A stretch of 64,000 bases of DNA from an uncultured Bacteroidota bacterium (GTDB lineage: Bacteria > Bacteroidota > Bacteroidia > 2-12-FULL-35-15): NCBI GenBank assembly GCA_903847205.1, contig CAINDA010000064.1:124001-188000 (forward strand). The letters run 5' to 3'. The notes below the pieces were generated by a model. That model worked only from the letters and a program-made list of their open reading frames with translations, ran no database searches and was not told where the DNA came from. The position numbers and the translations under genes are program-made. Positions 1-64,000 of the stretch are shown piece by piece (within the stretch, counting starts at the first letter, position 1; each line of letters starts with the position of its first letter).

Positions 1-1080
1 TTTGGAGTCAACAGGAGCAGAAAAATACTGTCCGTACAAAATCGGCCATGAGCCGTATTGATCGCGGTTAAGGTAGGATAATAAATTTACCGCATTTTCT
101 GGATTATTTTCGTCCATCGGCGGATTAGCCTGAGAACGTATTACTAATATCAGGAAGGAAGAATAGCCAATCAACAATACAGTAAAACATAAAATCACAG
201 TATTCAAAACCGGTTTTATTTTTTTTGCTGTGTAACGCAAACCAAAAACAATACCGCCCACCATTAAAACAGCATACATAATTGTTCCGCTGTTAAATGG
301 CAGTCCTACTGTATTTACAGCAAACAACTCAATTTTAGCTGCAAGCTTTACTACCATTGGAATAATACCCCCTTGGATTCCTCCCAAAATTATTATTGAT
401 AATATACCTGTAACGATCAATCCTTTCTGGGTAATCTTATCGTATTTTTTAAAATAATATATAAATACAATTGCCGGAATAGCCAACAAATTCAATAAGT
501 GGACGCCTATTGAAAGTCCCATCAGGTAAGCAATTAATATAATCCAGCGATCCGCATGAGGATCATCGGCTTCGCGTTCCCATTTTAAAATTGCCCAAAA
601 TACAATGGCAGTAAAGAAACTCGACATCGCATAAACCTCACCCTCAACCGCGGAAAACCAAAATGAATCAGTGAAAGTATATGCCAAGGCACCAACAGCA
701 CCTGCGCCAAATATAGCATACATTCTTCCGGTAGTTAATTCTCCGCCTTTTTCCATTATTTTGCGGGCTAAAGCTGTAATAGACCAGAACAAAAATAAAA
801 TGGTGAATGCACTGCATAAAGCCGACATACTATTTACCATTGCTCCTACTTTAGCAGTATTGCCAAAAGCGAATAAACTAAAAAATCTTCCGATCAAAAG
901 AAACAAAGGAGCTCCGGGAGGGTGGCCTACTTCTATTTTGTATGCGCAGGCTATGTATTCGCCGCAATCCCAAAATGATGCAGTAGCCTCTATGGTGCTT
1001 AAATATACAAATGCTGCTATTAAAAAAACAAGCCAGCCGATGATATTATTGAGACGCTGATAACTAGAAGTATTATTCAT
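1..1080 (-). CDS. DUF2723 (glycosyltransferase family 117-like) membrane protein, 3' end missing
   Basis: The minus strand is open from the ATG at 1080 to the window edge, giving 360 codons with no stop; the C-terminus lies outside the window. The N-terminus begins MNNTSSYQRLNNIIGW and has a hydrophobic segment, then ATASFWDCGEYIACAYKIEVG and HPPGAPLFLLIGR. This is the characteristic start of the DUF2723 family of large polytopic membrane proteins common in Bacteroidota and annotated as GT117 or O-mannosyltransferase-like. Several further membrane segments follow (for example IIILGGIQGGIIPMVVKLAA and LMVGGIVFGLRY). By family it is probably an inner-membrane lipid-linked sugar transferase, but the substrate is unknown. 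Family assignment is confident; function is not. Confidence 0.85.
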   Translation of the reverse strand, partial: MNNTSSYQRLNNIIGWLVFLIAAFVYLSTIEATASFWDCGEYIACAYKIEVGHPPGAPLFLLIGRFFSLFAFGNTAKVGAMVNSMSALCSAFTILFLFWSITALARKIMEKGGELTTGRMYAIFGAGAVGALAYTFTDSFWFSAVEGEVYAMSSFFTAIVFWAILKWEREADDPHADRWIILIAYLMGLSIGVHLLNLLAIPAIVFIYYFKKYDKITQKGLIVTGILSIIILGGIQGGIIPMVVKLAAKIELFAVNTVGLPFNSGTIMYAVLMVGGIVFGLRYTAKKIKPVLNTVILCFTVLLIGYSSFLILVIRSQANPPMDENNPENAVNLLSYLNRDQYGSWPILYGQYFSAPVDSK

Positions 1081-1187
1081 ATATCTTTTTATTTTTTGGT
1101 TAATTAACCTCTTCCTATTTTTTGGAGAACGATTTGCGAAATTAGAAAATAAATTGATTGTCCTTGTTAAAAAAGCACAAGATTTCC

Positions 1188-1218
1188 CTTGCTTGTAAAA
1201 ATATATTTATTACTTTTG
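1188..1218 (+). promoter_or_regulatory. Bacteroidota-type promoter for tRNA-Gln
   Basis: CTTG at 1188-1191 is followed after exactly 19 nt by TACTTTTG at 1211-1218. This fits the Bacteroidota primary-sigma consensus TTTG-N19-TAnnTTTG. The predicted start is about 30 nt before the tRNA. Confidence 0.7.
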
Positions 1219-1252
1219 GCACCCCAATCAATAATAGACACTGATTGAAAAT

Positions 1253-1325
1253 TGTCCGATGGTGTAATTGGCAACACGTCTGGTTTTGGTCCAGAAGAGT
1301 TCAGGTTCGAGACCTGATCGGACAA
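1253..1325 (+). tRNA. tRNA-Gln (anticodon TTG)
   Basis: Acceptor arms TGTCCGA (1253-1259) and TCGGACA (1318-1324) pair perfectly. The anticodon stem TCTGG/CCAGA encloses the loop TTTTGGT, with anticodon TTG at 1286-1288 reading CAA. The T-arm contains GGTTCGAGACC. The 3' CCA is not encoded: the discriminator A is followed by CAG. Confidence 0.95.
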
Positions 1326-1329
1326 CAGA

Positions 1330-1366
1330 AACCCTTTAAAACATAATGTTTTAGAGGGTTTTTTTA
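1330..1366 (+). terminator. Rho-independent terminator after tRNA-Gln
   Basis: A 14-bp stem (AACCCTTTAAAACA paired with TGTTTTAGAGGGTT, one G-U pair) with a short loop is followed by a run of T. Confidence 0.85.
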
Positions 1367-1529
1367 TTATCCGAAAACTCGGAATGAAACACTTTGTACC
1401 ATTTTATAAGGTTTAATAAGCGCTTTTTCAATCAGGCGAAGCCCCATAAATTTACAATACCCTCTTTTATTGCTGTATATAAAACTAAAATGAATTAATT
1501 TCGCAGAACTAAACAGAGACGGCACGAGC

Positions 1530-3422
1530 ATGAAGTTCACAAAAAAAATTTCTTTCCTCTTTTTATTTTTTGCAGCCGGTCATATCTATGGGCAGTCAAT
1601 CGGGGGTACAACAACAGGTGCCGCTTCTTACTGTTCAACTACAAACTCGGGTGTTGTATCATTAACGGGCTATACAGGTCTCATTTTAAATTGGCAGTCA
1701 TCGACAGACGGCGGTACAACATGGAACAATATAATAAGCGCAGCACCTAATCAAACCTATTTTGATTTGAATCAAACAACATGTTACCGAGCTGTTGTGA
1801 AAAATGGAGTTTTTCCTCCAGATACTTCTACTACAGTATGCGTAAATGTTTATCCGCCGAGTATAGGAGGAACAATTTCAGGCGGAGGACATTTCTGCGC
1901 CGGTTCAGGAGCCGGAACACTCACTCTTTCGGGCTATACGGGCAGTATATTGCATTGGCTGTCTTCAACAAACAACGGTACCTCCTGGACAGTTATTGCA
2001 GATATCACAAATACCTATACTTATACAAACATCACGCAGAATACACTATACCGTGCATTAGTGAGGAATGGTGCATCATGTCCGCCGGACACTTCGGCAC
2101 TGGTTTCTTTTACTATTGATCCGGCAACTGTACACGGCACTATCAACAGCGCTGCCAGCGTATGCGCTGGATTTAACGGAGCGTCGCTTACTTTAACAGG
2201 ATACACTGGCGCTGTTTTAGGATGGCAGTCTTCCGCAAACAGCGGTGCAAGCTGGACTTCGATTACTAATACTACCGCCTCTCAGTCCTATCTCAATTTA
2301 ACTCAGACAACCTGGTACCGCGCTATGGTAAAAAGCGGAAGCTGCAATGCTGATACGGCGGCCTATGTCATTATAAACGTAAGCCCCGCCACTGTTGCCG
2401 GCACACTCACCGGCGGCGGAATTTACTGCGGTGTGCCGGCAACCGGAACACTCACATTAGCCGGTTATACCGGAAACATTATTTCATGGGCTTCTTCAAC
2501 TAATAACGGAATAACTTATACAACTATCGCAAACACAAGCGCTGTAGAAAGTTACACAAATGTGCCGGTAACCACTAAATATGTCGTAATTGTTAAAAGC
2601 GGCGCATGCCTGGCTGATACATGCATTGCTGCAATAGTCAGCAAAGCTCCTCAAACTATCGCTGGAATGGTGAACAGCAGTTCAACAGCATGTGCCGGCA
2701 GTAACCTTGACACACTTTTGTTAACAGGAAATATCGGCAGAGTAACAGGATGGCTGTCGTCAATAAATAACGGCGGGAGCTGGAGCACGATTGCTGACAC
2801 TGCAGCATCCCTGATATATACTGGATTGACACAAGCTACATGGTATGAAGCAATTGTTCAAAGCGGGAGCTGTTTGATTGATACAACTGCACATGTTATT
2901 ATTACGGTTGTTACTGCAGGGCCTGTCAGTGCCGGGCTTGATGCCAGTATCACTCCAGGGCAGTCTGCAGTTTTGCATGGAACAGGGACTGGAACCCCTT
3001 TATGGACACCGGGCTCAGGTTTAAATAATCCCGCAGTTTTACAGCCTTTGGCAAGTCCTAATTCAACTACAGAATATATATTAACTGTAACAGACATTAA
3101 CGGATGCAAAAATTCCGACACAGTTGTAATTACCGTAAATCAAGTGAAGTACACTGGCAAAGTGTCTAATTTATTTACTCCCAACGGAGACGGTATAAAT
3201 GATTTTTGGTTTTTAGAAGGGATACAGAACTTTTCGGACAATGAAGTTACTGTTTATAACATTTACGGGATGGAAGTGTATTCAAAAAAGGGTTATATAA
3301 ACGACTGGCAGGGAACTTACAATGGTGCAGATTTACCTGACGGTACTTATTATTATATAATAAAATTTGAAAATTCAACAGATATTTTAAAAGGAGCGGT
3401 GGATATTTTAAGAAGTAAATAA
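1530..3422 (+). CDS. T9SS type B cargo: secreted protein with five Ig-like repeats
   Basis: 630 residues. A signal peptide (residues 1 to about 21, ending IYGQS) is followed by about five tandem repeats of roughly 85 residues covering residues 22-460. Each repeat carries a pattern like LTGYTGxxLxWxSSTNNGxSW, then TxxxxYxNLTQTTWYRAxVKSG and a conserved C-DT pair. A linker domain with LTVTDINGCKNSDTV precedes a C-terminal domain (about 545-630) starting NLFTPNGDGINDFWF and ending in LKGAVDILRSK. This is the gliding-motility-associated, T9SS type B sorting domain. The protein should therefore be exported by Sec and carried to the surface or medium by the type IX system. It stands alone between tRNA-Gln and a convergent dehydrogenase gene. 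Its role may be adhesive, but that is a guess. Confidence 0.85.
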   Translation: MKFTKKISFLFLFFAAGHIYGQSIGGTTTGAASYCSTTNSGVVSLTGYTGLILNWQSSTDGGTTWNNIISAAPNQTYFDLNQTTCYRAVVKNGVFPPDTSTTVCVNVYPPSIGGTISGGGHFCAGSGAGTLTLSGYTGSILHWLSSTNNGTSWTVIADITNTYTYTNITQNTLYRALVRNGASCPPDTSALVSFTIDPATVHGTINSAASVCAGFNGASLTLTGYTGAVLGWQSSANSGASWTSITNTTASQSYLNLTQTTWYRAMVKSGSCNADTAAYVIINVSPATVAGTLTGGGIYCGVPATGTLTLAGYTGNIISWASSTNNGITYTTIANTSAVESYTNVPVTTKYVVIVKSGACLADTCIAAIVSKAPQTIAGMVNSSSTACAGSNLDTLLLTGNIGRVTGWLSSINNGGSWSTIADTAASLIYTGLTQATWYEAIVQSGSCLIDTTAHVIITVVTAGPVSAGLDASITPGQSAVLHGTGTGTPLWTPGSGLNNPAVLQPLASPNSTTEYILTVTDINGCKNSDTVVITVNQVKYTGKVSNLFTPNGDGINDFWFLEGIQNFSDNEVTVYNIYGMEVYSKKGYINDWQGTYNGADLPDGTYYYIIKFENSTDILKGAVDILRSK

Positions 3423-3459
3423 ACCCATTCTGCGACTCAATGCAAAATGGGTTTATTTT
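3418..3459 (+). terminator. Terminator, probably bidirectional, between convergent genes
   Basis: AAATAAACCCATT and AATGGGTTTATTT flank a loop of about 16 nt and are followed by T-rich sequence. The stop codon of the upstream gene lies inside the left arm. The minus-strand dehydrogenase ends 19 bp further on. Confidence 0.7.
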
Positions 3460-3477
3460 TCAATCTACAAAGTTTTT

Positions 3478-4626
3478 TTAAAGCGCCTCTGAATACAATT
3501 TTCTGAAATCTGCTCTGCTAACCGGCTTTGGATTATTGGGGTGAGCAAAATCTGCAAAAGCTAAGTCTGCTAATATATCCAGGTGTTCTTCTTTTACGTT
3601 GATGTCGCGTAATTTATGAGGAATGCCGACTTTGGTATTTAAATCAAACAGGTATTGAATAACAGCTTCTCCTGTATATTCTTTCAATTCCAGTGTACGC
3701 GCCATTCTTTCAAATTTATCTTCAAAACCGGCAATGTTGAAACGCATGCCGTAAGGGATATTCACCGCATTGGCAAGTCCGTGATGCGTATCCAGCAATG
3801 AAGACAGCGGATGAGCCATCGAGTGAACCACTCCCAATCCTTTTTGAAAAGCAATAGCACCCATCATAGAAGCCAATAGCATTTCAGCACGTGAAGCCAG
3901 ATCAGGCTTTTTCACAGCCTTTTCCAAGGATAATGAAATTAACCGCATTCCTTCCAGTGCAATGCCGTCGCACATAGGATGATAATTTTTTGCAAGAAAA
4001 GCTTCCATATTATGTGTAAGCGCATCCATACCGGTTGCTGCGGTTACTGATGGAGGCAGGCCCATCGTTAACAAAGGATCTGCAAAAACAATTTTCGCAA
4101 GAAGCTTTGGAGAAAAAAGTATTTTTTTCTGATGTGTTACATCGTCTGCAATAATACCGCTTCTGCCTACTTCGCTGCCTGTTCCGGCTGTGGTGGGAAT
4201 AGTTATAAAGTGGGGAACATCATTAGTTACAAACACATCGCCCCCGATAAGATCATCGTATTTAAACAAATCTTCGCGGTGATTAATCCGAAGTAAAATA
4301 GCTCTTGCAACATCAAGGGCCGCGCCTCCGCCAATACCAACAATGCTGTCGCGGTTAGTACCATCATATGCATCGCTGCCTTTATATACATCACTCTTTA
4401 CAGGGTTTTTATGTATTTCAGAAAACACCTCCACCGATAAACCATTCTGTTTTAAGTCGGCAATTATTTCCTTAAAAAAGGGGAGTTCCGCAATAATAGG
4501 ATCGGTAACCAACAAGGGTTTAGCAAGCTTATTTTGCTTTAAGTATGCAGGTAATTCTTTAACTGCATTAGCACCAAAACGAATGGTGGTGGGGAAATTG
4601 AATTGTACTACGCGGTTGAAATCCAT
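3478..4626 (-). CDS. Iron-containing (group III) alcohol dehydrogenase
   Basis: 382 residues, normal for the family. The Rossmann part has GIGGGAALDVARA (97-109) and IPTTAGTGSEVG (143-154). The metal-site pattern is complete: D201 and H205 in GMDALTH, H268 in VVHSMAHPLS, and H282 in DTHHGLANA, with the 14-residue spacing seen in FucO-type enzymes. The predicted reaction is NAD(P)-linked alcohol/aldehyde interconversion in the cytoplasm. It is the last gene of a minus-strand run: permease (8228), lipoprotein (6852), glutamine-synthetase-like ligase (6080), then this gene. In that context it could oxidise the hydroxyl of a gamma-glutamylated amino-alcohol. This is inference; a general butanol or lactaldehyde role is equally compatible with the sequence. 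Confidence 0.88.
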   Translation of the reverse strand: MDFNRVVQFNFPTTIRFGANAVKELPAYLKQNKLAKPLLVTDPIIAELPFFKEIIADLKQNGLSVEVFSEIHKNPVKSDVYKGSDAYDGTNRDSIVGIGGGAALDVARAILLRINHREDLFKYDDLIGGDVFVTNDVPHFITIPTTAGTGSEVGRSGIIADDVTHQKKILFSPKLLAKIVFADPLLTMGLPPSVTAATGMDALTHNMEAFLAKNYHPMCDGIALEGMRLISLSLEKAVKKPDLASRAEMLLASMMGAIAFQKGLGVVHSMAHPLSSLLDTHHGLANAVNIPYGMRFNIAGFEDKFERMARTLELKEYTGEAVIQYLFDLNTKVGIPHKLRDINVKEEHLDILADLAFADFAHPNNPKPVSRADFRKLYSEAL

Positions 4627-4656
4627 TTTATTTTTTTTAAGGTTAATGTTTTTATT

Positions 4657-4718
4657 TCGGAATGCGGATTGCCAAAATTTCGGATTAAATCCGCAGTCAA
4701 AAATCCGAAATCCGCAAT
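4657..4718. repeat. Imperfect palindromic repeat with GCGGATT/AATCCGC motifs
   Basis: The 101-bp gap between the ligase and dehydrogenase genes contains GCGGATT, TTTCGGATT, AAATCCGC and AATCCGAAATCCGC, which can fold in alternative hairpins. It may attenuate transcription inside the operon or be a dispersed repeat copy. Confidence 0.5.
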
Positions 4719-4727
4719 TTATTTTAA

Positions 4728-6080
4728 TTATATAATTTCAAAGTACCTCTTCATCTCCCAATCAGTAACTGATTTGCTGAACTGTCTCCACTCCCACTCT
4801 CTTGTAGCTGTAAAATGTTCAACAAATTTTTCACCGAACAATTCTTTTGCAACCGCCGAGTTTTTCATCGCCTGTGATGCTGCTAAAAGATTAGCCGGCA
4901 ATACTCCGTGCGATATGTCCTTGTAACCGCTGCCTACTGAAGGAGCCTGCAGCTTAAGTTTGTTTTTGATTCCGTACAAACCGCTGGCAAGGCAAGCCGC
5001 CATCGCTAAATAAGGATTTGAATCAGACCCGACAACTCTTGTTTCAACCCTTGCAGATTTGCTTCCCAGAGGCAATGCACGCAGTGCAACAGTTCTGTTA
5101 TCAACGGCCCAGGTAACGGTGGTTGGAGCCCAGGCACCTTCTACCAGGCGTTTGTATGAATTTACTGTGGGTGCAAACATCGGCAGCATAAACGGCAGGC
5201 AGTATAACTGGCCGGCAATATAGCTTTTGAACATCTCGCTCATATTCTGTTTGTCCTTTTCGGAATAAAATAAATTAGTCTTGCTGTTTTTGTCCCATAA
5301 ACTCTGGTGAACATGCCCGCTGCATCCCGGAAGATTTTCGTTCCATTTAGCCATAAAAGTAGCCATGATGCCGTGTTTATAAGAAATTTCTTTTACTCCG
5401 GTTTTAAAAAGAACAGCACGGTCGGCTGCTTCCAGAATTTTTGAATATGTAATTGCTGCTTCGTAAACACCCGGCCCTGTTTCGGTATGGAGCCCTTCAA
5501 TAGGAATATCGAATTTCTGCAGCTGATCAAACAAAGCAGTAAAAAAATCATTCCGAAGCGTTGTGCGTAGAATTGAATAGCCGAACATGCCGGGACTAAG
5601 GTGAGTTAGGCCGCTGAACTTTTTATCATGGACACTCTGAGGCGTTTCTTCAAAATTAAACCATTCGAATTCCTGGCTGAAGTATGGAGTATAACCAAGC
5701 GTTTCAGCTTTCCCGATTATTCCCTGCAGGAGATTTCTCGGACATACATAGGCAGGCTTCCCGATTAATTCGCAGAGAAAAAACGGCACATCATTTTCCC
5801 AGGGAATTTTACGAAATGTTTTTAAGTCAATGCGGGCCGGTGTATCGGGGTAACCAGTGTGCCAGCCGGTAAATTTGGCGTTGTCATACGCAATATCACT
5901 TGAATCCCAGCCAAACACTACATCGCAGAAACCAATATTACTATTAATGGCGGATAAAAATTTTTCTATGCTTATGTATTTACCGCGCAGGATGCCGTCA
6001 ATATCGGTAAGTGCAACTTTTACTTTTCCGGAAAGATGATTTTTTACGTACTCTATAATTTCTTTTTCTGTCATGATCAT
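4728..6080 (-). CDS. Glutamine synthetase family ligase (gamma-glutamyl-amine synthetase type)
   Basis: 450 residues. The ATG at 6080 (MIMTEK) and the ATG at 6074 are both possible. GS-fold landmarks are present: an N-terminal beta-grasp with ALTDIDGILRGKYIS, the metal-binding EFEWFNFEE, ETGPGVYEAAI, the ATP-site GCSGHVHQSLW, and the C-terminal RVVGSDSNPYLAMAACLASG. True GlnA normally has NGSGMHxHxS at the HVHQSLW position and an adenylylation-loop tyrosine. The sequence here resembles the PuuA/IpuC/GlnA4 branch that ligates glutamate to amines using ATP. Sitting next to an ethanolamine-permease-like gene and an alcohol dehydrogenase, the most likely substrate is ethanolamine or another amino-alcohol. 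The family is certain; the substrate is inferred from neighbours. Confidence 0.85.
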   Translation of the reverse strand: MIMTEKEIIEYVKNHLSGKVKVALTDIDGILRGKYISIEKFLSAINSNIGFCDVVFGWDSSDIAYDNAKFTGWHTGYPDTPARIDLKTFRKIPWENDVPFFLCELIGKPAYVCPRNLLQGIIGKAETLGYTPYFSQEFEWFNFEETPQSVHDKKFSGLTHLSPGMFGYSILRTTLRNDFFTALFDQLQKFDIPIEGLHTETGPGVYEAAITYSKILEAADRAVLFKTGVKEISYKHGIMATFMAKWNENLPGCSGHVHQSLWDKNSKTNLFYSEKDKQNMSEMFKSYIAGQLYCLPFMLPMFAPTVNSYKRLVEGAWAPTTVTWAVDNRTVALRALPLGSKSARVETRVVGSDSNPYLAMAACLASGLYGIKNKLKLQAPSVGSGYKDISHGVLPANLLAASQAMKNSAVAKELFGEKFVEHFTATREWEWRQFSKSVTDWEMKRYFEII

Positions 6081-6126
6081 GTGGGTTTTAATATCTTATT
6101 ATTCAGCTATTTTTTTCACAAAATAT

Positions 6127-6852
6127 TTATTCCGATTTCCAACTTAATTTTAAATACCCTTCTTGAAAACCATCCTGCATTGCAGTATCAGGAAAACTCG
6201 CTTTTACAAGCAGCGAGGAATTGTTAAACCATTTGATTTCTAATGGCTGCCATTGTGTTAATTCTCTAGTACCAACAAGTTCGGGTTTATGTGTGTTCTT
6301 ATAAAGTTCTAAGCCATTAAAATTCTCAGTGCTGTAAGAATTAATAAAACATTTCTTATCAGGTGATACAATTGGTTCAGTTGACATTAGTGTTTCATCA
6401 CCTGTTTTTTTATCAATTAAATAATAGCCGTACTCTTCATAACCCGAAAAATTAACTATACATTGACCAATATCATCCCGAAACCCTAAATATAAAAAGT
6501 GCTCATATGATTCATCGGGTTCGGACTTATTGGATGAATCATGAGTATTAATAAATTTGTTAATTCGACCGTTTGAAATTTTCAAAAACAATGTATCTCC
6601 ATTTCTTTTTACAAATGATGAATCTGCACGTAAGTGTATTTTTTCTAAAGAGTCAGACTCTAGCACAAATACAGCAGCTGCCAGTTTATCAAAGTCAGAT
6701 TTTGAAACTTTTTCGACATTCACAAGTTTATTACCAATATAAAAAGTATCCAGCTCCGACAATAAAACCTTGGAACTATTCTTTGAGGCCGGTTCACTGC
6801 AGCCAATGATAATCAGCCCGATTAAAACCGTGAAGAGTATTGTTCTTTTCAT
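6127..6852 (-). CDS. Hypothetical lipoprotein
   Basis: 241 residues. The N-terminus MKRTILFTVLIGLIIIGCSE is a lipoprotein signal with a cysteine at 18 as the acylation site. The mature part is polar and mostly beta-like with no motif I recognise; it contains only the lipobox cysteine. It lies 46 bp upstream of the ligase gene and 62 bp downstream of the permease gene, all on the minus strand. It may be co-transcribed, or an unrelated insertion between the transporter and enzyme genes. No function is assigned. Confidence 0.7.
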   Translation of the reverse strand: MKRTILFTVLIGLIIIGCSEPASKNSSKVLLSELDTFYIGNKLVNVEKVSKSDFDKLAAAVFVLESDSLEKIHLRADSSFVKRNGDTLFLKISNGRINKFINTHDSSNKSEPDESYEHFLYLGFRDDIGQCIVNFSGYEEYGYYLIDKKTGDETLMSTEPIVSPDKKCFINSYSTENFNGLELYKNTHKPELVGTRELTQWQPLEIKWFNNSSLLVKASFPDTAMQDGFQEGYLKLSWKSE

Positions 6853-6914
6853 ATAAAATTAAAACAGGTTGTTTTTAATTTTAGTGCGATTTTTCAAAAC
6901 ACTAATTGTACAAA

Positions 6915-8228
6915 TTACTTTCTATAATACAGCTTATACCCGGCAAATGAAATGGCAAGTACCGTAAAATAAATCAGTGCAAGTGTAGAATTATAATAGG
7001 TCATTGCCAATAAAGATATAGCAGCAATAGTTAGTGCCAGCACTGGAGCAATTGGATAAAAAGGGGCTTTAAAGGGACGTTCCATTTCAGGCATTTTTCT
7101 CTTTAAAACAAAGTAAGAAATCGATGAAAGAATATAAAGCGATAGTGCTCCAAATGTAGCAACAGTAATGATTTCACCTGTTTTTCCTGTAAACAATGCA
7201 ATTATTCCAATCCCCATATTAAATATCAAGGCAGGGGCAGGGGTCTTGAATTTAGGATGAACTTTACCAAGAAAAGATGGCGCATTTCCCGATTTTCCAA
7301 ATTCATATGTTGCTCTGCCTGCTGCCAGCAATAGCCCATTAAACGAAGCAACGAAACCAAATAAGCCAATCCATACAAGCAAGTGAAAAAACACATCACC
7401 CATCGCTGGTATGTGTTTAATTGCCAAAGGTAATGGGGAGTCTGATATCTTTCCGGAAGCATCAAATACAACAGCTTCCCATCCAGCAACACCAACAGCA
7501 GAAATAAAAGTAAGGCTGGCAAGAATAACAAGGGTAATCATTGCCGAGGCAAAACCAATGGTGATGTTTTTTTGCGGGTTAATTGTTTCTTCAGCAACGT
7601 TGGCAATGCCTTCAAGTCCAAGAAAAAACCAAATAGCAAATGGAATAGCCATAAATATCCCTTCTATACCATGAGGAAAAGAATTAGTAGTAAGATTTTC
7701 AATTTTAAAATGCGGTAATGTAAAACCCGAAAAAATAAGTAATTCTACCACTGCCACAATAGTGATGAATAGTTCAAATGAAGCAGATGCTTTTACCCCG
7801 ATAATGTTTAATGCGGTAAATAAAAAATAGCAAAAAATAGCAGTGCCGATAATAGGTAAAGAAGGGTAAAGTAAATGAAAGTACGCGCCTATTCCAAATG
7901 CAATAGCCGGCGGCGCAAATACAAATTCTATAATTTGTGCCATACCCGCAATAAACCCAAATTGCTTTCCTAATGCTTTGGTAGTATAATCAAACGCCCC
8001 GCCAGCCTTTGGTATAGCGCAAGCGAGCTCAGTATAGCAAAGTGAAAATGTAATATACATTATCATTATAAAAAAAACAGCGATTCCAAGACCCAATGTG
8101 CCACCTTTTTCGAGGCCGAGGTTCCACCCAAAATACATCCCTGAGATAACATAGCCCACACCAAGCCCCCAGAGCATAAGGGGAGTAAGAACTTTTTTTA
8201 AGCCTCGTTCACTTTGATTGTTTTCCAC
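6915..8228 (-). CDS. APC-family amino acid/amine permease, ethanolamine-permease type
   Basis: 437 residues with about 12 hydrophobic segments. The N-terminal signature LWGLGVGYVISGMYFGWNLG and the segment IEFVFAPPAIAFGIGAYF match what I know of the proton-coupled ethanolamine permease subgroup of the APC superfamily (Eat type). A central FFLGLEGIANVAEETINPQK is the usual APC loop. It should import a small amine across the inner membrane. It is the first gene of a four-gene minus-strand run ending with an alcohol dehydrogenase. No ethanolamine ammonia-lyase (EutBC) or microcompartment gene is in the window, so the amine would have to be used by another route. The subgroup call is moderately secure. 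Confidence 0.8.
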   Translation of the reverse strand: MENNQSERGLKKVLTPLMLWGLGVGYVISGMYFGWNLGLEKGGTLGLGIAVFFIMIMYITFSLCYTELACAIPKAGGAFDYTTKALGKQFGFIAGMAQIIEFVFAPPAIAFGIGAYFHLLYPSLPIIGTAIFCYFLFTALNIIGVKASASFELFITIVAVVELLIFSGFTLPHFKIENLTTNSFPHGIEGIFMAIPFAIWFFLGLEGIANVAEETINPQKNITIGFASAMITLVILASLTFISAVGVAGWEAVVFDASGKISDSPLPLAIKHIPAMGDVFFHLLVWIGLFGFVASFNGLLLAAGRATYEFGKSGNAPSFLGKVHPKFKTPAPALIFNMGIGIIALFTGKTGEIITVATFGALSLYILSSISYFVLKRKMPEMERPFKAPFYPIAPVLALTIAAISLLAMTYYNSTLALIYFTVLAISFAGYKLYYRK

Positions 8229-8635
8229 TTAAATAGAATTTAATATCAATGGTTTGAAAATTAATTTTGAAAACAAATACTGGTGAGTTCTTTTTTAAAA
8301 ACGACAGGTAAAAATAAATAAAATTTTAACAGCAGCATTTTTCAAGAGGCAGAAAACAAAATCTTTCTACCCTTTTCTGCACTGCTGTTTTTCATATTTA
8401 GGTGAGGAGGCATCTACCGCAGATTTTTCAAAATTAAACACAATGGAACCCTCTTCTTATAAAGCATTTCAAAGAGATGGCAGCGGATTTTGTTTCTTAT
8501 GCCGTATATTCTCTTATAGAATTGTATCATGGCAAAGAACTGAAAAACCGCATGACTATTCATAAATATGGATAGTGTTATCCTGCATCAAAAAAATAAT
8601 TTTAAATAAAAGCTCTGAAAGCCCAAATTAAATAG
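8229..8635. other. Intergenic region, no convincing gene
   Basis: About 400 bp between divergent genes. Only two overlapping frames of 32 and 41 codons (near 8450-8580) are open, without domains. No tRNA or strong hairpin was seen. Confidence 0.4.
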
Positions 8636-8818
8636 TATCTTTGCCAAAGTTTTAGTCAAAAAGGATTTTTTGCAAGACGAATTTAACGAGAGTTTCTTCC
8701 TGTTACGAGTACCCATAGAGGCAGCGCAAGCCTGGTACCAAGATAAGTTACTTTGTACAATTCAACTCATTTTCCTCCTGGTTGATTAAAGTAATTATTA
8801 ACTAAACAAAATTCATAA
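8636..8818 (+). promoter_or_regulatory. Promoter and ~170-nt untranslated leader of the DEAD-box helicase gene
   Basis: TATCTTTG at 8636-8643 matches the -7 element; upstream CTCTG near 8613-8617 is a weak -33. Transcription from here gives a leader of about 170 nt before the ATG at 8819. Long leaders are typical of cold-shock DEAD-box helicase mRNAs. The leader holds no ORF. A second weaker -7-like TACTTTG lies near 8750. Confidence 0.55.
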
Positions 8819-10810
8819 ATGAACAAATTTGAAGCGTTAGGCTTTAACAATGCTATTGTTAAGGCAGTAACAGAATTGGGTTTCGAAACCCCAACCCCTA
8901 TCCAGGAAAAAGTAATTCCTGCATTATTAAAAGGTGATACCGACCTAGTTGCTTTGGCACAAACCGGAACAGGAAAAACTGCAGCCTTCGGACTGCCTTT
9001 GACTCACCTCCTTGATTTTACTTCACGCGATACACAGGCAGTTATCATCTGCCCTACACGTGAATTGTGTATGCAGATTACACGCGACTTACAGAGCTAT
9101 ACCAAATACATCGACGGTGCTAATATTGTTGCTATATACGGCGGCGCCAGCATCGACAATCAATCACGCGACATAAAAAAAGGCGCTCAGATAGTTGTTG
9201 CAACCCCGGGACGGTTGAATGATATGATTGACCGCAGACGGGTTAATTTAAGCAAAGTGCGTTATGCCGTGCTTGATGAGGCTGATGAAATGCTGAACAT
9301 GGGCTTTAAAGAAGATTTAGACACCATTCTTTCACAGACACCGGAAGAAAAAAACACATGGTTGTTTTCAGCCACAATGCCTGATGAAGTATTGCGCATT
9401 TCTAAAAATTACATGACCAGCCCTATTGAAATTACCGCAGGTACAAAAAATGCAGGCAACGAAAATATCGAACACGTTTATTATATTGTACATGCAAGAG
9501 ATAAATACCCTGCTCTTAAACGTATCGCGGATTCTAATCCTGATATTTTTGCAATTGTATTCTGCCGTACCCGTCTTGAAACGCAGGAAATTGCTGACAA
9601 ATTAATTAAAGACGGTTATAATGCCGATGCCCTTCATGGTGATTTATCACAGTCGCAGCGCGACCATGTTATGAAACGCTACCGCAGCCGTTCGCTTCAG
9701 ATGCTTGTTGCTACTGATGTTGCAGCACGCGGAATTGATGTACAGGATGTAACACACGTTATTAACTATGCATTACCTGATGAGATAGAAAACTATACTC
9801 ACCGCAGCGGACGTACTGCACGTGCCGGAAAAACTGGTGTTTCCATTGCTATCATTAACATGAAAGAAGTCGGCAAGATCAGAATAATCGAGAGACTTAT
9901 TAAAAAGAAATTTACTCAAGGTACTGTCCCTACAGGATTTCAGGCTTGCGAAACTCAGCTTTTCAGTTTAGTGAAAAAGGTACATGAAGTAGAAGTAAAT
10001 GAAAAAGCGATTGAAGCTTACATGCCTAAAATTTACGAAGAGTTGAAAGACCTAACTAAAGAGGACATCATCAAACGCTTTGTTTCTACTGAGTTTAACC
10101 GCTTTTTAGATTATTATAAAAATGCACCAGATTTGAATGCTGCTACAGGCAGAGACAGAGAGCGTGCAAGTGTTTCTGTAAAAGGCATCACAAAATTATT
10201 CATCAACTTAGGTGAATTGGATAATCTGGACAGCAGCACAATGAAAGAATACATCAGCGAAGTTTCTGGTGTTGATATGAATTCAATTGTTACAATTGAT
10301 GTGAAAAGCAGTTTTTCATTTGTTGAAGTAAAAACAGAAGCCGCTGAAGTCATTACAGGGACATTTAAAAATATTAAATACAACAACCGCAGCGTACGCA
10401 TTGAATCACGAGGAGACAGCAGCGTAGAAAAACGTTCATACGGCACCGGCGGAAGCGCTAACGGTTACGGCGAACGCAAAAGCTACGGCGACCGCTCAAG
10501 CAGAGGTGGAGAAAGAAGCAGCGACAGAGGCGGCCATTCATCAAGAAACAGCGGCGGGTACGGCGAAAGAAAAAGTTACGGCGGAGGCTCCGGATCAGGC
10601 GAACGCAGAAGTTACAGCGATCGTTCAGAGAGAAGCAGCTATGCGAAAAACAGCGCTGACAGCGGAAACTCAACCGGAGAGCGCAAAACTTACAGCGACC
10701 GATCGGAACGTTCTGATAAAGCAGGTCATTCAAAAAATACCAGCGAGTCGTCAGGTACTGACAGAAAAAGTAATTTCACCCGCGAAAAACGTCCGAGAAA
10801 AAACTTTTAA
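8819..10810 (+). CDS. deaD: DEAD-box ATP-dependent RNA helicase (DeaD/CsdA type)
   Basis: 663 residues. All core motifs are present: Q motif GFETPTPIQ (21-29), AQTGTGKT (47-54), PTRELCMQ, TPGRLNDMI, VLDEADEML, FSATMP, VFCRTRLETQ, ATDVAARGID and HRSGRTARAGK. After the core, residues about 450-540 form a DbpA/CsdA-type RNA-binding domain (GITKLFINLGELDNLDSS, then a beta strand ending VRIE). The last 120 residues are an Arg/Gly/Ser-rich tail with recurring GERKSYGDRS-like units. The protein should unwind structured RNA during ribosome assembly and at low temperature. It is monocistronic, with a long leader and a strong terminator. Family assignment is very secure. Confidence 0.95.
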   Translation: MNKFEALGFNNAIVKAVTELGFETPTPIQEKVIPALLKGDTDLVALAQTGTGKTAAFGLPLTHLLDFTSRDTQAVIICPTRELCMQITRDLQSYTKYIDGANIVAIYGGASIDNQSRDIKKGAQIVVATPGRLNDMIDRRRVNLSKVRYAVLDEADEMLNMGFKEDLDTILSQTPEEKNTWLFSATMPDEVLRISKNYMTSPIEITAGTKNAGNENIEHVYYIVHARDKYPALKRIADSNPDIFAIVFCRTRLETQEIADKLIKDGYNADALHGDLSQSQRDHVMKRYRSRSLQMLVATDVAARGIDVQDVTHVINYALPDEIENYTHRSGRTARAGKTGVSIAIINMKEVGKIRIIERLIKKKFTQGTVPTGFQACETQLFSLVKKVHEVEVNEKAIEAYMPKIYEELKDLTKEDIIKRFVSTEFNRFLDYYKNAPDLNAATGRDRERASVSVKGITKLFINLGELDNLDSSTMKEYISEVSGVDMNSIVTIDVKSSFSFVEVKTEAAEVITGTFKNIKYNNRSVRIESRGDSSVEKRSYGTGGSANGYGERKSYGDRSSRGGERSSDRGGHSSRNSGGYGERKSYGGGSGSGERRSYSDRSERSSYAKNSADSGNSTGERKTYSDRSERSDKAGHSKNTSESSGTDRKSNFTREKRPRKNF

Positions 10811-10865
10811 TCTCTGAATCTTTCATTACTCTTCTTTTGGTAGAGATGAATAAACTAGTAAAAAT

Positions 10866-10903
10866 AAAAAAGGTGTTCTTCATTTGAAGAACACCTTTTT
10901 TTT
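10866..10903 (+). terminator. Strong Rho-independent terminator
   Basis: A perfect 12-bp stem (AGGTGTTCTTCA/TGAAGAACACCT) with a short loop is flanked by A-run and T-run. It may act in both directions. Confidence 0.9.
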
Positions 10904-11004
10904 GTGAGCTTAACCGTTACAATGAACTTATTTCAGGGGCTTTTTGTTTCTTGAATGCTGAAACAAGTTCAGGTTGATAATATTCTTTTATACTTCCCTC
11001 CCCA

Positions 11005-11064
11005 CTTTCTCGACTCCGCTCGAAATGACAACGCGCTAAGCCATTTCGAGCGGAGTCGAGAAAG
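11005..11064. repeat. 23-bp perfect inverted repeat (REP-like)
   Basis: The left arm 11005-11027 and right arm 11042-11064 are exact reverse complements around a 14-nt loop; the core is CTCGACTCCGCTCG. GC content is higher than the surroundings. It lies just beyond the end of the sulfur operon and there is no T run, so it looks like a dispersed palindrome rather than a simple terminator. Confidence 0.8.
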
Positions 11065-11097
11065 CGTGGCAGCTTATCTCTGCCTTTAAATACCCAG

Positions 11098-11814
11098 CTA
11101 CGGTTTATTGATTTGGCTTACTATCTCGGCTTTGTCGATATAGCCGGTATTTGACCATGCCAGGGTTTGGTTTTTATAAAGCAGCAAAGCAGGCAGTCCT
11201 TCAATTTTCAGTTCTTTACATAGCGCCTTATTGTCATCAGCATTGATGCGGATTACTTCCACTTTGTCTGACTGCTCTTTTGAAATTTCTTCCAAATAAG
11301 GTTTGATTCTTTTGCATGGAGCGCACCAGTCGGCATAAAAATCTATCAGAATTAATTTTCCGGGTTTGAGCTGTTCATCAAACTGCTGTTTAGTCATTCC
11401 TTTTGAAACCCCAACAGTTTCGGAAGTTTCCGGAAGACCGGAAGCTCTCCATTTCATAATGCCCCCTTTAAGTTCATATACTCCCATAAATCCTTCGGAC
11501 CGCATTTTATCTGCAGCAACAGAACTCCGTCCCCCGCTTAAACAGTAAACAAAAGCAGGTTTGGATTTATCCAGCGATGCAATCTGCCTGTCAAAATCAT
11601 TTCCATTCCAGTCTATATTTTTTGCATTGGGCAGATGTCCCTTTGCAAACTCTTCCGGCGTGCGGACATCAATTAGCTGCGATGACGGCTCCTTTATTTT
11701 TTCAGAAAATTCTGCAGCTGAAAGATCTGTTTTCGCGCTTTCTTTATGCCCGCCTGTGCAGCTGCTTAATAAAACAGCAACGAAGGCAATACTGATAACC
11801 AGGTATTTTTTCAT
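11098..11814 (-). CDS. Rhodanese-thioredoxin fusion lipoprotein
   Basis: 238 residues from the ATG at 11814. An upstream in-frame start at 11886 would add 24 residues without a signal and overlap the thioredoxin gene, so it is rejected. MKKYLVISIAFVAVLLSSC is a lipoprotein signal. Residues about 30-125 form a rhodanese domain with active-site CLSGGRSS. Residues about 135-238 form a thioredoxin domain with WCAPC. The protein is likely anchored on the periplasmic side and could move persulfide sulfur between the two cysteines of one chain. It is the last gene of the operon, 5 bp after thioredoxin. Rhodanese and thioredoxin partnership is known; this membrane-anchored fusion is less common. Confidence 0.88.
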   Translation of the reverse strand: MKKYLVISIAFVAVLLSSCTGGHKESAKTDLSAAEFSEKIKEPSSQLIDVRTPEEFAKGHLPNAKNIDWNGNDFDRQIASLDKSKPAFVYCLSGGRSSVAADKMRSEGFMGVYELKGGIMKWRASGLPETSETVGVSKGMTKQQFDEQLKPGKLILIDFYADWCAPCKRIKPYLEEISKEQSDKVEVIRINADDNKALCKELKIEGLPALLLYKNQTLAWSNTGYIDKAEIVSQINKP

Positions 11815-11819
11815 TTTAT

Positions 11820-12122
11820 TTAATTTGAATGCTGCTGAATAATCTGCTGAAGCTCTTTGGCTGAGACCACTCCCGACTGCCGCCATTTTATTTCTCCCTT
11901 TTGAAAAAGGATCAGCGTAGGCACTCCCTGTATTTTATAGGCATTGGAGACTTTAGGATTTTTGTCAACATCAATTTTTATAATTGTTGCTTTGCTGCCG
12001 ATAGTATTTTTTAATTCTTCCAATATCGGCTTCATCATTTTGCATGGCCCGCACCATTCAGCTGAGAAATCAACCAATGTAGGGGTTTCGCTTTTTATTA
12101 TTTCTGAAAAATTCGCTGTCAT
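11820..12122 (-). CDS. trxA: Thioredoxin
   Basis: 100 residues, with [14 protein letters not shown] carrying the canonical WCGPC and the cis-proline segment [11 protein letters not shown]. It lacks a signal peptide and so is cytoplasmic. It lies 4 bp after the OsmC gene and 5 bp before the rhodanese-thioredoxin fusion. In this setting it may reduce persulfidated rhodaneses and release sulfide, but a general reductase role is possible. Confidence 0.93.
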
Positions 12123-12126
12123 TTTT

Positions 12127-12558
12127 TTAAAATTTTATTGTTGTAATCAGTGATACTTTTGATTTTATTGAATTAGAAATTAAACAAGCGGTTTCTGATT
12201 TCTGCAATATTCTCTCTGCTCTTTCTTTGTCGGCTTCTTTAGCAATAACCAATACCGGTTCGAGCTGTATTTCTGTCATTAAATATTTTCCTTCTATCTG
12301 TTCCAGCTTTCCTTTAGCGGAGCAGTTAAAACTCAGAAATTCTAATTTTGAATTTTCGGCAACAGCTAAAAAGGTTGTCATATAACAGCTGTTTACAGAA
12401 GCTGTAAGTAAATGCTCGGGTGACCAGATATTTTCAACTCCCTTGGGAAAGGGCGGAGGAGTGGCTACCTGAATCTTATCAGTTAATTCAGGAGATGACA
12501 TTTCACCTTTTCTATCTGCAGTCCAGACCAGATTTACGTTATAATAATGTGCTTCCAT
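12127..12558 (-). CDS. OsmC/Ohr family thiol peroxidase-like protein
   Basis: 143 residues, usual for the family. The two conserved cysteines occur in [14 protein letters not shown] and in [13 protein letters not shown], the pattern of OsmC-type hydroperoxide reductases. The N-terminal beta strands include [13 protein letters not shown]. The predicted job is thiol-dependent reduction of organic hydroperoxides, with electrons perhaps from the co-encoded thioredoxin. Family members also react with sulfane sulfur in some organisms, which would fit the rhodanese neighbours. Gaps are 14 bp upstream and 4 bp downstream. Confidence 0.88.
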
Positions 12559-12572
12559 TTTTTGCTTTGTTT

Positions 12573-12821
12573 TTAGTTTGTTTTAATTTCTTCGAAGGAT
12601 ACGTCTTCAATTTCATCCGTTTTATTTTTTGTTACCGGAACAGAACATCCATTAGCTCCGCAGCAGCCGGTATTTGTTACAGCCTGAAACAAAAAGAATG
12701 CAGCTATTGCACCCGAAAGGGCATCGCTTGTTTCAACTGCCTGGATGGCAATAACAATTCCGAATCCTAAGCGAAGCCAGCGTATAAAATTCCAGCCCGT
12801 AAAAAGTGTCTGAATTATCAT
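12573..12821 (-). CDS. Small YgaP/DUF2892-like membrane protein
   Basis: 82 residues. The N-terminus FIRWLRLGFGIVIAIQAVET begins one hydrophobic hairpin. After it comes TNTGCCGANGCSVP with three cysteines, then an acidic tail. Fusions of this kind of membrane hairpin to a rhodanese domain are known (YgaP); here the two parts are separate genes that overlap by 4 bp (ATGA). It may anchor or receive sulfur from the rhodanese. The cysteine cluster is a likely sulfur or metal site, by inference. Confidence 0.75.
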   Translation of the reverse strand: MIIQTLFTGWNFIRWLRLGFGIVIAIQAVETSDALSGAIAAFFLFQAVTNTGCCGANGCSVPVTKNKTDEIEDVSFEEIKTN

Positions 12822-13135
12822 CTTAACTTATTTTGCAGACTGCTCCATCCTCCGCCATTGTAAACTTCGGTGTAGCCGTTTGATTTTAAAATGCTTTTTG
12901 CGGATGCACTCCGCATGCCTGATGCACAGCAGGTAATAATGGGTTTGTTTTTTTCTTTGAGTTTGGATAAGTTGCTGCTCAATTGGTCAACAGGTATGTT
13001 CATTGAACCTTTGATATGCCCTCCGGAGTATTCGCCTTTGCTGCGGACATCCAAAACTATTGCACCATGTTTTACTAAATCGGCGTAGTCCACTTTTGGA
13101 CCAAGACCGAATAAATTTTTTAATGTGTTTATCAT
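12818..13135 (-). CDS. Rhodanese-like sulfurtransferase
   Basis: 105 residues, a single rhodanese domain. VLDVRSKGEYSGGHIKGSMN is the substrate-side loop and ITCCASGMRSASA the active-site loop, with tandem cysteines. There is no signal peptide, so it is cytoplasmic. The stop overlaps the start of the next gene by 4 bp and the previous gene ends 4 bp upstream, so translation is probably coupled. Confidence 0.9.
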   Translation of the reverse strand: MINTLKNLFGLGPKVDYADLVKHGAIVLDVRSKGEYSGGHIKGSMNIPVDQLSSNLSKLKEKNKPIITCCASGMRSASAKSILKSNGYTEVYNGGGWSSLQNKLR

Positions 13136-13139
13136 TTTA

Positions 13140-13424
13140 TTAAAGTGTTTGAGATTGATACTGATTTACATCCAGCCATGAGCCGCCATTATAACATTCA
13201 ATGCCCTGCTGAGTAAGATAGTTGTGTGCCTGTCCGCTGCGCCCTCCTGAAGCACAGCACAATATCAAAGGTATCTGCATGCTTTTTAATTCTTCCATCC
13301 GCTGCGGAATTTCCTGCAGTGGAATATTGATAGAGCCGGTCACACTACCGCCTGCAAATTCGCCTGGTGTGCGCACATCCACTATAGTGCCTTTTTTTTC
13401 TTTGATGATTTTTTCGATGTTCAT
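13140..13424 (-). CDS. Rhodanese-like sulfurtransferase
   Basis: 94 residues from the ATG at 13424. VDVRTPGEFAGGSVTGSINI and the active-site loop LCCASGGRSGQA identify a single-domain rhodanese paralogous to the next gene. An in-frame ATG at 13481 would add 19 basic residues and shorten the gap to the HMA gene from 68 to 11 bp. I prefer 13424 because the extension has no counterpart in the paralog and the A-rich run before 13424 resembles the other starts here. Both starts remain possible. Confidence 0.88.
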   Translation of the reverse strand: MNIEKIIKEKKGTIVDVRTPGEFAGGSVTGSINIPLQEIPQRMEELKSMQIPLILCCASGGRSGQAHNYLTQQGIECYNGGSWLDVNQYQSQTL

Positions 13425-13492
13425 TTTACTTTTCTTTAGAGTTTTTAATTTTAGAAAGCCGAAAGCTTTTATCAATTTCATTTGTCAGAGCC

Positions 13493-13705
13493 TTACTGCG
13501 TTTGAGCAGTTTCAGGATAACCGATTGAAAGAAGCTTATTTATAATTACAGCTCTTTCAATATTATCGGAGGATACTTTTATCTTCCTCTTTTCAATGTC
13601 TACGTCCACACTTTTTACACCTTCTAAGCTTAGCAATTCTTTTTTAATTGTATCGGCACATCCGCTGCATTTTATGTTTGCTGCAATTATTTCTTCAGTT
13701 TTCAT
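13493..13705 (-). CDS. Heavy-metal-associated (HMA) domain protein
   Basis: 70 residues with the ferredoxin-like HMA fold. The metal motif is IKCSGCADT (CxxC), followed by LEGVKSVDVDIEKRKIKV. Single-domain HMA proteins of this size are CopZ-like copper chaperones. Its position between a Cys-containing small membrane protein and rhodaneses could mean copper or other soft-metal handling linked to sulfur. It overlaps the upstream gene by 11 bp. Confidence 0.85.
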   Translation of the reverse strand: MKTEEIIAANIKCSGCADTIKKELLSLEGVKSVDVDIEKRKIKVSSDNIERAVIINKLLSIGYPETAQTQ

Positions 13706-13880
13706 TTTTTTTAAATGTATTTAGTGCTAATCCTCCCATCAATGCACCGTACAGTGTGCTGTTCAATGGCTTAGAGGTGATGACGCAGGTTCCGCTGGCA
13801 CAGCCGATAAAATGATAATAGAGATAGCCGCCGGCTGCACCAATGATTATTCCTATTAACGTGAGTTTATATTTGTACAT
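13695..13880 (-). CDS. DUF6132-like small membrane protein
   Basis: 61 residues from the ATG at 13880. One glycine-rich membrane segment (IGIIIGAAGGYLYYHFIG) is followed by CASGTCVITSKPLNSTLYGA, with a Cys-x4-Cys pair. The family is widespread in Bacteroidota next to rhodaneses and heavy-metal genes; no function is established to my knowledge. An in-frame ATG at 13919 is unlikely because a good -7 promoter element (13898-13905) lies inside that extension. It is the first gene of the eight-gene operon down to 11098. Confidence 0.75.
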   Translation of the reverse strand: MYKYKLTLIGIIIGAAGGYLYYHFIGCASGTCVITSKPLNSTLYGALMGGLALNTFKKNEN

Positions 13881-13897
13881 TTTTTTATTTGTTACGA

Positions 13898-13941
13898 CAA
13901 AGATAGTTGCTGTTTTCATCCTGCACAGTGACTTTTGTTAC
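13898..13941 (-). promoter_or_regulatory. Promoter of the sulfur-thiol operon with Crp/Fnr-like operator
   Basis: On the minus strand TATCTTTG occupies 13905-13898, a perfect -7 element; the start would be near 13894. There is no good -33 element. Instead an inverted repeat, GTGAC-TTTT-GTTAC on the plus strand, lies at 13928-13941. Its centre is about 40 nt upstream of the predicted start, where class II Crp/Fnr activators bind. A Crp/Fnr regulator is encoded 0.9 kb away. Confidence 0.6.
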
Positions 13942-14055
13942 ATAGTGTAATTATTTATTGCAGTCTTAAAAAAAAACTACAAATATCAGTCGCAGATTCA
14001 CAGATTTTATAATTATGTTGAAGCAATTCTGATTTCAAGAAAAACTCTTATTGGG

Positions 14056-14160
14056 GGCGTCATTGCGAGGCCTCTTCGCAGAAAGGGCGTGGCAATCGCA
14101 AACAAGCATTTGCTACTGGTTTGAGATTACTTCAGTCGTACCTCCTTCGCAATGACGCTC
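14056..14160. repeat. Dispersed palindromic element (GTCATTGCGAGG type)
   Basis: The ends GCGTCATTGCGA (from 14057) and TCGCAATGACGC (to 14158) are inverted, with further inner pairing (GTGGCAATC against GAGATTACTTC). The sequence matches a mobile-looking palindrome I know from many Bacteroidota and other bacterial genomes. It sits between DUF302 and the sulfur operon promoter. Confidence 0.75.
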
Positions 14161-14181
14161 TAAATTTGAAGATGTGATTAT

Positions 14182-14568
14182 TTACAGACTTTCAATTACT
14201 TTACTCAGCTTTTCTCCCACCTGTGCAGCTATTTTGATAAGATCATTGTTTTTTACCGCTGTCATTGAAGCGGCGGGATCAACAGCCGTAACTTCTACCG
14301 TTCCGTTTTCATGTTCCTGAACAATTACATTACATGGAAGCATTGTACCTATATTATCTTCCAGCTTTACTGCTTTAAGAGCGAAATGAGGATTGCAGGC
14401 GCCAAGGATACGGTATTTCTTGAAATCAATATCAAGTTTCTTTTTAAATGTTTCCTTCATATCAATTTCAGTGATTATTCCGAAACCTTCTTTTTTCAAC
14501 TCTTCTGTAAGTCTTGCAATTGCTGTGTCAAAATTATAGTTGACAATTTTTGAAAAATAGTAAGCCAT
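14182..14568 (-). CDS. DUF302 domain protein
   Basis: 128 residues, a complete DUF302 domain: it begins SKIVNYNFDTAIARLTEELK and contains RILGACNPHFALKAV and TMLPCNVIVQE. The fold is known, but the function is not well established; related proteins occur with sulfur oxidation and metal genes. There is no signal peptide. It is flanked by two dispersed palindromes, so it is probably a separate transcript from both the downstream sulfur operon and the upstream regulator. Confidence 0.88.
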   Translation of the reverse strand: MAYYFSKIVNYNFDTAIARLTEELKKEGFGIITEIDMKETFKKKLDIDFKKYRILGACNPHFALKAVKLEDNIGTMLPCNVIVQEHENGTVEVTAVDPAASMTAVKNNDLIKIAAQVGEKLSKVIESL

Positions 14569-14616
14569 TTTTATATTTGTTTTTTTATGTTAAAAAATTA
14601 CTATTCAAAAGTCCAC

Positions 14617-14715
14617 AGTGTCATTCCGAATGGCTTTTCGCCAGGAGGAATCTCATTAATCGATAGCACTTTTATTAATTAGAACAAGATCCCTCACAAA
14701 AGTTCGGGATGACAG
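14617..14715. repeat. Dispersed palindromic element (GTCATTCCGAA type)
   Basis: GTCATTCCGAATG at 14619 and TTCGGGATGACAG at 14703 form the outer arms; GGAATCT and AGATCCC form inner arms. It belongs to a different family from the element at 14056. Confidence 0.7.
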
Positions 14716-14755
14716 CGAGGGTGTGACTTACGATGCGAGATTCAAAATATAAATC

Positions 14756-15379
14756 TCAAATAATAAGCGTAATTTTATTTCTGCCCAATGTTACAAGGCC
14801 TTTATCTTCCATCTGCTTGAGCAGGCGGGAAACCACTACCCTTGCAGTTCCTAACTCATTGGCTATTTGTTCGTGCGTAACAGCAAGGGTTTTGCTTTTT
14901 GTGAGGGCGCATTTTGTTTTTATGAAATTCAAAAGCCGCTCGTCCATTTTTTTAAAAGCAACGGCATTAACCACTTCCAGTAATTCTTCGAAACGCTTGT
15001 GATACAAACGGAAAATATAGTCGAGCCATTCGGGGAATTCTTTAATGAGCAGACTCACTTTATCGATAGGGATAAAAAGAATTTCAGTTTCTTCTTCGGC
15101 AACCGCTTTTACTTTGCTTGTATCGTGGTGCAAACCGCCTAAAAACGACATGATGCAGCTTTCGCCGGCTTTTATATAATACAGCAGAATTTCTCTGCCG
15201 TCTTCATCGGTGCGCATCACGCGTATGCTGCCGCGTGTTACAATAGGAATCGCTTTTATGTAAGCGTTTTCATTTAAAATAATATCCCCTTCCGAAAATG
15301 TTTTTCCATTTCCGTAAGAGGATAGTTTTTCTTTTATTTCAGGAGAAGATTGAAACTCGATTATATTATCTAATTCCAT
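14756..15379 (-). CDS. Crp/Fnr family transcriptional regulator
   Basis: 207 residues. The N-terminal cyclic-nucleotide-binding-type barrel (residues about 25-120) contains GKTFSEGDIIL and EILLYYIKAGESC. The C-terminal winged helix contains VTHEQIANELGTARVVVSRL. There is no cluster of four N-terminal cysteines, so it is not a canonical oxygen-sensing FNR; only two cysteines are present. It lies 8 bp after the SPFH gene in the same direction and is therefore probably in an operon with it. A palindrome fitting this family lies in front of the sulfur operon, so that is its likely target. The effector is unknown. Confidence 0.9.
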   Translation of the reverse strand: MELDNIIEFQSSPEIKEKLSSYGNGKTFSEGDIILNENAYIKAIPIVTRGSIRVMRTDEDGREILLYYIKAGESCIMSFLGGLHHDTSKVKAVAEEETEILFIPIDKVSLLIKEFPEWLDYIFRLYHKRFEELLEVVNAVAFKKMDERLLNFIKTKCALTKSKTLAVTHEQIANELGTARVVVSRLLKQMEDKGLVTLGRNKITLII

Positions 15380-15387
15380 ACTGCAAT

Positions 15388-16338
15388 TTACTGTTTGCCC
15401 GGCGCAGGAACTCTTTTGCCGTCCATAAGCGAACTCATAGCCATCATCTCTTTCATGGTGCGCTGCATGCCGTCGCTGGAGCCGTCTAAGAAAATAACAT
15501 TTCCTTTGCCGTACTCAGCAAAGTTTTTAATGGCTTCTGTCCACATAGAAAATAAAATTACAGAAGTATCTAAATTAGCCTGCTCCATTTCTTTTGCAGC
15601 TTCGCTCATACCTTTGGCCACTTCCTGGCGGAATAATGCAACACCCTGTCCGCGCAGCTGTGCAGCTTCTTTTTCTGCAGTAGCAGCAATACGTGTTGCG
15701 TTACCATCCGCTTCAGCTGATTTTGTTTTTGTGATCAGCAAAGCCTGTCCTTCGTTCTCTGCAGCAGCCTTCAAGTTGTTTGATGCAACCACTCTCGACA
15801 TAGAAAGCATAATGGCTTCATCAAAAGTGATGTCGTTCAACTGCAAATCCTGAAGGTGGTAACCCCACTCTTCTAATATTTTATCAATCTGATCTTTTAC
15901 GTGTTCTGTAATATCTTTACGCAATCCTAAAACTTCAGCCTGCTTTTTAATGGCAACAAATCCGCGGATAGAGCCTTCGATAGTTCTGATGAGGGCCGAC
16001 ATAAAATTTCTTTCGTCAATAAATTTGTAAGCCACATTCATGATGGTTTTTTCATCCTGGTTGAGCACAGAATAAAGCAGCATGGCTTTAAAATAAACAT
16101 TGGCCTGGTCGATGGTGATCGCCTGAAACTCCAACTCTACCGATCGGTTCTGGAAAGAGATGCGTTTGTAAATGGTTTCAATTAAAGGGATTTTCATATT
16201 TAATCCCGGTCCCATGATACGGCGGTACTTGCCGAAAACAGTAACAACGCCGATAGAGCCCTGCGGTACTGTTACAAAAGAAAGTGATAAGATAAGAAGA
16301 ATTAAAACGACTGGAATAATAATCAATGGAGGTATCAT
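15388..16338 (-). CDS. SPFH/stomatin-like (slipin) membrane protein
   Basis: 316 residues from the ATG at 16338. MIPPLIIIPVVLILLILSLS is an N-terminal membrane anchor. VPQGSIGVVTVFGKYRRIMG and FQNRSVELEFQAITIDQANV begin the SPFH domain, and an Ala/Glu-rich coiled coil (AAENEGQALLITKTKSAEAD, EKEAAQLRGQ) follows. Such proteins form large membrane-associated rings and often scaffold proteases. A longer frame reaching into tRNA-Arg is rejected because a perfect -7 promoter element lies at 16364-16371. It is co-directional with the Crp/Fnr gene. Confidence 0.88.
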   Translation of the reverse strand: MIPPLIIIPVVLILLILSLSFVTVPQGSIGVVTVFGKYRRIMGPGLNMKIPLIETIYKRISFQNRSVELEFQAITIDQANVYFKAMLLYSVLNQDEKTIMNVAYKFIDERNFMSALIRTIEGSIRGFVAIKKQAEVLGLRKDITEHVKDQIDKILEEWGYHLQDLQLNDITFDEAIMLSMSRVVASNNLKAAAENEGQALLITKTKSAEADGNATRIAATAEKEAAQLRGQGVALFRQEVAKGMSEAAKEMEQANLDTSVILFSMWTEAIKNFAEYGKGNVIFLDGSSDGMQRTMKEMMAMSSLMDGKRVPAPGKQ

Positions 16339-16363
16339 AGTTTTGTGGTTTAATTGGTTGACG

Positions 16364-16371
16364 CAAAAGTA
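16364..16371 (-). promoter_or_regulatory. -7 promoter element of the SPFH-Crp/Fnr operon
   Basis: TACTTTTG on the minus strand, 26 nt before the chosen ATG. It is divergent from the tRNA-Arg promoter. No clear -33 element. Confidence 0.55.
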
Positions 16372-16455
16372 TTCATAAATAAAATACTGAAGGGCGATAT
16401 TGTTCTTTTTGAAAGAAAATATGAGCCGCCACTTCTGGATATGAGATATTTTGAT

Positions 16456-16463
16456 TATCTTTG
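16456..16463 (+). promoter_or_regulatory. -7 promoter element of tRNA-Arg
   Basis: TATCTTTG, 22 nt before the tRNA; TTCTG near 16433-16437 is an approximate -33 element. Confidence 0.65.
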
Positions 16464-16485
16464 CATCACTTTCAAGAGGAAAAAT

Positions 16486-16559
16486 GGTTGCGTAGCTCAA
16501 CTGAATAGAGCGTCTGACTACGGATCAGAAGGCTAGGGGTTTGAATCCCTTCGCGACCA
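16486..16559 (+). tRNA. tRNA-Arg (anticodon ACG)
   Basis: Acceptor arms GGTTGCG (16486-16492) and CGCGACC (16552-16558) pair with one G-U. Anticodon stem TCTGA/TCAGA encloses CTACGGA; anticodon ACG is at 16520-16522. The T-arm is AGGGGTTTGAATCCCTT. CCA is not encoded. Confidence 0.95.
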
Positions 16560-16570
16560 CAGAAAGAAAA

Positions 16571-16604
16571 AGGGTTACAGAATTTATGTCTGTAATCCTT
16601 TTTT
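16571..16604 (+). terminator. Terminator after tRNA-Arg
   Basis: AGGGTTACAG pairs with CTGTAATCCT (one G-U) and is followed by six T. Confidence 0.85.
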
Positions 16605-16853
16605 ATTTGCTCAATATTTGCATAATAATCGCCCTCCAAACATAAAAAGTATAATTAAATATAAAAGCTGATATTCAATTGGGCGCTCCATTGCAACTGA
16701 GAAATAAAAAGGTATTTATTTCTATTCCAAATCAATATTAATATCAATATCTAAAATCGTCATTAATTCAGTGATAAGAATTCCTAAAAATATAAATATC
16801 ATTACCTTTATAAAATCAGAAATCATTTTTATTAAAAAAGTTTAAGAAAAACA

Positions 16854-17606
16854 ATGATTGCATTTATAACTGGAGCCACCGCAGGAATTGGCAAAGCAGC
16901 TGCCGAACTATTTGCCAAAAACAGATACAATCTCATCATTACAGGGCGGAGAAAGGAGCGCTTGCAGGAATTCTCTATTCATTTAAAAGCAGCATATAAG
17001 ATTGATGTTCTTTGTCTGAATTTTGATGTGAGAAATTTTCAGGAAGTAGAAAAGGCTGTAAATTCTATCCCTGCAGAATGGAAATCAATAAATATTCTTC
17101 TCAACAACGCAGGGCTTGCAGCGGGAATGGATTCAATTCAGGAAGGTGTGATTGATGACTGGGACCGAATGATTGATACCAATGTGAAAGGTCTGCTTTA
17201 CATAACCCGCACCATTACACCCATCATGATTAAGAATGGTTACGGCCATATTATTAATATGGGTTCTATCGCAGGGAAAGAAGTGTATGCGAATGGAAAC
17301 GTGTATTGTGCAACGAAATTTGCTGTTGACGCTCTAAATAAAAGTATGCGGATTGATCTGCTTCCGCACAACATAAAAGTTACAGCAATTAATCCCGGCA
17401 TGGTTGAAACTGAATTTTCAATGGTGCGGTTTAAAGGTGATGAAGCACGAGCGCAGAATGCTTATAAAGGCTTAACACCTTTACAAGCTGAAGATATTGC
17501 GGAAACTATTTATTGGGCGGCAACACGCCCGCCTCATGTTAATATCAATGATATTGTGATAATGGCAGCTGCTCAGGCAAATGCTACAACGGCATTAAGA
17601 AAATAA
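16854..17606 (+). CDS. SDR-family NADP-dependent oxidoreductase (YdfG type)
   Basis: 250 residues. The cofactor motif TGATAGIGKAAAE is at the N-terminus; NNAG, the catalytic serine region MGSIAGKE and YCATKFA (YxxxK) follow in the normal order. The C-terminus PHVNINDIVIMAA is typical of the YdfG/3-hydroxy-acid dehydrogenase branch. It would act on a small hydroxy acid such as serine or 3-hydroxypropionate in the cytoplasm. The next gene starts 40 bp downstream but has its own promoter-like element, so co-transcription is uncertain. The 290 bp before it hold only the tRNA terminator and AT-rich DNA. Confidence 0.9.
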   Translation: MIAFITGATAGIGKAAAELFAKNRYNLIITGRRKERLQEFSIHLKAAYKIDVLCLNFDVRNFQEVEKAVNSIPAEWKSINILLNNAGLAAGMDSIQEGVIDDWDRMIDTNVKGLLYITRTITPIMIKNGYGHIINMGSIAGKEVYANGNVYCATKFAVDALNKSMRIDLLPHNIKVTAINPGMVETEFSMVRFKGDEARAQNAYKGLTPLQAEDIAETIYWAATRPPHVNINDIVIMAAAQANATTALRK

Positions 17607-17629
17607 ACATTCTGATAATGGCGATACAT

Positions 17630-17637
17630 TACTTTTG
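17630..17637 (+). promoter_or_regulatory. -7 promoter element before the AttH-like gene
   Basis: TACTTTTG; a TTG start in the longest frame (17635) lies inside it, which supports the ATG at 17647 as the real start. Confidence 0.45.
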
Positions 17638-17646
17638 ATCATCAAA

Positions 17647-18798
17647 ATGATGAGACGATTACATAAACTTTATTTTCATTTAAAATTATTTCCGATTTCT
17701 CTCGGGCTTTTATTCTGTATTTCTTTCTTTTCCTGCCACTCTTATTTTCTGAATAAAAAAGAACCTGTTTACAATGAGGCAGGAAAAAGAATTCTTTCTT
17801 TCAGAGATGAAGAAGTTCTTCACACTAAAAAATCTCTTGAATGGTGGTATCACTACGGCTACTTTTATGAGAAAGATTCTTCGAAATACGACTGGTCGTT
17901 TTACTCCAGTTTTGTGCGCAGTCCGGGCGGAAGATATCTGATGTATAAAATTACCAACTTAAATACAGGCAAAAACTATTACCGATTTGTGCTTGATAAA
18001 ATGCTGAAACCCCTTACGCTGCCTATCTCCGGAAAGAGTCATGTTTTTGAATCTCCGAAAGGAGAAAATGAAAAAACAGGTGCATGGCTTGATTTAAATT
18101 ATGACAACAGCATCCTAAAAAAACAAGTGGGAAGTTATTCGTACGTTCTGAATGAAGACTCGCTTGTACTTTCTTTACTCATTTCGCACCCCGACTCGGC
18201 AAAACCGCTGCTTCTGGAAGGCACAGGACTCATAGGCAGAAAACACCCGCAGGATATTTATTATTACAGCTTTCCGAAATTGAAAGCGGAAGGAAAACTC
18301 AAAGCAGAAAATACTGTTCACGATTTAAAAGGCGAAGTATGGTATGATCATCAATGGGTAAAGCCTTTCCCAAACAAAAATGTAAGGTGGACCTGGTGGG
18401 GCATCACGCTTGATAACGGCGATGCCTTTAATTTATATATTGTCAAACATGTGTTATCCGGTAAGCCGATGTTTAAATCTGTTACACAACTTTGCAAAAA
18501 CGGAAAAACTATTTTTTGCAAAACCATTGACGGCACACCCAAGAGAATATGGAAAAGTCCGAGGACTGCTATTGAATACCCTGTGGAATGGGTGCTTGAT
18601 ATTCCGGAATGGGGATATGAATTTGAAATTACACCTCAGTGGGACGATCATGAAATGCCTATCCTCGTTTATAATTATTTCTGGGAAGGGCCATGCAAAG
18701 TGGTGCTGAAAGAAAAAGCTACAGGAAAAATTATTTCAAACGGAAAAGGCTACCAGGAACTTGTAGGATTTTATTATGATAAATTCAAAATGAAATAG
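17647..18798 (+). CDS. AttH/CrtC-like (carotenoid 1,2-hydratase-like) lipoprotein
   Basis: 383 residues from the ATG at 17647; the longest frame begins at a TTG inside a promoter-like element. A long N-terminal hydrophobic stretch ends LLFCISFFSCHS, a possible lipobox cysteine. The body has SLEWWYHYGYF near residue 65 and GEVWYDHQWVKPFP near 235, the two tryptophan-rich signatures of the lipocalin-like AttH/CrtC fold, and W-rich strands such as RWTWWGITLDNGDAFN. CrtC hydrates carotenoid ends; other members are uncharacterised secreted proteins. One base separates it from the FAD oxidoreductase gene, so they probably act on the same molecule, perhaps a terpenoid lipid. Substrate unknown. Confidence 0.72.
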   Translation: MMRRLHKLYFHLKLFPISLGLLFCISFFSCHSYFLNKKEPVYNEAGKRILSFRDEEVLHTKKSLEWWYHYGYFYEKDSSKYDWSFYSSFVRSPGGRYLMYKITNLNTGKNYYRFVLDKMLKPLTLPISGKSHVFESPKGENEKTGAWLDLNYDNSILKKQVGSYSYVLNEDSLVLSLLISHPDSAKPLLLEGTGLIGRKHPQDIYYYSFPKLKAEGKLKAENTVHDLKGEVWYDHQWVKPFPNKNVRWTWWGITLDNGDAFNLYIVKHVLSGKPMFKSVTQLCKNGKTIFCKTIDGTPKRIWKSPRTAIEYPVEWVLDIPEWGYEFEITPQWDDHEMPILVYNYFWEGPCKVVLKEKATGKIISNGKGYQELVGFYYDKFKMK

Positions 18799-18799
18799 C

Positions 18800-20224
18800 A
18801 TGAAAAAAACTGTGATAATAGGCGGAGGACTTGCCGGTATAGGCGCGGGAATTACTCTGCTTGAAAACACAAAAGGAGCCGATGTTACATTGTATAATAT
18901 GGGGCATCACCTTGGAGGCAGGGCTTCATCATGGCGCGACTCTAAAGGTTTCAACATTGATCACGGCTTTCATGCGCTGTTTGCATCTTACCATCATCTG
19001 CGAAAAATGCTGAAACATGCCGGAGTTTCAGAAAAAAAGGTTTTTGTTTCGAATAGCTACATCGATTATTTTTATGAGGAGTTCGGAAAAAATATTTTCT
19101 GCGCTGCACCTAATTTGAAATCGCATTATCCTTCATACCCCTTCAGCATGTATAGAAAGCTGGTACACTTCGGGGCTAAAAATGCGAAAACATTTTTTCA
19201 TAATAATGATATTGAGCAGTACGATGACATCTGCTACACCGCATGGGCGCTTGAACACGGCTTCCCTAAAGAGCTTACCGATATGAGGTGGTTTCGTTTT
19301 TCGCAGGATGCGCTTTTCAACTGGCCTAATGAAGTATCTGCATACATTACTATGAAAGGGATGCGTGCAATGGGTAAGTCAAATTATTTTCTCATCAACG
19401 GCAATTACGGTGAAAATATAATTAAACCGCTTACTGATTATTTTGTAAAACTCGGAGGTAAAATTGAAATCAGAAAAAAACTTGTTGAAGTAATTCATGA
19501 CGGACAGAAAGCAACAGGAATAAAAATAGGCATACCCGATGCAAGGCCGCATGAATTCGGCATGAAGCCATGGAAAGATGCAGTGCCAGTGCTTCAGGAT
19601 ACTATTGAGGAAATAAAAAATATTGATTCACTTATTCTTGCAATCCCCACAGACTGCTTTAAAGAGTTAAATCATGGCGATGCCTTTTTCTGGAATGGAT
19701 TTAAGAGTATTGAAAATTTACGGACTGTTGCTTCGCTCTCTTACCAGGTGTGGACAAAGGAGCCGGTAATGCCTGCAGGCTGTATTTCTATTAATGGTTT
19801 GGATGAACCTATGGGTACTGTTGCCGATTACAAAACTGTTTCTGATGAATACCGCAATAATCCTGAAATAGGCTCCGCGCTTGAGTGGGTAGGGCAGGAA
19901 ACATCGTTTGAAAACAAAACGAATGAAGAGCTGAAAGAACTGATTTTTAATTCGTTTTTAAAAATACCGGGAGCTAAAGACCCGCGCAAGGCCGGAATCA
20001 TTCATGAATCGTTTAACAGAAACAAAGCAAATTATGAACGTTACCTGCTCACTGAACCCGGCACAGTAAAATTTCGGCCAAGAACAAGAACACATTTTAA
20101 AAATTTATTTCTGGCAGGCGATTGGATTCGAAATGATGTGGAAATGCCATGTATGGAAGGGGCAGCATTATCGGGTATTAATGCGGCACACGAAACAATA
20201 AAATATTTTTCGAAAAACAGCTAA
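18800..20224 (+). CDS. FAD-dependent amine-oxidase/phytoene-desaturase-like oxidoreductase
   Basis: 474 residues. The N-terminal dinucleotide motif VIIGGGLAGIGAGITLLE (GxGxxG) and HHLGGRASSW are those of the flavin amine oxidase/desaturase superfamily. The C-terminal FAD motif is LFLAGDWIRNDVEMPCMEG. There is no signal peptide. Related enzymes desaturate carotenoids (CrtI, CrtD) or act on squalene derivatives (HpnE). The gene starts 1 bp after the AttH-like gene and is followed 1 bp later by a Tat-signal mini-protein, so the three form a tight operon. The reaction cannot be named from sequence alone. Confidence 0.83.
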   Translation: MKKTVIIGGGLAGIGAGITLLENTKGADVTLYNMGHHLGGRASSWRDSKGFNIDHGFHALFASYHHLRKMLKHAGVSEKKVFVSNSYIDYFYEEFGKNIFCAAPNLKSHYPSYPFSMYRKLVHFGAKNAKTFFHNNDIEQYDDICYTAWALEHGFPKELTDMRWFRFSQDALFNWPNEVSAYITMKGMRAMGKSNYFLINGNYGENIIKPLTDYFVKLGGKIEIRKKLVEVIHDGQKATGIKIGIPDARPHEFGMKPWKDAVPVLQDTIEEIKNIDSLILAIPTDCFKELNHGDAFFWNGFKSIENLRTVASLSYQVWTKEPVMPAGCISINGLDEPMGTVADYKTVSDEYRNNPEIGSALEWVGQETSFENKTNEELKELIFNSFLKIPGAKDPRKAGIIHESFNRNKANYERYLLTEPGTVKFRPRTRTHFKNLFLAGDWIRNDVEMPCMEGAALSGINAAHETIKYFSKNS

Positions 20225-20225
20225 C

Positions 20226-20426
20226 ATGCAAAACACCAGAAGATATTTTTTAAAAACATGCGGCACATTGCTTACAGGAATGTTATTTATGTCGTTTCAG
20301 AAATTTCAATTAAAAGAAATTGAAAAAGAAGAAGAGGCTCCTGAAAAGCCATGCTCCTCGCGTTTTTGCAGGTATTATAAAAATGGGAGCTGCGGTAATG
20401 GAGTTTGTGTTGGGGCAGGCAGTTAG
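20226..20426 (+). CDS. Tiny Tat-exported Cys-rich protein
   Basis: 66 residues. NTRRYFLKTCGTLLTGMLF is a twin-arginine signal (RRYFLK followed by a short hydrophobic stretch). A charged linker (KEIEKEEEAPEKP) leads to the C-terminal CSSRFCRYYKNGSCGNGVC with four cysteines spaced 4, 7 and 4 residues. Tat export suggests folding or cofactor loading before export; four cysteines suggest a zinc or iron-sulfur site or disulfides. It is translationally linked (1-bp gap) to the FAD oxidoreductase. I do not recognise a family. Confidence 0.7.
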   Translation: MQNTRRYFLKTCGTLLTGMLFMSFQKFQLKEIEKEEEAPEKPCSSRFCRYYKNGSCGNGVCVGAGS

Positions 20427-20457
20427 TTTTTTATTAACATTACTAACCGGCTAATGC

Positions 20458-20549
20458 GGCTAAAGCCAATAAATATAGAGTGTCCAATTAATAACCCCAG
20501 CCTTAAGGCTGGGGTTATTAAAACTATACTACAAAAGGGCTTTAGCCCT
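20458..20549. repeat. Composite REP-like palindrome cluster (copy 1)
   Basis: GGCTAAAGCC (20458), a perfect 32-bp palindrome centred on GCCTTAAGGC (20489-20520), and AGGGCTTTAGCCCT (20536-20549) lie in tandem. A second cluster with the same kinds of hairpins in another order lies at 31941-32033. The large palindrome may also terminate both convergent transcripts here. Confidence 0.75.
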
Positions 20550-20582
20550 GAATGATTTTTTCAGTAGATTAGTAATTATTTA

Positions 20583-23500
20583 TTAATTTAAAATCACAAG
20601 TTTTTCATATTTCTCAGCAGTGCTGCCGTCATTCGTTTTTACTTTAACACGGTATATATAAACCCCTCGTCCTATTTTGTCGCCGAAATCATCACGGCCG
20701 TCCCAGTCAATCGGCTCAGAACGGAATCCGACAGAATTTACAAATTGATCAATGTTTTTAACCAGTCTTCCCGAAACGGTAAATACCTGCACCTGCACTT
20801 CAAGTACCTGGCAGCATTGGTTGTCCTCAAAATAAAACTGAGTTTTTGTTGTAAACGGATTGGGATAATTAAGCACATGGCTCAATGCTAATACCGCCGA
20901 TTTCGAAACAACAAACTCAGTGTATGATTCAGATGAATTATTATAAATATCCCATACTTTTAATTTCAAGGTATGTTTTCCTTCGCCTAAATCGGCAAAC
21001 GGATAGCGGATTGAACCGCTCTTATAGCTGTTTAAATCAGACTGGTAAAAATCGTTGAGTACAATTGAATTGCCGGTATTACCATCGAGCACTGCGGTGA
21101 TGTCGTGGCCGATACCGTTGCCGACTGTATTTATACCGCTGGCATCTTTTAATACAGAATATAAATCAGGTTTTTCATCTGTCATGCCTCCGAATACAAA
21201 TTTTGCATCATTCAGATACAGCTTAATTTCAGGCCCTGCAGCGTCGGCAGGAGCCGAATTATTAGAACCTCCTATAATTACTTTTTCATAAAAGCCTGCT
21301 GCATCATCGTTTCCGTTTTCGGCATAATAACTTATTCTGCCGGCACCGTATTGATAAGCAATATCTTTAGGTATAATAAATGAAAATTTAAAACGCCCGT
21401 TATTTACACTCACCTTGCCTTTGTACAAAATATTTTTTTGAGCTTTGAATGTAAACGGCGGACTTGCGACAATTCCGTCATTTGAAAGTGTTGTAATATT
21501 CTGCGGTTTATCATAAACTGTGGGGTATAAAACACCGTTGTAAGTATTTAACAAATTACCTGAGCCGTCTTTCAGATGTCCGCTGATTGTTACTACTGAC
21601 AATGCTTTTAACGTATCCGAACTTAAAGAAGTAACGGGAACAGAATTAATTGTGTCGGTGGAAACATTATATTTAGGATAGGTTAATGTTAATGCCGGAT
21701 CGCCAAGCAATGTGAAGTTGCGGCTGTTTTCGGAATTACCTCCGGGCTGTGTTTTTATGTATTCATATAAATCTCCAAGCCGGGGCATTCTACCGTTAAT
21801 GGGTTTAAAAGCTGCTTTTAAAAAATCCTGATTCAGATAAAAATTAGGCGGTGCGTAAACTACCCGGACTGTGCTGAATAAGGCAATTGCAGCACCGTTC
21901 GGATTTAAAAAAGTGTACTCCCCTGCTGATACCTGTGCCGGATCATCGTACCTGCTGAACTCGCAGGTAGCAGTAAACAGCAGAAATAATTTGTCTGCAT
22001 TATTCCATTTATTTATCTGGGCAACCTCTACAATGCGTTCGTGAGCAAAACCGAATACACCGCCGTGTCCGGTATAATTTATTATTAAAGCACCCTGATC
22101 AACACGTTTGTTGATAGCATCTGTAACGCCCGGATAACGGTCGCCTCCGGGTGTTGCTTCCTGCTGATATGCATCTAAGTATATCTTATCAATGTTCAGA
22201 TTATTATTAGTAGTGTCAACCAAAGTCGCCTGCTGGTCAGCCTGAGAAACGTGTAAGTCTTCGTCCTCATCATCACCGATAAAACAAATCATGTTTCGCC
22301 AATCGCCAAAGGGGATGCCGGAAGCCTTATTGGAACAGGTATTCGAAGAATTTCCGGATACAGGAACTCCAGTTCTTGTATAGTTTATAATTTTGTTTAC
22401 AGCCGCCTGCGCATCTGCTTTTGTATCAACCGGAAAACGGCCGATGCCTATATCAATAGCATCATTTAACCACAAACCCTCGCCGTCATCCAGCAGTCCG
22501 TAAAAATCATCCGTTACGTAGGATGTAGTAACAACAGTTGAATTATACGACTGATAGGTAGGAATAAAATTAGTGTTGCTGTTGAATCGTTTTTTATTAT
22601 CGTATGACCCGTCGCCGAATAGCAATAAGTATTTCGGCATACTGCCCGGACCGGAAGCTTTATCATAAAACATTTTTACAAAGTCGCGGATGGCTGATAT
22701 ATCCTGCTCACCCGATGAAAATTCATTGTATATCTGCTGGGGTGTAACTACTATTGTTGAAATATTATCACGGCTTTCATGATAAGCCGCAAGCTGCATT
22801 GCCTGCTGCAGAAAATCGGGATGAGCAATTATTATAAAATCTTTATTTGATAATGCATGCAGGTTCTGATTTTCTATTCTGCCGGAAGCATAAGGGGTAT
22901 TAAAATCAGTACCGGTAAATGCAATAAATTGTTTTAATGAATCAGAAGGCAGTGTAAACTGATATGTTGAAGGCACAGGATTTACAAGTGTCTGAAGTTT
23001 TACATTTGCAATATCTGTAATGTCCCAAATTTGTATCGGGCTTGTGCTTGATACATTGTACTGTGCAATATTGCCTGCCCCAACAGACTGTACATCCCTG
23101 AATGCCATCTGCGTGCCGGCCATTGTAAGCTGGCGTCTTGCATTTATTTCAACATAATCAAGCCATGCAACGGCATCGCTTGTCTGCTTGGTTACATTTA
23201 CCGTTATTACCGGGCTGGAAGGAAGAAATGAATAACAGCCCGATTCAATATTAGCATAGGGAAAATCCTCACTATCCGTTGTACTCGGTACAGAAATCAA
23301 TGTGCTGCCCGACTGGCTGCTTACAGCATACAGCGCGTTTCCGGCAGTTAAATAACGCGACGCTATGTTTGTTTTTACTGTTGCATTTGAAGTCTGATCA
23401 ATATTGGGAAATGAAAAAGAAAAATTAAAAGAAGTTGTGTTTTCAAAATATTCGCCCCACCATGCTCTGCCCGACCTAATAAAATTTACATTCTCATTTT

Positions 23501-24479
23501 CATGAAAGTAATAATCATCAAAACTTACCACAGTTTTTGTAACCGGTAAAGCCGATGATGCCTGAGGCTGAATGCGCTTCCCCGGCCCTATATCGGTGTT
23601 GATAAAATAATATGCCGAATCGGAATACAAATGGATGGCATGTGAAAATTTAGGACAGGCAGCATTGTCGTATGTCCAGGTGCTGGTGCCCTTCCCATAA
23701 AACAACATATAATCAGCAGCATCAAAAATACCGTTGCTGTTAATGTCTTGAAAATAAACAGCGTTTTCAAGTAGATCATCAGGGCGCGGCGTTGAATTTA
23801 ATTCGGGCAGCATTCCTCCGCCGTTGCCATATACTCTTATGTTCTGGGGATTTACGGCAGTCATATCAATCCCCAGATTTTTTAAAAAAGAATAGGTTAA
23901 TTTGTAAATGCCGTCGGATGCAATTGCAATTTTATACCAGGTGCCGCTTTGTAAAACCGAGGCAGCACCGTAGGTATGAGCTGCGCGGGTTCCTGCTTTC
24001 GCTGAAGGGCCGGGGGTATTGACCAAATCAAATGAAACTAATTTTTCAAATTTTCCAGTTGAATTATTTTTACGGATGGGAATAAAAGAAACCACACCAA
24101 AAGATTTCTTCTTCGCCTTAAGCACGCTGGCAGTGATTTGTATTTCGCTGCTGATTTTAGAAGGGTTTTTAATAAGGGCTGTTTCTGCATCAGAAAGAGC
24201 CTCAAATAAAGGATTGGTAATTACAGAAGTGAAACTTTGTTCATTGCCTGATAAAACTATTTTTTGGCTGTAACGCGGCAAAAAATTATCTGCAAAAGCA
24301 TACTGCGCTCCGGTAAAAGATAAAAAAGTATGTTTTTCTGTGTCCGAAATTTTTATCTCTGCAGGCTTCTGCCAGATTATTTTATCGGCTCCGGAACTGC
24401 GGTAAGCGGGCAATTGACGCTGCCCAAATACTAAAACAGGCAGTACTAAAATTGCTATTAATGTAAAGCGGATCCGCAT
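20583..24479 (-). CDS. porU: Type IX secretion system sortase PorU
   Basis: 1298 residues from the ATG at 24479 (a longer frame would start at a TTG 15 nt upstream). The signal peptide is MRIRFTLIAILVLPVLVFGQ. A large N-terminal region leads to a peptidase C25 (gingipain-like) domain: residues 575-940 with SYDNKKRFNSNTNFIPTYQS, the catalytic His in INYTGHGG (H805) and the nucleophile in FTATCEFSRYDDP (C839). The C-terminus has NYPNPFTTKTQFYF and GRGVYIYRVKV, the type A CTD that PorU itself keeps. PorU cleaves the CTD signal of T9SS cargo and attaches A-LPS at the cell surface. Several cargos for it are in this window; porV is not seen. Confidence 0.93.
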   Translation of the reverse strand: MRIRFTLIAILVLPVLVFGQRQLPAYRSSGADKIIWQKPAEIKISDTEKHTFLSFTGAQYAFADNFLPRYSQKIVLSGNEQSFTSVITNPLFEALSDAETALIKNPSKISSEIQITASVLKAKKKSFGVVSFIPIRKNNSTGKFEKLVSFDLVNTPGPSAKAGTRAAHTYGAASVLQSGTWYKIAIASDGIYKLTYSFLKNLGIDMTAVNPQNIRVYGNGGGMLPELNSTPRPDDLLENAVYFQDINSNGIFDAADYMLFYGKGTSTWTYDNAACPKFSHAIHLYSDSAYYFINTDIGPGKRIQPQASSALPVTKTVVSFDDYYFHENENVNFIRSGRAWWGEYFENTTSFNFSFSFPNIDQTSNATVKTNIASRYLTAGNALYAVSSQSGSTLISVPSTTDSEDFPYANIESGCYSFLPSSPVITVNVTKQTSDAVAWLDYVEINARRQLTMAGTQMAFRDVQSVGAGNIAQYNVSSTSPIQIWDITDIANVKLQTLVNPVPSTYQFTLPSDSLKQFIAFTGTDFNTPYASGRIENQNLHALSNKDFIIIAHPDFLQQAMQLAAYHESRDNISTIVVTPQQIYNEFSSGEQDISAIRDFVKMFYDKASGPGSMPKYLLLFGDGSYDNKKRFNSNTNFIPTYQSYNSTVVTTSYVTDDFYGLLDDGEGLWLNDAIDIGIGRFPVDTKADAQAAVNKIINYTRTGVPVSGNSSNTCSNKASGIPFGDWRNMICFIGDDEDEDLHVSQADQQATLVDTTNNNLNIDKIYLDAYQQEATPGGDRYPGVTDAINKRVDQGALIINYTGHGGVFGFAHERIVEVAQINKWNNADKLFLLFTATCEFSRYDDPAQVSAGEYTFLNPNGAAIALFSTVRVVYAPPNFYLNQDFLKAAFKPINGRMPRLGDLYEYIKTQPGGNSENSRNFTLLGDPALTLTYPKYNVSTDTINSVPVTSLSSDTLKALSVVTISGHLKDGSGNLLNTYNGVLYPTVYDKPQNITTLSNDGIVASPPFTFKAQKNILYKGKVSVNNGRFKFSFIIPKDIAYQYGAGRISYYAENGNDDAAGFYEKVIIGGSNNSAPADAAGPEIKLYLNDAKFVFGGMTDEKPDLYSVLKDASGINTVGNGIGHDITAVLDGNTGNSIVLNDFYQSDLNSYKSGSIRYPFADLGEGKHTLKLKVWDIYNNSSESYTEFVVSKSAVLALSHVLNYPNPFTTKTQFYFEDNQCCQVLEVQVQVFTVSGRLVKNIDQFVNSVGFRSEPIDWDGRDDFGDKIGRGVYIYRVKVKTNDGSTAEKYEKLVILN

Positions 24480-24706
24480 AAAATTTATTTCCAAAGGAAT
24501 CTAATTTAAATAAAAAATGAATTGATTATTAATTTTTTGCATTGATTTAATTCATCAGCGGTTTGAAATTTGTTTCAATAACGGTGTTTTTAATGGAATA
24601 TTTCATTGTGGATTTTATTTTTGGGTTTATTGGTTTTTGAGGGTGGAACAAAAGAGTATTTAATAAAATGGCAGCCAGGGGATGAATTCTGCACCAACGC
24701 TTAAAG

Positions 24707-24745
24707 AAAAAAGGGCTGCAGACTATAAGTCTTCTGCCCTTTTTT
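24707..24745 (-). terminator. Terminator of the beta-propeller gene
   Basis: AAAAAAGGGC and GCCCTTTTTT enclose a longer imperfect stem, 12 nt beyond the stop at 24757; symmetric, so it could act in both directions. Confidence 0.8.
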
Positions 24746-24756
24746 AGCTGCCTAGC

Positions 24757-26034
24757 TCACTGCTTAATTATTTTGAAGTAATCGATTTTAGAATTTGTTT
24801 TTAGTTTCAGGATATAATATCCCTTTGTAAATTCACTGATATTAATATTCTCAGAAAAGTCACCTGATGATTTGAAATTATATGATTTGACAAAAATACC
24901 TGTGCAGTCAAAAATATCGATGTTTAAAGTTTCTTTTTGAGGACTATAAAAACTTAGGTGTAAAATATCTTGCGCTGGATTAGGATATAGTATCATCTTT
25001 CTGGTTTCAACTTCAGAAACATTATTTGTATTGGGTTGATATTTTAAAATATGCCCATTATCACAAGTTGCATAGATTACTTTTGTTTTCGAATCAGCGA
25101 TAGAAATATCAGTAATTATAGAGCTGGGTCCTGCGATTGCATTTGTTTGATATGTTAAACCAGAATCAATACTTGTTAGAATTTCTCCGTTGTCACCCCC
25201 GATTACAACTATATTGTTTTTTGCATCCATGCTGTACCATTGGGTATTTGAACCAGTAAGTATTGTATCCCAGCTTGTGCCAAAATTTGTAGTTTTTAAA
25301 ACCAAATTATTTAAAGTCATAATAGCTGTTGACGAATCAATGAATTTCATTCTTGAAAATTCAGGACGAACGTCTCCTGCAGCTTGCACGAAGGAATACG
25401 ATAATTGAAGTGTCTGACAGCTATCAGTTGTTTTATAGATATAAAACTCAGTAGAGTTATTATAGAAGCTGCTGCCCCATATGAATCCGTTTTTCAAATC
25501 TCGAAATTGTACATAATTATCGCCATTTGTAAAAATCTGGTATGATGATAAATTTTTTGTTGTCCAGGAAAGCCCGCCGTTTAAAGTGTAATAAACATTG
25601 TTCCCGCTGGAATACATATATTGAGATGAATCCAATAATTGAAACCTGGAAAGACTTGATGAACCAATTGCAGTTAAAATGCTTGTTCCTGTTACTCCTC
25701 CATTAGCGGTCTTCCGGACATGATCCTGCCACCTTCTATAAATACCTTCGTTTTCATTTATAAATGATAATTGGCTGATTGGTGTATTGGCGGGATCATT
25801 AATAATAGTCTGCCAAGTATTGCCGCCATTTATCGTTTTATATAAAAATGTGTGATTTATACCAGGAGGCGGACCCTGCCAAATACCGCTGGATACATAC
25901 CCGACGTTTTCATTTACGAATGACACTGCATAATTTTTGTAACCCGTATTAAATGGCAAAATTGACCATTGAGCTTTTAATACAAATGGAAGGAATAAAA
26001 AAATTACAATAAATTTTTTAGTATTAAAAGCCAT
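24757..26034 (-). CDS. T9SS type A cargo with YCF48/BNR-like beta-propeller
   Basis: 425 residues from the ATG at 26034; the longest frame would begin at a TTG. A signal peptide (FIVIFLFLPFVLKAQ) is followed by repeated blades of the form FVNENVGYVSS, LYKTINGGNTWQTI, KTTDSCQTL, and KTTNFGTSWDTIL, typical of YCF48/sialidase-like propellers. The last 80 residues (LYPNPAQDILHLSFY to YYILKLKT and IDYFKIIKQ) are a type A T9SS sorting domain. Surface-bound or secreted; ligand unknown. Confidence 0.85.
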   Translation of the reverse strand: MAFNTKKFIVIFLFLPFVLKAQWSILPFNTGYKNYAVSFVNENVGYVSSGIWQGPPPGINHTFLYKTINGGNTWQTIINDPANTPISQLSFINENEGIYRRWQDHVRKTANGGVTGTSILTAIGSSSLSRFQLLDSSQYMYSSGNNVYYTLNGGLSWTTKNLSSYQIFTNGDNYVQFRDLKNGFIWGSSFYNNSTEFYIYKTTDSCQTLQLSYSFVQAAGDVRPEFSRMKFIDSSTAIMTLNNLVLKTTNFGTSWDTILTGSNTQWYSMDAKNNIVVIGGDNGEILTSIDSGLTYQTNAIAGPSSIITDISIADSKTKVIYATCDNGHILKYQPNTNNVSEVETRKMILYPNPAQDILHLSFYSPQKETLNIDIFDCTGIFVKSYNFKSSGDFSENINISEFTKGYYILKLKTNSKIDYFKIIKQ

Positions 26035-26095
26035 AGATTTAATTATCAATGATATCTATTCAAGCATATTTGCTATTCTATCTGCTCTTCTGAAA

Positions 26096-26103
26096 CAAAG
26101 GTA
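26096..26103 (-). promoter_or_regulatory. -7 promoter element of the beta-propeller gene
   Basis: TACCTTTG on the minus strand, about 60 nt before the ATG at 26034. No good -33 element was found. Confidence 0.5.
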
Positions 26104-26167
26104 AATTAATATTATGAAAGGGTTATTTAAGCGCTGTTCTAATTTTAAAGCTTTGCGAAACTCCTCA

Positions 26168-26475
26168 CTATACTACCGATGAGTTACCGAAATCAGAATA
26201 GGGTCCCTACTGTAGTACCGATACGTTCCCGAAATGGGAATAAGCTCGGTAAGGTTTTACGACAGCAATACCTAATCGTGTAACGAGCCAATAAGATATT
26301 ACAGAAGCAATACCCAATCGTGTAATGAGTCCGTAAGGAATTACGGAAGCAATACCTAATCGTGTAATGCATCCCTAATGTATTACAGAAGCAATACCTA
26401 ACAGTGTAATGGTCCCGTAAGGTATTACGGAAGCATTACCTGATCGTGTAATGGCTTCATAAGGTTTTACAGGCT
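26168..26475. repeat. 42-bp tandem repeat array
   Basis: Seven consecutive units of exactly 42 bp begin at 26168, 26210, 26251/2, 26293, 26335, 26377 and 26419, with a partial eighth from 26461. Units 3-7 share a consensus close to AAGGTATTACGGAAGCAATACC then TAATCGTGTAATGNNTCC; the first two are a diverged subtype with TACCGATGAGTTACCGAAAT-like sequence. Each core unit contains inverted ATTAC/GTAAT half-sites. There are no unique spacers, so it is not CRISPR. It ends about 200 bp before the orphan gene at 26669. Confidence 0.85.
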
Positions 26476-26668
26476 TCTGTTCAGTAAAAGTGTCAGGGTA
26501 AAAAAGTTTTTGTATTTCCAAAACATGCAGCGCAGCAGTTTTTAAATTGAAATGTTAAAAAATGTAAAATCGGAAAGCACTGCACAATATCCTTTATTTC
26601 ATGGAGTTTTAAATACAGTTAACATTTTATTCATAAACCTAATCTTTAGAAATCATGAAAACAGTAAC

Positions 26669-27631
26669 ATGGAGTATTGCCCACATCTTTTTTTAACTGC
26701 CATCAGAGGAAGCTACGTTAATGCAAAAAAAATGAGTAATTTTTATTTTACCCAGCTGAATAATAACAGTGCCGACCCCGACATTGCATTATTGAAAACC
26801 AACTTTCAGCCTTTCAATACAACTATGAACAGCACTTATACTGCTTTTATAGCTCAGGGAGGAAATCAGAACGGTGCCAGCAAAACTTTTTCTCAGCGCT
26901 TAGCGGATATGACTCCCAATGTAAACTTCTGGGATTCTTCTGTCCAGTTGATTTACCCTAAAGGCTCCGGACCCTATGCAGCTTTATTTCCCAACGGTCA
27001 TACCGGATTTTTGCAGGGTACACAAATAGATAGAATTACGGCTGTTGAGGCCCTCAGCCTGAAGCTGGGCGCCGATGCAGCTGCTGATACCGCAAATGCC
27101 CCGGCTTTAACCCTTTTAAAGGGTAAGGTTGATCTTTATTATACCGATTTAGAAAAAGCGTACAATGATAAAAATGACGGTAAAAGTATCAGCGGCATAC
27201 AAAGCGATGCCTGTTTCGATGCCTCCATTGCAGTGTGCGAACAAATGTTAATCGGTTTAGGTACTCTTACAATAAAATTTTACAAAACCCCTGGTGTTAT
27301 CGCGGGTTACTTTGATGAAGCTACTATCAGGAGTTCTCAGCAGACCGATTTTTCACATTTGGTAAAATTGCTTACTGCATTTACTATTGCTAAACGCACG
27401 CTGGCTCCAACTGATCAGATAAGAATAAATAATACAGGCCCCGTGCTGCTTCGTTTTTATGCCGGCAATATTAAAGATGCTGCTATCGGTACAGTATTCA
27501 TAGAAGTTGCACCCGGAGCTAATCAAACTTACTCTGCTTCAGCTTTAGGCGATGTAACCAACAATCATTTTATTATGGTTTACAACCCGGATGTACTGCA
27601 GCCAGGTTCGTTTGTTTTGAATCTGCTATAG
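26669..27631 (+). CDS. Orphan hypothetical protein
   Basis: 320 residues from the ATG at 26669; an in-frame ATG at 26552 would add 39 residues of AT-rich, non-conserved-looking sequence. No signal peptide. The protein is mixed helix with FYFTQLNNNSADPDIALLKT, a region of alternating Ala and Asp (KLGADAAADTANAPALTLLK), helical segments, and a beta-rich C-terminal domain beginning TDQIRINNTGPVLLRFYAG. I do not recognise a family. It stands alone between the 42-bp array and a convergent operon. Its last codons and terminator are duplicated at 31774-31911. Confidence 0.7.
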   Translation: MEYCPHLFLTAIRGSYVNAKKMSNFYFTQLNNNSADPDIALLKTNFQPFNTTMNSTYTAFIAQGGNQNGASKTFSQRLADMTPNVNFWDSSVQLIYPKGSGPYAALFPNGHTGFLQGTQIDRITAVEALSLKLGADAAADTANAPALTLLKGKVDLYYTDLEKAYNDKNDGKSISGIQSDACFDASIAVCEQMLIGLGTLTIKFYKTPGVIAGYFDEATIRSSQQTDFSHLVKLLTAFTIAKRTLAPTDQIRINNTGPVLLRFYAGNIKDAAIGTVFIEVAPGANQTYSASALGDVTNNHFIMVYNPDVLQPGSFVLNLL

Positions 27632-27642
27632 ATAAAAAAATT

Positions 27643-28368
27643 TTAAAGTTTTGTTTGGTTGAAGGTTGGTGGTTTGTTTGAGTGAAAAGTCCCGTTTGGT
27701 TGCGGGACTTTTCTATTTATTTTTTTTTTACCGTTCGCATATTCTTTTTCAGACCGGCCGATTTTATTGACTTTATAAAGCTGGGTGCATATATAAATTA
27801 TTACGCCCCATACTGAAATGAGTAAGATATTGACTATGATAATTAATAAAACTGGAGCATTCGATCTGCCGGCCCACAATGCTCTTTGCTGGCTGGCGCG
27901 ATTAATCACAACAGGAATTCCCCAATGCATAATTTTATGGGCTTCTGCATTTTCATATTGTTCACTGTCTTCAATTTTTGCAATTATAAAAACATTTCCT
28001 AAAGAATCTCCCGGCAGATCAGCCGGGAAATCGACCATAATGCTCCCTGTTTCATCTGTTGTGCTCACGGAGGCTTCTATCGGCAGCAAACCGAAATTTC
28101 TTTTTACATAAAAATGCAGTTCTACTGCCGCAACGGGTTTGCCATCCTCGTTTGTTACTATGGCTTTTAATTTTTTACCAGATGCAATTTCTATAGCTTC
28201 TAATTTGATGTTTGCTTTTTTTAATTCACTGCCCGATTTAACATCAGATTTGTTTTCAGCAGAGGCATAAAGATTATTTACACTTCCCCAAAAAAACAGA
28301 GCAGAAATAATTCCTGCAAATAATTTTATACTCCTGCGCCTGCTGTATTTCAAAAAATAAATTTTCAT
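27643..28368 (-). CDS. Periplasmic-domain membrane protein of the NrfD operon
   Basis: 241 residues. An N-terminal hydrophobic segment (SIKLFAGIISALFFWGSVNN) is followed by a beta-rich domain (residues about 50-140, with LKAIVTNEDGKPVAAVELHF, like a carboxypeptidase-regulatory or Ig fold). A second membrane span (VLLIIIVNILLISVWGVIIYI) comes near residue 175, then a basic tail. The last 20-25 residues (from RKVPQPNGTFHS) are encoded by the transcription terminator of the convergent gene, so the natural end may once have been earlier. It starts 5 bp after the NrfD gene and so probably belongs to that complex. No family recognised. Confidence 0.72.
   Translation of the reverse strand: MKIYFLKYSRRRSIKLFAGIISALFFWGSVNNLYASAENKSDVKSGSELKKANIKLEAIEIASGKKLKAIVTNEDGKPVAAVELHFYVKRNFGLLPIEASVSTTDETGSIMVDFPADLPGDSLGNVFIIAKIEDSEQYENAEAHKIMHWGIPVVINRASQQRALWAGRSNAPVLLIIIVNILLISVWGVIIYICTQLYKVNKIGRSEKEYANGKKKINRKVPQPNGTFHSNKPPTFNQTKL
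27685..27712 (+). terminator. Terminator of the orphan gene
   Basis: AAAAGTCCCG and CGGGACTTTT form a perfect 10-bp stem around TTTGGTTG. It lies inside the coding end of the minus-strand gene. A near-identical copy is at 31884-31911 and a decayed one at 43241. Confidence 0.85.
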
Positions 28369-28373
28369 AGATT

Positions 28374-29774
28374 TTACTCCTTCATAGATTTTATATTCTT
28401 AAGCAATCCTTTTTCCTCGGCAATTTCCCAGATAGGAATAATGGGAAACAGCCGTATCAATAATGTCATTAGCAGCAACGCTCCAGCAAGTGAACCGGCA
28501 GTAACAGCCCATTCTTCCCACGATGGAATATAATGAGTCCATGAAACCGGAATGTTCTGCATTGGTATAAAAGGATGCATCAGCGTGGGGGTAACAATCA
28601 AAAATCGTTTGAACCATGCGCCTACGACAACCAATACAGAAATAACAAAAATTGGAATCGGCTTTCTGCCTTTTCTGAAAAGCAAAACCAATATTGGTAT
28701 CATCATTCCGAATATCTGAACCATCCAGAACATTGGGGCAAAGCGTCCTGAAAATAAAGACTGCAGGTGTTCACCTTCCACATTTTTCATTTTGTATCCT
28801 GTTATTAAATATTCATTTATATTAAAATAAAAATAGACGAGTGAGAGCAGCACCAGCAGTTTGCCCATGTGGTCGAAATGTTTGTGTGTAATATATTTTT
28901 CTAGATTGTAGTGATTTCTCAATATATACATGCCCGCTATTACGGCAGCCGCGCCAACCATAAACGCCCCGGAAACAAAGTAGGGTCCAAAATTAGTGCT
29001 GTCCCATCCAACACGAAACGTAGTAGCAAATAGCCATGAAGTAACAGTATGTATGGCTAATGCAAGCGGGATAATTAATATTGCAAGAACTCTTATTGAT
29101 TTGTTGATTATTTGATATTGTTTTTTTGTTCCTTTCCAGTTGAGTGATAAAATTCCGTAAAGTTTCCGCTGCCATTTTGGAATATTAACCATTTCATTTT
29201 TGCAGAGTGCAAGATCGGGCAGCAAGGGAAGATAGAGCAGCAACAGGCTGACCGTAAGGTATGTACTAATAACAATTACGTCCCAGATAATCGGTGATTG
29301 AATTCTCCCATAAACAAAAAGATGCCAGAAACGCTCAGGCCTTCCCATATCAACAATGATAATAATACCAGCAAAAACAATTGCGGCTACTGCAATTACT
29401 TCTGCTATTCTGGTGAGCGGCGTTCTCCATTTTACATTGGCAAGTTTTAAAATAGCGCTTACCAAGGAGCCTACTAAACTGATTGCAACAAAGAAAACAA
29501 AATTGGAAATATAAATTCCCCAGGAGGAAAAGTCCCGCATATCGGTTACAATCAGCCCGTATCTCAATTGTTTGATGTATGCAAAAAGTCCGAGGAGGCA
29601 AATAGAGAACAGCACTCCGATCCATATTTTTCCTGATCTCCCAAATTTTTTTGGCAGCAGATCAGTAATGAGTTCATGAGTTTCTTTGCTGAACTTTTGT
29701 TCTTCCTTTTTGGGAATTGTTTTAGCGCGGCGTTTTACTTCTTCTGCATATTGAACTGTATCAGTATATATCAT
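28374..29774 (-). CDS. NrfD/PsrC-family quinone-interacting membrane subunit
   Basis: 466 residues with about ten membrane segments after a 50-residue cytoplasmic N-terminus. WGIYISNFVFFVAISLVGSL, IVDMGRPERFWHLFVYGRIQ and the later VGWDSTNFGPYFVSGAFMVG are typical of NrfD/PsrC proteins, which exchange electrons between menaquinone and an iron-sulfur partner. Its start codon overlaps the stop of the 4Fe-4S gene by 1 bp. No molybdopterin, cytochrome c or hydrogenase catalytic gene is nearby. Family secure, electron acceptor unknown. Confidence 0.9.
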   Translation of the reverse strand: MIYTDTVQYAEEVKRRAKTIPKKEEQKFSKETHELITDLLPKKFGRSGKIWIGVLFSICLLGLFAYIKQLRYGLIVTDMRDFSSWGIYISNFVFFVAISLVGSLVSAILKLANVKWRTPLTRIAEVIAVAAIVFAGIIIIVDMGRPERFWHLFVYGRIQSPIIWDVIVISTYLTVSLLLLYLPLLPDLALCKNEMVNIPKWQRKLYGILSLNWKGTKKQYQIINKSIRVLAILIIPLALAIHTVTSWLFATTFRVGWDSTNFGPYFVSGAFMVGAAAVIAGMYILRNHYNLEKYITHKHFDHMGKLLVLLSLVYFYFNINEYLITGYKMKNVEGEHLQSLFSGRFAPMFWMVQIFGMMIPILVLLFRKGRKPIPIFVISVLVVVGAWFKRFLIVTPTLMHPFIPMQNIPVSWTHYIPSWEEWAVTAGSLAGALLLMTLLIRLFPIIPIWEIAEEKGLLKNIKSMKE

Positions 29775-30706
29775 CAGCCTTGTATTTTAGTATCATTTGA
29801 CTCTTCAAATGGAAATCTTCTTTTAACCGGCGGTAAATAATATACACGCGGCTTGGTTCCCAATTCTTCAAGGTAGCGGTAACCTGATTTTTCTTTCAGC
29901 AATTCGCTTAAACGTACTGTTTCATCCCCATTGCTCACAGTATCATCCTGCTCATCGCCAAAATAAAAAACGCCGTTAGGGCAGGCTGTTACACAGTCGG
30001 GCAGTGTTCCTTTTTGTGCATGGGAAGGACAGAAGTCGCATTTTTCAACTGTACCTTTAATGTGCGAACTGCATTGATGATGAGGTTTTATATCTTTCTT
30101 CTCCGGTTCTGTCAGCTTAAATTCGTCTTCGCCCCAATTAAAAATTCGGGCAGAATAAGGGCAGGCAACCATGCAGAATCTGCATCCAATGCAGCGGTTA
30201 TTGTCTATGGACACTGTTCCGTCAGTAAGTTTGAATGTGGCATCTACAGGGCAGACTTTTACGCATGGCGGATCGTCGCAATGAAAGCAGGGAGTCGGCA
30301 TCCAATAAGGCGCTGTTTTTTCAGCCTCCTGCATTTTTTCAATCTTAATATAACTTCTTTCGGGAGGAAGATAATGCATCTTCGAACAGGCTTTTTTACA
30401 CTTGCCTGCATGTGCGCACTTTGCTAGATCAATCACCATAACAAACTTTTTGTCCGGTGCACCCTGCCGTATATTTAGCGGGATATCAGGTATCTCAGGG
30501 TTTATCAGGGAACTGTCAACCTCAATAATTCTGCCGTCCGGAGAAAGCAGTTTTATTTTTTTTCCGGATGCGGATTTTTCTTTGGCTGCAAAAACTTCAA
30601 ATATTCCCAGACTTCCAGCAGCAGCTGCAACTACTCCTGCTATAGCACCAAGTTTTAAAAACTTTTTTCTGGAATTGCTGTTTTCCTCATTTTTTGTTTC
30701 AGTCAT
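29774..30706 (-). CDS. 4Fe-4S ferredoxin-type electron transfer subunit (NrfC/DmsB-like)
   Basis: 310 residues. The N-terminus SRKKFLKLGAIAGVVAAAAG resembles a Tat signal but with RK in place of RR. Residues 40-60 carry KIKLLSPDGRIIEVD, a motif shared with the next gene. Four cysteine clusters follow: CAHAGKCKKAC, CFHCDDPPCVKVCP, CIGCRFCMVACP, and CDFCPSHAQ with CVTACP, giving capacity for four 4Fe-4S centres. It is the usual partner of NrfD. Gaps: 4 bp upstream, 1-bp overlap downstream. Confidence 0.92.
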   Translation of the reverse strand: MTETKNEENSNSRKKFLKLGAIAGVVAAAAGSLGIFEVFAAKEKSASGKKIKLLSPDGRIIEVDSSLINPEIPDIPLNIRQGAPDKKFVMVIDLAKCAHAGKCKKACSKMHYLPPERSYIKIEKMQEAEKTAPYWMPTPCFHCDDPPCVKVCPVDATFKLTDGTVSIDNNRCIGCRFCMVACPYSARIFNWGEDEFKLTEPEKKDIKPHHQCSSHIKGTVEKCDFCPSHAQKGTLPDCVTACPNGVFYFGDEQDDTVSNGDETVRLSELLKEKSGYRYLEELGTKPRVYYLPPVKRRFPFEESNDTKIQG

Positions 30707-30710
30707 ACTA

Positions 30711-30962
30711 TTAAGTTTTAGAGGTTTTCATCCATTCCTGCACTTCATTGTTTGTGGCCCTTTGCTGGGTGGCTGCAATCTGTGTATAAACAGATTCATC
30801 AATTTCTACCAGCTTACCTTCTGGTGTAAGCATTTTTATTTTTTTACTTTCTTTAGGTTGAGAAGTTTTGTACTCAAATTTTGCTATGCCCGCTCCTATA
30901 ATAACTGCGGAGATCAATTTTAAAAAACTCCGGCGTTGTTTTTTAGCATTTTCTTTTTCCAT
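30711..30962 (-). CDS. Mini-protein with Tat signal, first gene of the NrfD operon
   Basis: 83 residues. KQRRSFLKLISAVIIGAGIA is a proper twin-arginine signal, better than that of the iron-sulfur protein next to it. The mature part has KKIKMLTPEGKLVEIDES, aligned with KKIKLLSPDGRIIEVDSS of the neighbour, and then stops without any cysteine. It looks like the N-terminal module of the iron-sulfur protein made as a separate subunit. It could supply Tat targeting for the complex, or be a decayed duplicate. No family known to me. Confidence 0.72.
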   Translation of the reverse strand: MEKENAKKQRRSFLKLISAVIIGAGIAKFEYKTSQPKESKKIKMLTPEGKLVEIDESVYTQIAATQQRATNNEVQEWMKTSKT

Positions 30963-31319
30963 AATTGCTTCCAGATTTATTTAATTTTTATATTCAATAA
31001 CAACAATTGTTATAACACCTATTTTCGCAAACGTATTGCCCTTACCCAGAAAAAAGCAATAGCAATAGTTATGAAAGAAGACACTATTGTAATGGGAAAT
31101 AAAAACAATCACAAACAAAATTCTTTTGCGCTAATTTATCAAGTACTGCACATACGTTCTTCAATTCGAATATCTTATTCAATTCTATACTCTCTTCTCC
31201 TCATGCATAAGACAATCCTGAATTAAAAAATACAAATCAATAATTGTCTTCAAGAGGTCTCCATGATTTTTATTTACAGAAATACAAACTATTATCACTT
31301 AGGTTTTAAGAGTACTAGC
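30963..31319. other. Intergenic region upstream of the NrfD operon
   Basis: A 10-bp palindrome AACAATTGTT near 31001-31010 flanked by ATAAC direct repeats could be an operator. Open frames here are short and AT-rich; none is convincing. Confidence 0.35.
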
Positions 31320-31437
31320 ATCTAATGAGAATGTTCTTATACTCTATAGTGATGAAATCTGCGGCTTTCTACCAGCTCCACTTCACATGAGGACAGGAAT
31401 ACAACTGCTGTACTAAAAGTCAAAAATAATTTTTCAT
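31320..31437 (-). pseudogene. Decayed copy of the His-rich lipoprotein gene
   Basis: On the minus strand from the ATG at 31437 the DNA aligns with the intact gene at 45204-45398. It has a frameshift after the third codon (giving an early TGA) and a later in-frame TAA where the intact gene has a Trp. The middle still encodes VVFLSSCEVELVES. Similarity continues upstream through the promoter (TAAATTTG kept near 31475) to about 31545 and stops before the His-rich tail. Confidence 0.8.
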
Positions 31438-31773
31438 GATTTCCCATTCTTGCAAAAGTTTATTTATTCTGCAAATTTAGATTGCATGGCGGAGCTGCGT
31501 ATTGCATAATTTTTGAAAACAGCTGCATAATTCACACAAAAAGAAGAATTCAAGGGTATCAAAAAGTATCAAAAAAGCAGGAATGCATTTTTTTGAAAAA
31601 ACTCAAAAAATATCAAGACATTTTAAAGCAAATGCTAAAGGTAAAATGAGAACTAAAATAGTTCCATCTTCTGAAAGTGCACATTTAATAAAACACAAAC
31701 CTTAGGCGCTAAGTACAGATTCCCTAGGCATTACCAGAGCTCACATCATAATAAAAAAAAATCACAGAACCCT

Positions 31774-31829
31774 TTATTTTCTTACCCGATTTTGTGCAGA
31801 CAGGTTCGTTTGTATTGAATCTGCAATAG
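31774..31829 (+). pseudogene. Copied 3' end of the orphan gene
   Basis: The sequence before the TAG at 31827-31829 encodes QTGSFVLNLQ, matching QPGSFVLNLL at the end of the gene at 26669-27631. Similarity continues through about 80 bp of 3' DNA and the terminator. Nothing upstream of about 31770 aligns. Confidence 0.75.
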
Positions 31830-31883
31830 ATAAAAAATTTTTAAAGTTTTATTTGGTTGATGGTTGATTAGTTTGCTTGAGTG

Positions 31884-31911
31884 AAAAGTCCCGTTTGGTT
31901 GCGGGACTTTT
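31884..31911 (+). terminator. Duplicated terminator hairpin
   Basis: AAAAGTCCCG/CGGGACTTTT, same as at 27685-27712, now without an intact gene before it. Confidence 0.75.
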
Positions 31912-31940
31912 CTATTTGTAACAGTTCGTTTTTTTATTTC

Positions 31941-32033
31941 AGGGCTGAAGCCCATTATCAGCAGGCTTTTTAATAACCCCGCCTTTAAAGGCGGGGTTAC
32001 ATCGAAACCCAATGAACCGGGGACTTTAGTCCC
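31941..32033. repeat. Composite REP-like palindrome cluster (copy 2)
   Basis: GGGCTGAAGCCC (from 31942), TAACCCCGCC-TTTAAA-GGCGGGGTTA (31974-31999) and GGGACTTTAGTCCC (32020-32033). Related in parts to the cluster at 20458-20549. Confidence 0.75.
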
Positions 32034-32366
32034 TACACGTAAAAACTACCGAACCATCTATTTATAAATATTCCCCATTAATTATTCTGTCCGCATTTTT
32101 TTCCACTGCTGTGTATATTTTTTTAGAAATCCTCCTGCCAGACTCCTACACTTCCAACTAAATTGGTTTGTTCTTTCCTATATTCTTAATTATCTTTATG
32201 ACAGGTATTTTTGGTAAATCGCTAAGATGCCTTATGCAGGGCTGAATCGCAGCCTATTATCAAATCTTAAATCTTCAGTGTTTTCGCAGCAGTGTTTCTG
32301 AATTAATTAAGTACCAATTGATTTTTTGCTTCTGACAATACGTGGTTATTCTTCGCTTAAAATTCT

Positions 32367-32374
32367 TAGATTTG
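32367..32374 (+). promoter_or_regulatory. -7 promoter element before the first giant PKD gene
   Basis: TAGATTTG, 40 nt before the ATG at 32414. A second candidate TATTTTTG lies at 32206-32213. The rest of 32034-32366 shows nothing clear. Confidence 0.45.
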
Positions 32375-32413
32375 TTTATACGCTTCCTTTGAAGCACCAG
32401 ATATAAATAAAGT

Positions 32414-35400
32414 ATGAAGCTGATTTTACCATATCTAAAAACTGTTTTATTTTTCGCAGCAATTTTAACTGCGCTGTCTCCTGTTTTTTCACAGAACAAA
32501 AAAGCCGATTGTTCATTGAACTCCGGATGGGCTAAAAAACCTTTTGAGCGAAAAGCCTTTATCGAAAACAAAGGACAGTACGCATCTGATTTACCTCTTT
32601 CGAAAAACCAATTCAGCTATTGCATTGATAACGGCGCAAAAGTATTTTTTTATAATAACGAAGTACTTTTCTATTTTACCAAATCAGTATTAACAAAAGA
32701 AGAAGAAAAAGAAGAAAAGGAAGACCCTGAAGAAGAGCGCCGGCGCGAAATGCAGCTGCAGAAAAAAGAAAAACAATTTATAAGTATGAAATGGCTGAAT
32801 GCCAGCCCTGATGCTGTTATAGAGGTAAGTGATGAGCAGACTTCTGATTACGGTTATGTGATCAGCAAAAATGTTCCAAAGATTTATACAGCACATTGCA
32901 GAGGGTATAATAAACTCAAAATAAAAAATCTTTACAAAGGCATAGATGCTGAATATTATTTTACCGAAAAAGGAGGTTTCAAATACAACTTATATGTTTC
33001 TGAAGGTGCTGATATAAAACAGGTACAGCAATTTTATGACGGCGCAGAAAACATAGAATTAATCGAAGGAAGCATCGTTGTAAAAACAGTACAGGGCGAT
33101 ATAACCGATCATGCACCTGTAAGCTTTACCGCTGCGGATCCCGGCAAAAAAATTGCCGGCAGTTTTTTACTGCAGAAAAATACTGTTTCATTTGATATAC
33201 AAAATCCCGATAATCAGGCCATGGTTATTGACCCATGGGTAACCGTTCCCGCCATGGCCGGAGCAGCCGTAGATAACGGCATTGATCAGTATGGCAACAT
33301 TTATGTAACCAGCGCTGCGTATATTTTAGAAAAATATTCGCATTTGGGTGTTTTAATTTCTTCCACTGATGTGATGGCCGGAGATGCTACAATATACGGC
33401 GATATGCTTACGGACTCACGCGGTTACTGTTTTTTCAATACAGTTGGTTTTCATGCCCGCGGAGATGCCACAGCAGTTGATTCTGCAGGGAATTTTTTAT
33501 GGGACAGCCAGGGAATTACCGAATGCTGGCGCTTTGTTTTAAATGAATGCAATCATCAGGTTTTATCTTTAACAGGCTACCGCCACAGCTCTACGGGCTT
33601 TGCTAAGATTAATACGGCAACAGGCGCTCTTGCAGGTTATACCCAGAGCGGAGCCTGCTGTCAGGATCCTCACTGCGGTGTTATTGATTTTAACGGAGAT
33701 GTGTACAGTGTTGCTTCTGACGGCGGCACATTAATTTATAAATGGACTCCCGGAAACACCATAGCAGCAACCTATCCCGCTGCAGGAAGCTGGGGTTACG
33801 GAAGCGGTTATGTGGGGGACGGGTCATTTGCGCAAGGTTACAACGGCATGGCTATTTTAGGAAACAATTTATACCTTTTCGACGGCGCAGATTTATTTAA
33901 AGTAAATAAAACAAATGGCGCAATTGTAAGCCAGGTTACTGTTCCCGGCGGAATAAATAAACACAACGGCGGAATATATATAACAAGCTGCGGAAAAATA
34001 TTTGTGGGATCAAGCACCGGAGTGTATATGTACGATTTAAATTTTAATCAAATTGATTTTAAAGCTACATCAGGTCCTGTATTTGATTTAGCATTTAATA
34101 ATTTTAACCAGACTATAAATGCCTGCGGTCCGGGACATGTAACCGAGCTCGCATTTGTAATTCCTCCATGTATTTTTCAAACACACCCCTTTGTAAAACC
34201 AGCCTGCGGAGGGCTTTCTAACAGTTACATTAAGCTGAACTTAGCCGGCGGTGTTCCGGATTACACGTTCACTTGGAGCAAAAACGGAACAGTGTTAGCG
34301 CAGGCTGCCGACAGCATTGGCGGCTTAGGCGTTGGAACATACAAGTGCGTTTACAGCGACAATAAATGTCCGGTACCGAGTAAAGATTCCACCACAGTGA
34401 TTGTTCCTTTTCTTCCTAATCCCGCATCAGCGTTTAGTTTTCATAATGTATGCGGCTCCCTTGTTCCCTTAACCGATTCTTCATACATCAGCCAGGGAAC
34501 AATTCATTCATGGAAATGGAACTTTGATGACGGCAGTCCTTTGGATACAAATCAAACTGTTTCTGGCGGACACATTTATCTACATCCCGGTGCTTATAAC
34601 GTTAAGCTGCTTGTTGTTTCAGATTCGGGATGTGCTGATTCTGTAATAAAAATTATTCATGTATATTCAAATCCTTCAGCAGCATTTACGGCCAAAAAAA
34701 CGTGTGACGGCGCAGCAATGCCGTTCACTGATAACTCCACAATAATTACCGGCAGCATAGCTTCCTGGTCCTGGAATTTCGGAGACCTCACTCCGGTAAG
34801 CACCTTACAAAATCCTAATCACCTGTATGCCGTAGTTGGCACATATCCTGTAAAATTAATCGTTACGAGCATCAGCGGCTGTAAAGATACAATCACTAAA
34901 AATGTTACAGTACATCCATTACCCGTTTCACAATTTTCATTTGAAGATAAATGCAAAGGAAGTATTGTTCCTTTTAATAATTTATCAAGCATTATCGGAA
35001 CTGATTCTATTCAGATGCCCTTCTGGAATTTTGGTGATGGAAGCTTTGTAAACAACAACCAAAATCCCACGCATTTATTTCCGGATGCCGGCGCATATTC
35101 TGTGCAGCTTTTAAATGTTTCTAATTACGGATGCAGAGATTCTATATCTAAAATTATTACTATCAATCCTTATCCTGTTGTAAGCTTTACTGCGCCCGAT
35201 ACAGCCGGCTGTGCTCCTCTTTGTGTTAATTTTAATCCTAATGTTTCTATTGCATCAGGCACCAACACTGTATTTCTTTGGAATTTTGGAGACGGCGCCG
35301 CCTCAGGATACAGCGAAAATCCAAAGCACTGTTACGCAAATAGCTCTGTTACACTTCCAAAAACTTTTGATGTAAGTTTAACTGTTACATCCGACAGCGG

Positions 35401-35974
35401 CTGCGTTACAACTTTTGCTAAAACCCATTATATCATTGTAAACCCTGACCCTGCTTCAAATTTTTTCGTGGATCCTAAAAGCACTTCAATTATTAATCCC
35501 GTAATTACCCTTACAGATTTATCAGCTGGTGCAAATGGCTGGAATTGGAATCTTGGTGATAATACATCGTCAATCCTTCAAAATCCATTGCCTCACTCTT
35601 ATGCAGATACAGGGCAGTATAAGATCACACAGATTGTATCAAATCAATATTCCTGTTTCGATACAACTTTTCAAACCATAACCATCCAGCCCGACTGGGC
35701 ATTTTATATTCCTAATGCTTTTTCTCCCAATGGAGACGGCATTAATGACAGCTTTCAGGGATATGGCTACGGGATTTTAGAATACGAAATGTTTATTTTC
35801 GACCGCTGGGGAAATCAAATATTTCATACTGTTGATTATGATTTCCCTTGGAACGGCAAGGCAAACGGGGGTAAAGAAAAAGCGCAGATGGATGTTTACG
35901 TTTATCTCATCAACATTAAAGATGTGAAAAAGGCTGTACACAGCTATAAAGGGATTGTTACTTTAGTTAGATAA
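32414..35974 (+). CDS. Giant PKD-domain T9SS type B cargo (paralog 1)
   Basis: 1186 residues. A signal peptide (to FSQ, about 27) is followed by the PFERKAFIENKGQ motif (43-55), which opens an N-terminal domain found in many Bacteroidota secreted proteins. A middle region (270-590) repeats DxxGNIYVTS/ILEKYSHLG-like strands and looks like a propeller. About five PKD domains follow, each with a WxWNFGDG-type core (SWSWNFGDLTPVSTLQNPNH). The C-terminus starts IPNAFSPNGDGINDSFQG and ends SYKGIVTLVR: a type B T9SS signal. It probably works at the cell surface in adhesion or motility. The next gene is a close paralog. Confidence 0.88.
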   Translation: MKLILPYLKTVLFFAAILTALSPVFSQNKKADCSLNSGWAKKPFERKAFIENKGQYASDLPLSKNQFSYCIDNGAKVFFYNNEVLFYFTKSVLTKEEEKEEKEDPEEERRREMQLQKKEKQFISMKWLNASPDAVIEVSDEQTSDYGYVISKNVPKIYTAHCRGYNKLKIKNLYKGIDAEYYFTEKGGFKYNLYVSEGADIKQVQQFYDGAENIELIEGSIVVKTVQGDITDHAPVSFTAADPGKKIAGSFLLQKNTVSFDIQNPDNQAMVIDPWVTVPAMAGAAVDNGIDQYGNIYVTSAAYILEKYSHLGVLISSTDVMAGDATIYGDMLTDSRGYCFFNTVGFHARGDATAVDSAGNFLWDSQGITECWRFVLNECNHQVLSLTGYRHSSTGFAKINTATGALAGYTQSGACCQDPHCGVIDFNGDVYSVASDGGTLIYKWTPGNTIAATYPAAGSWGYGSGYVGDGSFAQGYNGMAILGNNLYLFDGADLFKVNKTNGAIVSQVTVPGGINKHNGGIYITSCGKIFVGSSTGVYMYDLNFNQIDFKATSGPVFDLAFNNFNQTINACGPGHVTELAFVIPPCIFQTHPFVKPACGGLSNSYIKLNLAGGVPDYTFTWSKNGTVLAQAADSIGGLGVGTYKCVYSDNKCPVPSKDSTTVIVPFLPNPASAFSFHNVCGSLVPLTDSSYISQGTIHSWKWNFDDGSPLDTNQTVSGGHIYLHPGAYNVKLLVVSDSGCADSVIKIIHVYSNPSAAFTAKKTCDGAAMPFTDNSTIITGSIASWSWNFGDLTPVSTLQNPNHLYAVVGTYPVKLIVTSISGCKDTITKNVTVHPLPVSQFSFEDKCKGSIVPFNNLSSIIGTDSIQMPFWNFGDGSFVNNNQNPTHLFPDAGAYSVQLLNVSNYGCRDSISKIITINPYPVVSFTAPDTAGCAPLCVNFNPNVSIASGTNTVFLWNFGDGAASGYSENPKHCYANSSVTLPKTFDVSLTVTSDSGCVTTFAKTHYIIVNPDPASNFFVDPKSTSIINPVITLTDLSAGANGWNWNLGDNTSSILQNPLPHSYADTGQYKITQIVSNQYSCFDTTFQTITIQPDWAFYIPNAFSPNGDGINDSFQGYGYGILEYEMFIFDRWGNQIFHTVDYDFPWNGKANGGKEKAQMDVYVYLINIKDVKKAVHSYKGIVTLVR

Positions 35975-36105
35975 TAATTTTTGAACTCCTCATTAAATTT
36001 TTATAATAAGTAATTGATGCAGCCTTTATGGTTAAAACTGCATCTTCTGCTTAAACAGTCAGACTTATATTACTATGATTTTTTGAGCAACAGAAAACAG
36101 CAATT

Positions 36106-39100
36106 ATGAAGCCAATTTTACCACATCTAAAAACAGTTTTCCTTTTCTTTGCGATAGTATTATCTGCTGCATCTTTGTCGTTTTCCCAGAACAAAAGCAG
36201 TGCATCTTCCAAACAAGCTTCCTGGAAAATTAAGCCGTTTGAACGCAAAGCGTTTATAGAAAATAAAGGACAGTTTGAAAACATACTTCCTGCCGGTAAA
36301 AAAAACTTTAATTACTGTATAGACAAAGGGTATCAAGTGTTCTTTTACAAGGATCAGTTATGCTATCGTTTTACCAAATACACTAAAGTCAAAGAAACAC
36401 TGTTAAGCAGGTTTGAAAGTGAAGAAAAGCGCGAAGCAAGAGAACATGCATTTAAAACTGAAACTCAATTTATTGATGTAAAATGGCTGAATGCAAATCC
36501 AAATTCTATTATAGCAGTTGAGGATAATCAAACAACAAACTATTCGTATGCCATTAATAACGGTACAGACAAACCATATTCAGTAATGTGCACCGGGTAC
36601 TCAAAACTAATTTATAAAAATTTATATAATGGTATTGACGTTGAATATATTTTTCATCCCGATGAAGGAATAGAATATACGCTATTAGTGCATCCGGGAG
36701 CGGATATCAGGCAAGTTAAAATGCAATACTCAGGATCAAAAAAAATAACTCTAAAAGAAAACAATATACATATTACAACAATTCTTGGTGATATAATAGA
36801 TCATGCTCCTCAATCATTTTATGCAAACGATAAAGAAAAAATATCTTCATCATTTAATTTTGACAACACAATTGTTTCATTTAATATATCTGCAGATTCT
36901 AAAAACCAAGAAATTGTAATCGACCCCTGGACAGTGATTCCTGGTTATACTCCATCAAAAGTGTTTGATAATGGAGTGGATGCGAATGGTAATATTTATA
37001 TTTACGGCGGAGGGGGCGGGACTTGGGTTCTCGAAAAATATGCACCCACAGGAGGTGCTGCAATCGGGTCTTACCCCAATTTATTAACTGCAAGTGCTTA
37101 CTCTAATAGTTATTACGGAGATTTATTGGTTGAAAGTTCGGGTGACTTTTATCTTTGTCAATCTATTGATAATACTAATGGTGCCCACGTACAAAAATTT
37201 TCATCAACAGCAACTCCTATTTGGACAAGTGCCGCATCTTCAAGCGCAATGCTGGAGTACTGGCGTATGGCACTTAACTGTATTACCGGAAAAGTAATTG
37301 TTGCCGGCGGCGGAATAAACTATAATGTGAACATCGCTCAAATAGACGCAGCAACAGGGGCTCTTTCAAATGTTCAAGCCTTAAATGCACCTAACGATAT
37401 ATCCGGGCTTTGTGTTGATGAAACCGGAAAATCATATACACATGGTGCAATGGGTAATATAGTTTCGTTTAACGATGCCAGCAATACGCCTATAGCTACA
37501 GCCTCAAGCGGCTATAGTCAATCAGAGGCGGCAAACCCTTATGTTAATTCAAACGGGTATAACATGATGGCTCTGGGGGGCACTTCGTTTTTATTTACAT
37601 CGGATGGTGCTGCTATTAATAAATATGACAGAAATACACACGCATTGCTTGCAAGTGCTGTTATTCCAGGCGGACAGGCAAATCTTGGAAGCGGCATTTT
37701 AGCCGACAAATGCAATAACCTCTTTGTAGGTGCATCTAACGGTGTTTATCGTTTTGATTTTAATTTAGTTCAAAAAGAATATCATTCAACAACCGGGGCT
37801 GTTTACGACATTGCCTTTTCCTTAAACGCTGATATTATTGCTTCGGGAGATGGTTTTTTAACTCCTTTGCCTTTTGGCCGCGAATCCTGCGGTTCAAATT
37901 CAATATTGATTTCTTATACCAACCCATGTAATGCAGCTGTTAATACAGTTAAAGTAAGGCCGAGCCTGTCAGACCCTCCAATTGTTTTTACCTGGGATGA
38001 CGGAAACACAGATTCTATAAGAACTAATTTATCAATAGGAAACCACATTGTCGCGGTTCGTTCGGGAACTTGTAACGCTTCAATAAATATTGATACAGTT
38101 AAAATTCAAGGGCCGGCAAATCCGTTAACACTTCAAAAAACAAATCCAGCTTGCCGCTTAAGTGCTGATGGTAATATTGTAATCACTTTACTGCTTGGAC
38201 AGCAGATTGCCTCTGCTGCCTGGACACCTGCATCCATTACCAACAGCCTTTTAAACGACAGCACAACAAAAGCTTCGGGTTTGCCTAACGGAACCTACAG
38301 CTGCCATCTTGTTTCAAACTTAGGCTGCAGTTACGACACAACAATAACTTTAGCCGCCATCCATTTTAATCCAACAGCCTCATATCACGATACTGCAGTA
38401 TGTAAAGGCGTAACAATGCCATTTACTGATAATTCAACAGCTGTTGGCACAGGTTCTATTTCATCCTGGTCATGGAACTTCGGTGATACAAACACTTCTG
38501 CAAACCAATCTCCAAGTCATTTGTATGCCGACACTGGAACATATGCTGCCACACTTATAGTTACAGATAACAATGGCTGTAAAGACACAACAAAAAAAAA
38601 TGTACTCGTTCATCCATTACCAATAGTAAAATATACAGCTGCTAATGTATGTAAAGGCGTTATAGTTCCTTTCACCGATCAGTCAAGCATAAATGGTTCG
38701 GATATATTACAAATATGGTCATGGACATTTGGCGATAACTCCCCGGTAAATAACACTGAAAATCCATCTCATTTGTATTCGGCAGCGGGAAGCTATACAA
38801 GCAGGCTGGTAGTCTATTCCAACTTCGGCTGTAAAGACTCCGCAAGTAAAATAATAGTAATTAATCCCTTTCCAACAGCAAGCTTTACAGCACCAGATAC
38901 TAATGGCTGCAGCCCACTGTGTGTGAGTTTTCAAAACCAGTCAAGTGCTGCAGGAAGCGGGACAATAGCAGCATATCTGTGGAACTTTGGTGATGGAAAT
39001 ACCAGCACATCGGCAAGCTTAGATCATTGTTATACCAACAGTTCGGTAACTGCTCCAAAAACATTTAATGTAACTTTAACTGTAACCTCCGATAGCGGCT

Positions 39101-39672
39101 GTGTATCGGTGAAGACAAAAAATAATTATGTAATAATTAATCCCAATCCTATAGCAGATTTTTCAGTAGATCCATCAACAACAAAAATAAGTAATCCTGT
39201 CATCTCCTTTAAAAACCTATCTTCCGGAGCTTCTGTGTGGAATTGGAACTTTGGCGATCAAGCTGCATCATTAAGTGAAACGCCGGCTCCACATACGTAT
39301 GCTGATACAGGAAAATATCAAATTACATTAATAGTTTCGAATCAATATTCCTGTTTTGATACAGCCCGCAAAACAATAACAATAGAACCAGATTGGGCGT
39401 TTTTTGTGCCCAATGCATTTACACCAAATGACGATGGTATCAATGATACATTTCAGGGGTATGGCTATGGGCTTTTAGAATACGAAATGTTTATTTTCGA
39501 CCGCTGGGGAAATCAAATATTCCACACCGTTGATTATGATTTTCCTTGGAACGGCAAGGCAAACGGAGGTAAAGAAAAAGCACAGATGGATGTTTACATT
39601 TATCTGATCAATATTAAAGATGTGCAAAAGGCTCTGCACAGTTATAAAGGGATTGTTACTTTAGTGAGATGA
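36106..39672 (+). CDS. Giant PKD-domain T9SS type B cargo (paralog 2)
   Basis: 1188 residues with the same architecture as its upstream neighbour: signal peptide, PFERKAFIENKGQ, propeller-like middle, PKD repeats (SWSWNFGDTNTSANQSPSH) and the type B signal. The last ~70 residues are almost identical between the two, and a 45-bp stretch of DNA (from 39478 here) is identical, whereas the middle regions differ strongly. The 131-bp gap between them has no clear terminator, so they may be co-transcribed. One region (residues 615-750) contains extra SprB-like repeat sequence with DPPIVFTWDDGNTDSIRTNL. Confidence 0.88.
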   Translation: MKPILPHLKTVFLFFAIVLSAASLSFSQNKSSASSKQASWKIKPFERKAFIENKGQFENILPAGKKNFNYCIDKGYQVFFYKDQLCYRFTKYTKVKETLLSRFESEEKREAREHAFKTETQFIDVKWLNANPNSIIAVEDNQTTNYSYAINNGTDKPYSVMCTGYSKLIYKNLYNGIDVEYIFHPDEGIEYTLLVHPGADIRQVKMQYSGSKKITLKENNIHITTILGDIIDHAPQSFYANDKEKISSSFNFDNTIVSFNISADSKNQEIVIDPWTVIPGYTPSKVFDNGVDANGNIYIYGGGGGTWVLEKYAPTGGAAIGSYPNLLTASAYSNSYYGDLLVESSGDFYLCQSIDNTNGAHVQKFSSTATPIWTSAASSSAMLEYWRMALNCITGKVIVAGGGINYNVNIAQIDAATGALSNVQALNAPNDISGLCVDETGKSYTHGAMGNIVSFNDASNTPIATASSGYSQSEAANPYVNSNGYNMMALGGTSFLFTSDGAAINKYDRNTHALLASAVIPGGQANLGSGILADKCNNLFVGASNGVYRFDFNLVQKEYHSTTGAVYDIAFSLNADIIASGDGFLTPLPFGRESCGSNSILISYTNPCNAAVNTVKVRPSLSDPPIVFTWDDGNTDSIRTNLSIGNHIVAVRSGTCNASINIDTVKIQGPANPLTLQKTNPACRLSADGNIVITLLLGQQIASAAWTPASITNSLLNDSTTKASGLPNGTYSCHLVSNLGCSYDTTITLAAIHFNPTASYHDTAVCKGVTMPFTDNSTAVGTGSISSWSWNFGDTNTSANQSPSHLYADTGTYAATLIVTDNNGCKDTTKKNVLVHPLPIVKYTAANVCKGVIVPFTDQSSINGSDILQIWSWTFGDNSPVNNTENPSHLYSAAGSYTSRLVVYSNFGCKDSASKIIVINPFPTASFTAPDTNGCSPLCVSFQNQSSAAGSGTIAAYLWNFGDGNTSTSASLDHCYTNSSVTAPKTFNVTLTVTSDSGCVSVKTKNNYVIINPNPIADFSVDPSTTKISNPVISFKNLSSGASVWNWNFGDQAASLSETPAPHTYADTGKYQITLIVSNQYSCFDTARKTITIEPDWAFFVPNAFTPNDDGINDTFQGYGYGLLEYEMFIFDRWGNQIFHTVDYDFPWNGKANGGKEKAQMDVYIYLINIKDVQKALHSYKGIVTLVR

Positions 39673-39757
39673 AAAACCGGCTCATTCATTTTTTCTCTAA
39701 AGAACTAAAATAATTTTTAAGGAAGATCAAAAAATTTATTACTCAAAAAATTAAGCC

Positions 39758-42700
39758 ATGAAATCAAAACTACTTGTATCCATCACTTTTGCTTTGCTTA
39801 CTGCAAGCGTATGGGGGACGACTTCGAAAAATCATATCCTGCAAAAAAAACAGCCCGGCCAGATAACATTCAGTCCGCCAGAAGAAGATAATGCCAGCAG
39901 CAAGCTTTTTAAAATACTTCCAAACACTGCTAAAATAGATGTTTCGAGGGATATTAGAAATGCTGTTTTTTTAGAACTCGACTTTGCTGAACTTGCAAGA
40001 ATTAATAAATTAAAATCATCTCTCCTAATCTTAAACATTCCTGTTTCCGGAAATAACAATGTTACATTCGATCTGCGCAATGCAAAAATTTTAGCAGATA
40101 ATTTTTCGGTCATTACTGAAAAAAATGAGAAAGTAAACTACACTCCGGGGCTTTATTATCAAGGAACAGTTTCTGGAGTAGGCCCTTCACTCAGCGCATG
40201 GAGTATGTTTGATAATGCTGTAATGGCTGTATTTTCATACGGAAATGAAAATTATGTATTAGGGCTTTGGAACGATAAATCAAATATCAATAAAACTATT
40301 TACATTTTATATAAAGACAGTGATGTATTGTATGACCGGGACTTTAAGTGCGGCGTAGATGCACTTCCTAAAAGATTATCAAGTAATGGCAATGGCCAGC
40401 ATTTACAGAGCAATCAGTGTATTAAGGTGTATTTTGAATGTGAATATCAAATGTTTCTGGATAAGGGAAGCGTTATAAATGTTGCCAATTATGTTTCAGG
40501 AATGTTTAATGTGGTTCAGGCGCTCTACAATGTTGAAATTATAAATACTGAAATATCTCAGATATATGTTTGGTCTTCTTCAGATCCCTATATCCCGTTT
40601 ACAACAACTACCGATCTCCTTAATAATTTTCAGGCTACACGGACAACATTTAATGGTACTGTTGCTCATTTGCTCACTACAAAAAATCATTCTGCCGGAG
40701 GATTAGCCTATGTGGATGTATTATGTACCCCTGCAAATGCCTATGGTGTAAGTAATATAGACAATACATATGATCCATACCCCAATTACTGCTGGACTTC
40801 TGAGGTTGTTACTCATGAGCTCGGCCATAATTTCGGATCGATGCATACACATTGGTGCGGCTGGCCAGGCGGAGCCATTGACGACTGTTATACTACTGAA
40901 GGAGGATGCCCGCCCGGACCGCACCCGGTAAATAAGGGTACTATAATGAGTTATTGCCATTTATCCAGTACAGGTATTTTGCTTACCAATGGCTTTGGAA
41001 CATTGCCAGGGAATGCAATCAGAACATCGTTTAATGCAGCATCCTGCTTAACAGCTTGTGCAAGCCCTCCCGTTGCCGAGTTTACCCCTTCCTCAGTAAA
41101 CAGCTGCACTGTTCCTATGACTGTTAATTTTACGGATAACAGTTTTTATAACGTTACCTCATGGGCCTGGGATGTGGATAATGACGGCGTAATTGATTAT
41201 ACCACACAGTCACCCGCTCACACTTATTCAACCGCAGGAGTCTATACAGTAAAGCTTATTGCGACCAATGCCAATGGCAGTGATACAATAATAAAAACCA
41301 ATTATATTTCTGTCGGCCCGGTAACTCCAGCTGTAACAATAGCCATAACAACAGGCTCTAATGCTATTTGTGCTGGCACGCCGGTTACTTATACTGCCTC
41401 TCCCGTAAACGGCGGTGCAGCCCCTGCATACCAGTGGTATTTGAATGGTGTGATAATCCCGGGCGCGGTAAATGTAACATACAGTTCAGTATCACTTGCA
41501 AATAACGATGCTGTAACTTGTAAGATCACATCCAATGCCCTTTGCGCAAGCCCAACAATAGCAACAAGTACAGGAATTACAATGACTGTTACGCCTGCGG
41601 TAATTCCGGCAGCCGCTATTTCAATTACTTCAGGCGCATCAACTATTTGTGCCGGAACTACTGCGTCATTCTCTGTGGCAGCAAATAACGGCGGCAGCAA
41701 TCCTGTTTTTCAGTGGCAGGTAAATGGAGCAAATGCCGGAACAAACAGCACTGCCTTCCATCCGTCCAGCCTGGCAAATGGGGATATAATTACCTGCATT
41801 CTAACTTCAAATGCAGCCTGTGTTAATCCTGTTACTACTACAAGCAGCAGTATAACGATGACCGTTAAGCCGATCACCAGCCCGACTGTTTCAATTTCTC
41901 TTACCGCTGGCACAAACCCGACGTGTGCAAATGCCTCGGTAACCTTTACTGCGGCATCAGTTAACGGCGGCATCAGCCCGATATACCAATGGCAAAAAAA
42001 TGGAATAAATACCAGCATTGGAACAACATATACCCCGGTATCGCCTGCGGATGGTGATGTAATAACCTGCACCCTTACTTCCAATGCTGTTTGTTTAAGC
42101 GCAAATACTGCTGTAAGCACCGGTATCACTGTTTCGCTGATCCCATTATCTGCGCCGTCAGTTATTATAGGTATTACTACCGGCTCAAATCCAAGCTGCC
42201 TCAGCTCATCAGCAACATTTACTGCTGCTTCGGTAAATGCCGGCACAACGCCGGTTTACCAATGGTTTGTGGATGGTAATACAATTGCAGGGGCGGTAAA
42301 TTCAACCTATACACCTGCAGTATTGACCGACGGCAGTGTAATCAGCTGTATGGTTACATCCAACGCCGTTTGTCCCGGAACCGCTGCAAGTAACGGAATA
42401 ACAATGATAGTACCGCCGGTGGCAGTAATCAATTTCATTTCGAATATGAATGTTTGCGGCGGAAATATTGCAGGGTCAATTTTTGCCAGCAATCCTCCCG
42501 GCGCAGCATATACTTGGACAAATTCAAATACAGCTATCGGCTTAGGAGCAAGCGGAACAGGCAATGTCCCCTCATTTAATGCAGTTAATACTTCAGCCAC
42601 TCCTGTAACTGCCTCTATTACTGCTGTTCCTTCAATAGACGGCTGCCCCGGAACACCTTCCACCTATACAATTACTGTGGCTCCAACGCCGGTAATTACT

Positions 42701-43147
42701 CAAAATGGATCTTCAATAACATCAACCACCGGGACTTCTTATCAATGGTATTTGGATGGACAGCCCATTAACGGAGAAACGAGCCAGGTTTGCACAGTAA
42801 GACAAAACGGAGATTATAGTGTTGTAATAAATGGCAGCGGCTGCCCTTCAGGAAACATAAACATTACAACTTCCGGAATTGCATCGGTGAGCAGCGATTG
42901 TTTTTTTACAGTTTTCCCGAATCCAAATGATGGTAACTTTTTTGTTTCATTTGAGGTTCCTCAAAAAGATACTTATATGCTGAGAGTGGTAAATGCAATA
43001 GGTGCTCTGGTTTATAAGGAAACACTCAGTGATTTTGCCGGTAAATACTCAAAACAAATGAGTCTTGGCGGTTTTGCGAAAGGTGTGTATCTGATAAGTT
43101 TGACTAATTCAGACAATGAAATTGTAAAAAAAATTATAATTTATTAA
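39758..43147 (+). CDS. Secreted reprolysin-like metalloprotease with PKD and Ig-like repeats
   Basis: 1129 residues. Signal peptide, then a propeptide-like region to about 210. The protease domain (about 215-430) has the zinc site VTHELGHNFGSMHTHWCG: H353, E354, H357 and H363, the extended metzincin pattern, with IMSYCHLSS as the Met-turn. A PKD domain (SWAWDVDNDGVIDY) follows at 436-525, then four repeats of about 88 residues with ITTGSNAICAG, PAYQWYLNG and VTCKITSNALC patterns, and a type A T9SS domain (VFPNPNDGNFFVSFE to GVYLISLTN). It should digest proteins at the surface or in the medium after T9SS export. Located 85 bp after the giant PKD pair. Confidence 0.9.
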   Translation: MKSKLLVSITFALLTASVWGTTSKNHILQKKQPGQITFSPPEEDNASSKLFKILPNTAKIDVSRDIRNAVFLELDFAELARINKLKSSLLILNIPVSGNNNVTFDLRNAKILADNFSVITEKNEKVNYTPGLYYQGTVSGVGPSLSAWSMFDNAVMAVFSYGNENYVLGLWNDKSNINKTIYILYKDSDVLYDRDFKCGVDALPKRLSSNGNGQHLQSNQCIKVYFECEYQMFLDKGSVINVANYVSGMFNVVQALYNVEIINTEISQIYVWSSSDPYIPFTTTTDLLNNFQATRTTFNGTVAHLLTTKNHSAGGLAYVDVLCTPANAYGVSNIDNTYDPYPNYCWTSEVVTHELGHNFGSMHTHWCGWPGGAIDDCYTTEGGCPPGPHPVNKGTIMSYCHLSSTGILLTNGFGTLPGNAIRTSFNAASCLTACASPPVAEFTPSSVNSCTVPMTVNFTDNSFYNVTSWAWDVDNDGVIDYTTQSPAHTYSTAGVYTVKLIATNANGSDTIIKTNYISVGPVTPAVTIAITTGSNAICAGTPVTYTASPVNGGAAPAYQWYLNGVIIPGAVNVTYSSVSLANNDAVTCKITSNALCASPTIATSTGITMTVTPAVIPAAAISITSGASTICAGTTASFSVAANNGGSNPVFQWQVNGANAGTNSTAFHPSSLANGDIITCILTSNAACVNPVTTTSSSITMTVKPITSPTVSISLTAGTNPTCANASVTFTAASVNGGISPIYQWQKNGINTSIGTTYTPVSPADGDVITCTLTSNAVCLSANTAVSTGITVSLIPLSAPSVIIGITTGSNPSCLSSSATFTAASVNAGTTPVYQWFVDGNTIAGAVNSTYTPAVLTDGSVISCMVTSNAVCPGTAASNGITMIVPPVAVINFISNMNVCGGNIAGSIFASNPPGAAYTWTNSNTAIGLGASGTGNVPSFNAVNTSATPVTASITAVPSIDGCPGTPSTYTITVAPTPVITQNGSSITSTTGTSYQWYLDGQPINGETSQVCTVRQNGDYSVVINGSGCPSGNINITTSGIASVSSDCFFTVFPNPNDGNFFVSFEVPQKDTYMLRVVNAIGALVYKETLSDFAGKYSKQMSLGGFAKGVYLISLTNSDNEIVKKIIIY

Positions 43148-43240
43148 TCGTGAATAAAGTATAAACTTACCATTTGAAAATCATCATTCCAGCATAGCTG
43201 TAATGAGTCTCCTGTTTTTTTATACTAGTTTGCCTGAGTG

Positions 43241-43267
43241 AAAAGTCCCGTTATCGAAGGACTTTCC
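43241..43267 (+). terminator. Terminator of the metalloprotease gene
   Basis: AAAGTCC and GGACTTT enclose CGTTATCGAA. The preceding GAGTGAAAAGTCCCGTT matches the terminators at 27685 and 31884, so it is a third, decayed copy of that repeat. Confidence 0.65.
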
Positions 43268-43331
43268 ATTTACAAACATTTTATTTAATTGTTACTACCC
43301 ACCCTTTTCATTACCTGCAGGCGGTAAGGGA

Positions 43332-43472
43332 ATGAACCGTTTGTTTTTAGATTCGAAATGCAAACTTGCCTCTGAAATAACGCTGTATCATAAAGCAGAA
43401 CTTAAAGAAATTGAAACGCCTGACAACACTCCTTCTACCCGCGGTAAAATATATATGGAGCTGATGCTTTGA
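43332..43472 (+). CDS. Possible 46-residue ORF or gene remnant
   Basis: The frame from ATG 43332 to TGA 43470-43472 encodes a charged peptide (ASEITLYHKAELKEIETPDN) with balanced codon use; the frame is also open for some distance upstream of the ATG. There is no promoter or recognised domain. It may be the surviving end of an older gene in this 404-bp gap. Confidence 0.25.
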   Translation: MNRLFLDSKCKLASEITLYHKAELKEIETPDNTPSTRGKIYMELML

Positions 43473-43551
43473 GAAAACCTTAAGCTTCTAAAGGTGAGCT
43501 TCCTGTTTTTGGATTTAGATTATCGCTGAAATTAAAGCAGCCATTTTACGA

Positions 43552-44967
43552 CTACGGCATCACCATTATTCTTGATTCCATCATTTCCATTATTGTGTAT
43601 TTAACACCTTCCCTTGTATTGCCGGAATCCTTGCTTCCGCCATAAGGCATGTGATCTACGCGGAAAGAAGGGACATCATTTATCATCAAGCCCCCGACTT
43701 TTATAGTGTTAAATGCATAATTGCTTTCATCAATCTGATTTGTGAACACTCCTGCCTGCAGTCCGAAAGAACTGTCGTTAATCATTGCCACGGCATCAGT
43801 GAACGAATTAAATTTTTCAAGAGTTACAACAGGGCCGAATATTTCTTCAGAGCATACTTTCATTTTAACCGTGGTATTTGTCAATACGGTAGGTTCATAA
43901 AAAGCGCCCTTCCTCTTGCCTCCGCATAGAATTTTTGCACCTTTTTTTACTGCTTCATTCACCCAGCTTTCTACGCGTATTGCATTCTCTTCATCTATCA
44001 TTACGGAAACATCGATTGCAGGATCTTCAGGACTTCCGTACTTTAATTTTTTTACTCCTTCAATAAATTTTTTAGTAAATAAATCAAATATTTCAGCCTG
44101 AACAAACAATCGCTGTGAATGAATGCAGACCTGGCCGCTGTATGCAAACCCTGAATCAATGCACTTTTTCACCGCTTCATTAATATCTGCACTTTTCGCA
44201 ACAATAACTCCGGCATTTCCTCCCAGCTCCAAGGCGGCCTTTTTCTTTCCCGCATTTTTTTTCATTTCCCACCCTACGACAGGCGAGCCGGTAAAACTTA
44301 AAAGTTTAAAACGTTCATCGGTAACAAGCATCTGCCCGTCTGTTCGGTTCATAGGAATAATGGAAACAGCTCCTTTGGGAAGTGATGTCGCCTCAATTAT
44401 TTTTGCCAGTTCAAGAGTAGAAAGCGGGGTTGACGAAGCCGGCTTTAAAATGATGGGACATCCGGCAGCAATAGCCGGTGCAATTTTATGAACTGCTAAA
44501 TTTATTGGAAAATTAAAAGGAGATATTCCGGCAATCAGTCCTATAGGAAAATATTTAACAATCCCTTCTTTGCCTTCTCCAGCAGCTGTCCAGTCCAGAG
44601 AAATATATTCTTTTGGCAGCCGCTTGCTTTCTTCTGCAGCAATTAAAAAAGTTTGGCTTGCACGGTCAATTTCGCCGAGTGAATAGCGCATAGGTTTGCC
44701 CGATTCCCGACAAAGCACCAAAGCCAGACGTTCGCGCTCTTTTTTTATTTCATCGGATATCTCGCGGAGTATTTCAAACTTCTGGTAAGAAGGAAGGTTC
44801 TGCATAACAAGCATTACTGCTTCTGCCCCTTTTATTGCGAGCTCCAGCTCATCCTTTCCTCCCAAAAAAGTTTGAGCAAAAACTTTTTTAGTAAACGGAT
44901 TTATTACATCAAGACTGGATGATGTTTCAATAAACTTTCCGCCGATATAAATTTTATATTTTTTCAT
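43552..44967 (-). CDS. Aldehyde dehydrogenase (NAD(P)-dependent, PhnY/lactaldehyde dehydrogenase-like)
   Basis: 471 residues. SPFNFPINLAVHKIAPA, the cofactor loop FTGSPVVGWEM, ALELGGNAGVIV (general-base Glu) and SGQVCIHSQRLFV (nucleophile Cys) are all present and in order; EEIFGPVV and the C-terminal PYGGSKDSGNTREG follow. It belongs to the ALDH branch that includes phosphonoacetaldehyde and lactaldehyde dehydrogenases. It has its own strong promoter and no operon partners. If the alcohol dehydrogenase at 3478 makes a gamma-glutamyl aldehyde, this enzyme could oxidise it, but the two genes are 39 kb apart. Confidence 0.92.
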   Translation of the reverse strand: MKKYKIYIGGKFIETSSSLDVINPFTKKVFAQTFLGGKDELELAIKGAEAVMLVMQNLPSYQKFEILREISDEIKKERERLALVLCRESGKPMRYSLGEIDRASQTFLIAAEESKRLPKEYISLDWTAAGEGKEGIVKYFPIGLIAGISPFNFPINLAVHKIAPAIAAGCPIILKPASSTPLSTLELAKIIEATSLPKGAVSIIPMNRTDGQMLVTDERFKLLSFTGSPVVGWEMKKNAGKKKAALELGGNAGVIVAKSADINEAVKKCIDSGFAYSGQVCIHSQRLFVQAEIFDLFTKKFIEGVKKLKYGSPEDPAIDVSVMIDEENAIRVESWVNEAVKKGAKILCGGKRKGAFYEPTVLTNTTVKMKVCSEEIFGPVVTLEKFNSFTDAVAMINDSSFGLQAGVFTNQIDESNYAFNTIKVGGLMINDVPSFRVDHMPYGGSKDSGNTREGVKYTIMEMMESRIMVMP

Positions 44968-44999
44968 TATAAATTAATAACATTAAAAAACACAGAACG

Positions 45000-45030
45000 C
45001 AAAACTAATTTAATTGACTTAGCCTGCAAG
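45000..45030 (-). promoter_or_regulatory. Promoter of the aldehyde dehydrogenase gene
   Basis: On the minus strand CTTG (45030-45027), 19 nt, TAGTTTTG (45007-45000): the same layout as the tRNA-Gln promoter. The leader would be about 25 nt. Confidence 0.7.
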
Positions 45031-45203
45031 CATATTAAGTAAATTTACCCGGCCCGCTTAAACAGATTTTTCAAAAAAGAAATTTCAAATAGGATTTTAA
45101 TATGTCGGATAGTGCTTTTACTCCGTAAAACAAGTATAATCAGTGAGAGGCTGAATGTTAAAAGTCGACAGAAACAAAGTATTATCTTTAAGGTTTAAAG
45201 TAT

Positions 45204-45398
45204 CTAGCGCCGCTCATGTATAACCTCGCCGCCATGTGCATCATGATGGTAACCGTGGTTATAAACTTCATGATGTTCTGGATAGTGGGAATGTTCCCAT
45301 CCTCTATAGTGATTATGCCTGCGGCCTTCTACCAACTCTATTTCGCATGAGGATAAGAATACAACAGCTATACTGAGAGCAAAAAATATTTTTTTCAT
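45204..45398 (-). CDS. Small His-rich lipoprotein
   Basis: 64 residues. MKKIFFALSIAVVFLSSC is a lipoprotein signal; the mature 46 residues hold eleven histidines in patterns such as EHSHYPEHHEVYNHGYHHDA. Such tails bind zinc, nickel or copper; here the protein would sit in the periplasm or outer membrane as a metal reservoir or sensor. It has its own promoter. A broken copy lies at 31320-31437, evidence of past duplication. Confidence 0.78.
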   Translation of the reverse strand: MKKIFFALSIAVVFLSSCEIELVEGRRHNHYRGWEHSHYPEHHEVYNHGYHHDAHGGEVIHERR

Positions 45399-45432
45399 GA
45401 TTTCATTTATTACAAAAAGTTTATTTATTGCC

Positions 45433-45440
45433 CAAAGTTA
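45433..45440 (-). promoter_or_regulatory. -7 promoter element of the His-rich lipoprotein gene
   Basis: TAACTTTG on the minus strand, 35 nt before the ATG. The broken copy of the gene keeps TAAATTTG at the matching place. Confidence 0.55.
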
Positions 45441-45536
45441 GAGAGCATAGCAGCACTGCGTATTGCATAATATTCGAAAACATTTACATAATTCACAGAG
45501 ACAAAAAAAGATTATTACTTCCAAACTGGTAAAAAT

Positions 45537-48014
45537 TTACTCCTGGTAATAAACCCTTTTCACTCTTCTCGAAACATTCGTTAATATTTCGTAGGGAATT
45601 GTTCCCACATCCTTAGCAATCTCGGTAATCGGGCAGGAGTCGCCGAAAACAATCACCTCATCATTTTCATTTGCGTTAATATCTGTAATGTCAATCATAC
45701 ACATATCCATGCAAACATTGCCAATAATAAGGGCCGGCTTGCCTTTCACAATCATTTTACCTTTACCTCCGCTGAGTTTACGGCTTAATCCATCGGCGTA
45801 ACCTATCGGCACTGTGGCAATCTGCATATCGCGTACAGCAACTCCTTTCCGGCTGTAGCCGATGGTTTCACGGGCAGCAATATTTTTTATCTGCGAGATA
45901 CTTGTTTTTAAAGTGCTAACATTCTGCAGCAGCAGTTGCTCCGCAGTATTCACACCAATACCGTAAAGTCCTATTCCTAAACGAACCATATCAAACTGCG
46001 CATCAGGGAAACGGTTGATGCCGGCAGAATTTAGGATATGCTTCATTATCGGGTAACTGAAATGAGCTTGAATTTTCTCTGTCATTTCAGTCAATTTCCG
46101 AATCTGCTGCCAGGTAAAATCATCGTGTTCCTCTTCATCGCTGGCGGCAAGATGCGAGAACACCGATTTTACTGCAAGGTGTTTATTGTTTTTTATTCTT
46201 ACAATTAATTCATTTACTTCCTCTTCATCAAAACCGAGGCGGTGCATTCCGGTATCCAGCTTAATATGAATAGCTATGGGCTGTGCATTATTCCGTTCGC
46301 TGCGTTTTAAAGTTTCTTCAAATAAATTCAGTACGCGGAAACTGTAAATTTCGGGCTCAAGTGAATATTGTATCATTGAATCATAGCTCTGTTCTTCAGG
46401 ATTCATCACCATTATAGGCATGGTGATACCGGCTTTCCGCAGTTCAATTCCTTCATCGGCATACGCCACCGCTAAATAATCAACACGATGAAACTGAAGT
46501 ATATTGGCTATTTCAAAGCTTCCGCTGCCGTAAGAAAACGCTTTTACCATTGCCATTATTTTAGTGTCTGCTTTTATTTTAGAACGGAAATAATTCAGAT
46601 TATGAACGATGGCATTCAGATTAATTTCGAGAACTGTTTCATGCGCCTTCTGCTGAATAATTTTACTGATGGCTTCAAAACCAAATGCACGTGCGCCTTT
46701 TAGCAGAATAGTTTCATCGCGGAAAAATGAATTATTGAATTCATGCAAAAAATCAGCTGTTGTTTTATAAAATGTTTTTTCGACATTGAACTGTTGCTGC
46801 TGATTTGAAATACTTTCGCCGATGCCGATTAAACGTGATATTCCTTTCTTATGAATCAATTCTGCCACTTCTTTATAAAGTGCTTCTTCAGCCCTTCCGC
46901 TCTGAAGAATATCAGAAAGAATAAGCGTTTTTTTTAAATGCTGTTTCTGCTGATTTAAAAAATCAAGAGCAATAGCCAATGATCCCAAATCAGAATTATA
47001 GCTGTCGTTGATAATGGAACAATTATTAATTCCTTCTTTCAATTCAAGGCGCATGGCAATAGGGCTCAGGAAGTGCATGCGCTCGGCAATCAATGAATTT
47101 TCGTAACCAAGATAAAGAAGCATTGCCCAGCAGTGAATAGCATTTTCAATACTTGCCTCATCTGTAAAAGGTATGCTGATGCGGATAAAATCGTTTTTGT
47201 AAATCCCCTGAATTTCAGTATCGGCGGTGCTTTTAGTAATACGGCCTATCAGCAGATCGGCGCGAAGCCTGCGCGACCATGAAAAGGTTTTTAAATCGCG
47301 GAATAATTTATTTGCAGTTACCTCATCATGCACAAGTAAATAATCTTTGCAGTAAATTAATACTTCTGCATTCACAAAAAGTTTTAATTTTTCATCCACC
47401 TTTCTTTTTTGATTCTCAAAATTTTCATCATGCGCCTGCCCTATATTTGTAATCATTCCGATAGTAGGGCGGATAATTGCTTCTAGAAGATTCATTTCAG
47501 AAGGCTTGGATATTCCCGCTTCAAAGATTCCTAAATTATTTTCTTCATTCATCTGCCAGACAGAAAGCGGAACACCCACCTGCGAATTAAAACTTTTCGG
47601 ACTCCGTACAATATTTTTATCCTCGCGCATCAGCTGATAAAGCCATTCTTTAACAATAGTTTTTCCGTTGCTCCCGGTAATGCCGATAACCGGAATTTTA
47701 AACTGCTGCCGGTGAAATGCGCATAGCTGCTGTAATGCAAGCAATGTATCTTTTACATGCAGAAAGTTGGCACCTGCAAAAAGTGCTGTGTCCTTGGGTA
47801 AGGATGATACAACAAAATTACGGACTCCCTTTTCATATAAATCAGACAGGTAAGCATGACCGTCGTGACGTTCGCCTTTAATTGCAAAAAACAAAGATGT
47901 TTCTGCATTGCTGAGTTTGCGGCTGTCAATCAAAAGATTTTTGATTACTGCAGGTGTCTTACCCGTTACAGAGGCATTGATTACAGAAGATATAGCAGAT
48001 ATGGTATGATTCAT
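45537..48014 (-). CDS. murF-alr: MurF-alanine racemase fusion
   Basis: 825 residues, two enzymes in one chain. Residues 1-450 are MurF: substrate domain with LLIDSRKLSN, then the ATP loop GITGSNGKTIVKEWL (111-125) and INDSYNSDLGSLAIAL. From about 458 (HETVLEINLNAIVHNLNYFR) comes alanine racemase, with PLP lysine in MVKAFSYGSG near residue 490, IKLDTGMHRLGF, the second catalytic site GYSRKG, and VCMDMCMIDI. The racemase makes D-Ala and MurF adds D-Ala-D-Ala to the UDP-MurNAc-tripeptide; the fusion is common in Bacteroidota. The MurF half may be partly degenerate in some fusions, but the key loop is intact here. Confidence 0.95.
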   Translation of the reverse strand: MNHTISAISSVINASVTGKTPAVIKNLLIDSRKLSNAETSLFFAIKGERHDGHAYLSDLYEKGVRNFVVSSLPKDTALFAGANFLHVKDTLLALQQLCAFHRQQFKIPVIGITGSNGKTIVKEWLYQLMREDKNIVRSPKSFNSQVGVPLSVWQMNEENNLGIFEAGISKPSEMNLLEAIIRPTIGMITNIGQAHDENFENQKRKVDEKLKLFVNAEVLIYCKDYLLVHDEVTANKLFRDLKTFSWSRRLRADLLIGRITKSTADTEIQGIYKNDFIRISIPFTDEASIENAIHCWAMLLYLGYENSLIAERMHFLSPIAMRLELKEGINNCSIINDSYNSDLGSLAIALDFLNQQKQHLKKTLILSDILQSGRAEEALYKEVAELIHKKGISRLIGIGESISNQQQQFNVEKTFYKTTADFLHEFNNSFFRDETILLKGARAFGFEAISKIIQQKAHETVLEINLNAIVHNLNYFRSKIKADTKIMAMVKAFSYGSGSFEIANILQFHRVDYLAVAYADEGIELRKAGITMPIMVMNPEEQSYDSMIQYSLEPEIYSFRVLNLFEETLKRSERNNAQPIAIHIKLDTGMHRLGFDEEEVNELIVRIKNNKHLAVKSVFSHLAASDEEEHDDFTWQQIRKLTEMTEKIQAHFSYPIMKHILNSAGINRFPDAQFDMVRLGIGLYGIGVNTAEQLLLQNVSTLKTSISQIKNIAARETIGYSRKGVAVRDMQIATVPIGYADGLSRKLSGGKGKMIVKGKPALIIGNVCMDMCMIDITDINANENDEVIVFGDSCPITEIAKDVGTIPYEILTNVSRRVKRVYYQE

Positions 48015-48060
48015 TTAATATGATTTTTAAAGAACTGATGGAATATTCAGTAAAAAAGCA

Positions 48061-48093
48061 AGACCTGTCAGGTTTTAAAAACCTGACAGGTCT
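48061..48093. repeat. 33-bp palindrome (AGACCTGTCAGG type)
   Basis: Perfect 16-bp arms with a 1-nt centre, between tdk and murF-alr on the minus strand. A second copy at 63796-63828 has a paired change: T in the left arm becomes A and its partner A becomes T. Confidence 0.85.
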
Positions 48094-48120
48094 ATATAAA
48101 AAAATTTGCATCAGAGTCCT

Positions 48121-48702
48121 TCATGACTTATTTCTTGCATCGCGAAAACAGTCTCTGCAAAGAGGCTCATAATTATTTGTCTCTCCGAGAAGCACAAGCG
48201 ATGATTCATTGGTAATACGATGTGAATGATTCGCTAAATTTCCGCAGCGCATACATATTGCATGAACCTTGGTAACATGCTCTGCAATGGCTAATAAGGC
48301 AGGCATAGGGCCAAACGGCTTGCCCAAATAATCCATATCAAGGCCTGCAATAATTACACGCACACCGCTGTCGGCAAGCTGACTGCATACAGCAGCGAGC
48401 CCTTCATCAAAAAATTGCGCTTCATCTATGCCTACAACCTGCACATCGCTGGCGAGCAGTAAAATATTTGAAGTTGAAGGAACGGGGGTTGAATGAATAG
48501 AATTACTGTCGTGAGATACCACCTTCACATCATCGTAACGTGTGTCAATAGCGGGTTTGAAAATTTCCACCTTTTGTTTTGCATACTGTGCACGCTTGAG
48601 CCTGCGGATCAGCTCTTCAGTTTTTCCGGAAAACATGGAGCCGCAAATAACTTCAATGGAGCCTTTTCGGCTGGAAGAATGAATGGTGTTTTCGAGGAAC
48701 AT
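48121..48702 (-). CDS. tdk: Thymidine kinase
   Basis: 193 residues of type II thymidine kinase. The P-loop [15 protein letters not shown], the [12 protein letters not shown] metal and base site, and two zinc-binding CxxC pairs (CMRCGN, CRDCF) are all present. It phosphorylates thymidine in the salvage pathway. Divergent from the M28 peptidase gene, 106 bp upstream of murF-alr on the same strand with a palindrome in between. Confidence 0.95.
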
Positions 48703-48842
48703 GCGTTTGAATAAACAGTCTTAAATTGTTTTTAAAATTCGTATTTTGGAGTCCGCATTATTGCTGTATTTTTATTGCCTGAATGCAAAACAAAACTACT
48801 CAAAAAACCGTTGTGAAAATTCACCCGGCAAAATAAATTAAG

Positions 48843-50153
48843 ATGAATATGTTTAAAATAAATAAGAGGACTGCTGCTTCGATAATGGCATTCCTTTATG
48901 TATTTTTCTTTTATAATCCCCTATCTCTTTCTGCACAGGATATTAGCAAGGGAGCCGTTTATCAATACGCCAGAAAGATTATAGATACTCTGGCTTCAGA
49001 GAGTATGCACGGGAGAGGCTACGTTAATAACGGCGACGGAATTGCTGCAAATTATATCCTGACAGAGTTTCAGAAATCAGGATTAAAATCACTGACTGAT
49101 GATTATTATCAGAAATTTTCATTCCCGATAAATACCTTCCCAAAAAACATTTCAGTAGAAACCGACGGCAGAAAATTAATTCCGGGTGCAGACTTTATTA
49201 TTTATGCGCATTCTCCCTCTGCAAAAGGTAAATACCCTGTTGTTACTGCCGATGACAAGCTTGTACGAAAAAAAAGAAAGTTCAAAAAATTCCTCCGGCA
49301 GGATTTCAGCAATAAAATAATTGTAGTAAATGATACGGGAAAACAAACTAAAGAACTGCAGGATATAATCGGAAACAGCTGTAAAGCAAAGGCTTTAGTC
49401 GTTCTGAAAGATAAATTAACATGGAGCACTGCGCAAACATTAAATGATTATCCGCTGATAGAAGTGCTCCGCACATCCATTTTAAATCCAAAAGAAATAG
49501 GTTTTGAAATTGAAAGCGAACTTATCGCAGATCACGCATCTCAAAATGTAATCTCTTTTGTAAAAGGTTCTGAATACCCTGATTCATTTATTGTCTATTC
49601 AGCACACTATGATCATCTCGGGCAAATGGGCCGTGATACATATTTCCCTGGTGCAAATGATAATGCAAGCGGCTGCGCTATGCTTCTTAATCTTGCAAAA
49701 TATTATTCAATGCCTGAACATGCACCTAAATATTCTATTGCATTTATTGCCTTTTGCGGAGAAGAAGCCGGGCTGCTAGGCTCTAAGTATTACACTGAAC
49801 ATCCTGTTTTTCCGCTGAGCAGCATCCGGTTTTTATTAAATTTAGATATGATGGGAAACGGCGAAGAAGGCATTACCGTTGTAAACGGCTCTGTTTTCAA
49901 AGATGAATTTGACAAACTTGTAAAAATAAATGCTTCACATAATTTGGTTAAAGAGGTTAAAATACGCGGGAAAGCGCATAACAGCGATCATTACTTTTTT
50001 TCAGAAAAAGGGGTGAGAGCTTTTTTTATTTATACCATGGGCGGATCAAAAGCATATCACGATATTTACGATAAAGCAGAAACATTACCTTTGAATAAGT
50101 TTGAAAATTTGTTTGAATTAATTACTTCTTTCAACAGCAGTCTTCAAAATTAA
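48843..50153 (+). CDS. Secreted M28-family aminopeptidase
   Basis: 436 residues. Signal peptide ending PLSLSAQD (about 32). The M28 zinc site has YSAHYDHLG (His), PGANDNASG (bridging Asp), CGEEAGLLGSKYY (catalytic and metal Glu), LLNLDMMGNG (Asp) and HNSDHYFFSEKG (His). An inserted PA-like part (residues 110-230) lies between the N-terminal and catalytic halves. It probably trims peptides in the periplasm or outside. Alone as a transcription unit, divergent from tdk. Confidence 0.9.
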   Translation: MNMFKINKRTAASIMAFLYVFFFYNPLSLSAQDISKGAVYQYARKIIDTLASESMHGRGYVNNGDGIAANYILTEFQKSGLKSLTDDYYQKFSFPINTFPKNISVETDGRKLIPGADFIIYAHSPSAKGKYPVVTADDKLVRKKRKFKKFLRQDFSNKIIVVNDTGKQTKELQDIIGNSCKAKALVVLKDKLTWSTAQTLNDYPLIEVLRTSILNPKEIGFEIESELIADHASQNVISFVKGSEYPDSFIVYSAHYDHLGQMGRDTYFPGANDNASGCAMLLNLAKYYSMPEHAPKYSIAFIAFCGEEAGLLGSKYYTEHPVFPLSSIRFLLNLDMMGNGEEGITVVNGSVFKDEFDKLVKINASHNLVKEVKIRGKAHNSDHYFFSEKGVRAFFIYTMGGSKAYHDIYDKAETLPLNKFENLFELITSFNSSLQN

Positions 50154-50194
50154 TGAGAATTAATTTTCATTTTTATTGAGGAGTCAACATATAT

Positions 50195-50905
50195 ATGAAA
50201 CTATACATCGTACCAACACCAATCGGAAACCTCGAAGACATGACCCTTCGGGCAATACGTATTTTAAAAGAAGCCGATTTGATTTTAGCAGAAGATACCC
50301 GAAAGTCTGGCATATTGCTGAAGCATTTTAATATTGACAAAAAAATGTATGCGCATCACCAGCACAATGAGCATAAAACAGCTGATATAATTACCGAACG
50401 TATTGCTGCCGGTGAAACCATAGCAATGATAACCGATGCAGGCACCCCGGCTATTTCCGATCCCGGATTTCTGCTGGTGCGTGAGTGCATAAAAAAAGGA
50501 ATCACTGTTGAGTGCCTGCCAGGTGCTACAGCATTTGTACCTGCATTGGTAAACTCAGGTCTGCCAAGCGACTGCTTTTGTTTTGAAGGTTTTTTGCCGC
50601 AGAAAAAAGGACGCCAGACAAAAATAAAATCGCTTGTAAATGAACCCCGCACAATTATTTTTTACGAATCACCTCATCGCTTAATTAAAGCGCTGGAGCA
50701 GTTCATAGAGTTTTTCGGAGCCGACAGAAAAGTTTCTGTTTCTCGTGAGCTCACCAAAATGTTTGAAGAAACAAAACGCGGTACATTGCAGGAAGTCTTT
50801 GATTATTTTAAAGAGAAAACCATTAAAGGAGAAATTGTAATTGTGCTGGACGGAAACAAAAGCAAACATGTAGAAAGGGTTGAAGAGGAAACCGAAGAAG
50901 AATAA
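50195..50905 (+). CDS. rsmI: 16S rRNA 2'-O-ribose C1402 methyltransferase
   Basis: 236 residues of the SAM-dependent tetrapyrrole-methylase-like fold. MKLYIVPTPIGNLEDMTLRA, AEDTRKSGILLKHF, ITDAGTPAISDPGFLLVRE and PGATAFVPALVNSGLPSD are the RsmI signatures. It methylates C1402 of 16S rRNA. A rare clear Shine-Dalgarno-like GAGGAG lies at 50178-50183 in a genome that otherwise lacks them. It is followed 32 bp later by corA on the same strand. Confidence 0.94.
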   Translation: MKLYIVPTPIGNLEDMTLRAIRILKEADLILAEDTRKSGILLKHFNIDKKMYAHHQHNEHKTADIITERIAAGETIAMITDAGTPAISDPGFLLVRECIKKGITVECLPGATAFVPALVNSGLPSDCFCFEGFLPQKKGRQTKIKSLVNEPRTIIFYESPHRLIKALEQFIEFFGADRKVSVSRELTKMFEETKRGTLQEVFDYFKEKTIKGEIVIVLDGNKSKHVERVEEETEEE

Positions 50906-50937
50906 TGTTTTTAATAAAAAAATTCTGATTAAGAAAT

Positions 50938-51984
50938 ATGGAAATCTCACAGAACAAAACCGGCGCACCTCCCGGAACGGTCATTTATAAAGGCAAAGAC
51001 AGCACTGAAAAAATAAAAATCACTCTTATTGAATACAATGAAACCGAATTTATAGAAAAAGATTTTTATAATTTTTCGGACTGCCTTGAATGTGTTGACC
51101 CTTCAATGGTAAAGTGGATAAATGTAGATGGTATTCACGACAGCGAACTTATTGAAAAGATAGGAAAACAATTTAACATACATCCTCTAACCCTTGAAGA
51201 TATAGTAAATAGCAACCAGCGTTCAAAGTTTGAAGACTATGACAGCTATGTGGTTTCTATCATGAAAATGATTTATTATGATACAGAAATTCATTCGGAA
51301 CAGTTAAGCATTGTACTGATGGAGGGGATGGTTATTTCGTTTCAGGAAATACACGGCGGAGATGCTTTTGATATGATACGAAGCCGTTTGCGGCAGGGGA
51401 AAGGGCGCGTCCGTAAAATGGGAGCCGATTATTTAGCGTATGCTTTAATGGATGCCGCCGTAGATTGCTATTTCAACATTCTTGAAAAAGTGGGCGACAG
51501 AATTGAACTGCTGGAAGAAGAACTGCTTGACAACCCTTCTAAAGAAATGCTGCAGCAGCTTCATCACATGAAACGTGAAATGATTTTTTTACGAAAGGCT
51601 GTCTGGCCCATGCGCGAGCTGATCAGCAATTTAGAACGCAGCGAAACCGAATTGATCAGGCCAAGCACTGATATTTATTTAAGGGATTTACATGACCATT
51701 CCGTGAGGGTGATAGATACAGTTGAAACCTTCCGCGATTTGCTTTCCGGGATGATGGATATTTATTTATCAAGCGTCAGCAACAGAATGAATGAAGTGAT
51801 GAAGGTGCTCACAATCATCACTACTATTTTTGTTCCAGTAACTTTTATTGCCGGTGTTTATGGAATGAATTTCGAGTTTATGCCCGAACTTCACAGCCGA
51901 TGGGGCTATGGCGCTGTGTGGATTGTTATGCTCGCCATCATCATTTCGCTGATCGTTTATTTCAGAAGAAAAAAGTGGATGTAA
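50938..51984 (+). CDS. corA: CorA-family magnesium/cobalt transporter
   Basis: 348 residues. The long N-terminal cytoplasmic funnel (LHHMKREMIFLRKAVWPMRE helix) ends in two membrane spans near the C-terminus. The selectivity motif is YGMNFEFMPEL (CorA normally has GMN), just after the first span (ITTIFVPVTFIAGV). It forms a homopentameric divalent cation channel in the inner membrane. Co-directional with rsmI and probably in the same transcript. Confidence 0.94.
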   Translation: MEISQNKTGAPPGTVIYKGKDSTEKIKITLIEYNETEFIEKDFYNFSDCLECVDPSMVKWINVDGIHDSELIEKIGKQFNIHPLTLEDIVNSNQRSKFEDYDSYVVSIMKMIYYDTEIHSEQLSIVLMEGMVISFQEIHGGDAFDMIRSRLRQGKGRVRKMGADYLAYALMDAAVDCYFNILEKVGDRIELLEEELLDNPSKEMLQQLHHMKREMIFLRKAVWPMRELISNLERSETELIRPSTDIYLRDLHDHSVRVIDTVETFRDLLSGMMDIYLSSVSNRMNEVMKVLTIITTIFVPVTFIAGVYGMNFEFMPELHSRWGYGAVWIVMLAIIISLIVYFRRKKWM

Positions 51985-51997
51985 GGTTTAATTTGAA

Positions 51998-52083
51998 AAT
52001 GTGTGAATGTGCTGATGTGCCAATGTAACTAGCATAACACTGGTATTAAATTGGTCATTGGTACATCAGCACATTCGCACATT
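51998..52083. repeat. 28-bp imperfect inverted repeat with 30-nt loop
   Basis: Left arm 51998-52025 (AATGTGTGAATGTGCTGATG and on) pairs with 52056-52083; 26 of 28 positions match. It fills the gap between convergent corA and hemJ genes, so it may terminate both; its sequence also looks like a dispersed Bacteroidota repeat. Confidence 0.8.
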
Positions 52084-52085
52084 AT

Positions 52086-52634
52086 TTAATCCCCTTCCTT
52101 CTTCTCCCTGCTTTTTTTGTAAATTTTTACAGCAAGCATCAAAGTAACAGCAAAAACAACCAGTCCAAGCATACCCCAGATAAAACCTGTGTTGCTTTTC
52201 AGAACAATTAAAAAAACTATTGCGGTTAAAAAAAGTGTTGCGACTTCATTCCAAAGTCTTAATTTGAATGAAGAGGACTTTACAACATCGTTTTGAAGCT
52301 GCTTGAATATTACATGGCACTGCACATGATATAGTATTAATCCGCCTACAAAACATAGTTTTAAAATAAAGTAAGCCTGCTGTAAAAAAGCAGAATTTGT
52401 CCACAGCATCCATCCGCCGATAATAAGAGTAATAATCATAGACGGCCAAGTAATGCCATACCACAAGCGCTTCTCCATTATTTTATATTGCTTCTGCAAA
52501 ATACTTTTTTCAGGTTCTGGTTTTAACTCCGCTTCGGTATGATAAATAAATAAGCGCACAATATAGAACAGTCCTGCAAACCAGGTGACTACAAATATGA
52601 TGTGCAGCGCTTTCAGGTATAAAAAATAATCCAT
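52086..52634 (-). CDS. hemJ: Protoporphyrinogen oxidase HemJ (CopD-like)
   Basis: 182 residues with four membrane spans. The N-terminus LKALHIIFVVTWFAGLFYIV carries the conserved His of HemJ, and RLWYGITWPSMIITLIIGGW follows. HemJ converts protoporphyrinogen IX to protoporphyrin IX in heme synthesis. It is a single gene, convergent with corA. Confidence 0.87.
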   Translation of the reverse strand: MDYFLYLKALHIIFVVTWFAGLFYIVRLFIYHTEAELKPEPEKSILQKQYKIMEKRLWYGITWPSMIITLIIGGWMLWTNSAFLQQAYFILKLCFVGGLILYHVQCHVIFKQLQNDVVKSSSFKLRLWNEVATLFLTAIVFLIVLKSNTGFIWGMLGLVVFAVTLMLAVKIYKKSREKKEGD

Positions 52635-52716
52635 AAAGTTTTAAGTTTAGTATGCGAAGGTACGAATCAATACAGTATAATATGAGCAAAGGATGATATT
52701 CCTTAATTCAAATCTG

Positions 52717-52724
52717 TATCTTTG
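52717..52724 (+). promoter_or_regulatory. -7 promoter element of the acyl-CoA thioesterase gene
   Basis: TATCTTTG, 14 nt before the ATG at 52739; the transcript would have a very short leader. Confidence 0.55.
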
Positions 52725-52738
52725 CAAAAAAAATCAGT

Positions 52739-53257
52739 ATGCAGTCGAAAACATCAAAAGAATCACTAACGGTACAAACGCAGATAGTACTGCCGAACGA
52801 TACCAATGTAATGGGAAATTTATTCGGAGGACGTCTCCTTCAATGGATGGATATTGTTGCCTCCATATCGGCACACCGCCATTGCAAAAGAGTTGTGGTT
52901 ACGGCATCAGTAAATAATGTTTCTTTCAACAATGCAATAAATCACTCAAGTATTGTTACCCTGGAAGCCAAGGTTTCAAGGGCTTTCACATCATCAATGG
53001 AAGTTTTTATAGATGTTTGGATTGAAGATCATGTGAGCGGCAAAAAAGTAAAATGCAATGAAGCCATTTATACTTTTGTAGCTGTTGATCAAAACGGATC
53101 TCCATTGCCGGTGCCGGTGTTAATTCCTGAAACGGAAGAAGAAAAATTCAGATATGACGGTGCTTTGCGCCGCCGCCAGTTAAGTTTGATCCTCGCAGGT
53201 AAACTGAAACCTGAAAAAGCAACTGAATTAAAGGCGCTGTTTGCTCCTGAGAATTAA
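52739..53257 (+). CDS. Acyl-CoA thioesterase (YciA-type hotdog)
   Basis: 172 residues, a single hotdog domain. PNDTNVMGNLFGGRLLQWMD includes the conserved Asn and the catalytic Asp region of YciA/BACH enzymes; VVTASVNNVSF and NHSSIVTLEAKV follow. It hydrolyses acyl-CoA to free acid and CoA. A monocistronic gene with a promoter 14 nt before the start and a strong hairpin after it. Confidence 0.9.
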   Translation: MQSKTSKESLTVQTQIVLPNDTNVMGNLFGGRLLQWMDIVASISAHRHCKRVVVTASVNNVSFNNAINHSSIVTLEAKVSRAFTSSMEVFIDVWIEDHVSGKKVKCNEAIYTFVAVDQNGSPLPVPVLIPETEEEKFRYDGALRRRQLSLILAGKLKPEKATELKALFAPEN

Positions 53258-53275
53258 TATTATGCCAAAAAATTT

Positions 53276-53314
53276 AAATCCTAAATTCTAAATTGCCATT
53301 AGAATTTAGGATTT
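53276..53314 (+). terminator. Terminator-like hairpin after the thioesterase gene
   Basis: Perfect 16-bp arms AAATCCTAAATTCTAA and TTAGAATTTAGGATTT. The stem is AT-rich, so its strength as a terminator is uncertain. Confidence 0.6.
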
Positions 53315-53365
53315 ATTGTTTCTGAAAAGCTTAGTGTTGTTTGTATTCCGACCTCTCGCTGGTAT

Positions 53366-54358
53366 TTATAGTATAGCATTCGGAGAAATAAATTCCGTTT
53401 CATCAATCAGCATCATACATTTAAAATGCCCTTTCGGACATTTATCATATCCTATTTTGGAGCAGGGCCGGCATGATAAATTTTTCACCTCCACTATTTT
53501 AGATCCTGCCCCCGGAAGATATGGACTGAAGCCGAATGCAGGCACAGTGTTTCCCCATACCGAAATAATATCTTTTTTGAATGCTGCTGCAATGTGCATC
53601 AATCCTGTATCATGAGAGATTATCCGTACAGCCTGTTTTACAAGCGATGCAGATTGATTTAAATTATATTTTCCGCAGGCATTGTAAATAAACGAACCGC
53701 AGGCTTTTTCAATTTCTTCAGCGCGAACAACATCTTCAGGGCCTCCAAGCAAAACAATCGGTTTATTTATTTTTTTGCAGACAGCAATTATTTTTTCTAT
53801 CGGCAGCCGTTTGGTGAAATGCTTCGCCCCTATTACAAAACCGATGTAGCCATTTTGATGAGATGCAGGAAGAGAAGAAATAAGAACTTCATCCTTAGCC
53901 GGAATAAAATAATCTAATCCTTTGTTGTCGTTTTTTATTCCAAGCACTGCTGCAGCATCCATATAGCGGTCAACAACATGCATTGCAGGCATATTATTTA
54001 TTTTGAAATTTACGAGCAGCCATTTTTTAAAATTCAGTTTTTTAAATACTGATGAAGGCTTTCCCAGCGCCCTTTTAATCTGTGCAGAGCGGATATTGTT
54101 ATGAAGGTCAATTACAAAATCGAAATTTTCTTTTTTCAAATCAGCTGTCACTTCCTTCACATCTTTTTCAATAGAATGAATTTTTGTGAGGTAAGGATTC
54201 GGATTTAAAATTCCGCTGAACGATTTTTTAGTGAGGTAATGAATTTCTGCATCCGGCTTCTGCTCCTTTAAACAACGGATTACAGGCGTAGTTAAAACAA
54301 TATCGCCGATGGAGCTGAAACGTATGATGAGTGTTTTTTCAGGCTTTTTATTTTTCAT
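53366..54358 (-). CDS. Glycosyltransferase family 9 (heptosyltransferase-like)
   Basis: 330 residues. IIRFSSIGDIVLTTPVIRCL is the N-terminal GT9 motif, IVLLGGPEDVVRAEEI and SHDTGLMHIAAAF the donor-binding part. It should add a heptose or other sugar to the LPS core or a similar glycan. It overlaps the upstream M28-like gene by 11 bp, hinting at coupled translation. Near the end it has CRPCSKIGYDKCPKGHFKCM, a Cys-rich stretch usual for the family. Confidence 0.9.
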   Translation of the reverse strand: MKNKKPEKTLIIRFSSIGDIVLTTPVIRCLKEQKPDAEIHYLTKKSFSGILNPNPYLTKIHSIEKDVKEVTADLKKENFDFVIDLHNNIRSAQIKRALGKPSSVFKKLNFKKWLLVNFKINNMPAMHVVDRYMDAAAVLGIKNDNKGLDYFIPAKDEVLISSLPASHQNGYIGFVIGAKHFTKRLPIEKIIAVCKKINKPIVLLGGPEDVVRAEEIEKACGSFIYNACGKYNLNQSASLVKQAVRIISHDTGLMHIAAAFKKDIISVWGNTVPAFGFSPYLPGAGSKIVEVKNLSCRPCSKIGYDKCPKGHFKCMMLIDETEFISPNAIL

Positions 54359-55358
54359 TATAAATCACTTCCAGCAATGTCTGCCCTACTGCCTTCAATG
54401 TGCTTTTATCGATGATGCTCATATTGTCGCTATGAGCGTGATGATAGTCTCCGAAGCCTCCTGTTGCCTGATTGTATTCGATAATATCAATGCAGGGAAC
54501 ACCTGCTTTATTAACATAGATATGATCGTCAACACCTACAAATGATTTTGTCTGGGCAATAAAATTATTTCCGTAACCCAGTTCATTGGCGGCTTTCCAG
54601 ACTTTCTCAACGGCATTGGGAGCAAGCTGAACGGAGTTGCTTTCTTTTGGAAAGATTGCATTTTTTCCGCCGACCATATCCAGCAGTACTCCGAAATTCG
54701 CATAATAATCCGCAGGGAAAATATTTTTTGACCAGTACTGGGTCCCAAGACACCATGTATTCTGGTCGCCGCCGTCTTCTCCGTAATCTTCCAAATCAAA
54801 ATAAATAATATCCACACCGATGTTAGGATGCGACAAATTTATCTGGCGCGCAATTTCCAATTCTGTTCCCACTCCGCTCGGCCCGTCATTTGCACTGCCG
54901 AAGGGTTTCTTCGGATCCTTTTTATCTGAATCAGCCCATGGACGGGTATCCCAATGCGAGCAGAGTAAAATTCTTTTTTGGGATGAAGGATTAAATTGTG
55001 CGATAATATTTTTGAGAGTAAACTGCATATTATCGAATGTCTGGATAGTCGCATTTTGGATAGTAACCGTAAATCCGTAAGATTTCAGTTTAGCTGAAAG
55101 ATAATCTGCGCATTTTGCATGGGCTGGAGTTCCAGGAATACGCGGACCGAAATCTACCTGCGCCTTTACAAACGCATATGCCGAATCAGCATTAAAATCA
55201 GGCGTCGGCACAGTTTTTACTGTTTCCGTTTTCGGCACAATTACGGTCTTGGACTGATCTGAAGGATTATTAGTACAGGATGCAAAAAAAATTAAACTAA
55301 GAAAAACAGCAGCAGGCAGAATTGAAAAAAAAACGCGGATATTATTTTTTGCTTTCAT
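54348..55358 (-). CDS. M28-family lipoprotein, glutaminyl cyclase-like
   Basis: 336 residues from the ATG at 55358; a frame reaching 55409 would add residues before a clean lipoprotein signal (FFSILPAAVFLSLIFFASC). The catalytic domain has SHWDTRPWADSD, GSANDGPSGVG, YFDLEDYGEDGGDQ, DMVGGKNAIF and HHAHSDNMS, the layout of M28 peptidases close to glutaminyl-peptide cyclotransferases. It may cyclise N-terminal Gln or cleave peptides in the periplasm. It overlaps the GT9 gene. Confidence 0.85.
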   Translation of the reverse strand: MKAKNNIRVFFSILPAAVFLSLIFFASCTNNPSDQSKTVIVPKTETVKTVPTPDFNADSAYAFVKAQVDFGPRIPGTPAHAKCADYLSAKLKSYGFTVTIQNATIQTFDNMQFTLKNIIAQFNPSSQKRILLCSHWDTRPWADSDKKDPKKPFGSANDGPSGVGTELEIARQINLSHPNIGVDIIYFDLEDYGEDGGDQNTWCLGTQYWSKNIFPADYYANFGVLLDMVGGKNAIFPKESNSVQLAPNAVEKVWKAANELGYGNNFIAQTKSFVGVDDHIYVNKAGVPCIDIIEYNQATGGFGDYHHAHSDNMSIIDKSTLKAVGQTLLEVIYNEK

Positions 55359-55437
55359 AGCTATTTTAATGTGGTACCCTGGGCTTCTTATAAGAACACA
55401 ATTATACAAGTCTCCTTGATTAATAATAGCCCTTAAC

Positions 55438-56916
55438 CTATTCCCCAGCGGTGAGGCTCCATACAGCGCCGTCTTTTGTATCCTTAATTGTAATATTAAT
55501 TTTATTTAAATTGTCGCGCAATTTGTCGGAGGCAGCAAAATCTTTTTTTGATTTTATTTCTTTTCTTATTTCTAAAATAATTTCCATCACACCCTGTAAC
55601 GCGTTATCACTGGATGTATTGGAGATTTCAGATTTCAGCCCCAAAACATCAAACACAAAATCATGCATTAGTTTTTTTAAGAGCACTAAGTCCGCTTCAG
55701 AAATTGTTTCTTTGCCGTCGTTTACTGAATTGATAATACGCGCTCCTTCAAATAAATGCGATACTAAAATCGGGGCATTAAAATCATCGTTCATTGCATC
55801 GAAACAATTTTTTTCTAATTCCTGAATATTAGATGTTGATGTGGCTGAAGTTTTTAAATTCTCAGCTGTTTTTACAGCAGCAGCTAAACGGGCATACCCT
55901 TTTTCGGACGCCTGAAGCGCATCATTCGAAAAATCAAGTGTACTGCGGTAATGCGTCTGCATCATAAAAAAACGCACAGCCATTGGGCTGTAGCCTTTTT
56001 CCAATAATGGATGATTTCCTGTAAATAATTCTCCCGGTAAAAAACCATTGCCCGCTGTTTTCGACATACGCACACCGTTTACAGTAAGCATATTAGTATG
56101 CATCCAGTATTTAACAGGTGCTTTATGATTGCATGCCTGCGACTGTGCAATTTCATTAGTATGATGAGTGGCCTGCAAATCCATGCCGCCCCCGTGAATA
56201 TCAAAAGTATCGCCTAAATATTTACTGCTCATTGCAGAACATTCAATATGCCATCCCGGAAAACCCCATCCCCAGGGAGAAGGCCAGCGCATGATCTGTT
56301 CAGGTTTCGCTTTTATCCATAAAGCAAAATCCAAACGCCCGTGTTTTTCATCCTGTCCGCTGAGCTCACGCGTGTTCGCAATTAAATCTTCTAACTGACG
56401 GTTGGTTAGCTGTCCGTAAGGAAATTCCTTATTGTATTTTTCTACATCAAAATAAACAGTGCCGTTTACTTCGTAAGCATAGCCGTTGCTGATGATTTTT
56501 TTCACCATTTCAATCTGCTCGCAGATATGCCCGGTTGCAGTAGGTTCGATGCTCGGCGGCAGGTTATTGAATTCGCGCATCACATCATGAAAACCAAGCG
56601 TGTATTTCTGCACAATTTCCATCGGTTCCAGCTGCTCCAGTTTTGCTTTTTTTGCAAATTTATCTTCACCTTCATCACGGTCGCCTTCTAAATGTCCGGC
56701 ATCAGTGATGTTGCGCACATAGCGGACTTTAAAACCCAAAAGCAGTAAATAGCGGTAAATTAAATCAAAGGAGATAAATGTGCGGCAGTTGCCCAGGTGA
56801 ACGTCGCTGTAAACAGTAGGCCCGCAGACATACAAACCCACCAATCCCTTATTAAGAGGCTCAAATTTTTCTTTTGTCCGGGTAAGCGTATTGTATATTA
56901 CAAGCTGATTTTGCAT
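55438..56916 (-). CDS. cysS: Cysteinyl-tRNA synthetase
   Basis: 492 residues from the ATG at 56916. CGPTVYSDVHLGNCRTF is the CysS zinc and HIGH region (here HLGN), KMSKS is represented by VRMSKTAGN, and the zinc-binding GWHIECSAMS and HHTNEIAQS residues are present. The C-terminal DALR-like domain is short (ALQASEKGYARLAAA to the end). It charges tRNA-Cys in the cytoplasm. Minus strand, 59 bp after the MORN-repeat gene. Confidence 0.95.
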   Translation of the reverse strand: MQNQLVIYNTLTRTKEKFEPLNKGLVGLYVCGPTVYSDVHLGNCRTFISFDLIYRYLLLLGFKVRYVRNITDAGHLEGDRDEGEDKFAKKAKLEQLEPMEIVQKYTLGFHDVMREFNNLPPSIEPTATGHICEQIEMVKKIISNGYAYEVNGTVYFDVEKYNKEFPYGQLTNRQLEDLIANTRELSGQDEKHGRLDFALWIKAKPEQIMRWPSPWGWGFPGWHIECSAMSSKYLGDTFDIHGGGMDLQATHHTNEIAQSQACNHKAPVKYWMHTNMLTVNGVRMSKTAGNGFLPGELFTGNHPLLEKGYSPMAVRFFMMQTHYRSTLDFSNDALQASEKGYARLAAAVKTAENLKTSATSTSNIQELEKNCFDAMNDDFNAPILVSHLFEGARIINSVNDGKETISEADLVLLKKLMHDFVFDVLGLKSEISNTSSDNALQGVMEIILEIRKEIKSKKDFAASDKLRDNLNKINITIKDTKDGAVWSLTAGE

Positions 56917-56975
56917 AGAAAATAAAAGAAATATTTGAAAAGCCTTCTCCGCTAATGGGAGAGGCAAAAGGCGGG

Positions 56976-57869
56976 CTACTGCTCTTCTATAACTCCGTCG
57001 CCGATATATTTCCCATCTTTATACAGTCCAATGCGGGTTAAAATACCATTGCTGTTATAGATATAGACTTTACCGTCAATCATTCGATTTTTATGGAATG
57101 TACCGTCTTTAGTTACCTGCCTGTTAGAATTGTAAAGTTTCCAATACCCTTCACCGTTAAAACTGCCGGTATTTACTTTTTCAGTTTTAACATCTACCAC
57201 AATCGCCGGTGTTTTGATAGGATCTACCACGGGTTCTTTTTCCTGTATTTTAACTATCGGCTTTTTAGGTTCAAAGTTTTTCACAGTTGCTACATCCATA
57301 AAGCCGTCATTAAAATTCTTCTCGGATTTTATGTCGCCGTTTTCGTAATATTCTTTTAAAAGTCCGGCTTCTTTTCCTTCAGCCCAATTTCCTTCAATCA
57401 TTAACTGCCCGTTTTCGTAAAAATACTTTTGCTGCCCCTCACGTTTTCCTGAAGTATTGAATTTAAACTGCTGCTGTACCTGTCCGTTTTCGTAGTAAAG
57501 TTTGTAATCGCCCACCCAGCGGCTGTTTTTCCACATGCCTTCTTCTTTAACTTTACCATTTTCATGATACATGATTGCGTAGCCGTTCGGACGGTTATTT
57601 TCAAAAGTAATTTTACTTTTCATATTATTATTGCAATAATATTCAAGCCAGATACCAGTTTTTTTTCCGCCTGAATATTTCCCCTCTTCCACCTTTTGTG
57701 CATCTGTATAGCAAGGCTTATGAACCATTTTATTGGTAACAATCCAATTCCCTTGTTTTTTACCCTCAACATCAGTGAGATTAATTGTATCCTTATTAAC
57801 TAACTCAAAAGTTTGAGCAGCTGTAATTTTACAAGCGATAATCAACAAAATCAAAACAACTTTTTTCAT
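56976..57869 (-). CDS. Secreted MORN-repeat (YwqK-like) protein
   Basis: 297 residues. A signal peptide (VVLILLIIACKITAAQ) is followed by at least eight 23-residue MORN-like units such as GKKTGIWLEYYCNN, NRPNGYAIMYHENGKVKEEG and YYENGQVQQQF. Some databases call this family 'YwqK antitoxin', but it has no paired toxin here and the name should not be taken literally. It is probably periplasmic or outer-membrane. The repeats cover nearly the whole mature protein. Confidence 0.82.
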   Translation of the reverse strand: MKKVVLILLIIACKITAAQTFELVNKDTINLTDVEGKKQGNWIVTNKMVHKPCYTDAQKVEEGKYSGGKKTGIWLEYYCNNNMKSKITFENNRPNGYAIMYHENGKVKEEGMWKNSRWVGDYKLYYENGQVQQQFKFNTSGKREGQQKYFYENGQLMIEGNWAEGKEAGLLKEYYENGDIKSEKNFNDGFMDVATVKNFEPKKPIVKIQEKEPVVDPIKTPAIVVDVKTEKVNTGSFNGEGYWKLYNSNRQVTKDGTFHKNRMIDGKVYIYNSNGILTRIGLYKDGKYIGDGVIEEQ

Positions 57870-57972
57870 TTGATCAGAATAATTTATTTCAAGCTTCGTT
57901 TCAATCTTTTTTGAAACCGAAATTTAAGTATTATTTTATTAAAACTGCTCCTCGTTTCTTTTTTTTAATGCA

Positions 57973-58005
57973 CAAATGTAGGATTTTTAAAATAATATGA
58001 ACAAA
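57973..58005 (-). promoter_or_regulatory. Promoter upstream of the MORN-repeat gene
   Basis: On the minus strand TTTG (58005-58002), 21 nt, TACATTTG (57980-57973). Leader about 100 nt. Confidence 0.5.
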
Positions 58006-58032
58006 ACAGCTTCATTTAATTGCCTTGAGCTG

Positions 58033-58992
58033 TTAAATTTTTATCGACTGCTTTTTTTGCAAGTTTTTGATCATATCAGATGTCATCCCGGTCAGATCAA
58101 ATTCGGGCTTCCAGCCCCAATCTTTAAAAGCTTCTGAGGCATCAATGCTTTTCGGCCAGCTGTCAGCTATTTGCTGGCGTGAATCCTGCTTATAAGTAAT
58201 CCTGAAATCAGGAATATGTTTTTTAATTTCTGCAGCAATTTCCTTTGGTGAAAAACTAAAGCCTGCTAAGTTATAACTTGAACGTATTTTTATCTTTTCA
58301 GGTTCAGCCTGCATAATGGATATGGTGGCTTTAACGGCATCAGGCATGTACATCATAGGCAGTACAGCATTTTCTGACAAAAAACATTCGTAGGTGCCTG
58401 ATTTTAATCCTTCATGAAAAATATGAACCGCATAATCCGTTGTTCCTCCTCCCGGAGCTGATTTCCATCCGATTAATCCAGGATAGCGTAAACTCCTTAC
58501 ATCAACTCCATACCTGTTAAAATAATATTCGCACCAGCGCTCGCCAGCCTGTTTGCTGATTCCATATACTGTACTGGGCTCCATAACGGTGTATTGCGGC
58601 GTATTTTCCTTAGGTGTATTCGGGCCGAAAACTGCAATGGAGCTTGGCCAGTAAATTTTATTAATGATTTTTTCTTTTGCAAGTTCCAGAACATTTAAGA
58701 GTCCGTTCATATTCAGATCCCATGCAAGTTTCGGCATTTTTTCGGCAGTGGCAGAAAGCAGGGCTGCTAATAAATATACCTGGTTTACTTTATGGCGTTT
58801 CACTATTTCAAGCAAACCCTGGGCATTCAAAACATCAATTACTTCAAAAGGGCCTTCTTTAGATTGTTCTGTTATTTTAACATCTGAAGCAATTACATTT
58901 TCTACTCCGTAAATATTTCTAAGGTTTTGAACAAGCTCTGTTCCTATCTGTCCGGATGAACCGATTACCAATATTTTTTCACTCGTCTGCAT
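58033..58992 (-). CDS. NAD-dependent epimerase/L-threonine 3-dehydrogenase-like SDR
   Basis: 319 residues from the ATG at 58992. The extended-SDR motifs are VIGSSGQIGTELVQ, WPSSIAVFGP and the YGISK catalytic site (YxxxK). The later SLRYPGLIGWKSAPGGGTTD matches SDR-type L-threonine dehydrogenases of Bacteroidota. It would oxidise L-threonine to 2-amino-3-ketobutyrate, first step of threonine breakdown to glycine. Kbl is not in the window. Other sugar epimerases are possible but less likely. Confidence 0.8.
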   Translation of the reverse strand: MQTSEKILVIGSSGQIGTELVQNLRNIYGVENVIASDVKITEQSKEGPFEVIDVLNAQGLLEIVKRHKVNQVYLLAALLSATAEKMPKLAWDLNMNGLLNVLELAKEKIINKIYWPSSIAVFGPNTPKENTPQYTVMEPSTVYGISKQAGERWCEYYFNRYGVDVRSLRYPGLIGWKSAPGGGTTDYAVHIFHEGLKSGTYECFLSENAVLPMMYMPDAVKATISIMQAEPEKIKIRSSYNLAGFSFSPKEIAAEIKKHIPDFRITYKQDSRQQIADSWPKSIDASEAFKDWGWKPEFDLTGMTSDMIKNLQKKQSIKI

Positions 58993-59159
58993 ATCGTATA
59001 GATTCAATAAAAAAAAGCGGAGCGCCAATAAAAAAACAGCTTTACGCTTTTTTGTGTGGAGGCTAAAAGTAGTTTTTTTTTACAATATATTCTATGATAC
59101 AAAAAGTATTTTACAGTGAGACTACATATCAATGCCATTAGGTTATGTTGGATTTTAGT

Positions 59160-59228
59160 ACGACCCCGATGGGGCCGAAGGTTTATAGGCATATATTTTG
59201 CTATAAACATATGACCCCAGCGGGGTCA
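59160..59228. repeat. Cluster of three hairpins with GACCCC/GGGGTC cores
   Basis: GACCCCGATGGGGCC near 59162, GTTTATAG...CTATAAAC (59181-59208) and TGACCCCAGCGGGGTCA (to 59228) follow one another. Looks like a REP-type element; it separates the SDR promoter region from trhO. Confidence 0.7.
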
Positions 59229-59288
59229 AATACCTCCTTAACTAAACGACATTGATTTACAAATTCACAAATTATCATATTAATAAAT

Positions 59289-59296
59289 TACCTTTG
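59289..59296 (+). promoter_or_regulatory. -7 promoter element of trhO
   Basis: TACCTTTG, 25 nt before the ATG. Confidence 0.5.
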
Positions 59297-59321
59297 TGCG
59301 TATTTTAACCCCTCAGATACT

Positions 59322-60365
59322 ATGTTATTGCAAAACAGAGTTAACAAAAAGGAGCTGAAAAAACTGATTCAGGAAGAAAACACAAAACGCATTACTGTTT
59401 CGTTTTACCGCTACGTAATTATTGATAATCCTCAAGAACTTCGCGACAATTTATTTGTGCAGTGGAACAGCCTTAATATTTTAGGCCGTATTTACATTGC
59501 CAGTGAAGGAATTAATGCTCAGATGTGCGTTCCGGAAGACAATTGGGATGCTTTCAAAAAAAAACTGTCGGCCGATTCACGTTTTTCGGATATGCCGTTT
59601 AAAATTGCTGTCGAAGACAATAGCAAATCATTTTATAAACTTACAATTAAAGTCCGTCCTAAAATTGTTGCCGACGGATTAGAAGACTCTAGTTTTGATG
59701 TAACCAATGTGGGTAATCATTTAACGGCAAGGGAATTTAATGATGCAATGGAAAATCCCGATACCATTGTTGTAGATATGCGCAATCATTACGAAAGCGA
59801 AGTAGGGCGTTTTACCGGCGCGCTTTGTCCTGATGCCGATACCTTCCGGGAGGAACTCCCTATTGTTCTTGAAGAATTGAAGGATAAAAAAAATCAGAAA
59901 ATAATTATGTACTGCACCGGCGGTGTTCGCTGCGAAAAAGCCAGTTCGTATTTAAAACATCATGGATTTAAAGATGTTAACCAGCTGCACGGAGGAATTA
60001 TTGATTATGTGAGGCAGATAAAAGCAGAAAGCCTGCCCTCGAAATTTATTGGTAAAAACTTTGTTTTTGATGAGCGTGTAGGCGAACGCATTACCGATGA
60101 TGTAATTGCTCAATGCCACCAATGCGGGGCCTCCTGTGATACACATGTAAATTGTGCAAATGATGACTGCCACCTTTTGTTTATTCAATGCGAAAAATGC
60201 ACAGAAAAAATGAAAGGCTGCTGTACCCCCGAATGTGTGCACATTGCCTCACTGCCGGATGATGAGCAGAGAAAACTCAGAAAAGGAAGAAAAAAGGAAG
60301 ACTGCCTCTCGGTTTACAAAAGCAGGCTGCGTCCTAATTTAAAGGATATTTTGGCAAAAGGATGA
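59322..60365 (+). CDS. trhO: tRNA uridine(34) hydroxylase, rhodanese-related
   Basis: 347 residues. The N-terminal acylphosphatase-like domain has FVQWNSLNILGRIYIASEGI and the rhodanese domain has VDMRNHYESEVGRF and MYCTGGVRCEKASSYLK with catalytic Cys 198. A cysteine-rich C-terminal region (CHQCGASCD, CEKCTEKMKGCC) probably binds zinc. It makes 5-hydroxyuridine at tRNA position 34. Single gene with its own promoter. Confidence 0.92.
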   Translation: MLLQNRVNKKELKKLIQEENTKRITVSFYRYVIIDNPQELRDNLFVQWNSLNILGRIYIASEGINAQMCVPEDNWDAFKKKLSADSRFSDMPFKIAVEDNSKSFYKLTIKVRPKIVADGLEDSSFDVTNVGNHLTAREFNDAMENPDTIVVDMRNHYESEVGRFTGALCPDADTFREELPIVLEELKDKKNQKIIMYCTGGVRCEKASSYLKHHGFKDVNQLHGGIIDYVRQIKAESLPSKFIGKNFVFDERVGERITDDVIAQCHQCGASCDTHVNCANDDCHLLFIQCEKCTEKMKGCCTPECVHIASLPDDEQRKLRKGRKKEDCLSVYKSRLRPNLKDILAKG

Positions 60366-60534
60366 TTCTGAAAACTGCTCAATTATTTCAAAACTCCATT
60401 TTTTAAAAAAATCCGCTGAGGTATATTCCATATTACATGAGGTGTGTTATCTTTCAAATCCTTCAAAAGCCCTGTTAAAACGCCTGTTATCCAATATAAT
60501 ATCTGCACATAGGCTTAAATCATAATAAAATTCG

Positions 60535-60542
60535 TACTTTTG
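60535..60542 (+). promoter_or_regulatory. -7 promoter element of typA/bipA
   Basis: TACTTTTG, 46 nt before the ATG at 60589. The leader includes AAAGGAG near 60555, one of few purine-rich sites. Confidence 0.5.
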
Positions 60543-60588
60543 CAGGCTCTTTTATAAAGGAGAATTAAACATTTACTAAAAAACTTAA

Positions 60589-62397
60589 ATGCAAAACATT
60601 AGAAACGTTGCCATTATTGCTCACGTTGACCACGGCAAAACAACATTAGTTGACAAAATTTTACACACAGGAAAACTGTTTCGTGACAACGAAGAGTCAG
60701 GAGAGTTAATCTTAGATAACAATGACCTGGAGCGTGAACGCGGAATTACCATTCTGGCAAAAAACGTTTCGGTACGTTACAAAGGAACAAAAATTAATAT
60801 TATTGATACTCCCGGCCACAGTGACTTCGGCGGTGAAGTTGAACGTGTTTTAAACATGGCTGACGGTGTTGTTCTATTGGTGGATGCCTTTGAAGGCCCA
60901 ATGCCTCAGACACGCTTTGTTACTCAAAAAGCTTTGGCACAAGGCAAAACGGTTGTACTTGTTATCAATAAAGTTGACAAACCGAACTGCCGTCCGGATG
61001 AAGTACACGATCAGGTATTTGATTTGTTTTACAATTTAGAGGCCACAGAGGAACAGCTAAACTTCAGAACAGTTTATGGTTCGTCAAAACAAGGCTGGAT
61101 GGGCCCTGATTGGAAAAATCCAACCACTGACATTACATATTTATTGGATCAGATAATTGATTTTTTTCCGGATGCACCGGCTTATGAAGGCACTTTACAA
61201 ATGCAGATCACTTCTCTGGATTACTCCTCATTCGTGGGCCGTATTGCAGTGGGCCGTGTGTTAAGAGGCACAATAAAAGAAAATATGCCTGTTTCATTGG
61301 TAAAACGCGATGGCACTGTTGTTAAATCCCGTATCAAAGAACTATTTACATTTGAAGGATTAGGCAAACAAAAAGCAACTGCAATTAATGCAGGTGAAAT
61401 TGTAGCAATAACAGGTATTGAAGGTTTTGAAATCGGCGACACTATTGCAGATTTTGAAAATCCTGAAGGACTTACTCCTATTGCAATTGATGAGCCTACC
61501 ATGAATATGTTATTTACAATTAACAATTCTCCTTTTTATGGAAAAGAAGGAAAATTTGTTACTTCCCGCCACTTACGTGACCGCTTATTTAAAGAGTTGG
61601 AAAAAAACCTAGCATTAAAGGTAGAAGAAACCAATTCTGCAGATTCGTATCTTGTTTTTGGACGCGGTATTCTTCACTTATCTGTTTTGATAGAAACAAT
61701 GAGACGTGAAGGCTATGAGTTACAAGTAGGTCAGCCGCAAGTTATCATTAAAGAAATTGACGGCGTAAAATGCGAGCCGATTGAATATTTAACAGTAGAT
61801 GTACCAGAGCCGGTATCCGGTAAAGTAATTGAGTATGTTACACAGCGTAAAGGCGATTTACAAATTATGGAGCCGAAAGGAGATTTGATTCACATCGAAT
61901 TTGAAATTCCTTCACGCGGTATTATTGGTTTACGTAATAATATTTTGACTGCCACGGCCGGTGAGGCTATTATGGCACATCGTTTCAAAGCATTCGAACC
62001 ATGGAGAGGTACTATTCCTAACCGTGGCAGCGGTGTTTTAATTTCAGGTGAACAAGGCATATCCATTGCTTATTCCATTGACAAACTGCAAGACCGTGGC
62101 AAATTTTTCGTTGAAGCAGGAGACCCTATTTATACAGGGCAGGTGATTGGTGAAAACAATCGTCAGGATGATATTGTGGTGAACATCACTAAAGAAAAAA
62201 AATTATCCAACATGCGTGCCTCCGGTACTGATGATAAAACACGTATTCATCCAAAAATTACTTTTTCTTTAGAAGAAGCAATGGAATATATCCAGGGTGA
62301 TGAATATGTTGAGATTACTCCAAAATCAATCCGGCTGCGTAAGGTTATTTTAGATGAAACTGAACGCAAACGCCAAGAGAAAAAATTAGTATCGTAA
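60589..62397 (+). CDS. typA: Ribosome-associated GTPase TypA/BipA
   Basis: 602 residues, a full-length translational GTPase. G1 is [13 protein letters not shown]3 is [12 protein letters not shown], and G4 is NKVDKP. The effector loop [11 protein letters not shown] is the TypA/LepA-branch form, and the C-terminal BipA domain starts at about residue 480. It helps assemble the 50S subunit and supports growth under cold and stress. Its own promoter and terminator make it monocistronic. Confidence 0.95.
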
Positions 62398-62413
62398 TTT
62401 CTATTTTTTATTA

Positions 62414-62457
62414 AAAATACGAAAGCCTGCTGCGTCTGCATCAGGCTTTTGTATTTT
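62414..62457 (+). terminator. Terminator of typA
   Basis: AAAATAC-GAAAGCCTG and CAGGCTTTTGTATTTT flank a 12-nt loop. Confidence 0.75.
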
Positions 62458-62636
62458 AATAAGTATTATCTCTGCCAGAACAATACTTCCACCAGCTTTG
62501 CGTTTCATCTGTAAAAAAACTGTTGAACATAAAACAGTAAATTTATTATCCGTTCAATAATTTTAATCTTGAAATGCAAAATATAAAATTTTACCTTTAC
62601 CCTTTCTGTAAGCACTAAACATTGCATTAACTGCTG

Positions 62637-63785
62637 ATGATTAAAATTTTAACTGTTATTGGTGCCCGTCCGCAGATTATTAAAGCTGCCGCTTTGAGCC
62701 GTGCAGTAAAAAATAATTATTCAGACGATATCCGGGAAGTGATTGTTCATACCGGTCAGCACTATGACGAGAACATGTCGAAAGTTTTTTTTGATGAATT
62801 GGGCATTCCAAACCCTGATTACAATTTGAATGCCGGCTCATGCAGTCACGGCAGACAAACGGCTTTAATGATTGAAGGAATTGAAGAAATTTTATTAAAA
62901 GAAAAACCAAACTGCATAGTATTATACGGCGACACCAATTCAACATTAGCCGGCGCTGTTGCTGCTTCAAAAATACAGAGCCCTGTAATTCATATTGAAG
63001 CAGGGCTGCGGTCGTTCAACAAATCAATGCCGGAAGAAATTAACAGAATTTTATGCGATCATGTTTCCACACTATTATTTTCTCCGACAAAATCGGGATA
63101 CGATAATTTATTGAAAGAAGGCTTCAAGGAAAATAATCAGCCTCCTTACTCATTTAACAACCCGAAAATTTATCACTGCGGTGATGTGATGTATGATAAC
63201 AGTCTTTATTTTGGAGAAGCCGCAGAAAAAAACACAACTATTTTAAAAGATAATAACCTGCTGAAAAATGATTTTATTTTAGCTACCATCCACCGAAATA
63301 ACAATACCGACGAGCCTCTAAGGCTTAACGCCCTGTTCAAAAGTTTAAACAAAATTGCATTAGAAAATAAAATAAAAATAATTCTTCCCCTGCATCCTCG
63401 CACTGCAAAGCTGCTTCCGGTAAATCTTTCAACTGAATTGTATAATTCGATAAAAGAGAATGACTATATAAAAATTATTGCTCCTGTTTCATTTTTAGAA
63501 ATGACTGCATTGGAAAAAAATGCAGCGTTGGTAATGACTGATTCCGGCGGGGTTCAGAAGGAAGCATTTTATTTTCAAAAACCATGTATAATACTGCGTT
63601 CAGAAACAGAGTGGGTTGAATTAGTAAAATGCGGTGCAGCAAAAATTACTGATGCTGATGAAACAAAAATTATTGAAGCGTATAACTATTTTGCTGCAGC
63701 GAAAAACCTGCTATTTCCTGATTTATTCGGTGATGGCAGGGCCGCTGAATTTATATGCGGGGAAATTTTGAAATATATTAGTTAA
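62637..63785 (+). CDS. wecB: UDP-N-acetylglucosamine 2-epimerase (non-hydrolysing)
   Basis: 382 residues. VIGARPQIIKAAALSRAVK, VHTGQHYDENMSKVFFDEL, YGDTNSTLAGAVAASK, HIEAGLRSFNKSMPEEINR and MTDSGGVQKEAFYFQKPC are the family signatures, complete in order. It converts UDP-GlcNAc to UDP-ManNAc, a sugar for cell-envelope polysaccharides. A weak -7-like TACCTTTA lies near 62592. No other polysaccharide gene follows inside the window. Confidence 0.94.
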   Translation: MIKILTVIGARPQIIKAAALSRAVKNNYSDDIREVIVHTGQHYDENMSKVFFDELGIPNPDYNLNAGSCSHGRQTALMIEGIEEILLKEKPNCIVLYGDTNSTLAGAVAASKIQSPVIHIEAGLRSFNKSMPEEINRILCDHVSTLLFSPTKSGYDNLLKEGFKENNQPPYSFNNPKIYHCGDVMYDNSLYFGEAAEKNTTILKDNNLLKNDFILATIHRNNNTDEPLRLNALFKSLNKIALENKIKIILPLHPRTAKLLPVNLSTELYNSIKENDYIKIIAPVSFLEMTALEKNAALVMTDSGGVQKEAFYFQKPCIILRSETEWVELVKCGAAKITDADETKIIEAYNYFAAAKNLLFPDLFGDGRAAEFICGEILKYIS

Positions 63786-63795
63786 TGATCAATTC

Positions 63796-63828
63796 AGACC
63801 TGACAGGTTTTGAAAACCTGTCAGGTCT
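63796..63828. repeat. 33-bp palindrome (AGACCTGACAGG type), second copy
   Basis: Perfect 16-bp arms around one G, 11 bp after wecB. Same family as 48061-48093, with a compensating base-pair swap. It may end wecB transcription. Confidence 0.85.
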
Positions 63829-64000
63829 ACATAGCAATGACGGCCTACTTAAAAAACTTATCTGCTATGCAGCAGTATTAATTTCAATAATTCAACTTTT
63901 AAAAAGAACAAATTTTTGACAAACACATATTGATTTGCTTCTCATATACACACATAAAATAACCAACCGCAGCAAGTATATTTTTAACTTGATTTTTAAA
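63829..64000. other. Window end, nothing recognised
   Basis: AT-rich DNA without an open frame or hairpin. Confidence 0.4.

Follow-up and report, generated by a model that had tools for sequence, protein, structure and literature searches.

What does an FeS/NrfD pair do when no catalytic subunit is encoded beside it, and what is the role of the small Tat-type protein whose gene leads it? Both questions are raised by an operon within a 64,000-nucleotide stretch of DNA from an uncultured Bacteroidota bacterium; we refer to the whole stretch analysed as the window. The initial annotation had described a four-gene operon, and all four open reading frames were found in place on the minus strand:

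30711-30962, minus strand: gene for the mini-Tat protein (83 aa; open reading frame and homologs), here called the mini-protein
29774-30706, minus strand: gene for the ferredoxin FeS subunit (310 aa; open reading frame and Pfam)
28374-29774, minus strand: gene for the NrfD-like membrane subunit (466 aa; PF03916)
27643-28368, minus strand: gene for the Ig-like/TM protein (241 aa; Big_1-like, with homologs in relatives)
27587-27718, strand not applicable: copy 1 of the flanking direct repeat (the gene at 26552-27631 contributes its 3' end, followed by a perfect hairpin terminator)
31785-31917, strand not applicable: flanking direct repeat, copy 2, on the upstream side of the operon (remnant of the end of the 26552-27631 gene)

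The operon and its core subunits

The NrfD and FeS genes share one base, the other intergenic gaps in the operon are 4-5 bp, and all four frames are intact. No Bacteroidota-type promoter pattern was detected upstream of the mini-protein gene in a search with the consensus, which gave matches overall in chance numbers. The direct repeat pair is unique to this spot and its hairpin occurs only twice in the whole genome. The Ig gene extends into the repeat, such that the last ~25 residues of its product lie within it, and comparison of the protein tails indicates that the C-terminus has been altered.

The NrfD subunit matches PF03916 (E 1.6e-34; 120.4 bits against a gathering score of 25.8), and its closest solved relatives are the ActC subunits of alternative complex III (6lod_C, 6btm_C and 6f0k_C; E 3e-54 or better), with which it aligns over nearly its full length. 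Its Ser160 and Arg390 are the counterparts of ActC Ser164 and Arg395, residues tied to quinone binding and ion gating in a survey of the NrfD family (PMC8076601). The quinone-site serine is retained in 106 of 106 NrfD sequences and the gate arginine in 102 of 106. The FeS subunit (Fer4_11, E 7.7e-18) consists of a ferredoxin domain only, without a fused Mo-enzyme-like domain, and residues 82-299 of its AF2 model match the folds of ArrB, PsrB and ActB. It had been annotated as a four-cluster ferredoxin; four sites are indeed present, but in the alignment the first is left with three cysteines (C97, C103 and C107), alanine standing at the second position. The fourth protein combines a signal peptide, a Big_1-like domain (Pfam E 0.0013, under the cut-off) and a single C-terminal transmembrane helix.

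Among known systems, alternative complex III (ActABCDEF) offers likenesses beyond the shared ActC fold and residues: a ferredoxin with one three-cysteine site, no Mo chemistry, and cytochrome c as partner. The three-cysteine site is the first motif in the window protein and, as read from the sequence, the third in the ActB of this genome. In contrast to alternative complex III, the window has no multiheme ActA in the cluster (no CXXCH frame), no ActB1 domain fused to the ferredoxin and, judged by PF03916 matches (four in the genome, one of them in the window), no second NrfD (ActF), while an Ig-like protein and the mini-protein are added. The top NCBIfam matches of the FeS and NrfD subunits are DsrO and DsrP of DsrMKJOP, but both fall under the curated cut-offs (168.2 of 200 and 131.7 of 350 bits), and triheme DsrJ is absent from the window, which holds no CXXCH frame. 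QrcABCD also has a subunit resembling the Mo family and, unlike the window module, carries an additional multiheme cytochrome; the window pair stays far under the cut-offs for QrcC (125.3 of 400 bits) and QrcD (76.7 of 570). The likeness lies in QrcCD itself, an FeS and NrfD pair described as a redox dimer acting with menaquinone (PMC13059093).

Homology and conservation of the mini-protein

The mini-protein comprises an RR motif, a hydrophobic helix (residues 10-29), a beta-hairpin (41-45/51-55) and two short helices (56-65 and 71-81), within which the motif NEVQEWM falls. Its AF2 model has a mean pLDDT of 70.7, rising to 79-89 across residues 41-80, and G49 and W77 are invariant among 47 homologs. 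The initial annotation had remarked on a motif common to this protein and the FeS subunit, and the resemblance proved to be true homology: comparison of the mini-protein with the group's FeS N-termini gives E 1e-7 to 8e-5, and with its Tat region removed it aligns with the FeS N-terminus at a profile-profile probability of 97.7% (E 2e-12; the FeS core, as control, gave 0.2%). On these comparisons, the homology of the mini-protein runs along the FeS N-terminus as far as the first cluster domain; it holds even without the Tat region and includes the FeS hairpin at residues 50-64.

Neither Pfam nor NCBIfam holds a family that the mini-protein reaches at cut-off, and a known family was therefore rejected as its identity. 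A sequence search for relatives of solved structure found none, and Foldseek returned nothing at E <= 0.001, a negative of little weight with so small a model, the N-terminus of which is poorly predicted. The formate dehydrogenase region TAT target family (TIGR02811, formate_TAT) also consists of short Tat-type proteins, the genes of which lie close to an oxidoreductase, beside formate dehydrogenases. The window protein scores 13.3 bits against it, below the cut-off of 48.45, and of 47 homologs only 3 reach E<=0.1 against the family, the best at 0.00056; the partner enzyme differs, and no hairpin homology is shown for that family.

Sought beside NrfC/NrfD-like genes in relatives, as had been proposed, the mini-protein recurs at 52 of 99 distinct Bacteroidota loci picked by similarity to the window FeS subunit, and so is not missing from related operons. 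The 80 genome loci are the best 80 of 545 confirmed relatives by this similarity, and the fractions are valid for that sample; locus counts omit L090 and L103, which share their contigs with L056 and L060, respectively, and five mini-proteins that had escaped the first open reading frame filter were added from a profile search. The mini-bearing loci bear names of Chitinophagaceae, Sphingobacteriaceae, Cyclobacteriaceae, Saprospiraceae and Flavobacteriaceae. The distance between the mini and FeS genes is -41 to +31 bp at 45 of 47 measured loci, where starts were assigned by a fixed rule and small negative gaps may come from over-long starts. Adjacency is not strict: at L091 the mini gene lies four genes from FeS, and at L142 it lies downstream. 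Among 395 genomes drawn from across the phylum, nine have a separate mini gene, with an FeS gene adjoining in all nine, and at two loci (G001 and L057) it remains beside FeS though the NrfD and Ig genes are not adjacent.

Mapped on the FeS tree, presence of the mini-protein requires 5 changes, whereas shuffling gave a mean of 37.2 and reached a value as low in 0 of 500 shuffles (the tree omits ferredoxin L127:14834, and the tandem second modules L120:9974 and L132:9962 were marked mini-less). A recent partial duplication limited to the source species was rejected, since the mini-protein occurs at those 52 loci and fits the FeS tree. Several FeS residues differ between mini-bearing and mini-less operons, differences that may track the same clades. 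Judged by codon substitution ratios, the mini-protein is under purifying selection: dN/dS is 0.12-0.29 in 8 of 12 pairs, the others being saturated, and between the window and its sister G020 it is 0.24 for the mini-protein and 0.13 for the FeS N-terminus. It is a conserved and apparently unnamed companion of the FeS/NrfD pair in many Bacteroidota. A literature search, mostly of papers available without subscription, turned up no account of either the module or the mini-protein.

Tat signals and the role of the mini-protein

In the window the mini-protein carries RRSFLKL and the FeS subunit RKKFLKL, as the initial annotation described. From this it had suggested split targeting, in which the mini-protein, having the better signal, would carry the FeS subunit through Tat. 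Hydrogenases and formate dehydrogenases are established cases in which a partner without a signal is exported together with one that has it (PMC10924467), and the sister G020 shares the window pattern. Across 51 mini-FeS pairs (the window included; L098 and L118, where the mini-protein lies inside a longer frame, omitted), however, these are the only 2 with RR on the mini-protein and RK on FeS; 38 have RR on both, and in 11 it is the mini-protein that has the weaker motif (RK, KR or none clear) beside RR on FeS. The FeS subunit thus has RR in 49 pairs and RK in 2, so that the mark of a Tat hitchhiker, one partner without its own signal, is not seen, and FeS subunits from mini-less loci carry the same kind of signal. 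The uncharged stretch after RR spans at least 12 residues in 42 of 48 distinct mini-proteins, 11 in one, and only 8-9 in five; because of this short stretch those five could hardly act as Tat carriers. We consider split targeting very unlikely, and as a general rule it was rejected by the motif counts. The five mini-proteins without a membrane-length hydrophobic stretch also speak against a membrane-anchor role.

A different possibility, which we think rather less probable than our preferred reading below, is that the mini-protein is a maturation factor: as a mimic of the FeS N-terminus it would occupy the Tat machinery, a chaperone or the docking site during cluster insertion and then leave. 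The short Tat-like TIGR02811 genes beside formate dehydrogenases, among which FdhX is counted, provide a parallel. FdhX1 is called a formate-dehydrogenase-specific chaperone (PMC4585668). The homology with FeS, which extends as far as the first cluster domain, fits such a role, and the five mini-proteins just mentioned retain RRxF without a long hydrophobic stretch, as a cytoplasmic mimic could. Against it, most mini-proteins have the uncharged stretch that export or anchoring needs, and the predicted hairpin and two helices, with the invariant C-terminal Trp, suggest a specific surface.

Redox partners and the proposed complex

The initial annotation reported no molybdopterin, hydrogenase or multiheme cytochrome gene nearby, and the searches agree: PF00384 molybdoenzymes are absent from the whole genome (the same search was positive in 11 of 14 control genomes), no CXXCH frame occurs anywhere in the window, and Pfam found no hydrogenase among the 15 window open reading frames scanned. 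A single bare CX4CH match lies far from the operon, at 59256-60362. A catalytic Mo subunit belonging to the module, encoded elsewhere or lost, would find precedent at one locus, L072 in G021, where a divergent, mini-less module on the longest branch of the tree adjoins NarG together with a diheme cytochrome. In G024, two modules precede genes that, from their sequence, resemble moaA and moeA. Yet, besides the genome-wide absence of PF00384, no Mo family appears among the 25 listed of 51 Pfam matches from 54 unassigned operon neighbours of mini-bearing loci (drawn from 123 listed unassigned operon open reading frames). We regard such a subunit as very unlikely; a lost Mo enzyme was rejected as the general case, L072 with NarG being the sole exception seen.

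Across the relatives, the usual partner of the FeS/NrfD pair is a small cytochrome, not a metal enzyme. A monoheme cytochrome c is encoded near the FeS gene at 81 of 99 distinct loci (46 of 52 mini-bearing, 35 of 47 mini-less). The suspicion that a catalytic subunit common in relatives was lost here therefore holds in so far as this cytochrome is present in relatives and absent from the window operon; it fails for any Mo or Ni enzyme. Close relatives of the cytochrome are found in the same genome at C25 and C26, inside the two other FeS-NrfD-Ig modules; also at C25 is an act operon, which includes a gene for an ActA-like protein with six hemes. Relatives often encode, in addition, a DUF5777 barrel with CX4CH cytochromes. 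On contigs of at least 15 kb, DUF5777 lies beside the module at 29 of 31 mini loci versus 10 of 23 mini-less loci (Fisher p 1e-4), and Crp/Fnr neighbours occur at 0 of 31 versus 10 of 23. The association with DUF5777 is clade-level and does not amount to dependence, because the tree offers no more than 1 to 4 independent pairs (a test that additionally omits L117:7548 and L093:2552).

The window operon has neither an adjacent cytochrome c nor a DUF5777 barrel or CX4CH cytochrome, and might on that account be a decaying partial module, without outer-membrane partners, whose complex is no longer active. The unique direct repeat on its flanks, with the Ig gene running into it, would fit this, as would the sister species G001 of the same subtype, where no NrfD or Ig gene adjoins. 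We nevertheless find decay improbable in view of the four intact frames, the dN/dS values against G020 and the retained invariant Cys, Ser and Arg residues. Because it has no cytochrome c of its own, sits between direct repeats and encodes an altered Ig C-terminus, the window copy might be only partly functional.

The reading we favour, with moderate confidence, is that the operon encodes the core of a menaquinol:cytochrome c oxidoreductase resembling alternative complex III, with the mini-protein as a dedicated accessory subunit. We infer a complex from the gene content, homology, conservation, linkage, key residues and absence of a Mo enzyme set out above. It would be the part of a Bacteroidota electron-transfer complex that reacts with quinone, with an architecture like that of the core formed by ActC and the ferredoxin half of ActB. 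NrfD would bind menaquinol on the periplasmic side, the ferredoxin would receive the electrons, and a small cytochrome c would probably accept them next; with such an acceptor one would not expect a catalytic subunit containing Mo or Ni. The window operon presumably uses the monoheme cytochromes of the two other modules. The Ig-like protein, with its C-terminal helix, may be a periplasmic scaffold subunit. The mini-protein, a putative Tat-type signal anchor with hairpin and short helices and no cluster domain, would most likely sit beside FeS, repeating or capping the FeS hairpin site, and may help FeS docking or assembly.

More speculatively, and in our estimate slightly less probable than a role in maturation, the mini-protein could mark a Bacteroidota-specific respiratory route. 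Electrons would pass from a trimmed quinol oxidoreductase of this kind, by way of a monoheme cytochrome c, to the hemes of outer-membrane lipoproteins (a CX4CH cytochrome and lipoproteins of the EB_dh and YceI types) at a DUF5777 barrel, and the mini-protein would be the dedicated docking or assembly subunit of that subtype. In the literature searched, which leaves most subscription papers outside, we found no paper on DUF5777 and none describing such a Bacteroidota-specific route.

For Bacteroidetes, the parts of the NrfD survey considered here list only ActC/ActF and two NhcC (PMC8076601); the module with its small conserved companion is a further type. It would represent a menaquinol:cytochrome c oxidoreductase of simplified build, in a phylum where little is mapped of respiration under anaerobic and microaerobic conditions. 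The mini-protein also offers a natural experiment on the function that the N-terminal segment of an exported Fe-S subunit has independently of the clusters. Through its link, at clade level only, with outer-membrane barrels and their heme lipoproteins, an outward path for electrons becomes open to testing.

The operon and its genomic setting

In the window, the genes for the 83-residue Tat-type protein (mini), the 310-residue iron-sulfur subunit (FeS), the 466-residue membrane subunit (NrfD) and a 241-residue Ig-like protein form one minus-strand unit, in which FeS and NrfD overlap by 1 base and the remaining gaps are 4-5 bp.

Features of the window operon and its flanks
27587-27718, flanking direct repeat, copy 1
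27643-28368, minus strand, Ig-like membrane protein, weak Big_1 match only (Pfam)
28374-29774, minus strand, NrfD, supported by Pfam
29774-30706, minus strand, FeS, ferredoxin supported by Pfam
30711-30962, minus strand, mini, no Pfam match
31785-31917, flanking direct repeat, copy 2

The whole window holds no CXXCH frame and a single bare CX4CH match (59256-60362), and Pfam detected neither a molybdenum enzyme nor a hydrogenase among the 15 window proteins scanned. The genome (G000; 5.49 Mb, 72 contigs, completeness 100) gave no PF00384 match in a search that was positive in 11 of 14 control genomes. Its four NrfD genes are the window copy, the ActC of an alternative complex III (ACIII) operon, and two others, on contigs C25 and C26, which sit inside FeS-NrfD-Ig-cytochrome c modules. 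An additional FeS-family gene (L067, 7968-8960 on contig C45) has no adjoining NrfD gene.

The operon is flanked by two copies of a ~130-bp repeat, composed of the 3' end of the gene at 26552-27631 and a perfect hairpin terminator that occurs twice in the genome, both times in this repeat; the Ig protein extends ~25 residues into copy 1. The arrangement looks like the outcome of a rearrangement in which the operon was either brought in or cut, and such an event may explain its missing cytochrome c. All operon frames are intact, and by dN/dS both mini and FeS are under constraint. Nearby, 26246-26455 is an intergenic tandem repeat built on 42 nt, in which four 84-nt copies overlap in register.

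A redox module with an ACIII-like core

The module is of a known kind (NrfD/FeS with an ACIII-like core), and the literature searched yielded no description of this variant. Almost the entire length of NrfD can be aligned with the ActC subunits in ACIII structures; placed on 6f0k_C, its Ser160 and Arg390 are the counterparts of ActC Ser164 and Arg395 (numbered as in PMC8076601), and these counterparts were found in 106/106 and 102/106 NrfD sequences, respectively. FeS has 15 conserved cluster cysteines, its first motif being one ligand short at the second position, which suggests a three-ligand cluster at the first site. Cysteine occupies that position in 6 of 113 FeS genes (a count still including the duplicates L090 and L103), all mini-less. 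The ActB of G000, as read from its sequence, differs in having its missing-ligand gap in another motif.

The survey set combined the best 80 of 545 confirmed FeS relatives in named genomes with 21 own-group loci; of these 101 loci 99 are distinct, and 81 of the 99 have a monoheme cytochrome c gene close to FeS. Taken together, the ActC-like NrfD with its Ser/Arg pair, the FeS cluster pattern and the nearby monoheme cytochrome c argue that the module carries out quinol:cytochrome c oxidoreduction and, as in ACIII, needs no catalytic molybdenum subunit. So read, the module would have an FeS+NrfD redox pair like that of QrcCD, described in PMC13059093.

The sole locus seen with a molybdenum subunit accompanying the module is L072 (1-9948, contig C411 of genome G021), where a divergent FeS-NrfD-Ig module adjoins a NarG-type molybdoenzyme (PF00384, E 1.8e-40); further neighbours are a diheme cytochrome and an MFS transporter.

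Tat signals and gene neighbourhood

As a Tat motif, RK is inferior to RR, and the initial annotation had proposed that mini, having the better signal, could carry FeS through Tat. The 51 mini-FeS pairs do not support this: 38 have RR on both proteins, 11 have RR on FeS and RK, KR or no clear motif on mini, and two (the window and its sister genome G020) have RR on mini and RK on FeS. The minis of L132, L133, L138, L144 and L151 keep RRxF with just 8-9 uncharged residues after RR and almost no hydrophobic stretch; if one protein carries the other here, FeS would be the carrier and mini the cargo. FeS of L105, L119, L149, L158 and relatives have a lipobox-like Cys after the Tat signal, suggesting that the subunits of this clade are lipid-anchored.

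On contigs no shorter than 15 kb, a DUF5777 barrel lies near 29/31 mini-bearing versus 10/23 mini-less modules, and a ~130-residue lipoprotein cytochrome family (mostly CX4CH) near 29/31 versus 11/23; EB_dh- or YceI-like lipoproteins are also common around mini-bearing modules. The link between mini and this cluster is inseparable from descent, because there are only 1 to 4 independent pairs. All of these genes are absent at the window operon; in G020, a barrel gene ends just upstream of mini. DUF5777 occurs in G000 on C25 and C43 only, and C43, which holds none of the four NrfD matches, has before its DUF5777 copy a gene that we take to be YceI-like. Small lipoproteins, a conserved companion of DUF5777 barrels, occur at L005 (3172-3564) and in 57/101 loci; 45 of 64 members have a CX4CH heme-like motif, and none a strong Pfam match.

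A conserved gene neighbour of the iron-sulfur subunit

Separate mini genes were present in three of 36 same-group genomes (G000, G020 and another sister, G001; the order-level set is the identical 36). With a profile built from minis, the gene was found in 52/99 distinct loci, at -41 to +31 bp from FeS in 45 of the 47 measured; the exceptions are L091 (four genes upstream) and L142 (downstream). A phylum-wide draw of 395 genomes contained a separate mini in nine, each adjoining an FeS gene, and two further genomes matched the profile solely in longer proteins.

On a quick tree of 111 core FeS sequences (SH-aLRT support only), the mini label needs 5 changes, whereas shuffled labels average 37.2 and none of 500 shuffles is as low; dropping three unknown rows lowers the number to 4. 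The window FeS falls in a six-member clade (support 100) in which all six have mini. G001 retains mini and FeS without an NrfD or Ig gene alongside, and mini is thus tied to FeS, not NrfD. Upstream of that pair (L057, 11971-18146, contig C60), genes for a YceI-like lipoprotein and a secreted sorting-domain protein form a couple that is present twice in tandem, the two copies being similar.

The mini layout comprises RR or RK, a variable-length hydrophobic stretch, K-M-L-T-x-D-G-K-L-V-E-V-D and a C-terminal S/T-N/D-x-E-x-x-x-W; the predicted fold has a helix (10-29), a beta-hairpin (41-45/51-55) and helices at 56-65 and 71-81; model confidence is 79-89 within residues 41-80 and drops to 54-58 N-terminal of them. 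Its post-Tat part is homologous to the FeS segment preceding the first cluster (probability 97.7%, E 2e-12; 0.2% in the control comparison with the FeS core), and this hairpin recurs in the FeS model (50-54/60-64), outside the range (82-299) spanned by most matched solved structures. Given this homology and shared hairpin, mini resembles an FeS N-terminus minus the clusters. Almost every FeS protein is matched at its N-terminus by the mini profile and keeps its own copy of the segment whether mini is present or absent; the profile matches no other protein in the loci below E 0.1.

In the 8 of 12 pairs with unsaturated dS, mini dN/dS is 0.12-0.29, a range that shows purifying selection. The initial annotation was right about the four genes, and its small Tat protein is a conserved family, an unnamed mini-subunit more interesting than it first appeared.
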